DNA of 64,000 bases from Beijerinckiaceae bacterium (GTDB lineage Bacteria; Pseudomonadota; Alphaproteobacteria; Rhizobiales; Beijerinckiaceae): contig JALJOM010000003.1 in assembly GCA_024304885.1 (NCBI GenBank), forward strand, positions 2,700,110 to 2,764,109, written 5' to 3'. The notes below the pieces were generated by a model. That model saw only the letters and a program-made list of their open reading frames with translations, ran no database searches and was not told the DNA's origin. The translations under genes and the position numbers were made by a program. Below are positions 1 through 64,000 of the stretch, piece after piece. How positions within the stretch are numbered: the stretch's first letter is position 1; each line of letters begins with the position of its first letter.

Positions 1-85
1 TCGTCCGGGTCCGCGGACGTAAAGGTTGCGCGCAGCCCCGGCCCGAATGCGGCTTCCTTTCATAAGCTCGTGCCGGAGCCCGACT

Positions 86-304
86 GTGACACCCCCGCTA
101 TCCACAAGGCTTCTCGCCGCCGCCCTGCTCACGGCGCTCGCCGTCCCGCTCGCCTCCTGCGGACGCAAGGGCCCGCTCGAGCCCGATCCCTCGTCGCAGA
201 TCGCGCAGCCGCACCCATCGGACGACGACTCGGACGAAGCCCGGGAGTCGAAGCCGCGCCCGGGTGCGCCGCCCCGCCCCTTCCTGCTCGATCCGATGCT
301 CTGA
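86..304 (+). CDS. lptM: LptM/YifL-like small lipoprotein
   Basis: A 72-residue protein starting at a GTG. An N-terminal hydrophobic stretch ends in a lipobox (LASC), so the mature protein would begin CGRKGPLEPD. The CGxKGPL start is the hallmark of the LptM (YifL) lipoprotein family, members of which help mature the LPS export translocon LptD/LptE in enterobacteria. The rest is a low-complexity acidic and proline-rich tail. It lies 10 bp upstream of lysA, the usual order in Proteobacteria. The GTG at 86 is preferred over the ATG at 26 because it gives a compact signal peptide with the hydrophobic core directly after the start. Confidence 0.75.
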   Translation: MTPPLSTRLLAAALLTALAVPLASCGRKGPLEPDPSSQIAQPHPSDDDSDEARESKPRPGAPPRPFLLDPML

Positions 305-314
305 TTTTTTCCCC

Positions 315-1586
315 ATGCATCACTTCGCGCCGAGAGGCGGCGTCATGCACGCCGAGGATGTCGATGTCGCGGCGCTCGCGGCCGAGGTCGGCACCCCGTT
401 CTATTGCTACTCGACCGCGACGCTCACCCGCCATTACGAGGTCTTCTCGGGCTCCTTCGCGGATCTGCCCCACCTCGTCTGCTTCGCGGTCAAGTCCAAC
501 TCGAACCAGGCCGTGCTCACGAAGCTCGCAAGGCTCGGCGCCGGCATGGATGTCGTCTCCGAGGGCGAGCTGCGTCGCGCGCTCGCGGCCGGCGTCACGC
601 CCGAAAAGATCACCTTCTCCGGGGTCGCCAAGACCCGCGCCGAGATGGCGCTCGCGCTCGAGGCGGGAATCCTCTGCTTCAACGTCGAATCGGAACCCGA
701 GCTCCTGGCGCTGTCCGCGCAGGCCGCCGCCATGGGCCGCAGGGCGCGGATCGCATTGCGCATCAATCCCGATGTCGATGCGAGATCTCATGCCAAGATC
801 TCGACCGGGACGGCCGAGACGAAGTTCGGCATCCCGTTCGGCCATGCCCATGCGGTCTATGCCGCGGCCAAGGCCCTGCCGGGGCTCGAAATCACCGGGA
901 TCGACATTCACATCGGCTCGCAGATCACCGATCTCGGACCCTTCGCGAATGCCTTCGGCCTCGTCGCCGATCTCGTCCGCGAGCTGCTCTCGGAAGGAAT
1001 CGCGATCGACCATATCGACCTCGGCGGCGGCCTCGGCATCCCCTACGGCCAGGACGAGGACGCGGACGCCTTTCATCCCGAGCGCTATGCCGAGATCGTG
1101 AAGGCGAAGCTCGGCAACCTGAACTGCCGCCTCGTCTTCGAGCCGGGCCGCCTCATCATCGGCAATGCCGGAATCCTCGTGACGCGGGTCATCTACGTGA
1201 AGCCCGGCGACTTCAAGACCTTCGTCATCGTCGATGCCGGCATGAACGATCTCGTGCGCCCGACGCTCTACGACGCCTATCACGATATCAGGCCGGTGCA
1301 CGCCGCACCGCCGGGCCGCCCCATGATCACGGCCGACATCGTCGGGCCGGTCTGCGAGACCGGCGACTATCTCGCGCTCGGGCGCGCAATCCCGAGACCG
1401 GAGCCCGGTGATCTACTCGCGGTCATGTCGGCCGGGGCCTATGGCGCGGTCCAGGCGGGAACCTACAACTCGCGGCTCCTCGTGCCGGAGGTTCTCGTCG
1501 ACGGGAACCGGCACGCCGTCGTTCGCCCGCGCGGCACCTATGCAGACCTCATCGGGCTCGACAAGGTCCCGGCATGGCTCGCGTAG
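315..1586 (+). CDS. lysA: Diaminopimelate decarboxylase
   Basis: A 423-residue PLP enzyme that decarboxylates meso-diaminopimelate to lysine, the last step of lysine biosynthesis, in the cytoplasm. The PLP-binding lysine is K60 in CFAVKSNSNQAVL. The phosphate-binding glycine run DLGGGLGIPY, the FEPGR motif and the C-terminal CETGDYLA motif, with its active-site Cys, are all present. Length and the MHHF start match alphaproteobacterial LysA, so the ATG at 315 is chosen over an upstream in-frame ATG at 264. It follows the lptM-like gene closely and is probably co-transcribed with it. Confidence 0.95.
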   Translation: MHHFAPRGGVMHAEDVDVAALAAEVGTPFYCYSTATLTRHYEVFSGSFADLPHLVCFAVKSNSNQAVLTKLARLGAGMDVVSEGELRRALAAGVTPEKITFSGVAKTRAEMALALEAGILCFNVESEPELLALSAQAAAMGRRARIALRINPDVDARSHAKISTGTAETKFGIPFGHAHAVYAAAKALPGLEITGIDIHIGSQITDLGPFANAFGLVADLVRELLSEGIAIDHIDLGGGLGIPYGQDEDADAFHPERYAEIVKAKLGNLNCRLVFEPGRLIIGNAGILVTRVIYVKPGDFKTFVIVDAGMNDLVRPTLYDAYHDIRPVHAAPPGRPMITADIVGPVCETGDYLALGRAIPRPEPGDLLAVMSAGAYGAVQAGTYNSRLLVPEVLVDGNRHAVVRPRGTYADLIGLDKVPAWLA

Positions 1587-1825
1587 TAGTTTCTCGCGAG
1601 CACAACTCTGACCCGCGCCTGCCTCGGAAATGCCATCAGAAATGGCAAGATGCTCGCATAGCGAGAATCGAGCGGTCCGGATGCCCATCGCCTCGGGCTC
1701 CTGTCTCCCGAGCTCCTCCCGATCGACGGGATCGGAAGGGGCTCTGATTTTCTCGTAGGTTTCGCCTCGGCGGCGACCGCCTCGACGGATCGCCGGAAAG
1801 TGCCCACGTGCGCGGACTGGTTTTC

Positions 1826-2647
1826 ATGACGTTTTCATCTCAGACAATCCTCATGTGCCCACCCGATCATTTCGAGGTCGCCTACGTGATCAATCCCTGG
1901 ATGGAGGGGCACTTCGCCAGGACGAGCGACGCTTTGGCGCATGCCCAATGGGACGCGTTGCGCAATGCGATCGCGCAGCACGCGACTGTGGTGCTGGAGC
2001 CCCCGCAACGCGCGCTTCCGGATATCGTCTTCACGGCGAACGCCGGCCTCGTTCTCGGCAACAAGGCGATCGTCAGCCGGTTCCGCAGCATCGAGCGTCG
2101 CGGCGAGGAGCCGCATCATCGCGCCTGGTTCACGGAGAACGGCTTCGAGGTTTTGGATTGGCCGGAGGATGTGCCTTTCGAGGGGGCGGGCGATGCGCTG
2201 TTCGATCGCGGCGACGATATCCTTTGGGTCGGCCACGGCTTCCGGTCATCGGCCGCGGTGCCGGAGCTGCTCGAGAAGGTGCTCGGCCGCAAGACGGCGC
2301 CCTTGGATCTAGTCGATCCGCGATTCTACCATCTCGACACCTGCTTTTGCCCCCTCGCGGGCGGCGCTCTCATGTATTACCCGGCGGCCTTCGACGCCAA
2401 GTCGCAGAGCCTCATCGAGGTCCTGGTGCAGCCGGACAAAAGAATCGCGGTGGACGAGGCAGACGCGCTGAAGTTCTGCTGCAACGCGGTGGACCTCGAG
2501 GGCTTCGTCTACATGAACGATGCGTCGGAGCGTTTGCAGGGGCAGCTTCGCCGTTTGGGCTTCACGCCGGTGCTGATACCACTCTCGGAATTCATGAAGG
2601 CCGGCGGCGCGGCCAAGTGCCTGACGCTGAAGCTGGTGGAGGGGTGA
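1826..2647 (+). CDS. Dimethylargininase / amidinotransferase-superfamily hydrolase
   Basis: A 273-residue protein of the guanidino-group modifying (amidinotransferase/DDAH) fold. Visible motifs are an N-terminal CPPDHFEV, the acidic EGAGDALF loop, the His of FYHLDTCF and the catalytic Cys near the end (AAKCLTLKL). Members hydrolyse methylated arginines to citrulline or act as arginine deiminases. The exact substrate cannot be read from the sequence. The ATG at 1826 is used, since the upstream GTG at 1808 adds only six residues. The gene stands alone, about 240 bp after lysA and convergent with the DUF4170 gene. The 240 bp in front show no gene. Confidence 0.75.
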   Translation: MTFSSQTILMCPPDHFEVAYVINPWMEGHFARTSDALAHAQWDALRNAIAQHATVVLEPPQRALPDIVFTANAGLVLGNKAIVSRFRSIERRGEEPHHRAWFTENGFEVLDWPEDVPFEGAGDALFDRGDDILWVGHGFRSSAAVPELLEKVLGRKTAPLDLVDPRFYHLDTCFCPLAGGALMYYPAAFDAKSQSLIEVLVQPDKRIAVDEADALKFCCNAVDLEGFVYMNDASERLQGQLRRLGFTPVLIPLSEFMKAGGAAKCLTLKLVEG

Positions 2648-2749
2648 ACGGGCGCGAGGAAGGGCGCGCCGGACGTTCAACTCCGTATCCAGCGTGGTCG
2701 GATTGTCCAGGGCACGCGGACCCCGCGCCACACGTCGTGCGCAAGATTG

Positions 2750-2983
2750 CTACCGCATGATGGCGCGAATTTTCTTCACCATCTCGGCGGCTTCCTCGTC
2801 GCCGGTTTCCGCCTTGGCCTCGAGCTCGGGGAAGCGCTTCCATGTCTGGGTCGCCTCGTCATAATTGTAGACGTCCTCGCCGACGTTCTGCCGGCGGGCG
2901 CGGCGCACCTCGTCGTCGACGAAGGATTCCTTCGCCTCGATATATTTTCCGTAGGCGCGGATGAATGCGTAGTCGGTCGCCAT
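2750..2983 (-). CDS. DUF4170 domain protein
   Basis: A 77-residue, highly charged protein beginning MATDYAFIRAYGKYIEAK, which matches the small DUF4170 family of Alphaproteobacteria. It has no signal peptide or membrane segment and is presumably cytoplasmic. Its function is unknown. It lies downstream of the pheA pair on the same strand and convergent with the dimethylargininase-like gene. Confidence 0.75.
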   Translation of the reverse strand: MATDYAFIRAYGKYIEAKESFVDDEVRRARRQNVGEDVYNYDEATQTWKRFPELEAKAETGDEEAAEMVKKIRAIMR

Positions 2984-3063
2984 CTCTTCCCCTCGTAACG
3001 TCGAGCCGGTTCGTTTCCCGAGGATCTAGAGCAAGAATGCTTCCAATTGAAGCGCTCCGGACT

Positions 3064-3315
3064 TCAGCTCGGGCGCCGGCTCGGCGCTTGGCCCATCTCC
3101 GCGGCGTCGGCGGCCCGGAGGAGGCTCGCGGCGAGCTGGCGTGCACCGATCGCGCGAAGCCCCACCCGAACCAAGCGACGCTCGCCGTCCGGCGCATGTG
3201 CATCGACCGGCACCTCGAGGGTCAGCATGACGAGCGCGCCCGGCAAAGTGTGAGTCGCAAAGCCGATCAGCGGCAGGACCGTGATCTCCTCGTCTCCGGC
3301 GCCGCCGCTCATGCC
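3064..3315 (-). CDS. Small conserved-looking protein coupled to pheA
   Basis: An 83-residue ORF starting at an ATG only 4 bp after the pheA stop codon, so translation is likely coupled. The peptide begins MSGGAGDEEITVLPLIGFATH and contains an alternating hydrophobic stretch (LVMLTLEVPV) followed by an Arg/Ala-rich helix. I do not recognise the family. Tight spacing behind pheA and codon use like its neighbours support a real gene. It has no signal peptide. Confidence 0.5.
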   Translation of the reverse strand, partial: GMSGGAGDEEITVLPLIGFATHTLPGALVMLTLEVPVDAHAPDGERRLVRVGLRAIGARQLAASLLRAADAAEMGQAPSRRPS

Positions 3316-3319
3316 TCGC

Positions 3320-4174
3320 TCACCGCGACTTCTGGCTGTCGATCCGGAACGGATGCGCGGGATAGACCCCCAAGATCTTGAATTCCTTGCAGAAAAAGGC
3401 GAGCTCCTGGAACGCGCGGGCGAGCGGAGGCTCCTCCGGATGGCCGTCGACATCGGCGAGGAACTGCGTCGCCGCGAACTCGCCCTCGACCATATAGCTC
3501 TCGAGCTTGGTCATGTTGACGCCGTTCGTGGCGAAGCCCCCGAGCGCCTTGTAGAGCGCGGCCGGGACGTTGCGGACCCTGAAGACGAAGCTCGTCACGG
3601 TCGCCTCGGCATAGGGCTTCGGCCAGCGCGGCGCTTTCGAGAGCACGACGAATCGCGTCGTGTTGTGCGCCTCGTCCTCGACGTCCGCGGCGAGGACGTC
3701 GAGCCCGTAGATCTCGGCGGCGAGGCTGGTGGCGAGCGCAGCCCGGGTCGGATCGGCCCATTCCGCGACCTCGCGGGCCGAGCCCGCGGTGTCCGCCGTC
3801 ACATGGGCGGCGAGGCCGAGCTTGCGGATGATCTTGCGGCATTGCCCGAGCGCATGGACATGGCTGTAGACGCCGGTGACGCGCTCGAGCGTGGCGCCCC
3901 GCACGCCGAGCAATTGGAAATGAATCGGCAGGAAATATTCGCCGACGACGAAGAGGCCGGCCGAGGGGAGGAGGTGATGGATATCGGCGACTCGCCCGGC
4001 AATCGAGTTCTCGATCGGGATCATGGCGAGCGCCGCCTTTCCTTCGGTCACCGCCCCGAGCGCGTCCTCGAAGGTCGCGCACGGAAGCGGCTCGTGGCCG
4101 GGATAGACGTTCTTGCAGGCGATATGGGAATTGGCACCGGGCTCGCCCTGATAGGCGATCTGATCGACGGACAT
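3320..4174 (-). CDS. pheA: Prephenate dehydratase
   Basis: A 284-residue monofunctional prephenate dehydratase, which converts prephenate to phenylpyruvate for phenylalanine synthesis. The N-terminal catalytic domain starts AYQGEPGANSH and contains the IPIENSIAGRV motif. The NTTRFVVL signature sits near residue 175, followed by a C-terminal ACT domain with the phenylalanine-binding motif ESYMVEGEF. There is no chorismate mutase domain. The ATG at 4174 is chosen because a strong AGAGGAAAG ribosome site lies just upstream; the longer frame beyond it is out-of-family. Allosteric feedback by phenylalanine is expected for the family. Confidence 0.95.
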   Translation of the reverse strand: MSVDQIAYQGEPGANSHIACKNVYPGHEPLPCATFEDALGAVTEGKAALAMIPIENSIAGRVADIHHLLPSAGLFVVGEYFLPIHFQLLGVRGATLERVTGVYSHVHALGQCRKIIRKLGLAAHVTADTAGSAREVAEWADPTRAALATSLAAEIYGLDVLAADVEDEAHNTTRFVVLSKAPRWPKPYAEATVTSFVFRVRNVPAALYKALGGFATNGVNMTKLESYMVEGEFAATQFLADVDGHPEEPPLARAFQELAFFCKEFKILGVYPAHPFRIDSQKSR

Positions 4175-4490
4175 TCTTTCCTCTGGAGATCCCGCGAGAG
4201 GCGAGCCGGCCGACCGTAAAGCCCTTGCACGAGAGTTGCACGGCTTTTTCGACGAGACCCTCCTCGAGCCGCTCGCGCGAAAGTGCAAGCGTCGCCCCCG
4301 ACCCATCGACTCTTGGCCCGAATGGGCCTGCGGCATCGCGTCGTGTTGCAACGCACATTCATAACGGGTATGAATTGCTGCAATGCAGCGTGGCGAGAGC
4401 TGAGCGGACCCGCACAGGGGACGATCGGGATCGACCGCGCGACTCGGCGTTGCGCCGAGGTTTCCCCATGAACACGGAAGGGGTACGTGA
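4175..4490. promoter_or_regulatory. Divergent promoter region pheA / cytochrome c, with inverted repeat
   Basis: A 316-bp gap between divergently transcribed pheA and the cytochrome c gene. It must hold both promoters. A 7-bp inverted repeat with a 5-nt spacer (ATTCATA-ACGGG-TATGAAT, 4357-4375) is the only symmetric element I see and could be an operator. No ORF here looks real. Confidence 0.35.
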
Positions 4491-5051
4491 ATGTCTTCCT
4501 TCGAATGGAACAAGATGGCCGGGGCATTTCTCGGCGCGCTCGTGCTCGCCCTCGGGCTTTCCGCTGTTTCGGGCGAGCTGTTCTCGCATCCGAAAGTGGC
4601 TGCTGCCGGCCACGCGACCATCGCCGGGCACGGCACGCAGGGCGGGAACGGCGCCGGAGCGGCATCGGTCAAGCCGCTCGCCGACCGGCTCGTCGCAGCC
4701 GACGCGGGTAAAGGCGCGCAAGGCACCAAGTCGTGCCAAGCCTGCCACACTTTCGTGAAGGACGGAGCCGTCAAGTCCGGCCCGCCGCTTTATGGAATCG
4801 TCGAGCGGCCGATCGCCTCGGTCCCGGGCTTCGCCTATTCCAAGGCGCTCGAGGCGAAATCCGGCAATTGGACCTTCGAGGCACTCGACAGGTTCCTCGC
4901 CGACCCCAAAGGCTATGCGAACGGCACCAAGATGACCTTTGCCGGCGAGCGGGATGCGGCCAAGCGCGCCGACATCATCGCCTATCTCGACAGCCTGTCG
5001 GACGATCCGCGCGCCTTGCCCGGCAAGAACGCGATGACACGATCCGAGTGA
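4491..5051 (+). CDS. cycM: Membrane-anchored c-type cytochrome (CycM-like)
   Basis: A 186-residue protein with an uncleaved N-terminal membrane anchor (about residues 9-27), a Gly/Ala/His-rich linker, and one cytochrome c domain with the CQACH haem site near residue 83. The distal Met ligand is in GTKMTFAG. This is the arrangement of CycM/cytochrome c552 of rhizobia, which passes electrons from the bc1 complex to the aa3 oxidase on the periplasmic face. The position divergent to pheA is typical of Hyphomicrobiales. An aa3 oxidase operon is also present at the end of this window. Confidence 0.85.
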   Translation: MSSFEWNKMAGAFLGALVLALGLSAVSGELFSHPKVAAAGHATIAGHGTQGGNGAGAASVKPLADRLVAADAGKGAQGTKSCQACHTFVKDGAVKSGPPLYGIVERPIASVPGFAYSKALEAKSGNWTFEALDRFLADPKGYANGTKMTFAGERDAAKRADIIAYLDSLSDDPRALPGKNAMTRSE

Positions 5052-5076
5052 GGCAGAGCTCGTCGTTTCTCGGAAT

Positions 5077-5104
5077 GGCCGGGCGCCCGCCCGGCCTTTT
5101 TCCT
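5077..5104 (+). terminator. Rho-independent terminator after the cytochrome c gene
   Basis: A GC-rich perfect hairpin (GGCCGGGCG pairing with CGCCCGGCC) followed by a T-rich run, 25 bp after the stop codon. Confidence 0.7.
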
Positions 5105-5234
5105 TTTCGTCATTTCGCTTTCGTTCTGGCCCGACGAGGCTCTTATAGCCAAATAAGCCACGATCCGCGTTTTCCCTGGCGCTCGCCGGGCGGCCGTCGC
5201 CGCCCTCGCCGAGACAGCACGTAACGAGGCCGTC

Positions 5235-7139
5235 GTGACCGAGAAGCTGCCCCTGTCCCTCCCGTTCCTGACCCGGCGCAAGGCGCTCGGCCTCGGCCTT
5301 TCGACCTTGCTTCCGGCCGGTCTCTCGGCTCGGGCAGCGTCGGCGACGGCGGTCGCGTCCGAAACGCTCGAGACGCATGGGCTCTCGATCTTCGGCGATC
5401 TCGCACTCCCGCCGGATTTCACCCATTTCGCCTATGTGAACCCCGGCGCGCCGAAAGGCGGCGAGGTCGCGCTGCAGCTGACCTCCATCTCGGGAAACCA
5501 GAACTTCACGACCTTCAATACGCTGAACATCTATATCCTGAAGGGCGACGGCGCGGCCGGGATGGGGCTCACCTTCGATTCGCTCATGACCGGAAACGGC
5601 GACGAGCCCGATTCGCTCTACGGCCTCGTCGCCCGCGCAGTCCGGGTCTCTCCCGACAAGACGACCTATCGCTTCCTTCTGCGCAAGGAGGCGCGCTTTC
5701 ACGACGGCTCGCCGCTCACGGCGCAGGACGTGGCCTATTCGATCAATATCCTGAGGACGAAGGGGCATCCGTCGATCCGCCAGGCTCTGCGCGACGTCGA
5801 ATCCGCGGAGGCCGAGGCGGACGATGTCTTCCTCTTGCGCCTGCATCCGCGGCACAGCCGCGAGGCGGCGCTCATCGTCGCCGGCCAGCCGATCTTCTCG
5901 CAAGCCTATTATGCGAAACATGCCTTCGACGAGACGACGCTCGAGCCGCCGCTGGGCTCGGGCGCCTACAAGGTCGCGACCTTCGAGCAGGGGCGCACCA
6001 TTACTTTCGAGCGCGTCGCGGACTATTGGGGGCGAGACCTCCCCGTCAATCGCGGTCAGGCCAATTTCGACCGGATCAGGTTCGAATATTTCGCCGATCG
6101 CAAGGTCGCCTTCGAGGCCTTCAAGGCCGGTGTTTTCACCTTCCGCGAGGAATTCACCTCGCTCGTCTGGGCCACGGGATACGATTTCGCCGCGGTCAAG
6201 GACGGCCGTGTCAAGCGCGCGACGCTCCCCGACGAATCCCCGATGGGGACCCAGGGCTGGTTCCTCAACGTGCGCCGCGACAAGTTCAAGGACCCGAAGA
6301 TCCGCGAGGCGATCGGGCTCGCCTTCGATTTCGAATGGACCAATGCGAACATCATGTACGGGGTCTATTCGCGCACGACCTCCTTCTTCCAGAACTCGCC
6401 CATGGCCGCCGAGGGAAAGCCCTCGTCGGAGGAGCTCGCGCTGCTCGAGCCCTATCGCGACAGGCTCGCGCCAGCTGTCTTCGACGAGGTCTATGTCCCG
6501 CCGAAATCCGACGCGTCGGGGCAGGACCGCGCGCTTCTGCGCCGTGCCGCCGATCTCCTCGTCGCGGCCGGCTGCAAGCGCAACGGGACGAGCCTCGCTC
6601 TGCCCGACGGCAAGCCCTTCGAGATCGAGTTCCTCGATTTCGAGGGCTCGCTCCAGCCGCATACGGCGCCGCTCATCAAGAACCTGAAGCTGCTCGGCAT
6701 CGACGCACGCTACCGGATCGTGGACGCGGCCCAGTACAAGCGCCGCACCGACGACTTCGACTACGACATCGTGACCTCGCGCTTCGGGCTGGGCTTGGCA
6801 CCCGGCGAAGGCATGCGCGCGACCTTCGGGTCCGAGGCCGCGAACCTGCCGGGCTCGCGCAACGTCTCGGGGATCGCCGACAAGGTGGTGGATGAATTGA
6901 TCGAGAAGGCGCTCGTCGTCGAGACCCGCGAGGAGCTGACCTTCATTTGCCGCGCGATCGACCGAATCTTACGGGCCGCGCACCCCTGGGTGCCGATGTG
7001 GAACAAGCCGAACCATCTCGTCGCCTATTGGGATATTTTCGGCCGGCCCGAGCGCAACGCCCGCTATGATATCGGCGTCGTCTCGACCTGGTGGTACGAT
7101 CCCGAGAAGGCGAAGCAGATCAGCTTCGCGGGGCGCTAG
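5235..7139 (+). CDS. yejA: Periplasmic oligopeptide-binding protein of the YejA type (ABC importer)
   Basis: A 634-residue family 5 solute-binding protein. The N-terminus has a twin-arginine-like signal (TRRKALGLGLSTLLPAG) ending in an ARAASA-type cleavage region. The body carries typical SBP_bac_5 stretches, such as ALPPDFTHFAYVNPGAPKGG and the DGSPLTAQDVAYS motif. It delivers peptides, in E. coli microcin C and related peptides, to the YejBEF transporter encoded downstream. The GTG start at 5235 fits the signal peptide. The TAG stop at 7137-7139 lies inside the boundary CTAG of an interspersed repeat. Confidence 0.9.
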   Translation: MTEKLPLSLPFLTRRKALGLGLSTLLPAGLSARAASATAVASETLETHGLSIFGDLALPPDFTHFAYVNPGAPKGGEVALQLTSISGNQNFTTFNTLNIYILKGDGAAGMGLTFDSLMTGNGDEPDSLYGLVARAVRVSPDKTTYRFLLRKEARFHDGSPLTAQDVAYSINILRTKGHPSIRQALRDVESAEAEADDVFLLRLHPRHSREAALIVAGQPIFSQAYYAKHAFDETTLEPPLGSGAYKVATFEQGRTITFERVADYWGRDLPVNRGQANFDRIRFEYFADRKVAFEAFKAGVFTFREEFTSLVWATGYDFAAVKDGRVKRATLPDESPMGTQGWFLNVRRDKFKDPKIREAIGLAFDFEWTNANIMYGVYSRTTSFFQNSPMAAEGKPSSEELALLEPYRDRLAPAVFDEVYVPPKSDASGQDRALLRRAADLLVAAGCKRNGTSLALPDGKPFEIEFLDFEGSLQPHTAPLIKNLKLLGIDARYRIVDAAQYKRRTDDFDYDIVTSRFGLGLAPGEGMRATFGSEAANLPGSRNVSGIADKVVDELIEKALVVETREELTFICRAIDRILRAAHPWVPMWNKPNHLVAYWDIFGRPERNARYDIGVVSTWWYDPEKAKQISFAGR

Positions 7140-7241
7140 AGCGGTTTCCGATCCAGTGGAATCGGAAACCCGCTCTACATCGTTGTTTTGTCGCAATTTC
7201 GCGACGTGAACTGGGATCCGGTTCGCTGGAAATTCCTCTAG
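7136..7241. repeat. Interspersed palindromic repeat, family A, copy 1
   Basis: A 106-bp element bounded on both sides by CTAG (7136-7139 and 7238-7241). The left half is a hairpin (GGTTTCCGATCC/GGAATCGGAAACC), followed by CCGCTCTACATCGTTGTTTTG and a second, weaker inverted segment ending GCTGGAAATT. Related copies occur at 19.2, 34.3, 40.2, 49.1, 58.0 and 62.6 kb. The first CTAG supplies the TAG stop codon of yejA. Confidence 0.8.
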
Positions 7242-7339
7242 ACCGGTCGAATACGACGAGCCCTTCACTCGCCTGCTGAATTCGAGCAAACCTGCCATAG
7301 ATTACGAGCACGATCGCACATTTGCTCGAGGAGACGACA

Positions 7340-7684
7340 ATGAAGAGTTCGTTCCTAGCAGCAGCTATGCTCGTGGCGAGCGTCGGGGTCGCTCAGGCAG
7401 CGTGCCAGTCGGAGATCGACAAGACGAAGCACGACTGGCGTGCGCTCAAGCTCGAGCCCGGAAGCAAGCCGACCTCGCTATCCAAGGGTGTTCGCGGACA
7501 TGAACATGTGCAGGCAGCAGTCACTTCGATGAGATACCATTTGCACGAGGCGCAAATGCTATGCGACGAGGGCAAGGATCACGAAGCGTTGCTGCATGTG
7601 AATGTTATTCGTGCCTTCCTGGACTTGCCGGAGTTTCAGCATCCTGCAAGCCATCGTTATCTCTACAAGGAAGGCAAGAAATAA
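7340..7684 (+). CDS. Small secreted protein of unknown function
   Basis: A 114-residue protein with a clear Sec signal peptide (MKSSFLAAAMLVASVGVAQA, cleaved before ACQS). The mature part is about 94 residues, helical in character, with two Cys and many His residues, one cluster being RGHEHVQ. No family is recognised. The ATG at 7340 has a GAGGAG ribosome site; the alternative start six codons upstream would spoil the signal peptide. It sits between yejA and yejB, so it may be an accessory to the transporter or a later insertion. Its base composition is less GC-rich than its neighbours. Confidence 0.65.
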   Translation: MKSSFLAAAMLVASVGVAQAACQSEIDKTKHDWRALKLEPGSKPTSLSKGVRGHEHVQAAVTSMRYHLHEAQMLCDEGKDHEALLHVNVIRAFLDLPEFQHPASHRYLYKEGKK

Positions 7685-7941
7685 AGAGGGCCTGTCGGAC
7701 ACGAACAGCGTCGTCCGAGTCAGAGGCGCGCCGACCAATCGATCGGTGCGAGAGGAGGAGTGTTTGCCCGGAGACATCGCCCCCGTGTTTACCTGTCCGC
7801 TGGCTCGGCGTCCGGAAGACATGGTCGAGACCAGGCTCTCGACCTTCGAGGGGCACCGATGCCGGCTACGACGTACCCGCTTGCGCGCCAGGAGGCCGCC
7901 TCTCGTCTCCTCCGGGCGTTGGGGCTAAGCAATAGGGACCC

Positions 7942-9045
7942 ATGCTCGCCTATATCCTCCGCCGCCTCGCCTTCATGATCCCGACGCTGCTCGGGATCAT
8001 GCTCGTCAACTTCGTCATCGTGCAATTCGCGCCGGGCGGGCCGGTCGAGCGCGTGCTCGCCCAATTGCAGGGGCTCGACGCCGGAGCAACCGGCCGGTTC
8101 ACCGGCGGCGGCGACATGGGCACCATGGGCGCCGCCGCGTCGAGCGGCAGCGACTATTCCTCGAAATATCGCGGCGCCCAAGGCCTCGATCCGAAGTTCA
8201 TCGCCGAGCTCGAGCATCAGTTCGGCTTCGACAAGCCGGCCCACGAGCGCTTCTTCCAGATGGTGGCGAGCTACGCGAAATTCGATTTCGGCCGGTCCTA
8301 TTTCCGCGACACGCCGGTGTTGCAGCTGATCGGGGAGAAGCTCCCGGTCTCGATCTCGCTCGGCCTGTGGATGACGCTGCTCTCCTACGCGATCTCGATC
8401 CCGCTCGGGATCGCCAAGGCCGTGGGTGACGGCACGAAATTCGACCTCTGGACCTCCGGCCTCGTCATCACCGGCTATGCGATCCCGAGCTTCCTCTTCG
8501 CGATCCTCCTCATCGTGCTCTTCTGCGGCGGATCGTTCTGGCAGATCTTTCCGTTGCGCGGCCTCTGGTCGGAGAACTTCGCCGAGCTCTCGGCTCTAGG
8601 CAAGGTGGCGGATTATCTCTGGCACATCACCCTTCCCGTGACGGCCATGACGCTCGGCGCCTTCGCGACCTCGACCTTCCTGACCAAGAACTCGTTCCTC
8701 GACGAGATCCGCAAGCAATATGTCCAGACCGCACGCATGAAGGGCCTCTCCGAGCGCCGCGTCCTCTACGGCCATGTGTTCCGCAACGCGATGATGATCG
8801 TGGTCGCGGGCTTTCCCGGAGCCTTCATCACCGCCTTCTTCACCGGCGCGCTCCTGATCGAGACGATCTTCTCGCTCGACGGGCTGGGACTGCTCTCCTT
8901 CGAATCGATCGTCAACCGCGACTATCCCGTCGTCTTCGCCACGCTCTACATCTTCTCGCTGCTCGGCCTCGTCGTGAACCTTCTCTCCGACGTCACCTAT
9001 ATGTGGATCGATCCGCGCATCGATTTCGAGACGCGGGAGGTCTAG
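7942..9045 (+). CDS. yejB: Oligopeptide ABC transporter permease, YejB type
   Basis: A 367-residue inner-membrane permease. The first membrane span ([21 protein letters not shown]) is followed by a periplasmic loop rich in Gly and then the BPD_transp_1 domain with five spans. The EAA loop for contact with the ATPase is seen around [19 protein letters not shown]. It forms the channel with YejE and overlaps its operon structure, ending 3 bp before yejE. The 257-bp space before it, after the small secreted protein gene, shows no convincing gene. Confidence 0.93.
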
Positions 9046-9048
9046 CGC

Positions 9049-10224
9049 ATGGCCTCGACAGTGCCTCTCGACACCACCGAGCCCCTGCGCCTCGCGCCCG
9101 CGCTGCCGCGCAAGGGCTGGCTGCGCCTCAGCCCGATCAACCAGCGCAGGCTCGCGGGATTCTCGCGCAACAAGCGCGGCTATTGGTCGTTCTGGATTTT
9201 CTCGATCTTCTTCGTCCTGTCGCTCTTCGCCGAGGTGATCGCCAACGACAAGCCGATCCTCGTCGTCTACAAGAACGAGGTCCTGCTGCCGATTCTCCAC
9301 GACTATCCGGAGGAAAAATTCGGCGGCTTCCTCGCGCAGACGGACTATCGCGACGCCGTGATCGCGAAGGAGATCGAGGCCCATGGATTCATGGTCTGGC
9401 CGCCGATCCGGTTCTCCTATCGAACCATCAACCGGCACTTGCCGACGCCCGCGCCCTCCCCGCCGACCTGGATGCTCACGAAAGCGCAATGCGACGCCGC
9501 GGCGAAGAAGTTCAACAAGCAGGACCCGAACGGCGGCTGCACTGCGATCGAGTGGAACTGGCTCGGCACCGACGACCAAGGCCGCGACGTCCTCGCTCGC
9601 CTGATCTACGGATTTCGTCTCTCGGTCGTGTTCGGCCTCGTGCTCGCCGGGCTTTCCTCGATCGTCGGAATCGCGGCCGGCGCCGTGCAGGGCTATTTCG
9701 GCGGCTGGACCGATCTCGTGCTCCAGCGCTTCATCGAAGTCTGGTCGTCGCTCCCCCACCTCTACTTGTTGATCATCGTCTCCTCGATCATCGTGCCGAG
9801 CTTCCTCGTCCTGCTCGGCATCCTGCTCTTGTTCTCCTGGGTAAATCTCGTCCATGTGGTGCGCGCCGAATGCCTGCGCACCCGCAACTTCGAATATGTC
9901 AACGCCGCCCGCGCGCTCGGCCTCTCGCATCCGTCGATCATCCTGAAGCACGTGCTCCCCAATGCGACGGTCGCGACGCTCACCTTCCTGCCCTTCGTCC
10001 TCAACGGCTCGATCACGACCTTGACCGCGCTCGATTTCCTCGGCTTCGGCCTGCCGCCCGGCTCGCCATCGCTCGGCGAGCTTCTCCTGCAAGGCAAGTC
10101 AAACCTCCAGGCGCCCTGGCTCGGGCTCACCGGCTTCTTCGTGATCGCCGCCATGCTGTCGCTTCTCGTCTTCGTCGGCGAGGCCGTTCGCGACGCCTTC
10201 GACCCGCGAAAGGCGCTGCAATGA
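9049..10224 (+). CDS. yejE: Oligopeptide ABC transporter permease, YejE type
   Basis: A 391-residue permease, second half of the channel. A cytoplasmic N-terminus (SPINQRRLAGFSRNKRGYWS) leads into a membrane span, a roughly 120-residue periplasmic region and the BPD_transp_1 domain. The EAA loop is visible in NAARALGLSHPSIILKHVLPN. It starts 3 bp after yejB, so the genes are translationally linked, and it is followed 35 bp later by the ATPase gene. Confidence 0.93.
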   Translation: MASTVPLDTTEPLRLAPALPRKGWLRLSPINQRRLAGFSRNKRGYWSFWIFSIFFVLSLFAEVIANDKPILVVYKNEVLLPILHDYPEEKFGGFLAQTDYRDAVIAKEIEAHGFMVWPPIRFSYRTINRHLPTPAPSPPTWMLTKAQCDAAAKKFNKQDPNGGCTAIEWNWLGTDDQGRDVLARLIYGFRLSVVFGLVLAGLSSIVGIAAGAVQGYFGGWTDLVLQRFIEVWSSLPHLYLLIIVSSIIVPSFLVLLGILLLFSWVNLVHVVRAECLRTRNFEYVNAARALGLSHPSIILKHVLPNATVATLTFLPFVLNGSITTLTALDFLGFGLPPGSPSLGELLLQGKSNLQAPWLGLTGFFVIAAMLSLLVFVGEAVRDAFDPRKALQ

Positions 10225-10259
10225 GATCTCGGATGATTCGGGCATGCGGAAACTGACCG

Positions 10260-11942
10260 GTGCCCTTCGTGCCTGACGCGCCTCTCCTCGACGTCCGCGA
10301 TCTTTGCGTCGCCTTCCCCCAGGCCGACCCCGCCGCGCCTGCCGTTGCCGGCGTCTCGTTCACGCTCGAGCGCGGCCGCACGCTGGCCCTCGTCGGCGAA
10401 TCGGGCTCGGGCAAATCCGTCACCGCGCTCTCGATCGTGCGCCTGCTGACCTCCGGCGCTGCGGCGCGCGGACAGATCCTGTTCAAGGGCGAGGACTTGC
10501 TCGTCTCGCCGGAGTCACGGCTGCGTCACATTCGCGGCGCCGACATCACCATGGTCTTCCAGGAGCCGATGACCTCGCTCAACCCGCTCCATACGGTCGA
10601 GCGCCAGATCGGCGAGATTCTCGAGCTCCACGGCGCGCGCAACGGTCAGAAGATCAGGAGCCGCATCGTCTCGCTCCTGGAGGAGGTCGGCATTCCCGAT
10701 CCCGCCCAGAGGCTCGGCGCCTATCCGCATCAGCTCTCGGGCGGGCAGCGCCAGCGCGTGATGATCGCCATGGCGCTCGCCAACCGCCCCGATCTCTTCA
10801 TCGCCGACGAGCCGACGACCGCGCTCGACGTCACCGTCCAGGCCCAGATTCTCGATCTCCTGAAGGCGCTGCAGCGGCGCCACGGGATGGCCATGCTCTT
10901 CATCACCCACGACCTCAATATCGTGCGCAAGATCGCCGACGATGTCGCCGTGATGCAGAAGGGGAGGATCGTCGAGGCGGCCCCCGTCGCAGACCTTTTC
11001 GCGGCGCCGCGCCACCCCTACACCAAGGCCCTGCTCGCGGCCGAGCCGAAGGGTGTCGCCCCGGCGATCGAAGCCGGTGCCCCGACCGTCCTCGAGGCGC
11101 GGGACATTCGGGTCTGGTTCCCGATCAAGCGCGGCGTCCTGCGCAAGACGATCGGCCACGTCAAGGCCGTGGACGGAGTCTCCTTCGCGGTGCGGCAGGG
11201 CGAGACGATCGGCATCGTCGGCGAATCGGGATCCGGCAAGACCACGCTCGGCCTCGCCGTGCTCCGGCTCACGCGATCGAAAGGCGCGATCGTCTTTCTC
11301 GGGCGCGGCATCGACGGCCTCGGCTTTCGCGCGATGCGCAAGCTCCGACGCGACATGCAGATCGTGTTTCAGGATCCTTACGGATCGCTCTCGCCGCGCC
11401 TCTCGGTCGCCGATATCGTCGCGGAAGGCCTCGAGGTCCACGGCAAGCGCATGTCGCTCGGCGAGCGCCGCGAGATCGTCGCCCGCGCCATGCTCGACAC
11501 CGGCCTCGATCCGGCGGCGATGGATCGCTATCCACACGAGTTTTCCGGCGGGCAGAGGCAGAGAATCGCGATCGCGCGGGCGATGGTGCTCGAGCCGAAG
11601 CTCGTCGTCCTCGACGAGCCGACCTCCGCCCTCGACATGTCGGTGCAGGCGCAGATCGTCGATCTCCTGCGCGACCTCCAAGCCCGCCGCGGTCTGGCCT
11701 ATCTCTTCATCAGCCACGACCTGCGCGTCGTGCGCGCGCTCGCCTCCGAGATCATCGTCATGCGGGGAGGCAAGGTCGTCGAGGCTGGCCCCGCGGCAGA
11801 GGTCCTCGGCGCGCCCAAGAGCGAGTACACGCGCGCGCTCGTCTCGGCCGCATTCGACGCGCCATCGCCGAACGGTCCGTTCTCCAGCGAGCCCGAGCGC
11901 GGTATATACGGAGGCGAGAGTGACGAGCTGTTCGGGAGCTGA
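10260..11942 (+). CDS. yejF: Dual-domain ABC transporter ATPase, YejF type
   Basis: A 560-residue protein with two complete ATPase domains. Walker A motifs are GESGSGKS and GESGSGKT, the ABC signatures LSGGQRQR and FSGGQRQR, and the Walker B regions end in DEPT. Each half carries the oligopeptide-family C-terminal segment. One polypeptide therefore powers the YejB/YejE channel, as in E. coli YejF. Start is GTG at 10260; a second GTG at 10269 is equally possible. It closes the yej operon, followed by a small Tat-type ORF. Confidence 0.93.
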
Positions 11943-11945
11943 CCC

Positions 11946-12302
11946 ATGAGCGCGCAGGAGACGAGCGATATCCCGGATCGCAAGGCGCCGACCGAGTGCT
12001 CCTCCGAGGGGGATCTGCAGCCGCTGTCACGGCGCGCGCTGCTGACGAGCCTCCTCGCTCTCGCGTCGGGTGCCGCCGTTCCCCTCGATCCCGCACCCGC
12101 GCAAGCGAGATGGGGGAGCTTTTTCGGTATTCCTATCCCGATCATCCCCTATGGTGGCGGGCGCCGCTCGCGCCGAGCAGGGAGACGTCACTCCACGGCA
12201 CGCCGCGGTCGGACCGCTGGCGGGAATAGCGCCCGTGTCGCGCGCCCCGGCGGAAGCGGCAGCGGCGGAGACACCGGGAAGCTCGGGAAGGCCGATTACT
12301 GA
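11946..12302 (+). CDS. Small protein with twin-arginine-like signal, function unknown
   Basis: A 118-residue ORF starting 3 bp after the yejF stop codon. It has an unusually long polar lead (about 27 residues), then SRRALLTSLLALASGAAVPL, a twin-arginine-type signal, and a short mature part with a WGSFFGIPIPIIPYGGG segment and a basic Gly/Arg-rich tail. No family is recognised. The signal-like region and operon position support it; the low-complexity tail weakens it. Confidence 0.5.
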   Translation: MSAQETSDIPDRKAPTECSSEGDLQPLSRRALLTSLLALASGAAVPLDPAPAQARWGSFFGIPIPIIPYGGGRRSRRAGRRHSTARRGRTAGGNSARVARPGGSGSGGDTGKLGKADY

Positions 12303-12381
12303 CGCGGCACTCGGCCGGATCGGCGGCGTGCCTTCGATCTGATCCATTGGACGAGACGTGGCCCGGCTTGCCGGATTTCCT

Positions 12382-14160
12382 TCAGCGGCGCGACTTGCGA
12401 AGCTTTTCCAAAGCCTGCTCGGCTCGTGGATGTCCTTGTGTCTTGGCCAGGAAATACAGGTCTTCCGCCTTCTGGCGATTCTTCTTCAATCCCCCTGCCC
12501 CTACTTCATAGGCCCGGCCGAGCCAATATTGCCCCTCGGCGTTGTTCTGCTCGGCGGCTTTCATGTACCAGCGAACCGCCTCGTTCTCGTTCTGGCCGCC
12601 TTCCGCATCGCCGTTCTGATACATCTTGCCGAGCGCGGATTGGGCATCGGGATCTCCGAGCTCGGCGGACATCGTCAGCCATCTGAACGCATCCGCGAGA
12701 TTTTGGCGTCCGGGCGTCTTCAGATAGGCCATCCCGAGCTCGTAGCCCGCATGCCGATCCCCCGCCTTGGCGGCGCGCTCCGCGCGGTCGAACTTCGTCT
12801 CTGGATAGGTCTCCTTCGGGAGTTCACCGGTGGTCGGAATGCTGGACGGCTGGCGCTCTCCCGCGGCGAAGCTGCTGTTGTAGCCGGTCTCGGCGGGGCG
12901 AGCGTCCACGGCCGCATCCGGCCGCCGCAGATCGGAACTCCGGCTCCTTCCGGAGGCGAGCGCCGGTTCCGTGACGATCGCCTGCGAGGAGTCCGTCCTG
13001 ACCGCCACCGATGCTTCTGTCTTGCCTCCCTGCGATGGCTCGGCTCTCGCGACGGGCCGTGACGGTAGCGTCTCGACAGGCGCCGCAGGTCGGGTCGGCG
13101 CGGGTGGACGCGGCGCCTCCAAAGCGATGAAAAGCGAGGCGACGATCACGACGCCCATGCCGCCGAGGGTCATGCCCTGGACCGCAGGATTGAGCTCCTT
13201 GAACCACCGCCAGAGTGCCGTCGAACGGCTCCTGGCCAAGGCGAGGGTTCGCGCCGGCAGCCCAGGGAGGGCGAGCTGTTCCTGCTGTATCGCCGGCGCT
13301 TCGACGAGATGCGCGGCATTCTTCACGATCGCTGTCGCGTCGATTCTCCGGCCGGTAGCGCCGATCGCATCGCTGAAGGCGCGCACCGATGCGTATCTCT
13401 GCTCCGGTCGCTTCGCGAGCGCGGTCATGATCGCCGATTCGAGCTCGGGCGACACCCCCGGCGTATGCGGAACGAGACCGGGCGGGCGCGAATTGACCTG
13501 AGCCTGGATGAGGTCATATTCGGTCTCGCCGACGAAGGCCGGCTTGCCGGCGAGCATTTCGTAGAGCACCATCGCCAGCGAATAGAGATCGCTGCGCTCG
13601 TCTCCCGCCTCGCCGCGACATTGCTCGGGCGACATGTAGAGCAGCGTACCGATCGCCGTGCCGGCCCGGGTCAAACGCACGCTGCCGCGCACACGCGCGA
13701 TGCCGAAATCCATGATCTTGACCCGGCCGTCGTCGGCGATCATGAGGTTGGACGGCTTGATGTCGCGATGGATGACGCCCATCTGATGCGCGTAGGAGAG
13801 GCCGTCCGCCACCTGCGAGACGATTGCGAGACTCTCCTCGACGCCGAGCGGACCTCGACGATCGCGGAGAATTTCGTCCAGCGGCCGGCCTCGCACCAGC
13901 TCCATGACCATGTAGAGATTTCCGCTGTCGAGCAGCGAGTAGAGCGTGGTGATATTGGGATGGTTGAGCCTCGCGAGGCTCCTCGCCTCGGCCTGGAGCC
14001 GTTGGACGGACTCGGGATCTCGTGTCAGCTCGGGCCGCAGCGATTTGATCGCGACCTCGCGTTCGATCAATGTATCGACCGCGATATGGACATTGCCCAT
14101 GGCGCCGGCGCCGAGCAATTCGACGATCCGGTAGTGCCCGATCATTTGCGGTTCGCTCAT
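12382..14160 (-). CDS. Transmembrane Ser/Thr protein kinase with C-terminal Sel1 repeats
   Basis: A 592-residue Hanks-type kinase. Visible in the catalytic domain are the glycine loop GAGAMGNV (18-25), K39 in VAIKSL, HRDIKPSN with catalytic D133, DFG at 151-153 and a SPE motif. One membrane span lies near residues 332-350 (GGMGVVIVASLFIAL), then a Pro/Ala-rich linker. The C-terminal 130 residues hold about three Sel1/TPR-like repeats (AELGDPDAQSALGKMYQNGD and relatives), predicted outside the membrane. It ends an operon with a PP2C phosphatase (3 bp upstream) and an FHA-protease, implying reversible Thr phosphorylation read by the FHA domain. Confidence 0.9.
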   Translation of the reverse strand: MSEPQMIGHYRIVELLGAGAMGNVHIAVDTLIEREVAIKSLRPELTRDPESVQRLQAEARSLARLNHPNITTLYSLLDSGNLYMVMELVRGRPLDEILRDRRGPLGVEESLAIVSQVADGLSYAHQMGVIHRDIKPSNLMIADDGRVKIMDFGIARVRGSVRLTRAGTAIGTLLYMSPEQCRGEAGDERSDLYSLAMVLYEMLAGKPAFVGETEYDLIQAQVNSRPPGLVPHTPGVSPELESAIMTALAKRPEQRYASVRAFSDAIGATGRRIDATAIVKNAAHLVEAPAIQQEQLALPGLPARTLALARSRSTALWRWFKELNPAVQGMTLGGMGVVIVASLFIALEAPRPPAPTRPAAPVETLPSRPVARAEPSQGGKTEASVAVRTDSSQAIVTEPALASGRSRSSDLRRPDAAVDARPAETGYNSSFAAGERQPSSIPTTGELPKETYPETKFDRAERAAKAGDRHAGYELGMAYLKTPGRQNLADAFRWLTMSAELGDPDAQSALGKMYQNGDAEGGQNENEAVRWYMKAAEQNNAEGQYWLGRAYEVGAGGLKKNRQKAEDLYFLAKTQGHPRAEQALEKLRKSRR

Positions 14161-14163
14161 GGC

Positions 14164-15024
14164 CTAGTCTCGCGCCAATTCCTCGGTCCCCGAGATCGCT
14201 ATCACACGCGTCGCTCCCACCCTGTTTCCGGCTTGCCTCGGGGTCGGTGCCTCGACGGCGAACACACCCACCGAAATATTGTCGTAACCACCGGCCGCCA
14301 GCGCGAGGTCGATCAAGGCGCTACAGGCGTCCCGGGGCGGGTGGCTCGCAACGATCTCGGCGATTTGCGCATCGGTCGCGAGATTGGAAAGTCCGTCGGA
14401 ACAGAGGACGAGACGATCGCCCGATTGCAAGGGCAATCCTTCGGACCAGACGGTCGGCGCGATCTCGCGCCGCGTTCCGAGCGCCTGCAGGACGACATTG
14501 GCGCCTGGACTGCCGACCAAGCTTTCGGCCGTCATGATCCCGTCGCGCACCAGCTGTGCGTGCAGCGTCTGGTCCTCCGAGAGCTGCGTGAGCTCGCCGT
14601 TGCGAAAGATGTAGGCCCGGCTGTCGCCGACATGGGCGAGCCACAGGCGATCGTCGCGGACCACGAGGACCGAGCAGGTCGTTCCCATGCCGCTGCACTC
14701 TGCGTTTTCCGCGGCGTAATCGTAGAGAGCGCGGTTGGCTGTCTCGAGCGCGGTCCGCAGCGACAGAGACGGCATCGAGTCGAGCGAATAATAGACCCGC
14801 CGAACCACCTCCGCGGCCAGGGCGCTCGCGACCTCGCCCGCCGCGTGGCCGCCCATCCCGTCGGCGACGAGAGCGAGAAAACCGAGCTTGGCCTCGGGAT
14901 CGCGCTCTCCGGGAGCGACGAAGACCACGGTGTCCTCGTTCACGGCGCGAACACGCCCGACGTCCGTGAGCATCGCGCCCTTGACGCGCAGGTCGGCGCC
15001 GCCCGCATCGGCCGCCCTCGTCAT
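14164..15024 (-). CDS. PP2C-family Ser/Thr protein phosphatase
   Basis: A 286-residue PPM/PP2C phosphatase. Metal-binding and catalytic motifs are VNEDT near the N-terminus, DGMGGHAAGE, GDSRAY, SDGLSN and the C-terminal GGYDNIS. It has no membrane segment, so it is cytoplasmic. It should dephosphorylate the kinase encoded immediately downstream and its targets. The ATG at 15024 has a GAGGAG ribosome site and leaves 19 bp after the protease gene; a longer form from 15060 would overlap that gene. Confidence 0.92.
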   Translation of the reverse strand: MTRAADAGGADLRVKGAMLTDVGRVRAVNEDTVVFVAPGERDPEAKLGFLALVADGMGGHAAGEVASALAAEVVRRVYYSLDSMPSLSLRTALETANRALYDYAAENAECSGMGTTCSVLVVRDDRLWLAHVGDSRAYIFRNGELTQLSEDQTLHAQLVRDGIMTAESLVGSPGANVVLQALGTRREIAPTVWSEGLPLQSGDRLVLCSDGLSNLATDAQIAEIVASHPPRDACSALIDLALAAGGYDNISVGVFAVEAPTPRQAGNRVGATRVIAISGTEELARD

Positions 15025-15043
15025 TGCCGAGGCACTCCTCGAA

Positions 15044-16891
15044 TCATTCCCGCTGCGCACGCATGAGGTCGCGGCCGTACTTGATCGGAACGGCGAGCGT
15101 CACCCGCTCATTGCCCCGGCTGCGACTATAGGTGAAAAGCCCGATGACCTTGCCGGTCGCGTTGAACACAGGCCCGCCACTATTGCCGGCGCCCGTCGCC
15201 ACTGCGCTCAGCTGGATCACGTCGCCGAGGTTGCTGTAGGTCATGATTCCGTCCCGCTCCTTCACGCCGGTCGCGAGCTTCGAGACGATGCCGTCGGTCA
15301 CGGTCGCTTCGGGGATCACATCGATCTGGCTCCGGATTTGCCCGGCTTCCTGAATCTGCTGCGCCTGCCTATTCTCCACCGACAGGCCCGGATAGCCGAG
15401 AACGATAATTCTTTCGCCCACCGTGACGGCGTCGTCGGTTGCAACCTCGACCTGGCCGAGCGGCTGCGGCGTATCGATCTTGACGAGCGCGGCATCCGAA
15501 TCCGAGGACACGCGGATCAGGTCGGCATTGATGTCGAGACGGCTGCCGGGGAAACGCACCCTGAGATATTCGTTGCGTCCTGCGAATGCGTGCTTTTCGG
15601 CCTTGCTCGGGTCCGGAACATTGCCTTTGCCGATCGGTATCGCGACCTCGGGCTTCGAGGGAAACACGACGCCGCCCGATTCCGGCAACCAGTCCGCGAC
15701 GCGCTCGAACTCGGGGTCGTTCAGATTGATGATGATGCCGTTGCGCAGATCGGGGTCGCGAGACCTCCTTTTCGGTGCCGCCGCGCCCGGCCCGCCACCG
15801 ACCTCGTAGAGAACCCCACGCAGCCTCGGGACGTCGAAGGGAACCTCCCATCCGGCGGCGACATGCTTGTTGGTCAGGATGTATCCCTGCCCCCCGACGA
15901 CGAAGCCGCTTCCCGTGCCCTCCCCGCCGACCTCCAGATTGGAGCGGTAGTCGTCCTCGGTGGTGAGCCATCTCACGATTCGACCGTCGCGCAGCCGTAC
16001 ATAGGCCGGCAAGACCTCGTCCTTGACCTTGAAGGTCTGGTGGTAGATCGGCTTGCCGGTCGTCTTGTCGAACAGCCGCCATTGCACGGCGATCTTGACC
16101 GTGGCGTTCCCGTACTTGTCGTAGATCTCCTGCGGCGTCATGCCGGTGATGGATCTGACCCTGCCCTCCATCCCGACCGAGGATTCCGCCTGACCTCGCT
16201 CCACCTCCGCGATCTGATCCTCGAAGCGCTTCTCGTCGCTCCATTGCTTCCAAAGCAGAGCCGCACCGCCGAGGACGAGGAAGGCGGCGAGCGCAGTGAC
16301 CGAAGCCACCCAGGTGCTGCGCGTCGCGCGGTTCGCCTCGCCGATGAGACGTTGCACGGTCTCCTGCCCTACACCACGCCTCGGCTCGGTCTTCGAGGTG
16401 CCGGTCGCTCCGGAAGCAGCGCCGGTGGAGGTCGTGGCCTTCGAGCTCGCCGCCACAGAAGCAGCGATCTGCGCCGTATCGATCGAGCGTGTCGCCGGCG
16501 CTTCGACGTCGATCGTCCTCGTCCGCGCGACCAGGTTGGCGGGGCGCGGCTGAACGTCGAAGACGAACCTCGGGCCTTTCTTGCCGAGCTCGACGATATC
16601 CTCCGGCAGAAGCTCGGCCGCCTTGTCGACGCGCTTGCCGTTCACATAGGTGCCGTTGCTGCTGTCGTTGTCGACGATCTTGAACCCGGTGCGGTCCGCG
16701 TCGACCTGCATGCGGATCACCGCATGCTGGCGGCTGACGACGGAATCGCTCGCCGGATCGAAGCTTATGGTGGAGGACGGGTCGCGCCCGATCGAGAAAT
16801 CCCGCGCTTCGCCGACTGGCAATTGTTCGATTTGATTGGCTTTCGAACCGGCGAGATGACGAATGATGATACGTTCGATCGAGCTGGTCAT
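15044..16891 (-). CDS. FHA domain-transmembrane-trypsin-like serine protease
   Basis: A 615-residue three-part protein. An N-terminal FHA phospho-Thr binding domain (residues 8-112) shows IGRD, SRQH and SSNGTYVNG. A Thr/Ser/Ala-rich linker follows, then one membrane span (about 196-215, VASVTALAAFLVLGGAALLW). The C-terminal chymotrypsin-fold protease has its triad at H343 (TNKHVAAG), D466 (DSDAALVKID) and S571 (GNSGGPVF). FHA should face the cytoplasm and the protease the periplasm. No PDZ domain is seen, unlike DegP. As first gene of the operon with a phosphatase and a kinase, it could carry a phosphorylation signal across the membrane. Confidence 0.88.
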   Translation of the reverse strand: MTSSIERIIIRHLAGSKANQIEQLPVGEARDFSIGRDPSSTISFDPASDSVVSRQHAVIRMQVDADRTGFKIVDNDSSNGTYVNGKRVDKAAELLPEDIVELGKKGPRFVFDVQPRPANLVARTRTIDVEAPATRSIDTAQIAASVAASSKATTSTGAASGATGTSKTEPRRGVGQETVQRLIGEANRATRSTWVASVTALAAFLVLGGAALLWKQWSDEKRFEDQIAEVERGQAESSVGMEGRVRSITGMTPQEIYDKYGNATVKIAVQWRLFDKTTGKPIYHQTFKVKDEVLPAYVRLRDGRIVRWLTTEDDYRSNLEVGGEGTGSGFVVGGQGYILTNKHVAAGWEVPFDVPRLRGVLYEVGGGPGAAAPKRRSRDPDLRNGIIINLNDPEFERVADWLPESGGVVFPSKPEVAIPIGKGNVPDPSKAEKHAFAGRNEYLRVRFPGSRLDINADLIRVSSDSDAALVKIDTPQPLGQVEVATDDAVTVGERIIVLGYPGLSVENRQAQQIQEAGQIRSQIDVIPEATVTDGIVSKLATGVKERDGIMTYSNLGDVIQLSAVATGAGNSGGPVFNATGKVIGLFTYSRSRGNERVTLAVPIKYGRDLMRAQRE

Positions 16892-17338
16892 ATTTGACCG
16901 TCCTCAACAATTCAAAATTTCGGCCAACGTATCGTTATTATGAGGCATTTCAGTGAATTTGGAAAGCGCCGAGTTGGAGCCGGGATGGTGCTCCACATCG
17001 TTGCTTCAGCGCGATGTCACGACGCGACGCGGCGCCCGGTTCGGTGGATGCTGCACTGCGGCCCCGTGGCGCTGCCACAGTCGTCATCCACAGGAATAAA
17101 CAAAAACAACTCAGAGATTAATCTGCCCTTCCCTGTCGATGGGAAGCCTTCCGAGTCGAGGCCGTAACTTTGCCATGGTGACATGAAATCAAATCCGAGT
17201 GCTCTCGGCCGATGTTGCGTCCCTGAATTGACAAGGCAGTCCAGACGACATGCCCAATTCGAGCGTTTCTTTTGGCAACCTTCGAGCGATCTAGCCGTTT
17301 TCCAGGCAAATTCCTGCCGAGAAACCGTGGAGCATCCA
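16892..17338. other. Non-coding divergent promoter region
   Basis: 447 bp between the divergent FHA-protease and otsA genes. It is less GC-rich near 17080-17130. A near-match to a DnaA box (TCATCCACA, 17084-17092, one mismatch) is visible. No real ORF or repeat recognised. Confidence 0.4.
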
Positions 17339-18889
17339 ATGGTTCATCTCGAGCTCCTGTACAAACCGGCCGCGGCCGAGCCTCGGCAAAAGCCCGGACG
17401 GCTGGTCGTGGTCTCGAATCGGGTTCCGGTTCCGGCGGCCTCGTCTCCGGCGGCGGGCGGCCTCGCGGTCGCTCTCGAAGCGGCGCTCGCCGAGAGAGGA
17501 GGCCTCTGGCTCGGGTGGTCCGGGAAGACCTGCAACGCTCCCGATCCGAGGCCGCGGCTGCAGCGTCACGGCCGGATCGACTATGCGCTCTGCGACCTGT
17601 CTCGGCGTGATCTCGACGAGTTCTATCACGGCTTCGCCAATCGGGCGCTCTGGCCGATTTGCCATTATCGCCTCGATCTCGCGGCCCTGTCGCAGCGCGA
17701 CGCGGCGGGATATTTTCGCGTGAACGAGCAATTCGCGGCGACGCTCCGCGGGCTCTTGCGGCCGGGCGACGTCGTCTGGGTGCATGACTATCATTTCGTC
17801 CCGCTGGCGAGCTTCCTGCGGCAGGCGGGCTGCGCCAACAGGATCGGGTTCTTCCTGCATATTCCGTGGCCCGCGCCGGACGTCGCGCGCGCCTTGCCGG
17901 GGCTGAGCCGCATCCTGCGCTGCTTCGCGGCCTATGACGTGATCGGGCTCCAGACCGAGGCGGACGGCGCCAACTTGAAGGACTGCCTCGCCCAGGCCGC
18001 CGCCGCGACGATCGCCGGCGACGGCACGTGCCGCGCCTACGGCCGAAGCTTCGCGGTCGGTGCCTTCCCGATCGGCATCGATACCGGCGCCTTCGCGCGG
18101 GCGGCAAGGACCGCCGAGACGAGCACAGGCGTCGCACGTCTGCGCCAGAGCCTCGCTGGCCGACCGCTGGTCATCGGCGTGGACAGGCTCGACTACTCGA
18201 AAGGGATCCCGGAGCGGATCGAAGCCTTCGCGACCTTTCTGGAGCGGTCCCCCGAGGCCGTACGGCGAAGGCCCACGCTTCTGCAGGTGACGCCGAAGTC
18301 CCGCTCGGAGGTTCCGGAATATGCCCGCATGCACCGCGCCATCGCCGAGCAGGTCGGGACCATGAACGGCAAATGGGGCGACATCGATTGGACCCCCGTT
18401 CGCTACATCAACAAGGCGATGAGCCGCTCGACTCTCGCCGGCCTCTACCGCCTCGCCCGCATCGGCCTCGTGACTCCGCTCCGCGACGGGATGAATCTCG
18501 TCGCTAAGGAATATGTCGCCGCCCAGGACCCGGAAGATCCGGGGGTCCTCGTCCTATCGCAATTCGCCGGCGCGGCGCAGGAGCTCGCGGCGGCCCTCGT
18601 CGTCAATCCCTACGACATCGAGGCGACGGCGGCTGCGATCGGGCAGGCCCTGGCGATGCCGCTCGACGAGCGCAAGGCGCGCTGGAGCACCCTGATGACG
18701 GTGCTCGAGGCGAACACGATCGACCATTGGACGAGCCGCTTCCTCGCCGCTCTCGGCGCCGGTTCCGCGCCCGCCCACGCGGCCGAAGCCGCAATGGAGC
18801 CGCCGGCCATGTCGCTGCCGTCGAAAGACGACGAAGACCACGAAGCGTGGCCCGCGCCGCCCCCCATTCTCGCCTCCACCCGGCATTGA
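17339..18889 (+). CDS. otsA: Trehalose-6-phosphate synthase
   Basis: A 516-residue GT20 glycosyltransferase that joins UDP-glucose and glucose-6-phosphate into trehalose-6-phosphate. Signatures include [10 protein letters not shown], the GGLAVAL glycine stretch, [33 protein letters not shown] and [11 protein letters not shown]. About 40 residues at the C-terminus exceed the usual E. coli length and are low-complexity. The ATG at 17339 is preferred, with GTGGAG upstream; the frame remains open further 5' but without family similarity. No otsB phosphatase gene is seen next to it. treS follows on the same strand. Confidence 0.93.
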
Positions 18890-19367
18890 CCGGGGGCGAG
18901 GAGCCTCGCCCGCACGAGATCTTGCCTTCTCCGACGACCTGCGCCGGCTCCGTGCCCGAGCCCTCCTTTGGCCTCGCCCTGCCTGCGAAGGCCGGGCTTC
19001 GGCCGCGCAGCGGTACCGACCCGCGCCGCGACGCGCGGACGAAACGGTCCAGATTCATTTCCCGTTCAGGATCGAGCCGGATAAAAGAGTCGCGGTCCCG
19101 CTCTCCGCTCGCGCCTCCCGCGGCGAGACCGGCCCGTGTCACGGCCATGGCGCGGGGTCGCGCGCCGGCCTGTCGTGTCACGCACGTGCGATCGTGCGGG
19201 CGTCCGATCCCGCGGGATCGGAAACCCGCTCTACATCCTTGGTTCGTCGTGATTTCGAATCGATGTCGATCTATCGAAAGATCGAGATGCGAAGTGGTAT
19301 GCACTTCGCTGGAAATTGCTGAAACGGACCTCCTCGACCAGCCCGAGCCGCGAGCGGACAGACTGCC
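18890..19367. other. Non-coding region between otsA and treS
   Basis: 478 bp without a convincing gene. The 3' third (from about 19190) is a degenerate copy of repeat family A. The long spacing suggests that treS has its own promoter. Confidence 0.45.
19190..19325. repeat. Interspersed palindromic repeat, family A, copy 2 (degenerate)
   Basis: Contains the family A hairpin remnant (TCCGATCC...GGATCGGAAACC), then CCGCTCTACATCCTTGGTTCG and a tail ending GCTGGAAATTGCT. Compared with copy 1 it has an extra 25-30 bp segment with ATCGATGTCGATCTATCGAAAG-like inverted sequence. No CTAG boundaries are left. Confidence 0.6.
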
Positions 19368-22300
19368 ATGATCGACCGTACCGATCTCCGTTGGTACAAG
19401 GACGCGATCATCTACCAGCTCCACGTGAAGTCGTTCTTCGACAGTACCAACGACGGGATCGGGGATTTCCGCGGCCTCACCGCCAAGCTCGACTACGTCA
19501 AGGACCTCGGCGCCACGGCGATCTGGTTGATGCCCTTCTATCCGTCGCCGTTGCGCGACGACGGCTACGACATCGCGGACTACAAGGGCATCCACCCCGC
19601 CTACGGCACGCTGCGCGACTTCAAGCACTTCATCCGCGAGGCCCATGCGCGGGGCCTGCGCGTCATCACCGAGCTCGTCATCAATCATACGTCCGACCAG
19701 CACCCGTGGTTCAAGCGCGCGCGTGCGGGTAAGCCCGGATCAGTGGCACGAAGCTTCTATGTCTGGTCCGACACCGACCAACGCTACAAGGACGCGCCGA
19801 TCGTCTTCCTCGATACCGAGAAGTCGAACTGGACCTGGGACGAGACGGCGAAGTCCTATTACTGGCACAGGTTCTATTCGCATCAGCCCGATCTCGACTT
19901 CGACAATCCCCGGGTCGTCGGCGCCGTGCTGGACGTCATGCGCTTCTGGCTCGACATGGGGGTCGACGGGCTCCGCCTCGACGCCGTCCCCTACCTCGTC
20001 GAGCGCGAGGGCACGACCTGCGAGAACCTTCCCGAGACTCACGCGATCGTGCGCAAGATCAGGGCGGCGGTCGATGCCGCCTATACCGATCGCGTGCTGA
20101 TCGCCGAGGCCAACCTTTGGCCCGAGGAGACCGCGCAATATTTCGGCAACGGCGACGAATGCCACATGGCCTTCCATTTTCCGCTCATGCCGCGAATCTA
20201 CATGGCGCTCGCGCAGGAAGATCGTCATCCGATCACCGACATCTTGCGCCAGACCCCGGAAATTCCCGACAGCGCGCAATGGGCGATCTTCCTTCGCAAC
20301 CACGACGAGATGACACTCGCCATGGTGACCGACAAGGAGCGCGACTACCTCTGGTCGTTCTATGCCGCCGATCGCCGCGCGCGGATCAATCTCGGGATCA
20401 GGCGCCGCCTCGCGCCTCTGCTCGAGAACGACCGGCGCAAGATCGAGCTTTTGAACTCGCTCCTTCTGTCGATGCCCGGCACCCCGGTCATCTATTACGG
20501 CGACGAGATCGGCATGGGCGACAATATCTATCTCGGCGATCGCGACGGCGTGCGCACCCCGATGCAATGGTCGCCCGACCGCAACGGCGGCTTCAGCCGC
20601 GTCGATCCGGCCCGCCTCTTCTTGCCGGCGATCCAGGATCCGATCTACGGCTACAGCGCGGTCAACGTGGAGGCGCAGCTCGCGAGCCCCTCGAGCCTCC
20701 TGACCTGGATGCGCCGCATGATCGCGGTGAACCGCGCGCATCGGGCCTTCGGCCGCGGCACCTTGCGCTTCCTCTATCCGTCGAACCGCAAGGTCCTCGC
20801 CTATCTGCGCGAGACCGAGGCCGAACGAATCCTCTGCGTCGTCAACGTGTCGCGGGCACCGCAAGCGGTCGAGCTCGACCTCGCCGAGTTCACCTGCTGC
20901 ATGCCGGTGGAGCTGACGGCCGGGAGCCAATTCCCGCCGATCGGCGACCGTCCCTACCTCCTGACCCTGCCGGCCTATGGCTTCTTCTGGTTCCAGCTCG
21001 AGCCGGCGGTACAGGAGGCGGGCGCGCCCGACATGACTCCGGCCCCCGAGCTTTTCACCTTGGTCGCAACCGGCAAGCTCGAGACCATTCTCGCCGGCCG
21101 CGAGCTCGCGGCCTTCGAGCGCAATGTCGCACCGCGCTTCCTGCGCTCGCGGCGATGGTGCTGCGAGATCCCTTCGACAATCGAGACCGTGCGGGTGAGG
21201 GATTTCGCGATCCTGCGCGACCGCGCGATCGGACGCTTCGTCTTGCCCGTCCTCGATGTCGTGGGCCGCGACGGGAGCACCACGGCCTTGTTCACGCCGC
21301 TCTCGGCAGAGGTCGACCACGACGAGACGAGGAAGCTCGCGCATGCGGTCGCGAAGCTGCGCCGCGGCGCCATGACGGGGATCCTCTACGACGCCGACGC
21401 CTGCGCCGGATTCGGGCCAGCGATCCTCGCGGCCTTGCGCCGCGGCGAGGTCCTGGCCACGGCGAAGGGCGGCAGGGTCGCATTCGTGCCGTCAGAGCAG
21501 CTCGGCGCCGAGCCCGGAATCGAGATCTCGGATATCCATCACGTGGGGTCCGAGCGCCGGCACGTTCAGATCGTGCTGGCGAACCAGCTCATGGTGAAGC
21601 TCTATCGCTGCGTCGAGCAAGGCCTGCATCCGGAGATCGAGATGCTGCAATTCCTCAACGACGCCGCGCATTTCCCCCATGTGCCGGCCGTTCTCGGCAC
21701 CGTCGAGCATCGCGACGCCGCGTCACGCGTCACGGTGCTCGCGACGCTGCAGACGTTTCTGCGCAGCCAGGGCGACGCCTGGGCCTGGACGCTCGATACC
21801 TTGAAGCGGCTGCTGGAATCTCTCTGCCTCGCCCCGCCTCGCGCCGGGGTCGCGGACGCGGACCTCTACGCGTCCTATGTGCCTCGCCTGCAGCGGCTCG
21901 GCCTCAGGACCGCCGAGATGCACAAGGCGCTCGCGCTCGAGACCTCGGATCCGGCCTTCGCCGCCGAGCCCCTGACGATAGCCGACGTGCACGGCATGGC
22001 CGAAGCCGCACGAGGTGCGGCGATGCAGGCCTTCACGGTCCTCGACGGCGTCGTCGGATCGACGAGCGACGACCTGCGTCCCGAGATCGAGAAGCTCCTC
22101 GCTCGCAGGAACGATTGGCAGTGCTGGATCGACGCCTCGGCAGCGGAGCCGGTCGGAGCGGTGAAGACCCGCATTCACGGAAGCTATGATCTCCGCCGCG
22201 TCCTGATCGTCAAGGACGACGTGGCCATCGTCGGCTTCGGCAGCGCGGCCGGCACCTTCGCGCAACGCCGCGCGAAGCGCTCGCCGCTCGTCGACGTGGC

Positions 22301-22646
22301 CGCGATCCTGTGCTCCTTCGCCTATGCCGCGGCGGCCGCAGAGCGCGATCTCGCCAAGCTCGTTCCCGACCCGGCCCAAGGCGCGGCCAGGCTGCGCGAG
22401 CAGCTCGTCGCCTTCTCGCAGATTTTCGTGACCTCCTATATGGAGGCGGCGCGCGGCAGCCCGATCTTCGTCGAGGATGCCGCGACCAGGCGATCCTTGC
22501 TGCTCCTCTGCCTCTTCATGCAAGCGCTCCGGGGGATCGACCGCGAAGCCGCGGCACGACCGGAACTGATCGAGGGCCCGATCGTCGCCGCCAATGCGAT
22601 TCTCGACTATCTGGCACAAGGGTCGAGCGCGGCGTCCGCCGCATGA
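19368..22646 (+). CDS. treS: Trehalose synthase / maltokinase fusion
   Basis: A 1092-residue two-enzyme protein. The N-terminal 560 residues are GH13 TreS, which interconverts maltose and trehalose. The start WYKDAIIYQLHVKSFFDS, nucleophile Asp in GLRLDAVPYL, acid/base Glu in IAEANLWPEE and the RNHDEM motif are present. The C-terminal 500 residues match maltokinase, which phosphorylates maltose to maltose-1-phosphate with ATP. The stretch NDWQCWIDASAAEP and the late IHGSYDLRRVLIVKDDVAIVGF block, including the presumed kinase catalytic Asp region, belong to this part. TreS-Mak normally feeds the GlgE route to glycogen-like glucan, but no glgE or glgB is in the window. Confidence 0.93.
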   Translation: MIDRTDLRWYKDAIIYQLHVKSFFDSTNDGIGDFRGLTAKLDYVKDLGATAIWLMPFYPSPLRDDGYDIADYKGIHPAYGTLRDFKHFIREAHARGLRVITELVINHTSDQHPWFKRARAGKPGSVARSFYVWSDTDQRYKDAPIVFLDTEKSNWTWDETAKSYYWHRFYSHQPDLDFDNPRVVGAVLDVMRFWLDMGVDGLRLDAVPYLVEREGTTCENLPETHAIVRKIRAAVDAAYTDRVLIAEANLWPEETAQYFGNGDECHMAFHFPLMPRIYMALAQEDRHPITDILRQTPEIPDSAQWAIFLRNHDEMTLAMVTDKERDYLWSFYAADRRARINLGIRRRLAPLLENDRRKIELLNSLLLSMPGTPVIYYGDEIGMGDNIYLGDRDGVRTPMQWSPDRNGGFSRVDPARLFLPAIQDPIYGYSAVNVEAQLASPSSLLTWMRRMIAVNRAHRAFGRGTLRFLYPSNRKVLAYLRETEAERILCVVNVSRAPQAVELDLAEFTCCMPVELTAGSQFPPIGDRPYLLTLPAYGFFWFQLEPAVQEAGAPDMTPAPELFTLVATGKLETILAGRELAAFERNVAPRFLRSRRWCCEIPSTIETVRVRDFAILRDRAIGRFVLPVLDVVGRDGSTTALFTPLSAEVDHDETRKLAHAVAKLRRGAMTGILYDADACAGFGPAILAALRRGEVLATAKGGRVAFVPSEQLGAEPGIEISDIHHVGSERRHVQIVLANQLMVKLYRCVEQGLHPEIEMLQFLNDAAHFPHVPAVLGTVEHRDAASRVTVLATLQTFLRSQGDAWAWTLDTLKRLLESLCLAPPRAGVADADLYASYVPRLQRLGLRTAEMHKALALETSDPAFAAEPLTIADVHGMAEAARGAAMQAFTVLDGVVGSTSDDLRPEIEKLLARRNDWQCWIDASAAEPVGAVKTRIHGSYDLRRVLIVKDDVAIVGFGSAAGTFAQRRAKRSPLVDVAAILCSFAYAAAAAERDLAKLVPDPAQGAARLREQLVAFSQIFVTSYMEAARGSPIFVEDAATRRSLLLLCLFMQALRGIDREAAARPELIEGPIVAANAILDYLAQGSSAASAA

Positions 22647-22880
22647 GCCGCCGGGCGCTCCGACAGCGTCGGCTCCAGAGGCGGCGCCCTCGGGTCGCGC
22701 ATTGACGGCAAACAGGCGCCTGCTTATAAGCGGCGCCTTCTCCCGTGCGTCGGCGCGCGCGGGGAACTCTCCACGCCGAGGCTGCGCCTACAGGGCGCCG
22801 CGCTCGGATCACAGCCGAGACCCCAATCCGAGACTCGTCTCGCAACGGCGACGAGCAGCGCAGCCCGCTAGGATATATCG

Positions 22881-23159
22881 ATGGCAAATACCCCTTCGGC
22901 CAAGAAAGCGGTTCGCAAGATCGAGCGCCGAACGAGAATCAACAAGGCGCGCCGCAGCCAGATGCGTACCTATGTTCGCAAGGTCGAGGAAGCCCTCGCG
23001 TCCGGAAATCCCGAGGCCGCGCAAGCCGCGCTCCGCGCCGCAGAGCCGCTGTTGATGCGCGCGGCGCAAAAGGGAATTGTGCACAAGAACTCCGCCTCGC
23101 GCAAGGTTTCGCGACTGGCCCGTCGGGTCAATAGCTTGGGCGAGTTACCCCTAAGCTAA
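22881..23159 (+). CDS. rpsT: 30S ribosomal protein S20
   Basis: A 92-residue, Lys/Arg-rich protein beginning [17 protein letters not shown], the classic S20 start, with the [19 protein letters not shown] end motif. It binds 16S rRNA early in 30S assembly. Its place just upstream of dnaA is common in Alphaproteobacteria. It has its own terminator. Confidence 0.97.
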
Positions 23160-23191
23160 TTGGTCAGCGATCTACTCGTTTTCACCGTCCC

Positions 23192-23218
23192 AAATCCCGG
23201 CTCCCGCCGGGATTTTTA
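23192..23218 (+). terminator. Rho-independent terminator of rpsT
   Basis: A 10-bp perfect stem (AAATCCCGGC with GCCGGGATTT) and a TCCC tetraloop, followed by T's, 32 bp after the stop codon. Confidence 0.85.
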
Positions 23219-24204
23219 TTTCGGCCGAACCAGCCGACATGCGCTCGTCCGACCAGGCGTGCGGGATTTGCTTCCGAGCAGCTATTCCTCTTGCGACTCA
23301 GAGCTTTGGTGCCTAAGCATCCGATTGCGGTGCGACCGGGAGCGAGACGAGGCCCGCCCGTTCGTGTGGCACCAAAATTTTTGACCCTCGGCAAATCGGC
23401 ATCGACGCGGCTCCCGTCCCCCGACGGCCGAGCTCGACGCACGCCGAATCAGCTGCTTAGATTTCCCTCGTGACGCCTGTGGTCGCCGCGGCGAGCGTTG
23501 CCCGGGTGCCTGTGTGAATTTTTCGTTAAGTGCCGCCTTGCAGCCGGCCCGCGCTATGTTAAGGTCTGCGCTGCTCAGGAAGTGGCTCGGGGTGAAGTGC
23601 TCGGCAGAGCGCACACCTCAAGTCTTTGTTGAGTTTATGCATAGATTCCTGTCCACATGATTCACATATTCCTGGTACTTGGTCCGTCCAGGCGGCGCGG
23701 CGCGCATCGCAAAACTGGAAAGCTCCTGCGAAAAGCTTTGGATTTCGGCCTTGTTCGCTTGAAGTTTTCTGTTGTTCTGGTAAAGGTCTTACATATCGTT
23801 CTGTGTACTCGAAAGCATGGTCCGCGACTCGGAGCGGAACAGAGGGGGGGCAGTGGCGGCGAAACTTCCTGCCGACGACCTGCTTGCCGCAGGGCGCGAG
23901 CAACGACGCGAGAAACCGGGCCGGCTCATGCGCCCCCCGAACGCCTTTCGTCGGGATCGCGAGCTTTCGGTCCACCCCGGAACCCGGGCGCATCGCAGAG
24001 GTCGGTGCTCCCGACCGGGCGACTCTCTGCACCGAGCGGCTGCTTGGGCGCTGATGTGGCATCGCCACCGGCCCGCCGCCCCCCACGCCCTGGCCTGACG
24101 GCCTCACCTCACCCGCCGGATTTTCGGCGCCTCGCAAGGGGTGCACGGCTTTCTGCGTCTCGAGCACTCGAGACGGCGCATCGGCATCGGATCGGCTGAG
24201 TGAC
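23219..24204. other. Long non-coding region upstream of dnaA; dnaA promoter and possible origin
   Basis: Nearly 1 kb without a believable gene. The part at about 23500-23830 is markedly AT-richer than its surroundings (for example around GAATTTTTCGTTAAG and TTGAGTTTATGCATAG), which fits a dnaA promoter or a DNA-unwinding region. Only imperfect DnaA boxes are visible: CTGTCCACA and TGATTCACA near 23650-23667, each two mismatches from TTATCCACA. An origin is therefore possible but not shown. The segment 23830-24200 is GC-rich and featureless. Confidence 0.4.
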
Positions 24205-25737
24205 ATGAACATGCCTCGAGACAGGGGCGAGATGGCCTCGTTCGACAGCGACGCGTCGGACAGCGACGCATGGGCAAGGATTTGCCGGCGCCTGCGCGCC
24301 GAGCTCGGCGACGACGTTTATTCGTCGTGGTTCGGGCGGCTCGAGCTCGACGGCATCTCTGGGCCGAACGCCTATTTGTCGGTCCCGACGAAGTTCCTGA
24401 AGAGCTGGATCCAGGCGCATTATCTCGACAAGATGCTCGCGCTGATCTGTGTCGAGTTCCCGCAGGTCCGCCGGCTGACCTTCAACTTGCGCTCGGCCTC
24501 GCGCCCGTCGCTGCCGCGCGCGGAGCTGGACGGCCAGCGCCTCGCGACTCCCGAATGGCGCATGGGTCTTGCGAAGGTCGAGGCTCCGGCCGGAGCGCGG
24601 AGAGGCGAGGCCGGCGCCGGCGGATCGGCGCGGCCGAGGCCCTCTCTCGACGGCAAGGTGGCGCCGGTCACCGAATGGGCCGCAGACGACATCATCGTCG
24701 GGTCGCCGCTCGATCGCCGCATGACCTTCGCGACCTTCGTCGTCGGACGCTGCAACCAGCTCGCTCACGCGGCAGCGCAGCAGATCGCCTCGGCGGCGCC
24801 GTCGGACCCGCTCCCCTATAATCCGCTCTATCTCCATGCCGCCGTCGGCCTCGGCAAGACCCACCTGCTCCAGTCTGTCGCGCATGCGGCGGCGGCGTGC
24901 CGGCACCGGGTCATCTACCTGACCGCCGAACGGTTCATGCACGGCTTCGTCTCGGCCTTGAAGGCGCAGACCGCGCTCGCCTTCAAGGAGAAGCTGCGCG
25001 CCATCGACGTGCTCGTGATCGACGATATCCAGTTCCTTCAGGGCAAGTCGATCCAGCAGGAGTTCTGCCATACGCTCAACGCCCTGATCGATTCCGGACG
25101 GCAGATCGTGATCGCTGCGGACCGGCCTCCGGGGGATCTCGAAAATCTCGACGAGCGCGTCCGTTCCCGTCTCGCCGGAGGCCTTTGCGTCGAGATGGGC
25201 TGCCTCGACCTGGCACTCCGGACGAAAATCCTGGAAGCGCGGATCGGCGCGGCGAAGCACATCCACCCGAACTTCGACGTCCCCGATGCGGTGGTCGCCT
25301 ATGTGGCGAGCGTGGTGCAGACCAACGGGCGCGACCTCGACGGGGCAATCAACCGGCTTCTCGCCCATGCCTCGCTGAACGGCGCCCCGCTCGGCCTCGA
25401 AACCGCCGAGACGGCGATCCGCGACCTCGTGCGCACGAGCGAGCCGAAGCGTGTCAAGATCGAGGATATCCAGAAGCTGGTCGCGAGCCATTTCAACGTG
25501 ACGCGCGCCGATATCCTGTCGTCGCGCCGCACGGCCAATGTCGTGCGCCCGCGCCAGATCGCCATGTATCTTTCGAAGGTCCTGACGCTGCGATCCCTGC
25601 CCGAGATCGGCAGGAGATTCGGCGGCCGTGACCACACGACCGTGCTCCACGCCGTCCGCAAGATCGAGCACATGACGGCGAACGACGCCCCCTTGTCCGA
25701 CGAGATCGAGCTCTTGAAGCGCATGCTGCTCGAATGA
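24205..25737 (+). CDS. dnaA: Chromosomal replication initiator protein DnaA
   Basis: A 510-residue replication initiator. Domain I ([21 protein letters not shown]) is followed by a variable Gly/Arg-rich linker and the AAA+ domain. Walker A is AVGLGKTH, about residue 214, and Walker B is [10 protein letters not shown]. The C-terminal DNA-binding domain has the signature [14 protein letters not shown], which reads the DnaA box. It sits downstream of rpsT with a long upstream region, typical for the order. The ATG at 24205 gives the expected domain I. A second ATG two codons on (24211) is possible. Confidence 0.96.
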
Positions 25738-25777
25738 GAGTCTCGCCCGCGCGACGGCCCAGCGGCGCACGTTCTCC

Positions 25778-26686
25778 TCAGGGTGGCGGGCCCGTCCCGT
25801 TCGCGCTCTGCGCCGGCGCCTTGCCGGCTTTCGCCTTGATAGCTTTTCCCTTCTCGCTGTCCCGGGCGGCGGCCTCGCGGCGGGTCTGCAAGGCGACGGC
25901 GCGGGCCTCGGTCAGCCGCAGCGCACAGAAGCCGTGCCGGTCCTCGCCGGCATAGGTGCCGCAGGCCATGCTGCGCTCCGACGAGAAGCCGGCCTGCTCG
26001 CCGACGATCCGCTTGACCGCTTCCATGTCCTGTCCGGCGCTCGCGAGAAGGGCGCGGAAGCTCGCCCGCATGCGCGACTCCGCCTGGGCTCGGGCGTTCT
26101 CCCAAAGCTCGATCTGGCGCTCGGCGATCGCATCGGCGCGCGGCCCCCAGAGCCCGGTCGGATCCACCCGGCACTCGGCGGCCGCGAAGGTGCACGACCT
26201 CGGGACCCGAGACGCGAGCACGGCGCCCTCCAGGACCTCGAAGGAGAACGGGCAGGCCTCGATCTCGACCTCGTAGCGGGAGAGGCCGTTCGCGGATCGG
26301 CCGGCGTAGCTCGCGACGATCGGCGTGCCGGCGACGACATCGACGACGCAGGGGGTGCCGGGTTTGCCGATCTCCTCGCCGGGGAGTGACAGGCTCGAGA
26401 TCTCGAGGCCTTTCGCCGCGCCGCTCCCGAATGCGACCCGTCCCGCCGCGCCGTCGTGCGCGAGCTCACGCCCGAAAAGCGTCGTCTCCGAAGGCGGTTG
26501 TATCCGAGCGGGCTTGGCCGTGCCCCGGCCCGCCTCCGGCCTCGCTGCGTCGCCCGAGCCGCCCGCCCCTTGCGAGGCCGCTTCGGGCGGCAGCGTATGG
26601 ACCGCTCCGGGGAGCATGAGCTGGGCCGACGCAGGAAGCGCGCTCACGAGCACAACGAGGAGGGCGACAAGCCCGGTACCTTTCAC
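25778..26686 (-). CDS. Secreted protein of unknown function
   Basis: A 302-residue protein starting at a GTG with a near-perfect AAGGAGG ribosome site 5-6 bp upstream. A signal peptide (KGTGLVALLVVLVSALPASA) is cleaved before QLML. The mature protein has a Gly/Pro-rich lead, a beta-rich middle with several Cys residues (TPCVVDVV, EACPFSF, RSCTFAAAECRVD) that could form disulfides, and a long helical Arg/Ala-rich end. No family is recognised. It is convergent with dnaA, 40 bp apart. Confidence 0.7.
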   Translation of the reverse strand: MKGTGLVALLVVLVSALPASAQLMLPGAVHTLPPEAASQGAGGSGDAARPEAGRGTAKPARIQPPSETTLFGRELAHDGAAGRVAFGSGAAKGLEISSLSLPGEEIGKPGTPCVVDVVAGTPIVASYAGRSANGLSRYEVEIEACPFSFEVLEGAVLASRVPRSCTFAAAECRVDPTGLWGPRADAIAERQIELWENARAQAESRMRASFRALLASAGQDMEAVKRIVGEQAGFSSERSMACGTYAGEDRHGFCALRLTEARAVALQTRREAAARDSEKGKAIKAKAGKAPAQSANGTGPPP

Positions 26687-27108
26687 GGCGACCTCCTTCT
26701 CGGGCTCGGACCGGAATCGGCCCCGATCCATCCGTCCCTACGCCGGTTCCCCGGACGCCTTCGAGGCGCCGGCGCGCCACCGAAGATCCGAGATCGCGCC
26801 AGCTCCGGAGGCTCGTCGTACAATGACGCGACGCGCTGATCCACTTTCGCCGCCTTCGGGACCTCGGGCCGGGGCGGGCGTCGCCCCTGCGGCGCGACGT
26901 GCCATCCCTCTGCTCCGCACGGCGCCGGGCTCGCCTTGCGTCTTTCGGCACTCCCCTTATATACGGCGCATCTTGCGCTCGCGCACAAAGTCACCAAATT
27001 CGAGAACATGCGGGGACCGGGCGAGCCTCGTCCGCCCGAAACCGGGATCGCGTCTCGCCGGATTGCTTCGGGGTCCGGTGGCCTTGCGGATCGAAAGGAA
27101 CAACACTC
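26687..27108. promoter_or_regulatory. dnaK upstream region with candidate RpoH promoter
   Basis: 422 bp, divergent between a secreted-protein gene and dnaK. A heat-shock (RpoH/sigma-32) type promoter is seen as CTTGCGT (26935-26941), 11 bp spacer and CCCCTTATAT (26953-26962), about 145 bp upstream of the dnaK start. This is close to the CTTGAAA/CCCCATNT consensus. No CIRCE inverted repeat was found. Confidence 0.45.
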
Positions 27109-29016
<1,908 letters not shown>

Positions 29017-29027
29017 GCTTCGATCAG

Positions 29028-29058
29028 CGCGTCGAGGCCCGGCGACGGCCTCGACGCG
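29028..29058 (+). terminator. Hairpin between dnaK and dnaJ (attenuator or RNA-processing site)
   Basis: A 12-bp perfect stem (CGCGTCGAGGCC with GGCCTCGACGCG) with a 7-nt loop, 12 bp after dnaK. No T-run follows, so it is more likely a stabilising or partial terminator hairpin that lowers dnaJ relative to dnaK than a full stop. Confidence 0.5.
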
Positions 29059-29297
29059 GAGCGCAACGTCTTGAACCTCTGCGGCTGCCGCTCCGACGAT
29101 TACCGCGCGCGGCGGCCAGCTTCCACGGGGCGGTCTCGAGGATGCCGACTGCGGCGCTCGCCCCGTGTCGTTGCGAGGCGGAGCGAGCAAGCGGGCAGCA
29201 TGTAAGCAGCATGTAAATTGCTTTTACGAGAACGATAGGCGCCGGCCGCGGGATATGCGAGGGCCGGCTCGGCGGGACGATCGGAACATCGACGGCA

Positions 29298-30437
29298 ATG
29301 GCGAAGCGCTGCTATTACGACATCCTGGGGGTTGCCAAGACCAGCTCCGACGCCGAGATGAAGGCCGCCTTCCGTAAGGCGGCGATGCAGTGCCATCCCG
29401 ACCGCAATCCGGGGAATGCGGAGGCGGAGCTCCAGTTCAAAGAGCTCAACGAAGCCTATCAGGCGCTGTCCGATCCGCAAAAGCGCGCGGCCTACGACCG
29501 GTTCGGCCATGCGGCTTTCGAGCACGGCAACGGCTTTGCCGGCGGCGACGGCTTCGCCTCGTCGATGGCGGATATTTTCGACGATCTCTTCGGCGACATG
29601 ATGGGCCGGCGCGGCGGCCGCAACGGAGCCGCACGGGGGTCGGATCTGCGCTACAACCTCGAGATCACGCTCGAGGAGGCCTTCCACGGCAAGACCGCGT
29701 CCTTGACGCTGCCGACCTCGGTGACCTGCGATGCCTGCTCCGGCTCCGGCGCGAAGCCCGGCGCGCGGCCGAGGATGTGCTCGACCTGCGGCGGGCATGG
29801 ACGGGTACGGGCGCAGCAGGGCTTCTTCGCGATCGAGCGCACGTGTCCGCATTGCCACGGCCGCGGCGAGATCATCGACGATCCGTGCCATTCCTGCGGC
29901 GGTGCCGGCCGGGTCACGCGCGACCGCACGCTGTCCGTCAATGTCCCACCCGGCGTCGAGGACGGCACCCGCATCCGCCTCGGCGGCGAGGGCGAGGCGG
30001 GAGTCAAAGGCGGGCCGCCGGGCGATCTCTATATCTTCGTCTCCACCAAGCCCCATCCGTTCTTCCAGCGCGACGGAGCGGACCTCTATTGCCGCGTCCC
30101 CATCTCCATGGTCCAGGCCACGCTCGGCGGGGAAGTCGGCGTCCATACGATCGACGGCGGCGAGGCCAAGGTGAAGATCCCGGAAGGGACGCAGTCCGGC
30201 CGGCAATTCAAGCTCAGAGGCAAGGGCATGCCGGTCTTACGCTCCCGCGAGGTCGGGGATCTCTATATCCAGGCGACGGTCGAGACCCCCCAAAATCTCA
30301 CCAAGCGCCAACGCGAGCTGCTTGCCGAGTTCGAGGCCTTGTCCTCGACCAAGACGCATCCGGAGTCTGCGGGGTTCTTCGCCAAGATGAAGGATTTCTT
30401 CCGCAAGCCGCACCAGCCTGTCGCCGAGGATCTCTGA
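29298..30437 (+). CDS. dnaJ: Molecular chaperone DnaJ (Hsp40)
   Basis: A 379-residue type I Hsp40. The J domain (residues 1-72) has the HPD motif in [12 protein letters not shown]-rich segment is followed by four zinc-binding repeats ([32 protein letters not shown]) and C-terminal peptide-binding domains. It stimulates the DnaK ATPase and delivers substrates. It belongs to the dnaK-dnaJ locus; the 281-bp space between them contains only the hairpin noted. Confidence 0.97.
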
Positions 30438-30519
30438 CCTGCCCGAGGTCGAGCCTGGATCGCAATAGCCAAGGCCACGAGCAGCACGTATCTTGGCAGC
30501 GTTCAAGGAGTGCTCTGCT

Positions 30520-30906
30520 ATGCCCAAGCTGCCATCGATCCCGGCCCTTCTGGGAGCCGCCCTTCTCCTCTCCGGGTGCCAGACCACCGCCGGGATTCAA
30601 AACAAGGAAGACATGCTGTCGGCGGCGGGCTTCATCCTGCAGCCGGCCGATACGCCGGCACGGCTCGCCGCCTTGAAAGCCCTCCCGCCGAACAAGTTCG
30701 TTCGGAAGGTCCAAGGCGGCACGGTCGTCTACGTCTATGGTGACCCGATCGTCTGCAAATGCGTCTATTTCGGCAGCCAGCAGGCCTACGGCGCCTATCG
30801 CGCCATGATGTTCCAGCAGAACATGGCCGACGAGCAGCGCATGACGGCCTTCATGATGCAGGATTCGACCTTCGACTTCGGTCCTTGGGGACCCGGTTTC
30901 TGGTAA
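30520..30906 (+). CDS. Lipoprotein of unknown function
   Basis: A 128-residue protein with a lipoprotein signal: LGAALLLSGC, lipobox LLSGC, mature start CQTTAG. The mature domain has a VVYVYGDPIVCKCVYFG stretch with a CKC pair and ends in a Met-, Phe- and Trp-rich tail. ATG at 30520 has an AAGGAG site. It is 82 bp after dnaJ. No family can be assigned beyond a small lipoprotein. Confidence 0.75.
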   Translation: MPKLPSIPALLGAALLLSGCQTTAGIQNKEDMLSAAGFILQPADTPARLAALKALPPNKFVRKVQGGTVVYVYGDPIVCKCVYFGSQQAYGAYRAMMFQQNMADEQRMTAFMMQDSTFDFGPWGPGFW

Positions 30907-31293
30907 ACCCTCGTCGTGACGAGCCCTCGCTGCAGGACGTGAGAGCGGTCGCGGTCCGCGTCTCGATCGTGCTGCAAGGGCAATGAAGCTCGAGGCGCCG
31001 AACCAGGCTCGACGGGGCGAGCCAGAAGCTCGAACCGTGCGACGAAGACGAGCTCACACATGTCCTTGACGCTCGGCTTTTTGTCGGAGATCTTGCGCTG
31101 GGCACTAGAGCGGGACGAGGAAAAGTGGACACCGGTTTTTCCGGCGCAATCAAGTTTACGCAGATTGCGTAAACTTATCTGCCTATCCCGCTCTGAACTT
31201 TTGGAATCGATCACGTTTCATGACCTTGGATCGAGTCGATCCAAAGTCATCGTGATCTAAGCCTTTCGCTGTACAAGACGAGGACTCGAGCCC
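30907..31293. other. Non-coding region with repeat and possible gene remnant
   Basis: 387 bp. The right half is repeat family B copy 1. The left half (about 30930-31104) can be read on the minus strand as a coding-like fragment (ISDKKPSVKDMCELVFVARF) that runs up to the CTAG boundary of the repeat. It has no recognisable family and may be a decayed gene or chance. Confidence 0.3.
31104..31260. repeat. Interspersed palindromic repeat, family B, copy 1 (long form)
   Basis: Starts CTAGAGCGGGACGAGGAAAAG and ends with an inverted pair around GGATCGAGTCGATCC followed by AAAGTCATCGTGATCTAA. In the middle is an 11-bp perfect hairpin (AAGTTTACGCA-GAT-TGCGTAAACTT). This long form of about 157 bp is shared with the copy at 34.4 kb; the copies at 52.7 and 53.6 kb lack the TTTACGCA hairpin. 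Confidence 0.8.
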
Positions 31294-32016
31294 TTGCCCA
31301 GCCATTCGCCGCGCGTGCGCGATCGCGCCGTCTCGCGACCCGACGTTCCAATCGTCGAGCGGCTCGCCGACGAGGCGCGCTTCATTCGTTCCTGGTTCGG
31401 CAACCCGACATTGGCGGGCGCAGTCTCACCGTCCGGCCGCTGGCTCGCACAAAGAATGGCGCGCTATGTCGATCCGAATCGACCGGGCCCGATCGTCGAG
31501 CTCGGGCCCGGAACCGGCGCCATCACCGAGGCGTTGCTGCGCCGCGGTATCGCTCCGGCTCGGCTCCACCTCGTCGAGTTCGATCGCTCGTTCTGCAGGC
31601 TTCTCGCCCGCCGCTTTCCGGGGGTGCAGATTCACCAGGGCGATGCCTATCGGCTCGGCGATCGCCTGAAGGGGGTCCTCGACGCTCCTGCCGCCGCCGT
31701 CGTGTCGAGCCTGCCCTTGCTGATGAAGCCCGAGCCGCAGAGATGTGCCCTCCTCGCCGAGGCCTTCGAGCACATGGACCCTGCTGCACCCTTCGTCCAG
31801 TTCACCTATGGGCCGGTCTCGCCGATCCCACGCCACAAATATGCCGGACCTGCCTTCACGGCCGAGGTTTCCGCTCCCGTCTGGCTGAACCTGCCTCCCG
31901 CCCGCGTCTGGGTCTATCGCCGCGCCACTGCCGAGGACCATACGGCCCGGCCGGCTCGACCGCTGCTCGATCTCGCGGCCAGGATCGCGCGCGGCCTCCC
32001 GCGCGGGGGACAGTGA
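31294..32016 (+). CDS. SAM-dependent methyltransferase, PmtA-like (phospholipid N-methyltransferase family)
   Basis: A 240-residue class I methyltransferase. The SAM-binding motif I is [15 protein letters not shown], with motif II near [10 protein letters not shown]. It resembles the Sinorhizobium PmtA type, which methylates phosphatidylethanolamine to phosphatidylcholine. The order dnaK-dnaJ-pmtA-pyrF in rhizobia supports that role, although rRNA-dimethylase-like relatives exist. Start is TTG at 31294, uncertain as no ATG is near. The stop overlaps the pyrF start (GTGA), so the two are translationally coupled. Confidence 0.8.
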
Positions 32017-32714
32017 GCGCAACCGCCCGCGAGAGGCTGATCGTCGCCCTCGATCTGCCGAACGTCGCGGAGGCCGAGGCCATGGTCGCGGCGCTCGGCG
32101 ACAGCGTCTCATTCTACAAGATCGGTCTCGAGCTCGCCTTCGTCGGAGGGCTTCCATTGGCGCGGGATCTGATCCGGCGCGGCAAGCAGGTCTTTCTCGA
32201 CCTGAAGCTCCACGATATCCCCAACACGGTCGCGCGGGCCTGCGCTCAGGTCGCGGGCCTCGGCGCCACCTTCCTCACGGTGCACGCCTTTCCACAAACG
32301 ATGCAGGCAGCGCGACAGGGAGCCTCCGGCTCGCGGCTGCGGCTTCTCGCCGTCACCGTGATGACATCCTATGACGATGCCGATCTCGCTGACTCCGGCT
32401 ATGCCTTCGGCGTCGGCGATCTGGTCGCCCGCCGCGCTGCCCAGGCTCGCGCGGCCGGGCTCGACGGATTGATCCTCTCCGCCGCCGAGGTCGAAGCCAT
32501 GCGCGCGCAATTCGGGCGGGATTTCATCCTCGTCACGCCGGGGATCAGGCCCACTGGATCGCAGCCGGCGGACCAGAAGCGTGCCGCGACACCTGCAGAG
32601 GCCATCGCCGCCGGCGCTGATTATCTCGTCGTCGGCCGCCCGATCACCCAGGCGAACGACCCGCGAGCCGCCGCGGAAGCCATCGTTGCCGAGATCGCTG
32701 CCACGGCGCCTTGA
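32013..32714 (+). CDS. pyrF: Orotidine 5'-phosphate decarboxylase
   Basis: A 233-residue TIM-barrel enzyme that makes UMP from OMP, the last step of de novo pyrimidine synthesis. The catalytic DxKxxD motif is in [13 protein letters not shown], and the phosphate-binding C-terminal part is [11 protein letters not shown] and [10 protein letters not shown]. Start is GTG at 32013, overlapping the methyltransferase stop by 4 bp. Confidence 0.96.
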
Positions 32715-32732
32715 CCGCGAAAGCCGACGACC

Positions 32733-33926
32733 TCAGAGCAGCTGCAGCTGAAGCGCTGCGCCCTCCGCCTGATGGAACTTCGCGCCGCGCCCCCCTGTGC
32801 GCCGGTGGGGTCGCGGAGGCGAAAAGAGGTCGGTTCGCAAGGGCATTCGCGTCTTGGTGAGGCCGCAGCGGGCGACCGCAGCCTCGAACCGGCGCCCGAT
32901 CATCCAGGCATAAGGGCCGGAGCCGGTCATGCGCTTGCCGAAGGTCGCCTCCGAGATCTTGCCGCCCCGCATTGAGCGCAGGAGCCCGAGGACCTTGTCG
33001 CGCTTCTCCGGAACATGCGCATCGAGCCATTGCGTGAAGAGCCCCGCGACCTCGTGCGGGAGCCGCAGCAGGACATAGCCGGCTTCGCGCGCTCCCATCG
33101 ACGCGGCCCGCGCGAGGATGGTCTCGATCTCGTGGTCCGTCAGGCCCGGGATGATCGGCGCGACCATGACCGCAGTCGGTATTCCTGCCGTCGCCAGCCC
33201 GCGCAAGGCGTCGAGCCGCAACGACGGCGTGCTCGCACGCGGCTCCATCGCGCGCGCGCGCCCCGAATCGAGCGTCGTCACGGAGAGCGCCACCTTCACG
33301 AGCCCCTTGCGCGCCATGGGAGCGAGAATATCGAGGTCGCGAAGCACCAGCGCCGACTTGGTGACGATCCCGACCGGATGGTTCGCCCGCGCGAGAACCT
33401 CGAGAACCTGCCGCATCATCCGAAGGCGGCGCTCGATCGGCTGGTAGGGATCGGTATTGGTCCCGATCGCGATCGTTCGCGGCTCGTAGCCCTGCGCCGA
33501 CAGCTCGCGCTCGAGCAGCTCCGCCGCATTGGTCTTGGCGAAAAGCTTGGTCTCGAAATCCAGCCCTGCCGAGAGGCCGAGATAGGGGTGAGTGGGACGT
33601 GCGTAGCAATAGATGCAGCCGTGCTCACAGCCTTTATAGGGGTTGATCGAGCGGTCGAAGGAAATGTCGGGCGATTCGTTGCGGGTGATGATCGACCGTG
33701 CCCGCTCCTCCGTCACCTCGGTCCGCAGGATCGGCTGACCATGGGGAAGGTCCCACCCGTCGGCCTCGTATGACCGCACCTCGGGCTCGAACCTGCCGCT
33801 CGCATTGCCGCGAGCCCCACGTCCTCTGAAAATCACCTCGGGGCCGCAAACGGTCTCCGGCGCGGCACCGCGCTGTCCACCAGCCGGGGGACCCCGGTAC
33901 GTTCTTTCAGCAGAGGCACCGTCCAT
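32733..33926 (-). CDS. Radical SAM protein, PA0069 family
   Basis: A 397-residue radical SAM enzyme related to spore photoproduct lyase-like proteins. The 4Fe-4S cluster Cys are C100, C104 and C107 (GCEHGCIYC), followed by YARPTHPYLG and the GTNTDPYQPIE motif typical of the PA0069 family. The substrate is unknown. The ATG at 33926 is used, because the only upstream alternative is a TTG. It converges with pyrF, 18 bp apart. A perfect DnaA box lies 72 bp upstream. Confidence 0.88.
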   Translation of the reverse strand: MDGASAERTYRGPPAGGQRGAAPETVCGPEVIFRGRGARGNASGRFEPEVRSYEADGWDLPHGQPILRTEVTEERARSIITRNESPDISFDRSINPYKGCEHGCIYCYARPTHPYLGLSAGLDFETKLFAKTNAAELLERELSAQGYEPRTIAIGTNTDPYQPIERRLRMMRQVLEVLARANHPVGIVTKSALVLRDLDILAPMARKGLVKVALSVTTLDSGRARAMEPRASTPSLRLDALRGLATAGIPTAVMVAPIIPGLTDHEIETILARAASMGAREAGYVLLRLPHEVAGLFTQWLDAHVPEKRDKVLGLLRSMRGGKISEATFGKRMTGSGPYAWMIGRRFEAAVARCGLTKTRMPLRTDLFSPPRPHRRTGGRGAKFHQAEGAALQLQLL

Positions 33927-33997
33927 GCCGAGCCCGTCGCCTGTTTTGAACAACTTAAGAACATATACAGTACATAGCGCGAACGAACAAGAGAGCC

Positions 33998-34006
33998 TGT
34001 GGATAA
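33998..34006 (-). promoter_or_regulatory. Perfect DnaA box
   Basis: TGTGGATAA, the complement of the consensus TTATCCACA, 72 bp upstream of the radical SAM gene start, in a lower-GC stretch. A single box can bind DnaA for transcriptional control; it could also be chance. Confidence 0.4.
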
Positions 34007-34235
34007 CTTTTGGAACAGCGCCGTAACTCCGTGACAGAATCGAAATCTCGTGCGTGTCGATTCGCGCATCGAGCCATCGTCGTCCCCGCGGCGCCTCGGG
34101 TGCCGGCAGCCGAACCGGAACGCGCTCGACGCTCGCGATCTATGGCAGTGTCGCGACCCGAAGCCTGGCGCGGCCGACCTCGTTGGAGGATACATCGAAG
34201 GGACACGGCGATGGTTCTCTCTCGTCTCGCCATCG

Positions 34236-34373
34236 CTCGAGCGATTGCCGATCCCGCGCACTCGATAACCCGCTCTACATTCTTGTTTTGTTGTATTTTT
34301 CGCATCGATGTCGCTGTTGCGAAACATCGCCAGCGAAATGCGAAGGGGTGCCCGCTTGGCTGGAAACCGCACT
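34236..34373. repeat. Interspersed palindromic repeat, family A, copy 3 (degenerate)
   Basis: GATTGCCGATCC, then TAACCCGCTCTACATTCTTG and TTTTCGCATCGATGTCGCTG with the inverted CGAAACATCGCCAGCGAAATGCG segment, ending GCTGGAAACC. Its long second half matches that of copy 5. Confidence 0.65.
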
Positions 34374-34526
34374 TGATCACGATGACTTCGGATTGAATCG
34401 ATTAGAAGTCATGAAACGTGATCGATTCCACAAGCTTAGAGCGGGATAGGCAGATAAGTTTACGCAATCTGCGTAAACGCGATTGCGCCGGAAAACCGCT
34501 GTATACTTTTCCTCGTCGTGGTCTAG
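34374..34526. repeat. Interspersed palindromic repeat, family B, copy 2 (long form, inverted)
   Basis: The same long form as copy 1 in opposite orientation: GATCACGATGACTTCGGATT ... AGTTTACGCAATCTGCGTAAAC ... TTTTCCTCGTCGTGGTCTAG. The terminal CTAG (34523-34526) supplies the TAG stop codon of the neighbouring outer-membrane protein gene. Confidence 0.78.
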
Positions 34527-35458
34527 AAGCGAAAGCCCAAGGAGGCAAAAATGGAGTCGCCCTGTGGGTGATTCTGGGCGCCGAAATCGTGGTACCACCT
34601 GCCTGACAGGTCGATCACCCGGCCGTCGACCTTGATCGCATAGCCGATCGATGGCCCGATCGAGAAAACCCGGCCGATGAATGGGCCGAGGGTCGCACCG
34701 GATCCGGAATCCGGCGTCAATTGCTGGAAGACGAAGCCCGAGACCCCAGCGTGAAGCCCGAACGGGAAATATTGCTGAACCGTCCATTCGAAATGAAGCT
34801 CGGCTCCGCTTCGATAGTTGGTGGCGGTATTGATTGCGTTGACCGTGACCCCGAGCGCCCCGCTCACCTCGAGTCCCGTCTCGCCGAGGTAGGTATAGGC
34901 ACCTCGAAGGTCCAATCCCGGACGATTGAGCCCAGTGATTCCGAGCTGATAGGGCGCGTAATGACCGGTCGGCATGAAGCCGGTGAGTACGACGTTCCAG
35001 TGATGCGGACCCGCGTGCCAACCGAGAATCGCGCTGTATTCCGTATCGGCGATACTGTCGACGGTTTGGGTCGTTGTCGAGACTTGTCTCGAGCCATCGA
35101 GGCCAATCGATGTGGTATCCATTTTGTTACGCACACCGAGGAACGGGACGACTGCCGAAAATCCGGGAGATGCGCCGAAGAAATCCCACTCGGGATACCA
35201 GGCGATGATCCCGACATTGGCCAGGAGATTATAGGTGGTTCTTTGATTGTTAGGGTAGAAGGTACCATGGTAAAGAAAAAACGAATTGCGATAGTAGATG
35301 CCCGGCGGAGGATTGTAGCCCGCGAGCGGCGCCGTGAGGCCGAGGAAATAGCCGCTGATGCCATATTCCGAGGCCCGCGACGGCTGTCCCGGCACCAGTC
35401 CCAAAAGCAGCAAGAGCACGCAGCCGGCCCAACGCACGTGATCGAGGTTCGTCGTCAC
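34523..35458 (-). CDS. Outer-membrane beta-barrel protein (phenol-degradation meta-pathway / SphA transporter-like family)
   Basis: A 311-residue protein with a signal peptide (WAGCVLLLLLGLVPGQPSRA before SEYG) and alternating aromatic-rich strands throughout. It ends in SLGFRF, a terminal Phe typical of outer-membrane barrels. The whole pattern resembles the MetA-pathway (Phenol_MetA_deg) family, proposed to take up hydrophobic substrates. Start is taken as GTG at 35458 to give a proper signal peptide; the frame is open further upstream. Its stop codon is part of a repeat boundary. Confidence 0.65.
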   Translation of the reverse strand: MTTNLDHVRWAGCVLLLLLGLVPGQPSRASEYGISGYFLGLTAPLAGYNPPPGIYYRNSFFLYHGTFYPNNQRTTYNLLANVGIIAWYPEWDFFGASPGFSAVVPFLGVRNKMDTTSIGLDGSRQVSTTTQTVDSIADTEYSAILGWHAGPHHWNVVLTGFMPTGHYAPYQLGITGLNRPGLDLRGAYTYLGETGLEVSGALGVTVNAINTATNYRSGAELHFEWTVQQYFPFGLHAGVSGFVFQQLTPDSGSGATLGPFIGRVFSIGPSIGYAIKVDGRVIDLSGRWYHDFGAQNHPQGDSIFASLGFRF

Positions 35459-35762
35459 CTTGTACCGCCCTGCGAGGCCGCTCGCTCGCCCGATTGTCCC
35501 GCTGCACTGGTGAGTCACCGCGTCCTGGGGGCGGCCAGGCATGGCATTACTTGGCCCAGTGCGGTGATCCGCGGAACTAGAGCACAAATTTCTGTCCTCG
35601 GGCCGGCTTTCGGCTCGGGAGGATCAGATCCTAGCAAGCTGTTGCAATGTTGCAACTATGATTATCCGATAGTCGTCTCGAGCTGCCTCCGGCCCAGGGT
35701 TGCGGCGAGCGAGCGGCTCGAGACTTCGCGTCTCATGTCTCGCGCAAGCGCGCGGAAAGAGA

Positions 35763-36122
35763 TTACTTGGACAGCTCGATGCCGTGCTTCTTGCGATACT
35801 CGTCGATGACGAGCCCGATCGCATCGATGATCTTCTTGTCCTTGTGGGCCTTGCAATAAACGATCACCTCGTGCTCGGCATCCTTAGCCCGCTTGACGTT
35901 GATATAATGCTTCTTGGCCAAACCGTTGTACCAGCCGCTGTACCAGGTCGTCAGCATGTCCGCGTCCTCCTGGAAGGTTCCCGCGAGCTCGGCGCAGGTC
36001 AGGGCCTGGACATCGAGCCAGCCGTCCTTGTCCGCATAGGCGCTCAAGGGCGTCTGGGCATTCGCTGTCGTGGTGACCCCGGCGACGATGATCGACCCGA
36101 GGATTCGTGCAAGGTGCATCAT
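35763..36122 (-). CDS. HdeA/HdeB-family periplasmic protein
   Basis: A 119-residue protein with a signal peptide ([18 protein letters not shown] before QTPL). The mature part of about 95 residues has the HdeA pattern [10 protein letters not shown] ... YSGWYNG ... VIVYCKAH, where the two Cys (of TCAEL and VYCKA) would form the conserved disulfide. E. coli HdeA and HdeB are acid-activated periplasmic chaperones; alphaproteobacterial homologues are less studied. ATG at 36122 has an AGGGAG site. Confidence 0.75.
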
Positions 36123-36377
36123 GCGGCTCCCTATAGGGACTCGTGGAAAGAACCGGCCTGCCCCGGCCCGGTGGGGCATTGTGCAAACCCCTCTGCCCGA
36201 GGCGTCGGCCGGGGCCGGCATGGCCGGCACCATCTCGCCTACCGACGAGATGCGACGGCCATGCTACAGGAAATGCCGAGGTCGTCCAGGCGCCGCCGCC
36301 CGGGCGACCTCGGGCGCAGCGGACCCGGTTCGCCGCGCGACTCCGCGCGACCGTCCCTGCAGGAGCGAGATGGATCC

Positions 36378-37418
36378 ATGCCCTTGAACGTCGCGGTCCA
36401 GATGGACCCGATCGAGAAGATCAACATCGCCGGCGACACGACATTCGCGCTTCTGCTCGAGGCTATTGCGCGCGGCTATCGTCTCGCATACTTCACCCCG
36501 GACCGGCTCTCCCTCTCCGAGGGGCGTGTCGTCGCCTTCGCGGACGAGCTCGAGGTCCGCGACGTCGCGGGCGACCATTTCACGCTGAAGGGCTCGCGCC
36601 TCGTCGATCTCGCCTCGGTCGATGTCGTGCTGCTCCGCCAGGACCCGCCGTTCGATCTCGCCTATATCACCTCGACCCATCTGCTCGAGCTTCTGCCGCC
36701 GCAGGTCGTCGTCGTGAACGACCCGGCGAGCGTCAGGAACGCACCCGAGAAGCTCTTCGTGATGCGCTTCCCCCAGCTCATGCCGCCGACCTTGATCACC
36801 CGAGACAAGAAGCTCATCGAGGCCTTCAGGGACGAGCACGGTGAGGTGGTGATGAAGCCGCTGTTCGGCCATGGCGGCGCCGCGGTGTTCAAGGTCACCC
36901 GTACGGATCCGAACTTCGGCTCGCTCTACGACCTGTTCGCGACGACCTTCCGCGAGCCCTGGGTCGTGCAACGCTTCCTCCCCCAGGTCGCGGCCGGCGA
37001 CAAGCGCATCGTCCTCATCGACGGCAAGGCGGCGGGGGCGGTCAACCGCGTGCCGTCGGACGGCGATATCCGTTCCAACATGGTCCGCGGCGGCGCGGCG
37101 GCGGCGACCGAGCTCACCCCACGGGAGAAGGAGATCTGCGCGACGATCGGCCCCGAGCTCGCGCGGCGCGGCCTCGTCCTCGTAGGCGTCGACGTGATCG
37201 ACGGCTATCTGACCGAGATCAACGTCACCTCGCCGACCGGCGTCCGGGCGATCAAGCGGCTCGGCGGCCCCGATCTCGCGGTCGCCTTCTGGGATGCGGT
37301 CGAGGCGAAAAGAAACGCCGCCTGCTTGCCGGGCAAGGATGCAGGCCCCAAATCGAGCTGGATCCTGCGGCGCGTGCGCGGCCTCGGGCGTAGATCGGCA
37401 CAGAAGCGGAGCCGCTGA
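36378..37418 (+). CDS. gshB: Glutathione synthetase
   Basis: A 346-residue ATP-grasp enzyme that adds glycine to gamma-glutamylcysteine. Motifs include [20 protein letters not shown] at the N-terminus, [16 protein letters not shown] in the ATP-binding part, and [20 protein letters not shown], carrying metal-binding residues, near the end. About 30 basic residues at the C-terminus exceed the usual family length. ATG at 36378 is the family start. glnD begins 4 bp after its stop. Confidence 0.95.
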
Positions 37419-37422
37419 CTTC

Positions 37423-40209
37423 ATGCACGAGACAGTCGCGAAAGCGCGGCGGCGGCGCTACCGGCTGATGCTGCCGCATTCGGCCTTCTTCAACAAGGAG
37501 GGCCTCCGCGCGAAAATCGCCGCGCTCCATACCGAAGGAGCCGATCCGTCCGCAGTGCGCAAGGACGTGATCGGCTTGCTTCGCGTCGCCCTGGACCAAG
37601 GACGCGCGCTCGCCCGGCGCTCCCTCGAGGCCAACGGCGGCGGGCTCGCTTGCGCCGGCCAGCTCGCCCATATCGAGGACGAGCTGATCCATGCGATCCA
37701 TCATTACGTGACGACCTATCTGGTCGCGCCGCAGGATCACGATCGTCACGCCGGCTATACGATCGTCGCCGTCGGCGGATACGGCCGTGCGACGCTCGCG
37801 CCGGGCTCCGACATCGACCTCCTCTTCCTCCTGCCCGATGCCGCGCAAGCCTACGGCGAGCGCGTGGTCGAAGCGATCCTCTATGTCCTGTGGGATCTCG
37901 GCCAGAAGGTCGGCCATTCGACGCGCACGGTCGAGGAATGCATCGTCGAGGCGCGCCAGGACATGACGATCCGAACCGCGCTCCTCGAGGCCCGCTTCCT
38001 GCTCGGGCGACGCAGCCTTTTCGAGATCATGCGGACGCGGTTCGAGCACGAGATCGTGCAGGGGACCGCCGCCGAGTTCGTCGTCGCCAAGCTCGCCGAG
38101 CGGGAGCGCCGGATCTCCCGCGCCGGACGCTCGCGCTACCTCGTCGAGCCCAACGTCAAGGACGGCAAGGGCGGGCTGCGCGATCTCAATACCTTGTACT
38201 GGATCGCGAAATACGTCTACCAGGTCCGCGAGGCCGAGGGTCTCGTCGGAGCCGGCCTCTTCTCGCGCGCGGAGTTCCGGCTGTTCTGCCGCTGCGAGGA
38301 ATTCCTCTGGCGCGTGCGGTGCCATCTCCATTTCCTCACCGGGCGAGCGGAGGAGAGGCTCGGCTTCGACAACCAACGCCAGATCGCCGACCGGCTCGGC
38401 TACTCGACCCGCGGCGGCCTCGCGAGCGTCGAGCGCTTCATGAAGCATTATTTTCTCGTCGCCAAGGACGTGGGGGATCTCACCGCGATCGTCTGCGCCG
38501 CGCTCGAGGAGCGCCAAGCCAAGCCCTATACCGTGCTCGATCGGTCCTTCGGGCCGCTCTTGCCGGTTCGCGACCTGACCCCGACCGGCGATTTCGTCGT
38601 CGAGAACGGCCGGGTAACCGTCGGCGCCCCCGACGTGTTCGAGCGCGATCCGGTCAACCTGATCAGGCTCTATTGGGTGGCCGATCGCAACGGCCTCGCG
38701 ATTCACCCCGATGCGACGCGGCTCGTGACGCTGTCGGCGCGGCGGATCGACCAGTCCGTGCGCGCGAACGCCGACGCGAACCGCCTCTTCCTCGGCATCC
38801 TCACCTCGCGCCACACGCCGGAGACCGTGCTGCGCCACATGAACGAGTCGGGGGTCCTCGGCCGCTTCGTCCCCGAGTTCGGCCGCATCGTCGCGCTGAT
38901 GCAGTTCAACATGTATCATCACTATACAGTGGACGAGCATCTCCTGCGCGCGGTCGGCAATCTCGCCGACCTCGAGAAGCGGGAATCGGCCAAGGAGCAT
39001 CGGCTCGCCGCCGAGATCCTGCCGTCGATCGGCAACCGGACCGCGCTCTACCTCGGTCTCTTCCTGCACGACATCGCCAAGGGCCGGACCGAGGATCATT
39101 CCATGGCCGGCATGGAGGTCGCCCGCAAGCTCTGCCCTCGCCTCGGCCTCTCGGAGACCGTGACCGAGACCGTCGTCTGGCTCGTGGAGCACCATCTCTT
39201 GATGTCGGATACGGCGCAGCGCCGCGATCTCGGCGACCCGCGCACGATCTTCTCCTTCGCGAGCCGCGTGCAGACGCTCGAGCGGCTCAAGATGCTCTTC
39301 GTCATGACCATCTGCGACATTTGCGCGGTCGGACCCGGAGTCTGGAACAATTGGAAGGGCGAGCTGCTGCGCACGCTCTATTGGGAAACCGAGGTGGTGC
39401 TGACGGGCGGTCACTCGGCCATCGACCGAAAGCTCAAGGTCGCCCAGGCGAAGAATGAGCTGCGCCGCGCGCTCCCGGCCTGGTCCGATCTCGACTTCGA
39501 GGCCTATGCGGCACGCCACGCCCAGCCCTATTGGCTCAAGGTCGATCTGCCGCACAAGGTGCTTCACGCCAAGCTCTTGAACATGACCGAGGTCGAAATG
39601 CCCCTCCCGGTCACGCATATCGTCACGGATTCGTCGCGCGGGATCACCGAGCTCACCGTCGTCGCACCGGACCATCCGCAACTCTTGTCGACGATCGCCG
39701 GAGCTTGCGCCGCCGCATCGGCGAATATCGTCGATGCCCAGGCCTTCACGACGACGGACGGCATGGCGCTCGATACGATCAATATATCGCGCGCGTTCGA
39801 CTACGACGAGGACGAGACGAGACGCGCCGGCCGGATCGCGCTCTCGATCGAACTCGCGCTGCGCGGCGAGATCACGCTCGACGACCTCGTCGCGGCGAGG
39901 GCCGCGAGCACGGGCCCGCGTCCTCCGACCTTCACCGTGCATCCGGAAGTGTCGTTCGACAATACGCTGTCGAGCCGGCTCACGGTCGTCGAGGTTTCCG
40001 GCCTCGACCAGCCGGGGCTCCTCTACGACCTGACGAGCCGCCTCGCTCGGCTCGACCTCGATATCGCCTCGGCGCATATCGCGACATTCGGCGAGAAGGT
40101 CGCCGACGTCTTCTATGTGACCGATCTTTCCGGCGAGAAGATCACGTCCGAGGAGCGCCAGGAGACGATCCGGCACGTCCTGCTCGAGTCCTTCGCCGCC
40201 GCGCAGTGA
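37423..40209 (+). CDS. glnD: Bifunctional PII uridylyltransferase / uridylyl-removing enzyme
   Basis: A 928-residue nitrogen sensor that uridylylates PII when glutamine is low and removes UMP when it is high. The nucleotidyltransferase motif GGYGRATLAPGSDIDLLFL is about residues 120-140. The HD hydrolase motif is in LFLHDIAKGRTEDH near residue 545. Two ACT domains (ELTVVAPDHPQLLSTIAG, EVSGLDQPGLLYDLTSR) bind glutamine. ATG at 37423 is chosen because it follows gshB directly; an ATG at 37468 is an alternative. Confidence 0.95.
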   Translation: MHETVAKARRRRYRLMLPHSAFFNKEGLRAKIAALHTEGADPSAVRKDVIGLLRVALDQGRALARRSLEANGGGLACAGQLAHIEDELIHAIHHYVTTYLVAPQDHDRHAGYTIVAVGGYGRATLAPGSDIDLLFLLPDAAQAYGERVVEAILYVLWDLGQKVGHSTRTVEECIVEARQDMTIRTALLEARFLLGRRSLFEIMRTRFEHEIVQGTAAEFVVAKLAERERRISRAGRSRYLVEPNVKDGKGGLRDLNTLYWIAKYVYQVREAEGLVGAGLFSRAEFRLFCRCEEFLWRVRCHLHFLTGRAEERLGFDNQRQIADRLGYSTRGGLASVERFMKHYFLVAKDVGDLTAIVCAALEERQAKPYTVLDRSFGPLLPVRDLTPTGDFVVENGRVTVGAPDVFERDPVNLIRLYWVADRNGLAIHPDATRLVTLSARRIDQSVRANADANRLFLGILTSRHTPETVLRHMNESGVLGRFVPEFGRIVALMQFNMYHHYTVDEHLLRAVGNLADLEKRESAKEHRLAAEILPSIGNRTALYLGLFLHDIAKGRTEDHSMAGMEVARKLCPRLGLSETVTETVVWLVEHHLLMSDTAQRRDLGDPRTIFSFASRVQTLERLKMLFVMTICDICAVGPGVWNNWKGELLRTLYWETEVVLTGGHSAIDRKLKVAQAKNELRRALPAWSDLDFEAYAARHAQPYWLKVDLPHKVLHAKLLNMTEVEMPLPVTHIVTDSSRGITELTVVAPDHPQLLSTIAGACAAASANIVDAQAFTTTDGMALDTINISRAFDYDEDETRRAGRIALSIELALRGEITLDDLVAARAASTGPRPPTFTVHPEVSFDNTLSSRLTVVEVSGLDQPGLLYDLTSRLARLDLDIASAHIATFGEKVADVFYVTDLSGEKITSEERQETIRHVLLESFAAAQ

Positions 40210-40212
40210 CGC

Positions 40213-40305
40213 GCGAGAGCATTTTCCGGCGAAGTGGAGACGACTTCGCGTCCCGAAAATGCGACGGAACACGAATGGCGAGCTGGTTTCCGATTCGGCG
40301 AGCCG
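40213..40305. repeat. Interspersed palindromic repeat, family A, copy 4 (variant)
   Basis: AGAGCATTTTCCGGCGAAGTGG, then ACTTCGCGTCCCGAAAATGCG and a remnant GGTTTCCGATTCGG. It lies directly after glnD and shares the GAGCA(A/T)TTTCC...GCGAAGTGG plan with copies 5 and 6. Confidence 0.55.
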
Positions 40306-40358
40306 CGGGCTCCGCGCGCCTCGGTCCGAGCGGGGCGGCTCCCCGCCTCGACGAAAGC

Positions 40359-40387
40359 CTTGATTTTCGTCGAAGGCAAACTGATAT
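40359..40387 (+). promoter_or_regulatory. Candidate RpoH-type promoter for grpE
   Basis: CTTGATT, 15-bp spacer and CTGATAT, 34 bp upstream of the grpE ATG. It is a looser match to the heat-shock consensus than the one before dnaK, but grpE belongs to that regulon in related bacteria. Confidence 0.3.
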
Positions 40388-40420
40388 CCGGGCTGACTCG
40401 ACCCTTAGCTTGGATGCTCC

Positions 40421-41029
40421 ATGACCGAACCTACCGATCACGAACCAACCAAGGAGGCTGCGCAAGATGCCGTGGCCGGACCCGCCACGGCGAACGGCGA
40501 GGCGGCCGTGCCGCCGGAGCAGACGGCGGAGCCTGATCCTTTCGTCGTCCTCGAGAAGCTGAAGCAGGAGAATTCCGAGCTCAAGGACAAGCTCTTGCGG
40601 ACCCTCGCGGAGATGGAGAACCTGCGCCGCCGCACCGAGCGCGAGGTCGCGGACGCCAAGACCTACGGCGTGACGTCCTTCGCCCGAGATATGCTGGTCT
40701 TCGCCGACAACCTTCGCCGCGCCGTCGAGAACGTCCCCGCCGACGTCCGCGCCCGCGCCGAGCCTGCGCTCGCGACCTTCCTCGAGGGGATCGAGCTGAC
40801 CGAGCGCGATTTCACGTCGCGGCTCGAAAAGTACGGGGTGCGGAAGCTCGAGCCGCAAGGCGCGAGGTTCGATCCGAACCTGCATGAGGCCTTGTTCGAG
40901 GTTCCAGACGAGAAGGTCGCCAGCGGAACCGTGGTCCAGGTGGTCGAGGCCGGCTATGCGATCGGGGATCGGGTGCTACGCCCGGCCAAGGTCGGCGTCT
41001 CGCGAGGCGGCCCGAAGCCCGCGGCGTGA
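40421..41029 (+). CDS. grpE: Nucleotide exchange factor GrpE
   Basis: A 202-residue protein. An acidic, disordered N-terminus of 40 residues is followed by a long coiled coil (LEKLKQENSELKDKLLRTLAEMENLRRRTEREV) and a C-terminal beta domain (GTVVQVVEAGYAIGDRVLRPAKVGV), the signature of GrpE. It releases ADP from DnaK. It is separated from glnD by 211 bp that include a repeat and a candidate heat-shock promoter. Confidence 0.96.
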   Translation: MTEPTDHEPTKEAAQDAVAGPATANGEAAVPPEQTAEPDPFVVLEKLKQENSELKDKLLRTLAEMENLRRRTEREVADAKTYGVTSFARDMLVFADNLRRAVENVPADVRARAEPALATFLEGIELTERDFTSRLEKYGVRKLEPQGARFDPNLHEALFEVPDEKVASGTVVQVVEAGYAIGDRVLRPAKVGVSRGGPKPAA

Positions 41030-41118
41030 GCGAGGCCCGGGGGCGGCAGACCGCGGCGAGGTTCGATGCGTCTCGGGTCCGATCGCAATCGCGCCCCGGC
41101 TTCGTTACTCATGCGTTG

Positions 41119-41148
41119 CGCCGCCGGACCCTTGCGGTTCCGGCGGCG
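41119..41148. terminator. Hairpin between convergent grpE and ompW-like genes
   Basis: A 10-bp perfect stem (CGCCGCCGGA with TCCGGCGGCG) and a 10-nt loop, in the 157-bp gap between two convergent genes. No clear T-run. Confidence 0.35.
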
Positions 41149-41186
41149 GTGCATTCTTGGCCCGGCAGGCGGCGTGAAGCCCGGCT

Positions 41187-41927
41187 TCAGAACTTCAGCG
41201 TGAGGCCCGTCGAGGCGACCCACGGGTCGAGCTGCACATGGGTACGGATCGGAATGTTGGTTCCCACAACCGTGCCGGTCACGTCGGTGGACAGCCACAC
41301 CTTCTTGCCGTCGACGAACACACCGATGTTGGGCGTGATCATGTAGTTCAAGCCGGCCTGGAGCGTGAAGCCCCACGTTTGGGCGATACCGAAGTTGTTG
41401 ACCAGGATACCGTCGGCGATGTTGCCGAAGTTGAGCAGGTAGACGGGTCCGAGACCGACGTAGGGCTGCAGGGCGCCGAAGTTGGTGAAGTGGTATTGCG
41501 CCAGCAGCATGGCGGGCCCCCAGCGCGAGCTGCCGAGGAGGTTGGTCCCGAAGGCGCCGTCCAGGGTGAAGCCGGTGGCCTTCGCGTGCAGGACCGGCGG
41601 GATGCCGGCGCTGATCGCGAGAGCGATGTTCGGCGTGAGGAACAGGCCGAACTCGATGCCGAGCGTGTAGTTGGGGCGGATCGCAGCATTCCCGATATGC
41701 TGCTGCACCCCGTCGACGAAGACGGGAAGGTTGTTGAAGAAGCCGCCTCCGGTCGATTTCGCGTCGGTCTGGAAGAACGCACCGAGAGCGCCGACGTGCA
41801 GGAAGAAGATCGGCGCCGGCGGCGGAGCCGGCGGTGGTGGAGCCGGCAGAGGTTCCGCCGCATCGACCCTGGTAATCGCAAGGACTGCGACCAATGCCGC
41901 GGCCCATATTCGCATCGAACGTAGCAT
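41187..41927 (-). CDS. OmpW-family outer-membrane protein
   Basis: A 246-residue protein with a signal peptide (IWAAALVAVLAITRVDA before AEPL), a Pro-rich lead (PAPPPPAPPPAP) and an eight-strand barrel pattern. Strands such as YTLGIEFGLFLTPNIALAISAG, QYHFTNFGALQPYVGLGPVY and the end TGLTLKF match OmpW, a small channel for hydrophobic molecules. ATG at 41927 has an AGGAGGGG site. Confidence 0.85.
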   Translation of the reverse strand: MLRSMRIWAAALVAVLAITRVDAAEPLPAPPPPAPPPAPIFFLHVGALGAFFQTDAKSTGGGFFNNLPVFVDGVQQHIGNAAIRPNYTLGIEFGLFLTPNIALAISAGIPPVLHAKATGFTLDGAFGTNLLGSSRWGPAMLLAQYHFTNFGALQPYVGLGPVYLLNFGNIADGILVNNFGIAQTWGFTLQAGLNYMITPNIGVFVDGKKVWLSTDVTGTVVGTNIPIRTHVQLDPWVASTGLTLKF

Positions 41928-42392
41928 CGAATGCCCCTCCTCATGTTGTTTCGCTAGCGTTCTCGCGATCGCGGTTTTTTGTCAAACACTCGCTTCGTGT
42001 CGTGGCAAATCGATCGGCGCCTATGACTTTTTTGTCACATGAAAACCGAGCGAAAAAGCCCGGCACAACACTACCGCTCGACATCCAGATCGTTGGATCG
42101 TCTGCATCTTCCCGATCCCCCGGGGGTCCGCGACGGTTTCGTCCCGCAGCGACCGAGCGGTCCGGCCGTCACCGCGGTCCGACGGTCCCGATGCGACGAA
42201 ATGCGTCTCGCCCCGACGCCCCGCTCGCCATTTTCGCGATGACACGACTACGCCGAGATGATACGGCTCGATCCGGCCAAGAATTCGCGAATGCCGAGAA
42301 CCTATTCGTCGCGTTCCGGCCTGGTTGTACCGATAAGACTCGCCACTCGTCCCGAATATGGCCAAGCTTATCGACGAGGGAGGAAGGGCCAT
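41928..42392. other. Non-coding divergent promoter region
   Basis: 465 bp between the divergent ompW-like and copC genes, with an AT-richer patch near 41960-42040 (GTTTTTTGTCAAAC). No repeat or convincing ORF seen. Confidence 0.4.
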
Positions 42393-42893
42393 ATGACTTG
42401 TGAGCCTCGCGGCATCGCAGCATTGCTTGCGCACGTCCCCGCTCCGCGAACACTATACACCGGAAGAAGCGATCGAGCCTCGGGCTCGACGGGCCTGCCG
42501 CTCAGCCGGCGCCACGTCGCCCTCACGTCCTTGCTCGCCCTCGCGGCTACGGCCTTCGGGCTTCGTGAGGCCGCGGCGCATTCGCGGCTGGTGAAGTCCG
42601 ACCCCTCCGCGCGCGCGGTCGTCGCGTCGGCCCCCAAGGAAGTCAAGCTCTGGTTCAACGAGCAGGTCGAGCCCTCCTTCGCCAAGATTTGGGTCGCCCC
42701 GTCGGATACGGAGTGGAAAGTTCAGCAGACGCTCCTTTCGAGCCGGGGCGACGCTTCCGACTCGCGCCTGCTCGTGACGACGCTCCCCGCCGATCTCCCC
42801 GAGGGCCCCGTCGTCATCGGCTTCCATGTCTTGTCGGTCGACGGCCACACGATCGAGGACAAGCTCATCTTCACGATCAAGAAACCAGCCTAG
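42393..42893 (+). CDS. copC: CopC-family periplasmic copper-binding protein
   Basis: A 166-residue protein. A twin-arginine-like signal (LSRRHVALTSLLALAATAFG) ends in AAA, so the mature protein begins HSRLVKSDPSA. An N-terminal His is the Cu(II) ligand in CopC/YobA proteins, and a second His is in SVDGHTIEDKL. The fold motif VKLWFNEQVEPSFAKIWV also matches. ATG at 42393 has a strong AGGGAGGAAGG site. The CopD fusion gene follows 12 bp later, so the two act together in copper handling. Confidence 0.88.
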   Translation: MTCEPRGIAALLAHVPAPRTLYTGRSDRASGSTGLPLSRRHVALTSLLALAATAFGLREAAAHSRLVKSDPSARAVVASAPKEVKLWFNEQVEPSFAKIWVAPSDTEWKVQQTLLSSRGDASDSRLLVTTLPADLPEGPVVIGFHVLSVDGHTIEDKLIFTIKKPA

Positions 42894-42905
42894 GTCTCGC
42901 CAACG

Positions 42906-44927
42906 ATGGACCCGCTTGCACTCCTGCGCGCCGTCATGACGACTGCAGCGGCGATCGTCATGGGTTCCGGCTTCCTCCTCTGGTACGTCAGGGATGTCCT
43001 CGGCAAGCCCGCCAGCACGCGGTGGCGCGCGCGGGTCATGACCATGATCCTCGTCGCCGCGGCTCTCGGAATCCTCGGGACGGCCGGCCTCGTCGTCGGA
43101 ACCGCGGGGGCCGCGGCGGGTTCATCGAACGTCTTCGCCGTCGATCTCGACACCGTCTGGCGCCTGGTCTTCCAGACCTGGTCCGGCAAGGTGCTCCTCG
43201 CCGCCTTCGTCGCTTCCGTCGCGACCTTCGTCGCCGCCGCTGCGGCATGGCTGCTGGCCGGCCGGCCGCGCGTCTCGGAGACCATCAGCCTCGTCGCCGC
43301 TGACATCGCCGGGCTCGGGCTCGCGGTCATCGCTTTCGCGAGCCATCCGACCTCGCTCGAGCCGGAATGGCTCGGCCTCGGCCTGTCGATCCTGCATCGC
43401 ATCGCCCTCGGCCTCTGGCTCGGCGGCCTGCCGGCCCTCGTCCTGCTCGTCGGGACGGGAGCCGCCGCCGCCGAGGCGGCGCATGTCGCCTATGCGATCC
43501 TCGAGCGCTTCTCGCGGATCGCGATCGCCTCCATGGCAGTGCTCATCGTGACCGGCACGATCCTGGCCTGGATGATCGTCGGCAATTTCGCGAGCCTGAT
43601 CGGAACCTTCTACGGCCTCACCCTGGTGGCGAAGCTCGCGGCCCTCGCCGCGGTCCTCTACATCGCGCACGGGCTTCGCAAGCATCTGCTCCCGAAGCTC
43701 GCCGCCGAGCCGACCACCACGGTCCTCGCGCAATACGCCTCGCGGGTGAAGATCGAATCCGGGTTCGCGCTCCTCATCGTGCTGCTCGCCTCGGTCATGG
43801 GCAATATCGCGCCGCCCGAGCACGAGGATATCTTCTGGATCCTGCCGTTTCGCTTCTCGTTCCGGGCGACCTGGGACTTGCCGTGGGTACCCGCCATGTT
43901 CGTCGGCGGCTCGGCATTGGTCCTGGCCGGTGTGGTCCTCACCGTCCTCGCCTTGCGCTCGTCCTCCCGTCCTGCGGGCCTGCGGCCGAGATACGGCCTT
44001 GCACTCGGCGGCTTTACGATCCTCGCCGGCAGCGCCTTGGCATTGCCGGCGATCTCGGTTCAGGCCTTCCCCGGCACGTTCCTCACCCCGAACGTCGATT
44101 TCGCGGTGGAATCGATCGCCCACGGGCTCGGGGCCTACGAGGAAAATTGCACGCTCTGCCACGGTGTCGGCGGACGCGGCGACGGCCCGCTCCGCACCGT
44201 CTCCCCTGTCCCGCCGGCGGACTTGACGGCACAACATGCGGCCACCCACACCGCGGGCGACATGTACTGGTGGCTGACCCACGGCATCCCGGAGTCCAAC
44301 ATGCCGTCCTTCGCCGAGACCCTGAGCGTCGAGGACCGCTGGGACGTCGTCAATTTCCTGCAAGCCTTCGCGCTCGGCTATCAAGGACGCATTCTCTCCA
44401 CACGGGTGCTTCCCGACAAGCCCTGGCTCGGACCACCGGATCTCTCGGTGACGGACGAGACCGGCGAGACGCTGCGCATTCGCGACTACCGCAAGAATTC
44501 GGCGCTGCTCGTGACGATCGCCCGAGGCCCCGGCGCACGGGCTCGGGTCGACCAGCTCCTCGCCGCTCGAAACCAGCTCGCCAGGCTCGGCACGAAGATC
44601 GTCCTGATCGCTCCGGGGCCGGAAGGCGAGTCCTTGCGCGCGCTGGCCGCCGGGAAGATCCTCGTCGTCGACAAGGACACCGACGCCGCGGCCGCGGCCT
44701 TCGGCTTGCTCACGCGGTCCCTGACCAATGCCAAGTCCGAGACCGCCAGGGTTCCCGAGGAGAGCGCCGAGTTCCTGATCGATCGCTCGGGATACCTCAG
44801 GGCCCGCTGGCTCCCGTCGGAAGATTCCGGCGCCGGCGGCTGGAGCGATCTCGCCTCGCTCGAGGCCCAGCTCGCGATCCTGGCCAAGGAACCCGATTGG
44901 CCACCGCCGAAGGATCACGACCACTGA
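42906..44927 (+). CDS. copD: CopD copper-resistance domain fused to cytochrome c and redoxin-like domains
   Basis: A 673-residue multi-domain protein. Residues 1-380 hold eight or nine membrane spans of the CopD family, with conserved His around ILHRIALGLWLGGLP. A mono-haem cytochrome c domain follows, with CTLCH at about residues 415-419 and a candidate Met ligand in ESNMPSF. The last 190 residues (RIRDYRKNSALLVTIARGPG ... EFLIDRSGYLRARWLP) resemble an AhpC/redoxin fold but show no Cys, so they cannot act as a thiol oxidoreductase. The set suggests copper import or redox cycling for periplasmic cupro-enzymes. It is operonic with copC. Confidence 0.85.
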   Translation: MDPLALLRAVMTTAAAIVMGSGFLLWYVRDVLGKPASTRWRARVMTMILVAAALGILGTAGLVVGTAGAAAGSSNVFAVDLDTVWRLVFQTWSGKVLLAAFVASVATFVAAAAAWLLAGRPRVSETISLVAADIAGLGLAVIAFASHPTSLEPEWLGLGLSILHRIALGLWLGGLPALVLLVGTGAAAAEAAHVAYAILERFSRIAIASMAVLIVTGTILAWMIVGNFASLIGTFYGLTLVAKLAALAAVLYIAHGLRKHLLPKLAAEPTTTVLAQYASRVKIESGFALLIVLLASVMGNIAPPEHEDIFWILPFRFSFRATWDLPWVPAMFVGGSALVLAGVVLTVLALRSSSRPAGLRPRYGLALGGFTILAGSALALPAISVQAFPGTFLTPNVDFAVESIAHGLGAYEENCTLCHGVGGRGDGPLRTVSPVPPADLTAQHAATHTAGDMYWWLTHGIPESNMPSFAETLSVEDRWDVVNFLQAFALGYQGRILSTRVLPDKPWLGPPDLSVTDETGETLRIRDYRKNSALLVTIARGPGARARVDQLLAARNQLARLGTKIVLIAPGPEGESLRALAAGKILVVDKDTDAAAAAFGLLTRSLTNAKSETARVPEESAEFLIDRSGYLRARWLPSEDSGAGGWSDLASLEAQLAILAKEPDWPPPKDHDH

Positions 44928-44975
44928 GCCGGAGGTCCTGCGCCCGATAGCATCGCTCGGCGTGCCGTCGGGCGC

Positions 44976-45971
44976 CTACAGCATGATCGGCAGGACCCGG
45001 TCGGGCGGACGATGGCCGTCCATGAAGGTCTTCACGTTGATGATGACCTTCTCGCCCATGTCGATGCGACCCTCGGCCGTGGCGGATCCCATGTGGGGCA
45101 GGAGCGTGACCTTGCCCGCATTGGCGAGCCTGACGAGTTTCTGCGACACGGCAGGCTCGTGCTCGAAGACGTCGAGCCCGGCTCCGGCCAGCTCGCCGGC
45201 CTCGAGCATGCGGGTCAAGGCGTTCTCGTCGATGATCTCTCCCCGCGCCGTGTTGACGACGATCGCGTGGGGACGCAGATATTTCAGCCGCCGCGCGGAC
45301 AAGAGGTGGTAGGTCGCCGGCGTATGCGGGCAATTGACCGAGACGATGTCCATGCGGGCGAGCATCTGGTCGAGCGACTCCCAATAGGTCGCTTCCAGCT
45401 CCTCCTCGACCGCGGCGGCGACATGGCGGCGGTTGTGATAATGGATCTGCAGGCCGAAGGCCTTGGCCCGGCTCGCGAGCGCGCGGCCGATCCGGCCCAT
45501 GCCGACGATGCCGAGGCGCTTGCCGGTGATCCGATGGCCGAGCATCCAGGTCGGCGCCCAGCCTGCCCATTCGCCCGACGGGATGATCTTCGCGCCTTCG
45601 ACGAGCCGCCGGGCGACCGCCAGGATGAGCGCCATCGTCATATCGGCCGTGTCCTCGGTGAGGACGCCCGGCGTGTTGGTGACCGTCATCCCCCGGCTCG
45701 CCGCGGCGGTCACGTCGATATTGTCGACCCCGGTCCCGAAGTTCGCGATCAGCTTCAGCTGCTCGCCGGCCGACGCGATCAGCTCGGCGTCGATACGATC
45801 GGTCACGGTCGGTACCAGCACCTCCGCGACACGCATGGCCTCGGCGAGCTCGGCCTGCGACATGGGCTTGTCGTCGATGTTGAGCCTCGTGTCGAACAGC
45901 TCGCACATGCGGGTCTCGACGACGTCCGGCAGCTTGCGCGTCACGACGACGAGCGCCTTCCTGCGGCTCAT
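44976..45971 (-). CDS. D-2-hydroxyacid dehydrogenase (glyoxylate/hydroxypyruvate reductase type)
   Basis: A 331-residue NAD(P)H-dependent enzyme. The Rossmann motif is GIVGMGRIGRALA, catalytic Arg is in VNTARGEIIDE, Glu in DVFEHEP and His in LLPHMGSATAE. This is the complete triad of the family. The GyaR/GRHPR-like TNTPGVLTEDTADMTMALIL stretch supports glyoxylate or hydroxypyruvate as substrate. It is convergent with the copD fusion gene and divergent from an SH3 protein gene, across a 370-bp gap. Confidence 0.9.
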   Translation of the reverse strand: MSRRKALVVVTRKLPDVVETRMCELFDTRLNIDDKPMSQAELAEAMRVAEVLVPTVTDRIDAELIASAGEQLKLIANFGTGVDNIDVTAAASRGMTVTNTPGVLTEDTADMTMALILAVARRLVEGAKIIPSGEWAGWAPTWMLGHRITGKRLGIVGMGRIGRALASRAKAFGLQIHYHNRRHVAAAVEEELEATYWESLDQMLARMDIVSVNCPHTPATYHLLSARRLKYLRPHAIVVNTARGEIIDENALTRMLEAGELAGAGLDVFEHEPAVSQKLVRLANAGKVTLLPHMGSATAEGRIDMGEKVIINVKTFMDGHRPPDRVLPIML

Positions 45972-46341
45972 GCTCCAGGGCCTCCCCGCGCGTCCTGCCG
46001 CTGTCTCGACGGCTGCCTCGCCCCGCGACCCGAGGCAGCGCCTCGCCGGCCCGACCTTTACCCGGTCTTAACCGCGGCGGGATCACAAGCCGAGAAGCCG
46101 ACCTCCGGCCGCGGCTCGTGGTCTCGAACGATCCGCAATCGACCACGCCGCCGCACCGGACGAGCCGGGCCTCTCTAGCAGATGGCCGAGCAAAAACAAG
46201 AAGGCGGAATCCGCGATCCGGGCCCGGAACGGGGCCGTCGGCCGGCGTCTCGGCCCCGCGAGCCTGCAGCCCGGCACTTTTTGCCGCCTTCGCGCGGAAC
46301 GCGGCCCCGGGCGCGCCGGAAGCTGCAGCAGGACAACGATC
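45972..46341. other. Non-coding divergent promoter region
   Basis: 370 bp between the hydroxyacid dehydrogenase and SH3 protein genes. GC-rich, with no repeat, hairpin or gene that I can support. Confidence 0.35.
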
Positions 46342-46878
46342 ATGAGCGTCTTTCACGGAGCACGGACCGGCTGCCGCTTCTGGCTCGCCGCCGTGATCGG
46401 CGGCTTTGCCGCCTCGGCGGGGCATCACGCCGAGGCGCAAACCGGCTCGGTCAGCGGCCTACCCCTTCCACGCTATGTGAGCCTCAAGACCGATCGCGTG
46501 AACCTCCGCGAAGGCCCGTCGAAGGACCATCGGACGCGATGGGTCTTTCACCGCGCCGGGCTGCCGGTCGAGATCACGGCCGAGTTCGAGACTTGGCGGC
46601 GCGTGCGCGATTCCGAGGGGGCCGAGGGCTGGGTGCTCCATTCCCTCCTGTCGGGCCGTCGGACCGCGCTCGTGGCTCCGTGGCGCAAGGGCACCGAGCT
46701 CTTGCTCTACTCGGCGCCCGCCACCACGGCGCCCGTCGTCGCCAAGCTCGAGGCGAACGTGATCGCGAGCTTGCGCAGCTGCGACCGCGCCTGGTGCCGT
46801 ATCTCCGGTACCGGCTTTTCCGGCTATATGCCGCAATCCGATCTCTGGGGGGTCTATCCCGACGAGAAGATCGAGTGA
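46342..46878 (+). CDS. Secreted SH3-domain protein
   Basis: A 178-residue protein with a signal peptide (WLAAVIGGFAASAGHHAEAQ) and two bacterial SH3 domains. The first is VSLKTDRVNLREGPSKDH ... GWVLHSLL, the second ELLLYSAPATTAPVVAKLEANVIASLRSC ... SGYMPQSDLWGVY. Such proteins usually bind the cell wall or envelope. Homologues beside a 2-hydroxyacid dehydrogenase gene are common in Hyphomicrobiales. Confidence 0.85.
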   Translation: MSVFHGARTGCRFWLAAVIGGFAASAGHHAEAQTGSVSGLPLPRYVSLKTDRVNLREGPSKDHRTRWVFHRAGLPVEITAEFETWRRVRDSEGAEGWVLHSLLSGRRTALVAPWRKGTELLLYSAPATTAPVVAKLEANVIASLRSCDRAWCRISGTGFSGYMPQSDLWGVYPDEKIE

Positions 46879-46971
46879 AAGCGGCGCTTCAGGCGGGGCG
46901 GCTCGGGCCAGGAACGGATCGTCGGTCGAAGGCGTTCACCGAGGCCATCGTCACGATTTCGGAGTCGGCTC

Positions 46972-47241
46972 ATGGCGAGTGAAGTGCGCTCCCGCGAGGA
47001 GCTTCAGGCCGCCTGCCTCGCAGCCTTGAAGCGATGTCGGGGCTTCGAGGAGGTGAACGAGATCCTGGTCCAGCCGCGCGAGACCGACGGCGGCCTTACC
47101 AACTGGACCTTGGCCGCGGTCAGGCCGAAGGTCCGCAACGACGCGCTGCGCGACGCACGCGGCACGATCGAGGCGCTTCAGAGAGCCTACAAGCTGCAAA
47201 CCGCGGACGTGCCGACGTCCCAGTGGCAAAGACGCCTGTAA
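46972..47241 (+). CDS. Small hypothetical protein
   Basis: An 89-residue soluble protein with an apparent helix-strand-helix plan: REELQAACLAALKRC, GGLTNWTLAAVRP, DARGTIEALQRAYKL. It follows the SH3 gene by 93 bp and converges with the DNA-glycosylase gene. I do not recognise the family. Confidence 0.6.
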   Translation: MASEVRSREELQAACLAALKRCRGFEEVNEILVQPRETDGGLTNWTLAAVRPKVRNDALRDARGTIEALQRAYKLQTADVPTSQWQRRL

Positions 47242-47301
47242 TCGAGGCCGCATGCGCCGACCCTCGCCGACATCTCGCGGCTGGCGTCGCTTGCCGGGAG
47301 C

Positions 47302-47943
47302 TTACCCGAGAGCCCGAGCGACCTCGGCGCGCAGGCGAGGCAGTAGCTCCGACTCGAACCACGGGTTCCTCCTCAGCCAACCGGTGTTGCGCCAGGAGGG
47401 GTGCGGCAAGGGAATGATTCGCGGCTTCGCACCGGCGAGCTCGGCCCAGCGGCGAACGGTGTCGTCGACCGTCACGTTCCTCGGCAACGCCCGGCCGGCC
47501 CGGGCGAAATGATAGGTTTGAGCGTAGCGGCCGATCGCAAGGATGCATTCGAGCTGCGGCAGCAATCCGAGCAATGGGTCGTGCCAGGCCTCGCGGCATT
47601 CGCGGCGCGGCGGCAGGTCGCTCTTGTCGGGGCCTTGCCCGGGAAAGCAGAAGCCCATCGGCACGATGGCGACCTTCGCCTCGTCGTAGAATACCTCTCG
47701 CGACACTCCCATCCAGTCTCGGAGCCGGTCACCCGAGGCGTCGTTGAAGGAGAGCCCGGTCGCGTGCACCTTGGTTCCGGGCGCCTGGCTCGCGACGAGG
47801 AGCCGCGCCGTCGTCGACACGCGCAGGACCGGTCGCGGCTCGTGCGGCAAGGGCGTGGCCTGCGGGGCATCACGGCAGATCCGGCAAGCCCTGATCCGCG
47901 CGGCCATGGCCGCGAGCTCAGAGCTCGATGCAAAGTCCGTCAT
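47302..47943 (-). CDS. Uracil-DNA glycosylase family protein
   Basis: A 213-residue protein of the UDG superfamily. Motif 1 is VASQAPGTKVHATGLSFND and the C-terminal motif is PLPHPSWRN, with a CRIC pair at residues 20-23. These proteins remove uracil from DNA or have related roles; this short form may lack full glycosylase activity. Its start overlaps the end of the metallo-beta-lactamase gene by 26 bp, so the two form an operon. Confidence 0.8.
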   Translation of the reverse strand: MTDFASSSELAAMAARIRACRICRDAPQATPLPHEPRPVLRVSTTARLLVASQAPGTKVHATGLSFNDASGDRLRDWMGVSREVFYDEAKVAIVPMGFCFPGQGPDKSDLPPRRECREAWHDPLLGLLPQLECILAIGRYAQTYHFARAGRALPRNVTVDDTVRRWAELAGAKPRIIPLPHPSWRNTGWLRRNPWFESELLPRLRAEVARALG

Positions 47944-48661
47944 GGGCGAGCCCCAGGCCGGCCTTTTCCATCTCGGCGCGCCGCGCGAGCGCCGACTTGC
48001 TCATGTGCGTCACGACGATGCGCCGTGCCGAGAAGCCGGCGAGCCGGTCCCGGAGCGTCGGCCAATCCATGTGGCTCGGCACGGGGCGATCCCCCGAGAA
48101 GCATTCGACGAGAAACAAGTCGGCGTCGGCCGCGAGATCGTACAAGGTGTCGGTCCAGGTCGTATCCCCGGAGAACGCGAAGACCTCGGAGCCGTCGCCG
48201 ATACGCACGCCCGTCGCGAGGCCCTGGCACTCGTGGACGACCGGAAAGGTCTCGACCACGATCCCGTTACGCTCGTAGGCCGTGCGCGGGAGGATCTCCT
48301 CGACCTGCCAGTCGAAGCTCCAGCCGAGCTTTCTCACCCCCGGGAAAAGCGTGTCGAATGCCGCGTCGAGCCTTTGCCGGAGCCCCGGCGGACCGACCAA
48401 GGCCAGCGGCTTCGAGCGTCGTTCCCCGAATTGGCAATCGAGCAGGAGGAAGGGCAAGCCGCCGAAATGATCGCCGTGCAGATGGGAGACGACCACGGTG
48501 TCGATGCGATCGAACTCGAGCCCGAGCGCCTTCCAGGCGTAGATCGAGCTCGCGCCGAAATCGACGATCGCGCTCGTTGCCCCGGTATCGACCCTGATGC
48601 AGGTGTGCGCCCGTCCGCCCGTCGCAAAGGCGTCCCCGGACCCGACAATCGTTACTTTCAT
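47918..48661 (-). CDS. Metallo-beta-lactamase-fold hydrolase (RNase Z-like)
   Basis: A 247-residue MBL-fold protein beginning MKVTIVGSGDAFATGGR. The metal site is the HLHGDH motif (H60, H62, D64, H65), with later ligands in FPVVHECQG, AFSGDTTWTD and VVTHMS. The overall plan matches RNase Z/arylsulfatase-like MBL enzymes; the substrate is unknown. ATG at 48661 is the family start; the frame is open upstream but without similarity. It overlaps the UDG-like gene. Confidence 0.85.
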   Translation of the reverse strand: MKVTIVGSGDAFATGGRAHTCIRVDTGATSAIVDFGASSIYAWKALGLEFDRIDTVVVSHLHGDHFGGLPFLLLDCQFGERRSKPLALVGPPGLRQRLDAAFDTLFPGVRKLGWSFDWQVEEILPRTAYERNGIVVETFPVVHECQGLATGVRIGDGSEVFAFSGDTTWTDTLYDLAADADLFLVECFSGDRPVPSHMDWPTLRDRLAGFSARRIVVTHMSKSALARRAEMEKAGLGLAHDGLCIEL

Positions 48662-48889
48662 TCGAACGACCGGATGACCTCGCAAGAGCGACGTTTCGAT
48701 ACGACCGGCGCCGATCGGTCGCCGCGCGAAGCGAGCGAGCTGGTCCCGGTCGCGCCGCAAGTCGCTCGGCGTCCGGTCGAGCAACGAGCCTCGAGCGGTG
48801 ACGGGTACTCGACCAGCCGTCGCGGGCCCGGCCTTTTCGCCTGAACGGAGCTACAAATCACCAACAATAGAGAATTGATGCGCCAGCGC

Positions 48890-48905
48890 TGTGCGCTAGC
48901 GCACA
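48890..48905. promoter_or_regulatory. Perfect 16-bp palindrome, candidate operator
   Basis: TGTGCGCTAGCGCACA, fully symmetric, 255 bp before the sensor kinase start. It could be a dimeric regulator site; its centre contains CTAG. Confidence 0.4.
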
Positions 48906-49104
48906 TCACGGACTCGAGACTCTCGATTTCGCGCCGCGCGCGCCAGCACGGAGCCCGGCCGCCGAAAATCCCGGTGTCCGCGCCGGTCATGCGGTCAGGC
49001 TCGGTCATGCCACACATGCGAGAAGATCGAGAGGATCGATACGACAGAGCTCGCTGCGCCTGCGCTAAAGCCGCGCCTCGAAGCTCGCTCGGCCGATCGC
49101 GGAA

Positions 49105-49148
49105 TTAGAACGGGCTTACGATGCCGCCCGATCGGAAGCCCGCTCCAG
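49105..49148. repeat. Family A repeat hairpin remnant, copy 7
   Basis: GAACGGGCTTACGAT, 7-nt spacer and GATCGGAAGCCCGCTC: a decayed version of the GAGCGGGTTTCCGATC hairpin found at 7.1 and 58.0 kb, 13 bp before the sensor kinase start. Confidence 0.5.
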
Positions 49149-49160
49149 GACCATCAGGCG

Positions 49161-50585
49161 ATGCTGCATCCATGCGACGCGCGCATGCTCTCCTTGATTG
49201 CCCGAGCCTTGCTCGAGTCCGGCGTTCTCGTCGCCGGGTTCGTCTGCGTCGTCGCGATGCTCGCGCTCTTCTTCGTCCCGATCGGACCCGTGATCGCTTG
49301 GCTCGGGGTTCAGGCGGTGCTTCTCGGCCTCGGTCGGCGACTCGCCGCGAGGATTCTCGATTGGCCGGAGGAAGGAGCCCTTGCGGCGCACCGGGGCCTT
49401 CGGCTCGTCGGCCTCGAGGCGGCGCGCGGGCTCGCCTGGGGCGCGCTTGCGGGCGGGGTCATTGCGACGTCCGGCCATGCCGCGGCCGACGCATTCGGCC
49501 TCATGACGCTGCTCTCGGCGTCCGCCTTGACCGCGACGATCGGGGCGTCGAGCCCGGCGTCGATCGCAGGGGCCATCCTCCTGATGACGGCGATGGTGCT
49601 GCTCGGCCTCGTCACGGCCGGCCTCGATCTCGCCACCGTCCCGCTCGCAGCGCTCGGCTGCTGCGCGCAACTCTATCTGGTCGGGATCGCCTACAAGCTC
49701 CATGCGACCGCCCTCGAGACCGCGTCGATCCAGGACGAAAAGGACGACTTGATCGCCGAGCTGGAGTCGGCGCGGGCGGTAAGCGATCTCGCCCGCCGTC
49801 GCGCCGAGGACGCCAATCTCGCGAAATCCCGCTTCCTCGCCGCGATGAGCCACGAGCTTCGCACGCCGCTCAACGCGATCCTCGGCTTCTCGGAGGTGAT
49901 GAAGGGCGAGCTGTTCGGTGCCCATTCGGTGGCGTCCTACCGGGAATACTCGAACGACATTCATGCGAGCGGCCAGCATCTCCTCGTCCTGATCGATGAA
50001 ATCCTGGATCTCTCGCGGATCGAGGCCGGTCGCTTCGAGCTCAAGGAAGATACCGTGCGGCTTGCGAGCGTCGTCGCGGCCTGCAAGCACCTCCTCGACC
50101 TGCGGGCGAAGGGGCGGCGCATTTCCGTCGAGACCAGCGCGGAGCCCGGCCTGCCCCCACTTCGCGCCGACGAGCGTGCAATCCGGCAAATGGTCTTGAA
50201 CCTTCTGTCCAATGCCATAAGCTTCACTCCGCCCGGAGGAGAGATCAGCTTCAAGATCGGGTGGACCGGACGCGGCGGCCAATATTTCTCGGTGCGAGAC
50301 AGCGGGACCGGAATCCCGGAGGAGGAGATCCCGACGGTCCTGACCCCGTTCGGGCGCGGGACCTTGGCACAAGAGTGCGGCGAGCAGGGCACCGGGCTCG
50401 GCCTCGCGATCGTCAAAGGGCTCGTCGAGCTTCACGGCGGAACCTTCCTTCTGAGGTCGAAGTTGCACGAAGGCACCGAGGTCGTCGTGATCTTCCCCCC
50501 CGAGCGTGTGAGCGCGCCGACGGCAGCTTGCGGCCGGAACGAGAGCGCCGCGGCGGCCAAAGGCACGAGGGCGCAAAGCGCTTGA
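49161..50585 (+). CDS. Membrane sensor histidine kinase
   Basis: A 474-residue hybrid-free histidine kinase. The first 180 residues hold about six hydrophobic spans with no recognised sensor domain. A coiled-coil stretch (DEKDDLIAELESARAVSDLARRRAED) leads to the HisKA box with the phospho-acceptor H231 in SHELRTPLNAILGFSE. The ATPase part has N (LLSNAISFTPPGG), G1 (RDSGTGIP) and G2 (GTGLGLAIV) boxes. No response regulator gene is adjacent. It resembles PdhS/DivJ-type kinases, but the partner cannot be told. Confidence 0.88.
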   Translation: MLHPCDARMLSLIARALLESGVLVAGFVCVVAMLALFFVPIGPVIAWLGVQAVLLGLGRRLAARILDWPEEGALAAHRGLRLVGLEAARGLAWGALAGGVIATSGHAAADAFGLMTLLSASALTATIGASSPASIAGAILLMTAMVLLGLVTAGLDLATVPLAALGCCAQLYLVGIAYKLHATALETASIQDEKDDLIAELESARAVSDLARRRAEDANLAKSRFLAAMSHELRTPLNAILGFSEVMKGELFGAHSVASYREYSNDIHASGQHLLVLIDEILDLSRIEAGRFELKEDTVRLASVVAACKHLLDLRAKGRRISVETSAEPGLPPLRADERAIRQMVLNLLSNAISFTPPGGEISFKIGWTGRGGQYFSVRDSGTGIPEEEIPTVLTPFGRGTLAQECGEQGTGLGLAIVKGLVELHGGTFLLRSKLHEGTEVVVIFPPERVSAPTAACGRNESAAAAKGTRAQSA

Positions 50586-50726
50586 TGCCGAAAGGGGCGT
50601 TCGTACCGGGTGCGCCGTCCGAAGGATCGCGGCCTTACCGGCAACCGCGTCGCGCCGAAGCGCGCGGTTCCGCCCGCACGACCGGATGCGGTTGCGCCCG
50701 ATGGCCTTAGGAAGGGAGGTGCCGTG

Positions 50727-52280
50727 GTGCAGGTGATCGAGCGCAGGGCCGGCGTGCCGGGCCTGCTGATGGGCATCCTTGCCGCTTTCGCGCTCGTGGT
50801 GGTCCCTTGCCTCGCGTTCGCCCAGAGCCCACACGGTGCACCCGACGGGGTGCGCGAGTCGAGCCGCCCCGCCGAGCCGGCGACCCCGTCGACCCAGCCC
50901 GATCTCTTGCCGGCGGCGGTGACGACGTCCCACAAGATCGAGCTTGCGGGCCGCACGTTCGACCTCGACGCGATCGCCGGCACGATCCCTCTTCTCGACG
51001 CGCAGAGCGGCAAGCGCGAGGCGGAGGTCGCCTTCACGGCTTTTCTCCTGAAGGCGCCAGCACGAGCGGACCGGCCCGTCACCTTCGCGATCAACGGCGG
51101 CCCCGGTGCCGGATCGGCATGGCTCGATCTCGGTGCCCTCGGCCCCTGGCGCCTGCCGCTCGACGGCTTGTCCCCGTCCAAGCCTCCGCGCACGATCGAC
51201 AATGCCGAGACCTGGCTCGACTTCACCGATCTCGTGTTCATCGACCCGCCGGGAACCGGCTACAGCCGCGTTCTCGGCAGGGGCGACGAGCAGCGCCGGC
51301 GCTTCTACTCGGTCGAGGGCGACATCGAGGCGCTCGCGGTCGTCATTCGGAAATGGCTGGCCACCCACGGACGTCTCACGAGCCCGAAATTCCTGGTGGG
51401 CGAGAGCTATGGAGGCTTTCGCGCGCCGAAGCTCGCGCACCGCCTGCAGGACCATGAAGGGATCGGGCTGCGCGGCCTGATCCTCGTATCGCCGGTCCTC
51501 GACTTCGGCTGGCTCGACGGCACCAATAATCCGCTCGATTTCGTGACGAGGCTCCCGTCGCAGGCGGCCGTGGCCCGCGGGCTGGATCCGCGGCAAGGCC
51601 GGCCTGCCTTGGCGGAGGTCGAGTCCTATGCGGCGGGCGCCTATCTCGCGGACCTTCTGCGCGGGGAGCGTGATACGGCCGCGCTCGACCGGATTACGGA
51701 GAAGGTCGCGCGCTATACCGGCCTCGACGCCGGTCTCGTCCGCAAGCTCGGCGGCCGTGTCGATCTCGCGACCTTCGCCCGGGAGCGCGAAAGAGCCGCC
51801 GGCAAGGTCGCGAGCCTCTACGACGGTCGGATCAGCGGCTTCGACGCCGCGCCACTGACCGCGAGGGGCGATTATTCCGACCCGGTGCTCGATGCCGCCA
51901 AGACGCTGCTCGGCACGGCGATGGCCGAGGTCACGGCGAGCCGTCTCGGCTGGAAGGTCGAGACGCGCTACGAGATCCTGAACGAGGCCGTCAACCGGCA
52001 ATGGGATTGGGGGAGAGGCCGGTGCCGCGCCGAGGCTCTGAGCGACCTGAAGCGCGTTCTCGCGCTCGATCCGGAGGTCCGGGTCCTCGTGACCCACGGG
52101 GTGACCGATCTCGTCACGCCCTATTTCGCGACGAAGCTGCTCCTCGACCAGGTGCCCGCGCTCGGCGCCCCCGATCGGCTCCGCCTCGAGGTCTATGGCG
52201 GCGGGCATATGTTCTATTTCGACGACAAGTCGCGTGCCGCCTTGCGTGACGACGCGCGCCGGCTCATCGCAGGGAAATGA
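50727..52280 (+). CDS. Secreted serine carboxypeptidase, S10 family
   Basis: A 517-residue alpha/beta hydrolase with signal peptide (LLMGILAAFALVVVPCLAFA before QSPH). The S10 oxyanion segment NGGPGAGSAWLDLGALGP is present. The triad is Ser about 227 (GESYGG), Asp near 460 (THGVTDLVTPY) and His near 493 (GGGHMFYF). It removes C-terminal residues from peptides in the periplasm or outside. GTG at 50727 has AGGGAGG 7 bp upstream; the adjacent GTG at 50724 is equally in frame. Confidence 0.88.
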   Translation: MQVIERRAGVPGLLMGILAAFALVVVPCLAFAQSPHGAPDGVRESSRPAEPATPSTQPDLLPAAVTTSHKIELAGRTFDLDAIAGTIPLLDAQSGKREAEVAFTAFLLKAPARADRPVTFAINGGPGAGSAWLDLGALGPWRLPLDGLSPSKPPRTIDNAETWLDFTDLVFIDPPGTGYSRVLGRGDEQRRRFYSVEGDIEALAVVIRKWLATHGRLTSPKFLVGESYGGFRAPKLAHRLQDHEGIGLRGLILVSPVLDFGWLDGTNNPLDFVTRLPSQAAVARGLDPRQGRPALAEVESYAAGAYLADLLRGERDTAALDRITEKVARYTGLDAGLVRKLGGRVDLATFARERERAAGKVASLYDGRISGFDAAPLTARGDYSDPVLDAAKTLLGTAMAEVTASRLGWKVETRYEILNEAVNRQWDWGRGRCRAEALSDLKRVLALDPEVRVLVTHGVTDLVTPYFATKLLLDQVPALGAPDRLRLEVYGGGHMFYFDDKSRAALRDDARRLIAGK

Positions 52281-52394
52281 CGACCCCCGCCTGCCCCGAG
52301 TCCGTGCCCGTCCCCACTCTTCCCACTCTCGCCGTCTCGTGACGCGCGCCCGCTCGGCGCCCAGCCGCGTCGGCGAGCGTCCGGAGCGGATTCT

Positions 52395-52562
52395 TCATTC
52401 CTCGGCGTCGGTGAACAAGATCACCTCGTCCGGCAGGCCGACCGTCTCGCTCTTCTCGAAATTGACGCCGGCGACCCGCGCGAAAGCGCCGTCGCCTTCG
52501 AGCAGCACGACGGCATCGTTCGGCATTTTTCTCAACAGCTCGATCAATTGTGCGACTGTCAT
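52395..52562 (-). CDS. Small protein of 55 residues, function unknown
   Basis: A complete 56-codon frame, ATG to TGA, beginning MTVAQLIELLRKMPNDAVVL, with a helix then two or three strands (VLLEGDG, ARVAGVNF) and an acidic end. The MTVxxLIExLxxMPxDxxV start resembles the small conserved proteins found in phage and chromosomal contexts. Codon use is like its neighbours. It is convergent with the carboxypeptidase gene. Confidence 0.6.
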   Translation of the reverse strand: MTVAQLIELLRKMPNDAVVLLEGDGAFARVAGVNFEKSETVGLPDEVILFTDAEE

Positions 52563-53042
52563 CGTACCACACGTCGAATTTTGTCGGTCATCGGACCTCG
52601 TCGGCTCCCGATACGCCGATCGTCACGATCCGGTCAGGCCGTGGCTCGATCGACGCATGATACTCGTTACCTCGGGAACGTCGAACGGTGCCTCCCCCCG
52701 ACACCAAGCATGAACGCGACCTGCTTTAGCACGTTCGGCCTAGAGCGGGACGAGGAAAAGTGTGCAGCGGCTTTCCGCCCGCATCCCGCTCTGAACTTTT
52801 GGAATCGATCACGTGTCATGACTTTGGATCGCATCGATCCAAAGTCATCGTGACCAAGAGCCAGACCCCGATTAAGTCGCGGTGTGAACCCTCTCCCTCG
52901 GCAGAGGGCGGACTCGCATCGCCGGCCACACGAGCCGGGGCGAGGGGTTGCGATCCGTGAAGGTTTCGGGGGCTGACCCCACATCCGGCAAGCCATAGCC
53001 CGTCGTTTACGACGGGCCTCCTCCCAGACACCCAACGGCCGG
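52563..53042. other. Non-coding, repeat-rich region
   Basis: 480 bp. It contains family B repeat copy 3 and, at about 52885-53035, a second repeat-like stretch with inverted segments (ACCCTCTCCCTCGGCAGAGGG, CCGTCGTTTACGACGG and ACCTTCTCGGACTGGGAGAAGG). No gene is seen. Confidence 0.45.
52740..52856. repeat. Interspersed palindromic repeat, family B, copy 3 (medium form)
   Basis: CTAGAGCGGGACGAGGAAAAG, GGCTTTCC, CCGCATCCCGCTCTGAAC, then ATCGATCACGTGTCATGAC and the GGATCGCATCGATCC hairpin with AAAGTCATCGTGA. It matches copy 1 except that the TTTACGCA hairpin is missing. Confidence 0.75.
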
Positions 53043-54695
53043 TCACCTTCTCGGACTGGGAGAAGGAAGCGCCGCACCCTGCTTCGTCCATTTGAGAACC
53101 GGGGTCCGGGCCGCACGTGTCTCGTCGAGGCGGCGGCGGGGCGCGAGCGAGGGCGCGTGCTGGAACCGCTCGGTGTCGCCGTCACGGACCGAATGGGCGA
53201 GATCGCGGATCGTCGCAATGAAGAGGTCGAGCGAGGCCTTCGATTCCGATTCGGTCGGCTCGATCAGCATGGCCCCGTGCGCGACGAGCGGAAAATAGAT
53301 CGTCATGGGGTGGAAGCCCTCGTCGATCATCGCCTTGGCGAAATCGAGCGTCGAAACCCCCGCGCCCTTGAGCCAATGATCGTCGAACAGCACCTCGTGC
53401 ATGCAGGCATGGTCGCCGAAGGGTTGCGACAGCAGATCGCGAAGGCTTGCACGAATATAGTTCGCCGAGAGAACGGCGTCCTCGGCGGCCTGGCGCAGGC
53501 CGTCCGCCCCGTGGGAGAGCATATAGGCGAGCGCACGCACGAACATGCCCATCTGGCCGTGGAACGCGGTGAGGCGGCCAAAGGCCTCTAGAGCGGGATG
53601 AGGAAAAGTGGACCCCGGTTTTCCGCTCACGACCTTTGACCGAGCCGGTCCAAGGTCGTCGTGATCTAGCGCCTCTTGCGCATGCTCGACGAGCTGCAGG
53701 CCGGCCTCGTCACGACGCAGGAAAGGGACCGGGGCGAAGCGCGCGAGCCGGCTCGACAAGACCACGGGCCCCGCGCCCGGACCGCCGCCGCCGTGGGGGG
53801 TCGAGAACGTCTTGTGGAGATTGATGTGCATCGCATCGACGCCGAGATCGCCCGGCCGGCACTTGCCCATGATCGCGTTGAGGTTCGCCCCGTCGCAATA
53901 GAAATAGCCGCCGGCCTCGTGCACGGCTTCGGCGATCAGGGCGATGTCCCGCTCGAAGAGGCCGCAGGTGTTCGGGTTGGTGAGCATGATCGCCGCGACG
54001 CTGTCGTCGAGACGTGCCTTCACCTCGGCGACATCGAGCGTCCCGTCGGCGCGGGCAGGAACCGAGCGGACCTCGAACCCGATGCGGGTCGCCGTCGCCG
54101 GATTGGTACCGTGGGCCGACTCCGGCACGAGGACGATCCTGCGGGTCGCCGCCTCGCCACGCGCCAGGAGCGCGGCCTTGATCGCCATCATGCCGCAGGC
54201 CTCGCCATGCGCGCCCGCCTTGGGCGACATCGCGACGGCCTCCATCCCCGTCAGCACCACGAGCCAGCGCGAGAGCTCGTGGATCAGCTCCAGCGCGCCG
54301 GCGACGGTCGATTGCGGCTGCAGCGGGTGGATATCGGCGAAGCCGGGCAAGCGCGCCATCGCCTCGTCGAGCCGCGGATTGTGCTTCATCGTGCAGGAGC
54401 CGAGCGGATAGATCCCGGCATCGATCGAGTAGTTCTTCTGTGACAGCCGCACATAATGGCGGACCGCCTCCGGCTCGCTGAGCCCGGGAAGGCCGATCGC
54501 GGACTCGCGCTCGCATGCGCCGAGCCGGTGCTCGAAAGGTGCGGGCTCCTCGAGATCGACCCCTGTCACCTCCGGCCGGCCGATCTCGAAGATCAACCCT
54601 TCCTCGATCGAGAGGCCCCGGTTCGAGGTGAAGGTGCGGCGACCCTCCGCCGTGAGCGCAACCGCCTGTGCCGGCCGGCCTTTTGTCATCAGCAT
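53043..54695 (-). CDS. gcvPB: Glycine dehydrogenase (decarboxylating) subunit 2, with in-frame repeat insertion
   Basis: A 550-residue PLP subunit of the glycine cleavage P-protein. PLP-binding Lys is K295 in [38 protein letters not shown] and [11 protein letters not shown] also match the family. Residues 343-368 are not family sequence: they are encoded by a family B repeat (53588-53669). Without these 26 codons the protein reads [19 protein letters not shown] and has 524 residues, the normal length. The frame is intact, so the product is probably made. ATG at 54695 has GGAGGAGG upstream and overlaps the gcvPA stop region. Confidence 0.93.
53588..53669. repeat. Interspersed palindromic repeat, family B, copy 4 (short form), inside gcvPB
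   Basis: CTAGAGCGGGATGAGGAAAAG, GTGGACCCCGGTTTTCCG, then GACCTTTGACC/GGTCCAAGGTC hairpin and GTCGTGATCTAG. CTAG occurs at both ends (53588-53591 and 53666-53669), so net insertion is 78 bp, a multiple of three. It is read as 26 codons of gcvPB on the minus strand. Confidence 0.88.
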
Positions 54696-56035
54696 CGAAC
54701 GACCTCCTCCAGCCTCTCGACGAAAGCCGCGCGATCGGCCTCGCTCACCGTTTCCGTCACCGCGACGAGGACGAGATCGTCGAGCCCCTGCCCCGGCAAG
54801 AGCCGCGAGACGGGGACGCCGCCGAGCACGCCTCTCGCCGCGAGGCGCTCGACCACATCCGCCGCGTCGCCCGGAACGCGGATCGTGAGCTCGTTGAAGA
54901 AGGTCTCGTTCAAGACCTCGACGCCGGGCACCGTCTCGAGGCGGTCGGCGAGGTCGATCGTATGTGCATGGTTGATCGAGGCGAGCCTGCGCAGCCCTTT
55001 CTCGCCGAGAAGGGTCATGTGGATGGCGAAGGCGAGCGCGCAAAGACCCGAGTTCGTGCAAATATTCGAGGTCGCCTTGTCGCGCTTGATATGCTGCTCG
55101 CGGGTCGAGAGCGTGAGGACGAAAGCACGCCGCCCCTCGGCATCGACGGTCTCCCCGCACAGGCGCCCGGGCATCTGGCGCAGGTACTGCTGCCGCGCCG
55201 CGAAGAGACCGACGTAAGGCCCCCCGAAGCCGAGGGGATTTCCGATCGACTGGCCTTCGCCGACGACGATGTCGGCGCCCATCTCGCCCGGCGGCTTCAC
55301 GAGCCCGAGCGACACGGCCTCGGTGAAGACCGCGATCAAGAGCGCGCCTTTCTCCCTGCAGCGAGCCGCGAGCGGGGCGATATCGCGCAAGTTGCCGAAG
55401 ACGTCGGGGCTCTGGACCACGACGCAGGAGGTCGCCTCGGTGACGCACGCGCAGAGGTCTTCCCGGGCGAGAACGTCGGGCGCCAGCGTGACGACCTCGT
55501 CGCCCGTCATGCGGGAGGTCGTGCGGACGACCTCGGCATAATGCGGGTGGAGCCCGCCCGACAGGACTGCCTCGCGCCGCCCGGTGATGCGATGGGCCAT
55601 GAGCACGGCCTCGGCCGTCGCGGTCGAGCCGTCGTACATCGAGGCATTGGCGACATCCATCGCGGTCAAGGCCGCGACCTGGGTCTGGAACTCGAAGATC
55701 GCCTGCAGGGTCCCTTGCGCGATCTCGGGCTGGTAGGGCGTGTAGCTCGTCAGGAACTCGGAGCGCTGGATCAAATGATCCACGCTCGCGGGGATGTGGT
55801 GCTTGTAGGCGCCGGCGCCGAGGAAGAATGGCACCGAGCCCGCCGTGACGTTTTGCGACGCGAGGCCCCGGAGCAGGCGCTCGACCTCGAGCTCGCCCTT
55901 GTGGCGCGGCAGGTCGAGAAGATCCCCGAGCCGCATGCCGGCGGGAATTTCGGCGAACAAGTCGTCGATGGAGCCGACCCCGATCCGAGCCAGCATGTCG
56001 GCGCGATCCTCGGAGGTGAGCGGAAGGTAGCGCAT
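54689..56035 (-). CDS. gcvPA: Glycine dehydrogenase (decarboxylating) subunit 1
   Basis: A 448-residue subunit that forms the active P-protein with GcvPB; it decarboxylates glycine and passes the aminomethyl group to GcvH. Family stretches are [57 protein letters not shown] and [10 protein letters not shown]. Its stop overlaps the gcvPB start. It is preceded by gcvH with a 25-bp gap. Confidence 0.95.
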
Positions 56036-56060
56036 GAAGTCCTGCCCTTTCTCCCGGGCC

Positions 56061-56438
56061 TCAGTCGAGCGAGGCGACGAAGGCGCGATAGGCCGCCTCG
56101 TCCATCAGGCCGTCGAGCTCGGTAGTGTCGGTGAGCCTCAGCTCGAGAAACCATCCTTCCCCGGCAGCGTCGGCATTGACGAGTCCCGGGGTACCCTCGA
56201 GCGCGTCGTTGACAGCGACGACGTCCCCCGAGACCGGAGCCATGACCTCGCTCGCCGCCTTGACGCTCTCGACGACGGCGGCCTCGTCGCCTCGCTTCAG
56301 CCGCTTGCCGACCTTCGGCAGCTCGACGAAAACGATGTCGCCGAGCTGCGCTTGCGCGTAGTCGGTGATCCCGACAAGGCCGGTGTCCCCCTCGACCCGA
56401 ATATATTCGTGGTCTTTCGTGTAGCGGATCGTCGTCAT
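56061..56438 (-). CDS. gcvH: Glycine cleavage system H protein
   Basis: A 125-residue lipoyl carrier. The lipoylated Lys is in [18 protein letters not shown]. Start [18 protein letters not shown] and the C-terminal [10 protein letters not shown] are typical. Its ATG overlaps the gcvT stop (ATGA), so the two are translationally coupled. Confidence 0.97.
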
Positions 56439-57577
56439 CGGCTTCCCCTGAAGTAGTGGTGCGCCACGAAGGGTAGCGCCGCCACATGGGCCTCGAGCGC
56501 CTTGCCTCGCGCCGAAAGACGAACCGGCGTTGTGGGCTCGGCGAAGCTGGTTTCGACATAGCCCATGGCGATCGGCCGCCCGAGGCAGGGCGAGAAGCCG
56601 CCCGAGGTCACGACACCGATCTCGGCGCCGTCCGGCGTGGTGACGATCGCACCTTCGCGGGCGAGCGCCTTGCCCTCGATCAAGAAACCCACGCGCCGGC
56701 GCGCCGGACCCTCGACGATCGCCTTGCTCACAGGGTCGGCGCCGAGATAGCCGCCCGACCTGCGGCGGTGCTCCGGAATCGACCACAGCAGGCCGGCCTC
56801 GACCGGATCGGTCGTCCTGTCGATGTCATGACCGTAGAGGCAGAGCCCGGCCTCGAGCCTGAGCGAATCGCGGGCGCCGAGGCCGATCGGTCGAACCTCG
56901 GGCTCGGCGAGAAGCCTTTCCGCGACGGCCGGCGCGGATTCGGCGGCAAGCGAAATCTCGAACCCGTCCTCGCCGGTATAACCGGACCGCGAGATTCGGA
57001 CCTCGCCTCCCTCGCTCGGGAACGTCGCCGCGGCCATGAAGGGCAAGGTCTCGATGCCGGAAAAATGCCGCGCGAGCACCGCGGCTGCGATCGGCCCCTG
57101 CAAGGCGAGCAAGGCCCGATCCTTCTCGATGGTGAGCGAAAGCTCGGGCAGATGCTCTGCGAGATGGGCGAAGTCCTGCGCCTTCGGGCCCGCGTTCACG
57201 ACGAGCGACAAGCACTCGCTCGCACCCTCGCCGGGAAGCCGCGCGACCATCAAATCGTCGAGAATATGGCCGTCGGAATCGAGGAATTGCGTGTAGCGCA
57301 TGCGCCCGGGAGCGAGCGTCACGACGGCGGCCGGCACCAGCGCTTCCAGCCTCCGCGCGGCCGATGGGCCTTCGAGGAGGGCCTGCCCCATATGCGACAC
57401 GTCGAACAATCCGGCTTGCGCCCGGACGTGGAAATGCTCGGCGATGATGCCCGAGGCATATTGCAGCGGCATGGCGTAGCCCGCGAAAGCGACCATGCGG
57501 GCGCCGAGCGCACAATGAAGATCGTAGAGCGGCGTGCGCGCCGCCTCGGAAAGAGAGGGAGTTGCGAGATCGGACAT
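56435..57577 (-). CDS. gcvT: Glycine cleavage system T protein (aminomethyltransferase)
   Basis: A 380-residue folate enzyme that moves the aminomethyl carbon from GcvH to tetrahydrofolate and releases ammonia. Family motifs are MVAFAGYAMPLQYASGIIAEH, AGLFDVSHMGQ, RISRSGYTGEDGFEIS and the C-terminal VTSGGFSPCLGRPIAMGYV. ATG at 57577 gives the family start; the ORF is open upstream through the riboswitch without similarity. First gene of the operon gcvT-H-PA-PB. Confidence 0.95.
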   Translation of the reverse strand: MSDLATPSLSEAARTPLYDLHCALGARMVAFAGYAMPLQYASGIIAEHFHVRAQAGLFDVSHMGQALLEGPSAARRLEALVPAAVVTLAPGRMRYTQFLDSDGHILDDLMVARLPGEGASECLSLVVNAGPKAQDFAHLAEHLPELSLTIEKDRALLALQGPIAAAVLARHFSGIETLPFMAAATFPSEGGEVRISRSGYTGEDGFEISLAAESAPAVAERLLAEPEVRPIGLGARDSLRLEAGLCLYGHDIDRTTDPVEAGLLWSIPEHRRRSGGYLGADPVSKAIVEGPARRRVGFLIEGKALAREGAIVTTPDGAEIGVVTSGGFSPCLGRPIAMGYVETSFAEPTTPVRLSARGKALEAHVAALPFVAHHYFRGSR

Positions 57578-57639
57578 CTCTTCGGCTCGACCAGAGTCCC
57601 GAGGAGCCCTCCGCGCGCCGCCGCCTGCGACCCGAGCCT

Positions 57640-57860
57640 CCTCGCCCCCTCTGTCCCGTGACCTGAGAGATTTCCTTCGGCTGCAGCCTTCGGCTAGCGG
57701 CGCGAAGCTTCCTCCGTCGGTGGGCACCCGACGAGACTGCCGGGCGTCGCTTTCCAGAGTGTCATCCCCCGAGCGGTCCCTGGGCCTGAGCGTTTCCGGG
57801 GCGGTTGCGCCTTCGGCGCCGGTTCGCCCGTCCTGGGCGCGCCGGACTCTCCCGCTGGGG
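57640..57860 (-). promoter_or_regulatory. Tandem glycine riboswitch
   Basis: Two glycine aptamers in the gcvT leader, read on the minus strand. Aptamer 1 has GCGGGAGAGTC (57855-57845), GCCGAAGGCGCAA (57817-57805) and GCTCAGGCCCAGGGACC. Aptamer 2 has GCCGAAGGAAATCTCTCAGG and ACGGGACAGAG (57681-57649). These are the conserved cores of the family. The two lie in series with a short linker, 63 bp before gcvT. High glycine should switch the operon on. Confidence 0.88.
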
Positions 57861-57947
57861 TCTTTGATCTGACAGATGAGATTTGGGCGCCGGTGTTACG
57901 CTTGTCAATGACCGGAGCGCAAAGAAAGCGTGATCGCAGCAGCATTC

Positions 57948-58085
57948 GAGCAATTTCCAGCGAAGTGGACATCGGTTCGCATTTCGCTGGCGATGTTTCG
58001 CAACAGCGACATCGCTATGCGAAATAGCGACGAGGCAAGCACGTAGAGCGGGTTTCCGATTGGATTGGATCGGAAACCACTCTAG
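57948..58085. repeat. Interspersed palindromic repeat, family A, copy 5 (inverted, long)
   Basis: GAGCAATTTCCAGCGAAGTGG, then an inverted middle (TTCGCATTTCGCTGGCGATG ... CATCGCTATGCGAAATAGCG), then GTAGAGCGGGTTTCCGATTGG and ATCGGAAACCACTCTAG. It is copy 1 in opposite orientation with an extra middle segment. The terminal CTAG (58082-58085) supplies the TAG stop codon of the next gene. Confidence 0.78.
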
Positions 58086-58744
58086 CGCCTTCTGCCCTCG
58101 CCCTCGGCCCGCTCGGTCCCGCCTGCGGAGTCGATGCCGACCTTGATGCTGTAGTCCTCCTCGGCACGCTCGTGGACCAAGGGAACATTGATCGGCTCGG
58201 TGACGATGGTGAAGCCCTCCTCGGTCCGCTTGGCCGGAATGGTCGCCGAGGCTCGATAGAGCTTGCTGGCGACCACGGACTGATCGCCGATGCGAACCAC
58301 CGCCACCCTGACGGGAATCGTGAAGTTGCCGGGGCTCCCGGCCGGGCCGAGCAGGACCTTGCCCGCGATGCCGACCTTCAAGACGAGCTTGTCGTCGCTA
58401 AACGAGCACTCCCGCGCCGTGTCCTCGATCGAATACTGGACGCGGAGATTCGCGTTTTCCGGGGGGCTGCCGGCATGGGATCGAGCGACCCCGGTTCCTT
58501 CGAGAACCACGATGTCGGGACAGGTCACCCCCCGGCCTCGCACCTCCTGTTGCGCGGGAGCCTCGCGCTTGCCGATGCCGAGAAGCTCAGCGAGCTTGTT
58601 GCCGGACCCGGAGGCGGCCGGCTGGTCGAAGTTGCCGAAATTTCCCGCGCCGCAGCCGCAGAGAAAGAGAACGAGAAAGAGAAAGAGAATCGGCACGCCG
58701 ACGAAAAGCCGGCTCGGCTCGGCGATCGGGACTCGTCGCTCCAT
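58082..58744 (-). CDS. Lipoprotein of unknown function
   Basis: A 220-residue protein with a strong hydrophobic signal (LFVGVPILFLFLVLFL) ending in a lipobox CGC, so the mature protein starts CGAGNFG. The body is beta-rich and holds a VTCPDIVVLEGTGVARSH region and a single further Cys in ARECSFSDD. Similar proteins of about this size are common in Hyphomicrobiales, but the function is unknown. ATG at 58744 has AAGGAG upstream. The stop codon lies in the boundary CTAG of repeat copy 5. Confidence 0.72.
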   Translation of the reverse strand: MERRVPIAEPSRLFVGVPILFLFLVLFLCGCGAGNFGNFDQPAASGSGNKLAELLGIGKREAPAQQEVRGRGVTCPDIVVLEGTGVARSHAGSPPENANLRVQYSIEDTARECSFSDDKLVLKVGIAGKVLLGPAGSPGNFTIPVRVAVVRIGDQSVVASKLYRASATIPAKRTEEGFTIVTEPINVPLVHERAEEDYSIKVGIDSAGGTERAEGEGRRR

Positions 58745-58865
58745 TCGAGTACGCTCCTTACGAGATCACGCCATACGATGGCTTTCCGGGCTGGCACGCT
58801 AGCGAATTCTTCGACCGGAAGCGTCCGTTTTCATGGTCTTCCGCGGCGTGCGCGGGCCCCGAGCG

Positions 58866-59360
58866 TCACGGCAAGACGTCGAATCCTTCGCGAAAGCCCG
58901 CAAGGCTCAAAGGAATACCGATCCCTTCCTCGGGAGTTTGGAAGATGATGAAGGTCGCGTTCCGGCCGCCTTTCATCTGATCGACGAGCTTGTCCTCGAG
59001 GACGACCTCGGCGACGCACCCATTGGGCAGGCAGCGCACGAAGCCCGCGCGGCCGACATCGGTCGCGTCGATCTTCAGGCCGAGGCCGGACGGCAGGAGC
59101 ACGCCGAGCGGCGCGATGACACGCAGGAGACGGGCCTTGCCGTCGGCCGTCTTGAGGACGATCACGACGAGGTTGATATTCGGCTTGTCCTCGGCCGCGA
59201 CGCTCTGCAGAAGAGCGCAGTGCTCCCGCGCGGCGCCCGGCGGGGTCTCGCAGCGCAGCTCCCAGTCGCCGTGCTTCGATTTCACCATGCCTTGGCCGAG
59301 CGCGGGCAAGCCCGGCAGAGCGAGCCCCAGGACGACAGCAAGCGGAACAACGCGTCTCAT
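58866..59360 (-). CDS. Invasion-associated locus B (IalB) family protein
   Basis: A 164-residue secreted protein. Signal peptide MRRVVPLAVVLGLALPGLPALG is followed by the family pattern HGDWELRCETPPGAAREHCALLQSV, with conserved Cys pairs (C37, C48, RCLPNGC), and LRVIAPLGVLLPSGLGLKID. IalB was named in Bartonella for red-cell entry, but family members are widespread in non-pathogenic alphaproteobacteria and act in an unknown way in the periplasm. Confidence 0.88.
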   Translation of the reverse strand: MRRVVPLAVVLGLALPGLPALGQGMVKSKHGDWELRCETPPGAAREHCALLQSVAAEDKPNINLVVIVLKTADGKARLLRVIAPLGVLLPSGLGLKIDATDVGRAGFVRCLPNGCVAEVVLEDKLVDQMKGGRNATFIIFQTPEEGIGIPLSLAGFREGFDVLP

Positions 59361-59865
59361 GATGGTCGCATCCTGAAAGTCGATGCGCGAGGTCCACGAC
59401 CGGCGTCGGTTCCACGTGCATCCGACCGAGTGTCACGGCTGGGCCTCGAGCGGCGGCGCCGACGGGGAGAGCCGGCGGCCTGCGGCCAATCCGCCGGGGC
59501 TTTGTGTCGCGGTCATGGCCCATTCCGTCACGACGGGCGATAACGCAATCAAATAAAAAGCGAAATTCCCCGACCCGAGCAGGTTTTGCGCTCTAGCAAA
59601 TCCGGCGTCGCTGTCAAGCCGAGCCGAGGGGCAAATGTCGAAAGGCTCGAGCGGACCGGCGAGAATTTTGCAGTGCACAGGTGACCTGCGTCTCGGCAGG
59701 AGGGATGCGCATCGCGCGGTTATGCCGCAACGCACCTAAACGGGTCGCGAGTTGCGTCGGCCTCGTGATTGTGATTTTGAACCGTCGCATTCGGAGCCCG
59801 GACTTGGTCCGGGCCGAGGGGAAGGACGCGGCTCACCGGCCGCGGGGTGAGGAGTGACCCGATTC
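59361..59865. other. Non-coding region upstream of the cytochrome oxidase operon
   Basis: 505 bp between the divergent ialB-like and coxB genes, with an AT-rich patch (59535-59570, CGCAATCAAATAAAAAGCG) that may hold the cox promoter. No gene or repeat recognised. Confidence 0.4.
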
Positions 59866-60756
59866 ATGAGCAGTGCCAGACCACGCGGTAGCGACCGACG
59901 ATCGAATCGCTCGAGCACGTTCCTGACGTGTGTCGCCGCCGTTTCGACGTTCGCCGGATCGGCGCTCGCGGACGGCTTTCCGCAACCGGGCCAGATCGGC
60001 TTCGAGGAGGGGGTGACGTCGGTCGCCAACGAGGCACATTTCTTTCATGATTGGATCTTGTTGCCGATCATCACCGTGATCACGCTCTTCGTCCTCGGCC
60101 TCTTGGCCTATGTGATGATCAAGTTCAACGAGAGGTCCAACCCGGACGCCTCGCAGGTGACGCACAATACGACGCTCGAGGTCGCCTGGACCGTGCTGCC
60201 GGTGATGATTCTCGTCATCATCGCGATTCCGTCGTTTCGGCTCCTCACCCATCAAGTGGTCGTACCGCCGGCGGACGTGACGCTCAAGGCCACCGGCAAG
60301 CAATGGTACTGGACCTATTCCTATCCGCCCGACGAAGGCGGCGGCTTCGAGTTCGACTCCTACATGAAGCCCGAGGAGTCGCTCGCAGAAGGTGACATTC
60401 GCCTGCTCTCGGTCGACAACGAGGCGGTCGTCCCGCTCGGCAAGACGGTTCGCCTGCTCGTCACGGCGGCCGATGTCATCCATTCCTTCACAGTTCCGGC
60501 CTTCGGCATCAGGATCGATGCGGTGCCGGGGCGCATGAACGAGACCTGGTTCAAGGCAGAGCGAGTCGGCACGTACTACGGCCAGTGCTCGAAGCTTTGC
60601 GGCAAGGATCATGCGTACATGCCGATCGCCGTCAAGGTCGTCAGCCCCGAGGATTACGCGGCTTGGCTCGCCGAGGCGAAGAAGAAGTTCGCGGCCGCGG
60701 ATCTCGCGCCCGTGCGCGTCGCAGACTTCGACGCGCACCTCGTCGGGCAACGCTGA
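59866..60756 (+). CDS. coxB: Cytochrome c oxidase subunit II
   Basis: A 296-residue subunit of the aa3-type terminal oxidase. Signal-like segment [15 protein letters not shown], then two membrane spans ([21 protein letters not shown] and [16 protein letters not shown]). The periplasmic CuA site is complete: His in [11 protein letters not shown], and [12 protein letters not shown] with two Cys, a His and a Met. The aromatic motif [10 protein letters not shown] is seen. ATG at 59866 follows a GAGGAG sequence; a GTG at 59854 is an alternative. It takes electrons from cytochrome c. Confidence 0.96.
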
Positions 60757-60794
60757 GCGCGCCGGGACGACCCGGCTACCAGGGAGAATTTCTC

Positions 60795-62486
60795 GTGGCT
60801 ACGACCGTTTCCGAGTTCCGTGCCCAGCAAGCCTCGGGCGCACACGCGGCTCACGCCGATCCGACCGGATGGCGCCGCTACCTCTTGTCGACCAATCACA
60901 AGGATATCGGCACGCTCTATATCCTCTTCGCGATCGTCGGCGGCTTGGTCGGCGGCGGGATGTCGTTCTTCATGCGGCTGGAGCTGCAGGAGCCCCACAT
61001 CCAGGTGTTCACTCATCTGGCCCAGTATCTCAACGGCGCGTCGCCCGATATGGCGGTCGATGCCGCGAAGAACCTCTACAACGTCTTCATCACGGCGCAC
61101 GGCCTCATCATGATCTTCTTCATGGTCATGCCTGCGCTCATCGGCGGGTTCGGCAATTGGTTCGTGCCGATCATGATCGGCGCCCCCGACATGGCCTTCC
61201 CGCGGATGAACAACATCTCGTTCTGGCTGCTTCCGGCGGCATTGCTCCTCGCCGTGGTCTCGATGCTCGTCGAGGGCGCGCCGGGGATGCTCGGCTTCGG
61301 CGGCGGCTGGGTGCTCTATCCGCCTTTGTCCTCGACCATCGGTCATCCCGGCCCGGCGATGGACTTCCTGATCTTGTCGATTCACATCGCCGGCGCCTCC
61401 TCGATCCTCGGCGCGATCAACTTCATCACCACGATCTTCAACATGCGCGCGCCCGGCATGACCTTGCACAAGATGCCGCTGTTCGTGTGGTCGATCCTCG
61501 TGACCGCCTTCCTTTTGGTGCTGACCCTTCCGGTGCTCGCCGGCGCCATCACCATGCTGCTCACCGACCGCAACTTCGGGACGACCTTCTTCGACCCGGC
61601 AGGCGGCGGTGACCCGCTCCTGTTCCAGCACCTGTTCTGGTTCTTCGGCCATCCCGAGGTCTATATCGTCATCCTGCCGGGCTTCGGCGTCATCAGCCAG
61701 ATCATTTCGACCTTCTCGAAGAAGCCGATCTTCGGCTATCTCGGCATGGCCTATGCCATGGTCGCGATCGGGGTCGTCGGCTTCGTGGTCTGGGCCCACC
61801 ATATGTATACGGTCGGCCTGTCGCTCGAGGCGCAGCGCTACTTCGTCTTCGCGACCATGGTGATCGCGGTACCGACCGGCGTGAAGATCTTCTCCTGGAT
61901 CGCGACGATGTGGGGCGGCTCGATCTCGTTCCGGGCGCCGATGCTCTGGGCCATCGGGTTCATCTTCCTGTTCACGGTCGGCGGCGTCACCGGCGTCGTC
62001 CTCGCCAACGCGGGTGCGGATCGCCTGTTCCACGAGACCTATTACGTGGTCGCCCATTTCCACTACACGCTGTCGCTCGGCGCGACCTTCGCGGTCTTCG
62101 CGGGATTCTACTACTGGTTCCCCAAGATGACCGGCTATCTCTACAACGAGACGATCGCGAAGGCGCATTTCTGGGTCACCTTCATCAGCGTGAACCTGAC
62201 CTTCTTCCCGCAGCATTTCCTGGGGCTCGCCGGCATGCCCCGGCGCTATATCGACTATCCCGATGCCTTCACGCTGTGGAACCGGGTCTCCTCCTCCGGC
62301 ACCTACTTGTCCGCGGTCGGGCTCGTGCTGTTCCTCTACCTGATCTACGACGCCTTCGCGAGGAAGCGCCTCGCCGGCAACAACCCCTGGGGTCCCGGCG
62401 CGACGACGCTCGAGTGGACCTTGCCGTCACCGCCTCCCTTCCACACGTTCGAGACCTTGCCGCGATTCGAGGCCGTCGAGCATTGA
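60795..62486 (+). CDS. coxA: Cytochrome c oxidase subunit I
   Basis: A 563-residue catalytic subunit with twelve membrane spans. The haem a ligand lies in [18 protein letters not shown]. The CuB-Tyr site is [16 protein letters not shown] (H286, Y290), the second CuB His pair is [10 protein letters not shown], and the haem a/a3 ligand pair is in [12 protein letters not shown]. The proton-channel residue Glu is in the HPEVY helix region, as in A-type oxidases. Start is GTG at 60795 with AGGGAG upstream. coxB precedes it by 38 bp. Confidence 0.97.
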
Positions 62487-62524
62487 GGCAAGTGCCTCGA
62501 GGTGCCGGTGCGCGCCCCTCGAGC

Positions 62525-62634
62525 ACAGAGCAATTTCAAGCGACGCGGGGACCGTTTCGCGTCGCGAAATTGCGACAAGACAGGGATCCAGAGCCGGCCT
62601 CCGATACCGATGGATCGGACGCCGGCTCTCGAAT
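62525..62634. repeat. Interspersed palindromic repeat, family A, copy 6 (degenerate)
   Basis: CAGAGCAATTTCAAGCGACG, GACCGTTTCGCGTCGCGAAATTGCGACAAG, then AGAGCCGGCCTCCGATACC and GGATCGGACGCCGGCTCT. Same two-part plan as copies 4 and 5 but with the hairpin bases changed in a compensating way. It lies between coxA and ctaB. Confidence 0.6.
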
Positions 62635-62664
62635 TCGAAACGACCCGAGCCCGAGGATTCGGCG

Positions 62665-63618
62665 ATGAGCATGATCGATGAAAGCGACGATCTCGTCGCG
62701 ACGAGCTTTGCGGGATCGACGGCGACGCCGTCGGACTATCTCGCCTTGCTCAAGCCGAGGGTCATGTCGCTCGTGGTCTTCACCGCCGTCACGGGCATGC
62801 TCATCGCGCCGTCCCGCATCGATCCGGTCATCGGGTTTGCCTCGCTGCTCGCGATCGCGGTCGGGGCCGGCGCCTCGGGTGCCCTCAACATGTGGTACGA
62901 CGCCGATATCGACACTGTCATGCGGCGGACCAAGAACCGTCCCGTCCCGGCGGGCCGGCTCGACAAGAACGACGCTCTCGGCTTCGGCCTGTTCCTCTCC
63001 GGAATGTCCGTGGTGACGCTCGGCGTCGTCGCGAACTGGCTCGCCGCCGCGCTGCTCGCCTTCACGATCTTCTTCTACGCCGTCGTCTATACGATGTGGC
63101 TGAAGCGAACCACGCCGCAGAACATCGTGATCGGCGGGGCCGCGGGGGCGCTGCCGCCGGTCGTCGGCTATGCCGCGGCGACAGGCGACATCAGCGCCGC
63201 GAGCCTCGTGCTCTTCGCCATCATCTTCGTCTGGACTCCGCCGCATTTCTGGGCGCTCGCGCTCGTCAAGGCGGAGGATTATCACCGCGCGGGGATTCCG
63301 ATGCTGCCGAACGTCGCGGGCCCCGACCGGTGCCGCCGCGACATCCTGCTCTATGCGGTGCTGCTCGCCCCGCTCGGCCTCGCACCCTGGCTGCTCGGCT
63401 TCGCCTCGCTCGGCTACGGCGTCCTGTCCGGCGCCCTCGGCCTGCTCTTGGTGCTGCTCGCGCTGCGGGTCTATCGCGTCAGGACCGGTCCCCGCGCGGA
63501 TCGCTGCGCACTCGGCCTTTTCGGCTTCTCGATTCTCTACCTCACCTTGCTCTTCGCGGCGATCGCCGGCGAGCGAGCTTTCGCGATCCTGCTCGCTGCA
63601 CTCTCCTTTCACGCATGA
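62665..63618 (+). CDS. ctaB: Protoheme IX farnesyltransferase (haem O synthase)
   Basis: A 317-residue UbiA-family membrane enzyme that converts haem B to haem O for the oxidase. The family motif is [23 protein letters not shown], with two Asp-rich sites and about nine membrane spans. Its second site is near [17 protein letters not shown]. The stop overlaps nearby ATGs of the coxF frame. Confidence 0.96.
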
Positions 63619-63635
63619 TGCCGCGAGGTGACGCC

Positions 63636-63803
63636 ATGCCCGAGCAACACGAGCCCGACAGGATCGTGCTCTCGCCCGAGGCCCTGAAAAGCCGTCGTCA
63701 ACGCAACATCGCGATCGGCGTCGCCGTCGGCTTCTTCGCGCTGCTCTTCTATGTCGTGACGATCGCGAAGGTCGGTCCGAACATCCTCTCGCGACCGTTT
63801 TGA
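63636..63803 (+). CDS. coxF: CoxF-like small membrane protein
   Basis: A 55-residue protein: charged N-terminus (MPEQHEPDRIVLSPEALKSR), then one membrane span (IGVAVGFFALLFYVVTIAK) and a short VGPNIL end. This is the usual CoxF-type gene between ctaB and ctaG in Hyphomicrobiales. ATG at 63636 with CGAGGTG upstream; an ATG at 63615 in the same frame would add seven residues. Confidence 0.85.
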   Translation: MPEQHEPDRIVLSPEALKSRRQRNIAIGVAVGFFALLFYVVTIAKVGPNILSRPF

Positions 63804-63819
63804 TCGAGGCCCGCCCGCG

Positions 63820-64000
63820 ATGACCTTGCTGCGGAAGCCGTTCCGTCTCGGCGCAACCACAGGACGGGGCCTGGTTCCCGTCCTCGCCGCCAGCGCGAGC
63901 CTCCTCATGCTCGCGGGGAGCTTTGCCGCCGTGCCGCTCTACCGGCTGTTCTGCGCGGCGACCGGATTCGCCGGCGCGACGGTCGTCGCGGACCGTCCCC
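63820..64000 (+). CDS. ctaG: Cytochrome c oxidase assembly protein CtaG/Cox11 (partial)
   Basis: The first 60 codons of a gene cut off by the window end. After a basic start (MTLLRKPFRLGATTGRG) comes a membrane span (LVPVLAASASLLMLAGSFAAV) and PLYRLFCAATGFAGAT, the characteristic Cox11 motif, with the Cys just after the span. It inserts CuB into subunit I. It starts 16 bp after coxF. Confidence 0.9.
   Translation, partial: MTLLRKPFRLGATTGRGLVPVLAASASLLMLAGSFAAVPLYRLFCAATGFAGATVVADRP

Follow-up and report, generated by a model that had tools for sequence, protein, structure and literature searches.

A CTAG-bounded palindromic repeat inserted in frame in gcvPB of a Beijerinckiaceae bacterium, and recurrent insertions of the same element family in other genes

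The gcvPB locus and its repeat copy

The window, the whole 64,000-nucleotide stretch of DNA that was analyzed, located at positions 2700110-2764109 of contig C3 in genome G000, carries gcvPB, which encodes glycine dehydrogenase subunit 2, on the minus strand at 53043..54695. Its reading frame runs uninterrupted from the ATG at 54695 to the stop codon at 53043-53045 and gives a protein of 550 aa. The start of gcvPB is overlapped by a probable gcvPA, encoding the partner subunit (54689..56035, minus strand), which was named from its position and from its sequence by eye. Within gcvPB, a palindromic repeat copy of 82 bp extends from CTAG to CTAG at 53588..53669 (minus strand). In the coding sense, the 5' joint is the CTAG at 53666-53669 (codon CTA, Leu343), and the 3' joint is the CTAG at 53588-53591 (codon CTA, Leu369). 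The net addition is 78 bp, read in frame as residues 343-368, and the protein without it comprises 524 aa. The bounding CTAG motifs, net length, and open frame had all been described in an earlier sequence-only reading, and they were reproduced here. One module of the copy contains an inverted repeat with a stem-loop at 53629..53659, the 14-nt arms of which (53629-53642 and 53646-53659) are 93% complementary. Downstream of gcvPB, the same repeat occurs again as a longer copy (52740..52853, minus strand). Predicted folding was stronger in five copies than in shuffled versions of them, with z from -3.10 for the whole gcvPB copy to -6.01 for the downstream copy. No Rfam family reached its gathering score in 52600-53800, and two matches far under that score were dismissed as chance. 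Separately, the C-terminal tail of GcvPB (window 53043-53110) passes into sequence resembling another repeat type.

The protein was scored with the NCBIfam model of GcvPB at 638.7 bits (cut-off 441), and residues 29-530 were aligned to profile positions 5-480, leaving a surplus of 26 residues. The invariant blocks of the family are unbroken, including the HKT motif, which we take to be the PLP lysine motif. In the family search, GcvPB was matched in 96 of 119 genomes. Within the genus, it was located in 14 of the 15 genomes, the present one included. The alignment with relatives that had been proposed as a check gave a clear answer, as the insert was missing in 13 of 13 other same-genus orthologues with a net gap of exactly 26 residues, and their loop reads like EHRSEAPGAFGR. 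The genus includes Methylocella tundrae, the locus L149 of a same-genus genome (G129) being identical over its whole length to part of the titled record L061. Moreover, among the matches listed, the insert was found in none of 29 other aligned GcvPB loci, three of which are same-genus.

The loop that holds the insert varies in length among family members. Between the conserved E337 and G373, the present protein has 35 residues, or 9 without the insert, compared with 7-16 in all 80 titled public orthologues, none of which has the insert, a set that overlaps with the 13 same-genus orthologues in that some come from the same organisms. In an AlphaFold2 model of the monomer based on 81 sequences (mean pLDDT 70.9, pTM 0.73), residues 345-369 had pLDDT < 50 and were placed between a short helix (339-343) and a longer one (382-418); the insert is thus predicted to be disordered. 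As GcvPB acts together with GcvPA, the monomer model serves as a guide only. In the solved relative 1wyt_B, 5 residues separate the two aligned stretches at this place. These results agree with the earlier proposal that the insert lies where family members vary.

In two genomes of another genus, g37 (L047 and L052), a different repeat of the CCTCTCCCGC type, with palindromic arms as judged by eye, is read in frame slightly upstream in the same GcvPB loop. It was rejected as the same event on account of its different sequence and position, and is taken as a separate indication that inserts can be accommodated in this loop.

The repeat family and the genes it entered

The two arms of the repeat were searched in the genome as IUPAC patterns with up to three mismatches. 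Arm 1 was matched 132 times and arm 2 194 times, some places being counted twice for arm 2 because it is nearly self-complementary, and neither arm was matched in the reversed control. Such numbers against zero indicate a repeat rather than chance, and the copy number exceeds 100 in the 3.8 Mb genome. Among the matches listed, 100 of arm 1 and 96 of arm 2, with overlapping reverse readings merged, were grouped into at least 139 clusters, around which BLAST found at least 151 element stretches, some representing one place in two overlapping loci. For 132 of the 151, both ends could be parsed. The commonest cores were 150 nt (44 copies) and 114 nt (35 copies), corresponding to net lengths of +151 and +115, both one above a multiple of three and hence frame-breaking. 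Cores compatible with the frame were 149 nt (13), 113 nt (11), 110 nt (6), and 146 nt (4). By eye, the longer form has a further palindromic stretch, and the two element ends form an imperfect 13-nt inverted match (10 of 13 positions, CTAG included). Of the 127 non-genic copies, 87 have CTA at their left end and 95 at their right end. Outside genes, a single likely empty site was seen, where the flanks of the L208 element are contiguous at one CTAG in L164. Other palindromic modules (AGAGCGGTTTCCGATTC... and AGAGCAATTTCCAGCGAA...) share a CTAG with element copies and form mosaics with them (L010, L017, L154, L160, and others).

In the case of gcvPB, the core is 77 nt and the only one of that length among the 132 parsed copies. 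The copy is not full length; both ends of the common element reading are kept, with 36 nt fewer than in the 114 form.

It had also been proposed to search for the repeat inside other open reading frames, and the result was larger than had been claimed, with at least six genes in this genome and more in its relatives. Scanning both strands in all frames for stop-free element frames identified moeA (L217), hdaA (L015), glyQ (L161), and a methylmalonyl-CoA mutase gene (L218), in which the element is in frame and which were named by family searches. The MoeA_N match takes up 202 residues on 160 profile positions. In the 13 same-genus MoeA loci, the insert was absent and the gap was 38 residues in most rows, four of these loci being approximately 35% identical and perhaps paralogues. 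The HdaA insert is flanked by family matches, as the best stretch of NF051883 ends at residue 168 (profile position 98) and that of NF006571 starts at 208 (profile position 102); a 38-residue gap was found, and none of 13 same-genus loci had the insert. In GlyQ, the insert is at the N-terminus, where the alignment is poor, and it was absent from all 12 same-genus loci. The mutase insert lies between the conserved N-terminal IPDF block and PWLTPEG, and was absent from 12 of 12 readable same-genus loci among 13. A sixth gene, for a ubiquinol-cytochrome c chaperone (L373), was found through a peptide search, and its insert falls where the Pfam match ends (profile position 92 of 140). Since L373 is outside the 139 clusters, six is a lower bound.

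Long frames with the peptide in L203, L212, L231, L016, and L236 matched no NCBIfam or Pfam family at the cut-offs used, and that in L237 no NCBIfam family; all were taken as antisense or chance frames. Disrupted genes were sought by coding score around all 151 stretches, and eight of the higher-scoring ones were translated on both sides. By eye, L009, L024, L155, L219, and L256 look like the ends of two different genes and were not counted, and L005 and L246 were not convincing. There is one out-of-frame case, a partial copy at L169:1157-1233 in a gene for a probable cyclic-nucleotide-domain membrane protein (family assigned by eye).

The L169 case suggests that a copy in a gene can be out of frame, and gcvPB might likewise be a dead or dying gene with a frame open by luck and an enzyme that is unmade or inactive. 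However, GcvPB has a single match in the genome, no stop occurs over 550 codons, and its invariant blocks are intact. Moreover, hdaA, glyQ, and moeA, the loss of which is costly, show the same in-frame outcome. A dead gcvPB is accordingly considered quite improbable.

The element was followed into the family with its 39-residue consensus peptide, which matched 51 of 397 family genomes (own included) in 9 of 43 genera, at E up to 1e-4 and with at most the best 19 candidates per genome scored. This genome (G000) and G124 were the two richest in element DNA matches. The peptide frames were read in 55 loci, and 20 proteins, the chaperone among them, were submitted to Pfam and 10 to NCBIfam. In three related genomes, in-frame cases were found in dnaE2, acr3, a nickel-transporter gene, and a helicase gene. 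In DnaE2 (L353, G124) and the ligase-associated DEXH helicase (L367, G146), profile matches lie on either side of, or across, the insert. In ACR3 (L355, G124) and NicO (L359, G009), there are two profile stretches, of which the displayed one precedes or reaches the insert. For an acetate kinase (L354), the profile picks up after the insert, and an N-terminal motif was recognized before it by eye. The insert is N-terminal to the domain in a MiaB-like protein (L360), PBP1C (L327), a DAHP-synthase family protein (L338), and LptE (L311), which may start downstream of it, and the other peptide-carrying loci of relatives are uncertain. The MiaB-like frame (L360, G009) has two successive element peptides at its N-terminus.

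High-copy repeats are classic points of misassembly and the assembly has 8 contigs, so that the repeat might have been placed in gcvPB by assembly error or contamination. Against this, the assembly is 99.94% complete with 0.13% contamination, the net length agrees to the single base, the copies vary among themselves, and similar cases occur in other genomes. An artifact of this kind is hardly credible, and the in-frame gcvPB insertion is regarded as real and well delimited, and as one of a series of such events caused by a single element family.

Reading frame and codons at the joints

The frame behavior of in-gene copies was compared with that of copies elsewhere. All 5 of the 5 in-gene copies had a net length divisible by three, compared with 34 of the 127 other copies (p 0.0019 in a one-sided Fisher test), and the corresponding comparison for copies both open and in frame (24 of 127 others) gave p 0.0004; both p-values are optimistic as in-gene copies were recognized largely by their running frame. 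When the out-of-frame L169 copy is counted, 5 of 6 in-gene copies are in frame. The five in-gene copies of the scan are all read in one same frame. Among the 132 parsed copies, 61 have no stop in this coding frame from one end of the element to the other, compared with 0 and 4 for the other forward frames and 12 for any reverse frame. The cases in relatives and the chaperone were found by the peptide of one frame and are uninformative on frame preference.

The frame rule could reflect survivorship, with blind insertion, purging of out-of-frame hits, and an element that does not favor coding use. That the two commonest net lengths, 115 and 151, are not multiples of three argues that frame preservation is not a built-in property of the element. 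Survivorship alone, however, leaves the bias toward one open frame unexplained, and this bias may have arisen by chance from a GC-rich palindromic sequence. On balance, we favor survivorship as the source of the frame rule with somewhat better than even confidence; it is compatible with, and nested in, the explanation that an invading repeat family was tolerated in genes.

The joints provided a further comparison. Of the ten joint codons in the five in-gene copies, three were CTA and seven CTG or CTC, all of them leucine codons; of the 254 non-genic ends, 182 had CTA, 33 another leucine codon, and 39 no leucine codon. The CTG/CTC pattern fits translation together with selection on leucine or on codon usage. 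These codons could also be relics of a non-CTAG target, and in glyQ, the CTG on the right may have belonged to the conserved LDP motif before the insertion, which makes a target other than CTAG possible.

The insert might have been retained for a protein function, such as a contact, a degron, or a regulatory loop, with the element as the source of a selected sequence; many genes were hit repeatedly, and joint codons changed only to other leucine codons. By contrast, the proteins hit are unrelated to each other, no insert of this genome is common to the aligned orthologues, and disorder is predicted. Moreover, with non-genic copies as the reference, the synonymous excess inside the insert was not significant (28 of 76 versus 163 of 547, p 0.13). 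A first reference consisting partly of in-gene copies had given 30 of 67 versus 186 of 586, and these counts are not taken as evidence of purifying selection inside the insert. Retention for function is thus judged unlikely.

Comparison with known elements and meaning of the insertions

The element resembles several known systems in part. Passages of PMC10969869 and PMC2229807 cite the work of Ogata and colleagues on RPE, in-frame palindromes in Rickettsia genes, and according to a passage of the latter, activity was compatible with the RPE in a protein for which this was tested, guanylate kinase. Like RPE, the present family consists of palindromic repeats of approximately 100-150 bp that lie in frame in many unrelated genes, six in its own genome and four in relatives, and encode an extra peptide. 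Unlike RPE, the host is a free-living, GC-rich member of Beijerinckiaceae, most copies have CTAG at both ends, and most are of frame-breaking length. The analogy is apt at the level of mode of action. The sequence-only reading had cited Rickettsia as the place where such palindromes are known; its comparison with RPE stands, and its scope was too narrow, as the available part of PMC3733652 describes REP-encoded residues in open reading frames of several other bacteria, from GTAG- and CGTC-tagged REPs and with DnaE2 among the genes.

In the same part of PMC3733652, REPs are described as units of 20-40 bp, often dimers, the GTAG ones being tied to RAYT transposases. Palindromes inside genes are common to both systems, and DnaE2, hit there by other repeats, is also hit in the relative G124. 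However, the unit here is 119 or 155 bp; no 20-40 bp GTAG-tagged unit was found, as the prevailing cores of 150 nt (44) and 114 nt (35) among 132 are far longer and the ends are mostly CTAG. The Y1 (RAYT-type) transposase PF01797 had no match in this genome and was matched in 3 of the 15 genomes of the genus. A RAYT-driven REP was rejected as the present driver, PF01797 being absent from G000 and G124, the element-richest genomes. In another Hyphomicrobiales genus, Brucella, passages of PMC2267715 and PMC2266754 describe Bru-RS1 and Bru-RS2 as palindromic repeats of 103-118 bp and preferred IS711 sites with the target YTAR. CTAG is a YTAR, and the likeness is one of description; Bru-RS is classed as intergenic in the available part of PMC2267715. 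Similarly, ERIC, NEMIS, and other bacterial MITEs can be fused in frame to open reading frames according to a passage of PMC2229807. The present element is like them in being non-autonomous, stem-loop forming, and read in frame inside genes, and a candidate counterpart of their terminal inverted repeats is the imperfect 13-nt end match. The observations that bear on a possible target site duplication are the frequent CTA ends of non-genic copies and the single CTAG of the likely empty site in L164. The text portions of PMC5082802 and PMC12306157 concern other repeats and contain no in-frame case. In the open-licence PMC literature, which mostly excludes subscription papers, no description was found of the CTAG-bounded family or of in-frame copies in Beijerinckiaceae, in line with the earlier statement that no account of these repeats as a source of protein sequence was known.

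We consider it very probable that a non-autonomous family of CTAG-bounded palindromes has spread and that its gcvPB copy was inserted in frame, later trimmed, and tolerated in a loop. The element would be a stem-loop-forming palindrome of about 119 or 155 bp, presumably moved by an enzyme acting at CTAG, which would have spread across this genus and its relatives with some copies falling into genes. In one orientation, about half of the copies have a stop-free frame, and the minority with a net length that is a multiple of three would add 26 to 38 residues rather than break the gene. In gcvPB, an in-frame copy of net 114 would have entered the variable-length loop and then lost 36 nt, or 12 codons, to give 78, an order of events that would need no frameshift step. 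GcvPB would tolerate the insert because the loop lies between conserved blocks, and we infer that the insert is translated in an active enzyme and is near-neutral.

A further-reaching idea, which we hold tentatively and lean against, is that the family is a continuing source of protein sequence in free-living Hyphomicrobiales, through its stop-free frame, persisting in-frame subtypes, tuning of CTA to CTG or CTC, and trimming, and that GcvPB, MoeA, HdaA, and GlyQ carry a domesticated loop of 26-38 residues.

Coding palindromes were first presented as a trait of Rickettsia, with its reduced genome and intracellular life, and REPs were later added in scattered species. Here, a high-copy element is found in housekeeping genes of a free-living genus. 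With non-genic copies as controls and sister genomes lacking each insert, this is a tractable system for asking whether such inserts are tolerated or incorporated. For annotation, it is a warning that a peptide common to unrelated proteins can stem from a repeat and need not be a domain. In this group of bacteria, ordinary proteins seem to be gaining extra segments from a family of mobile repeats.
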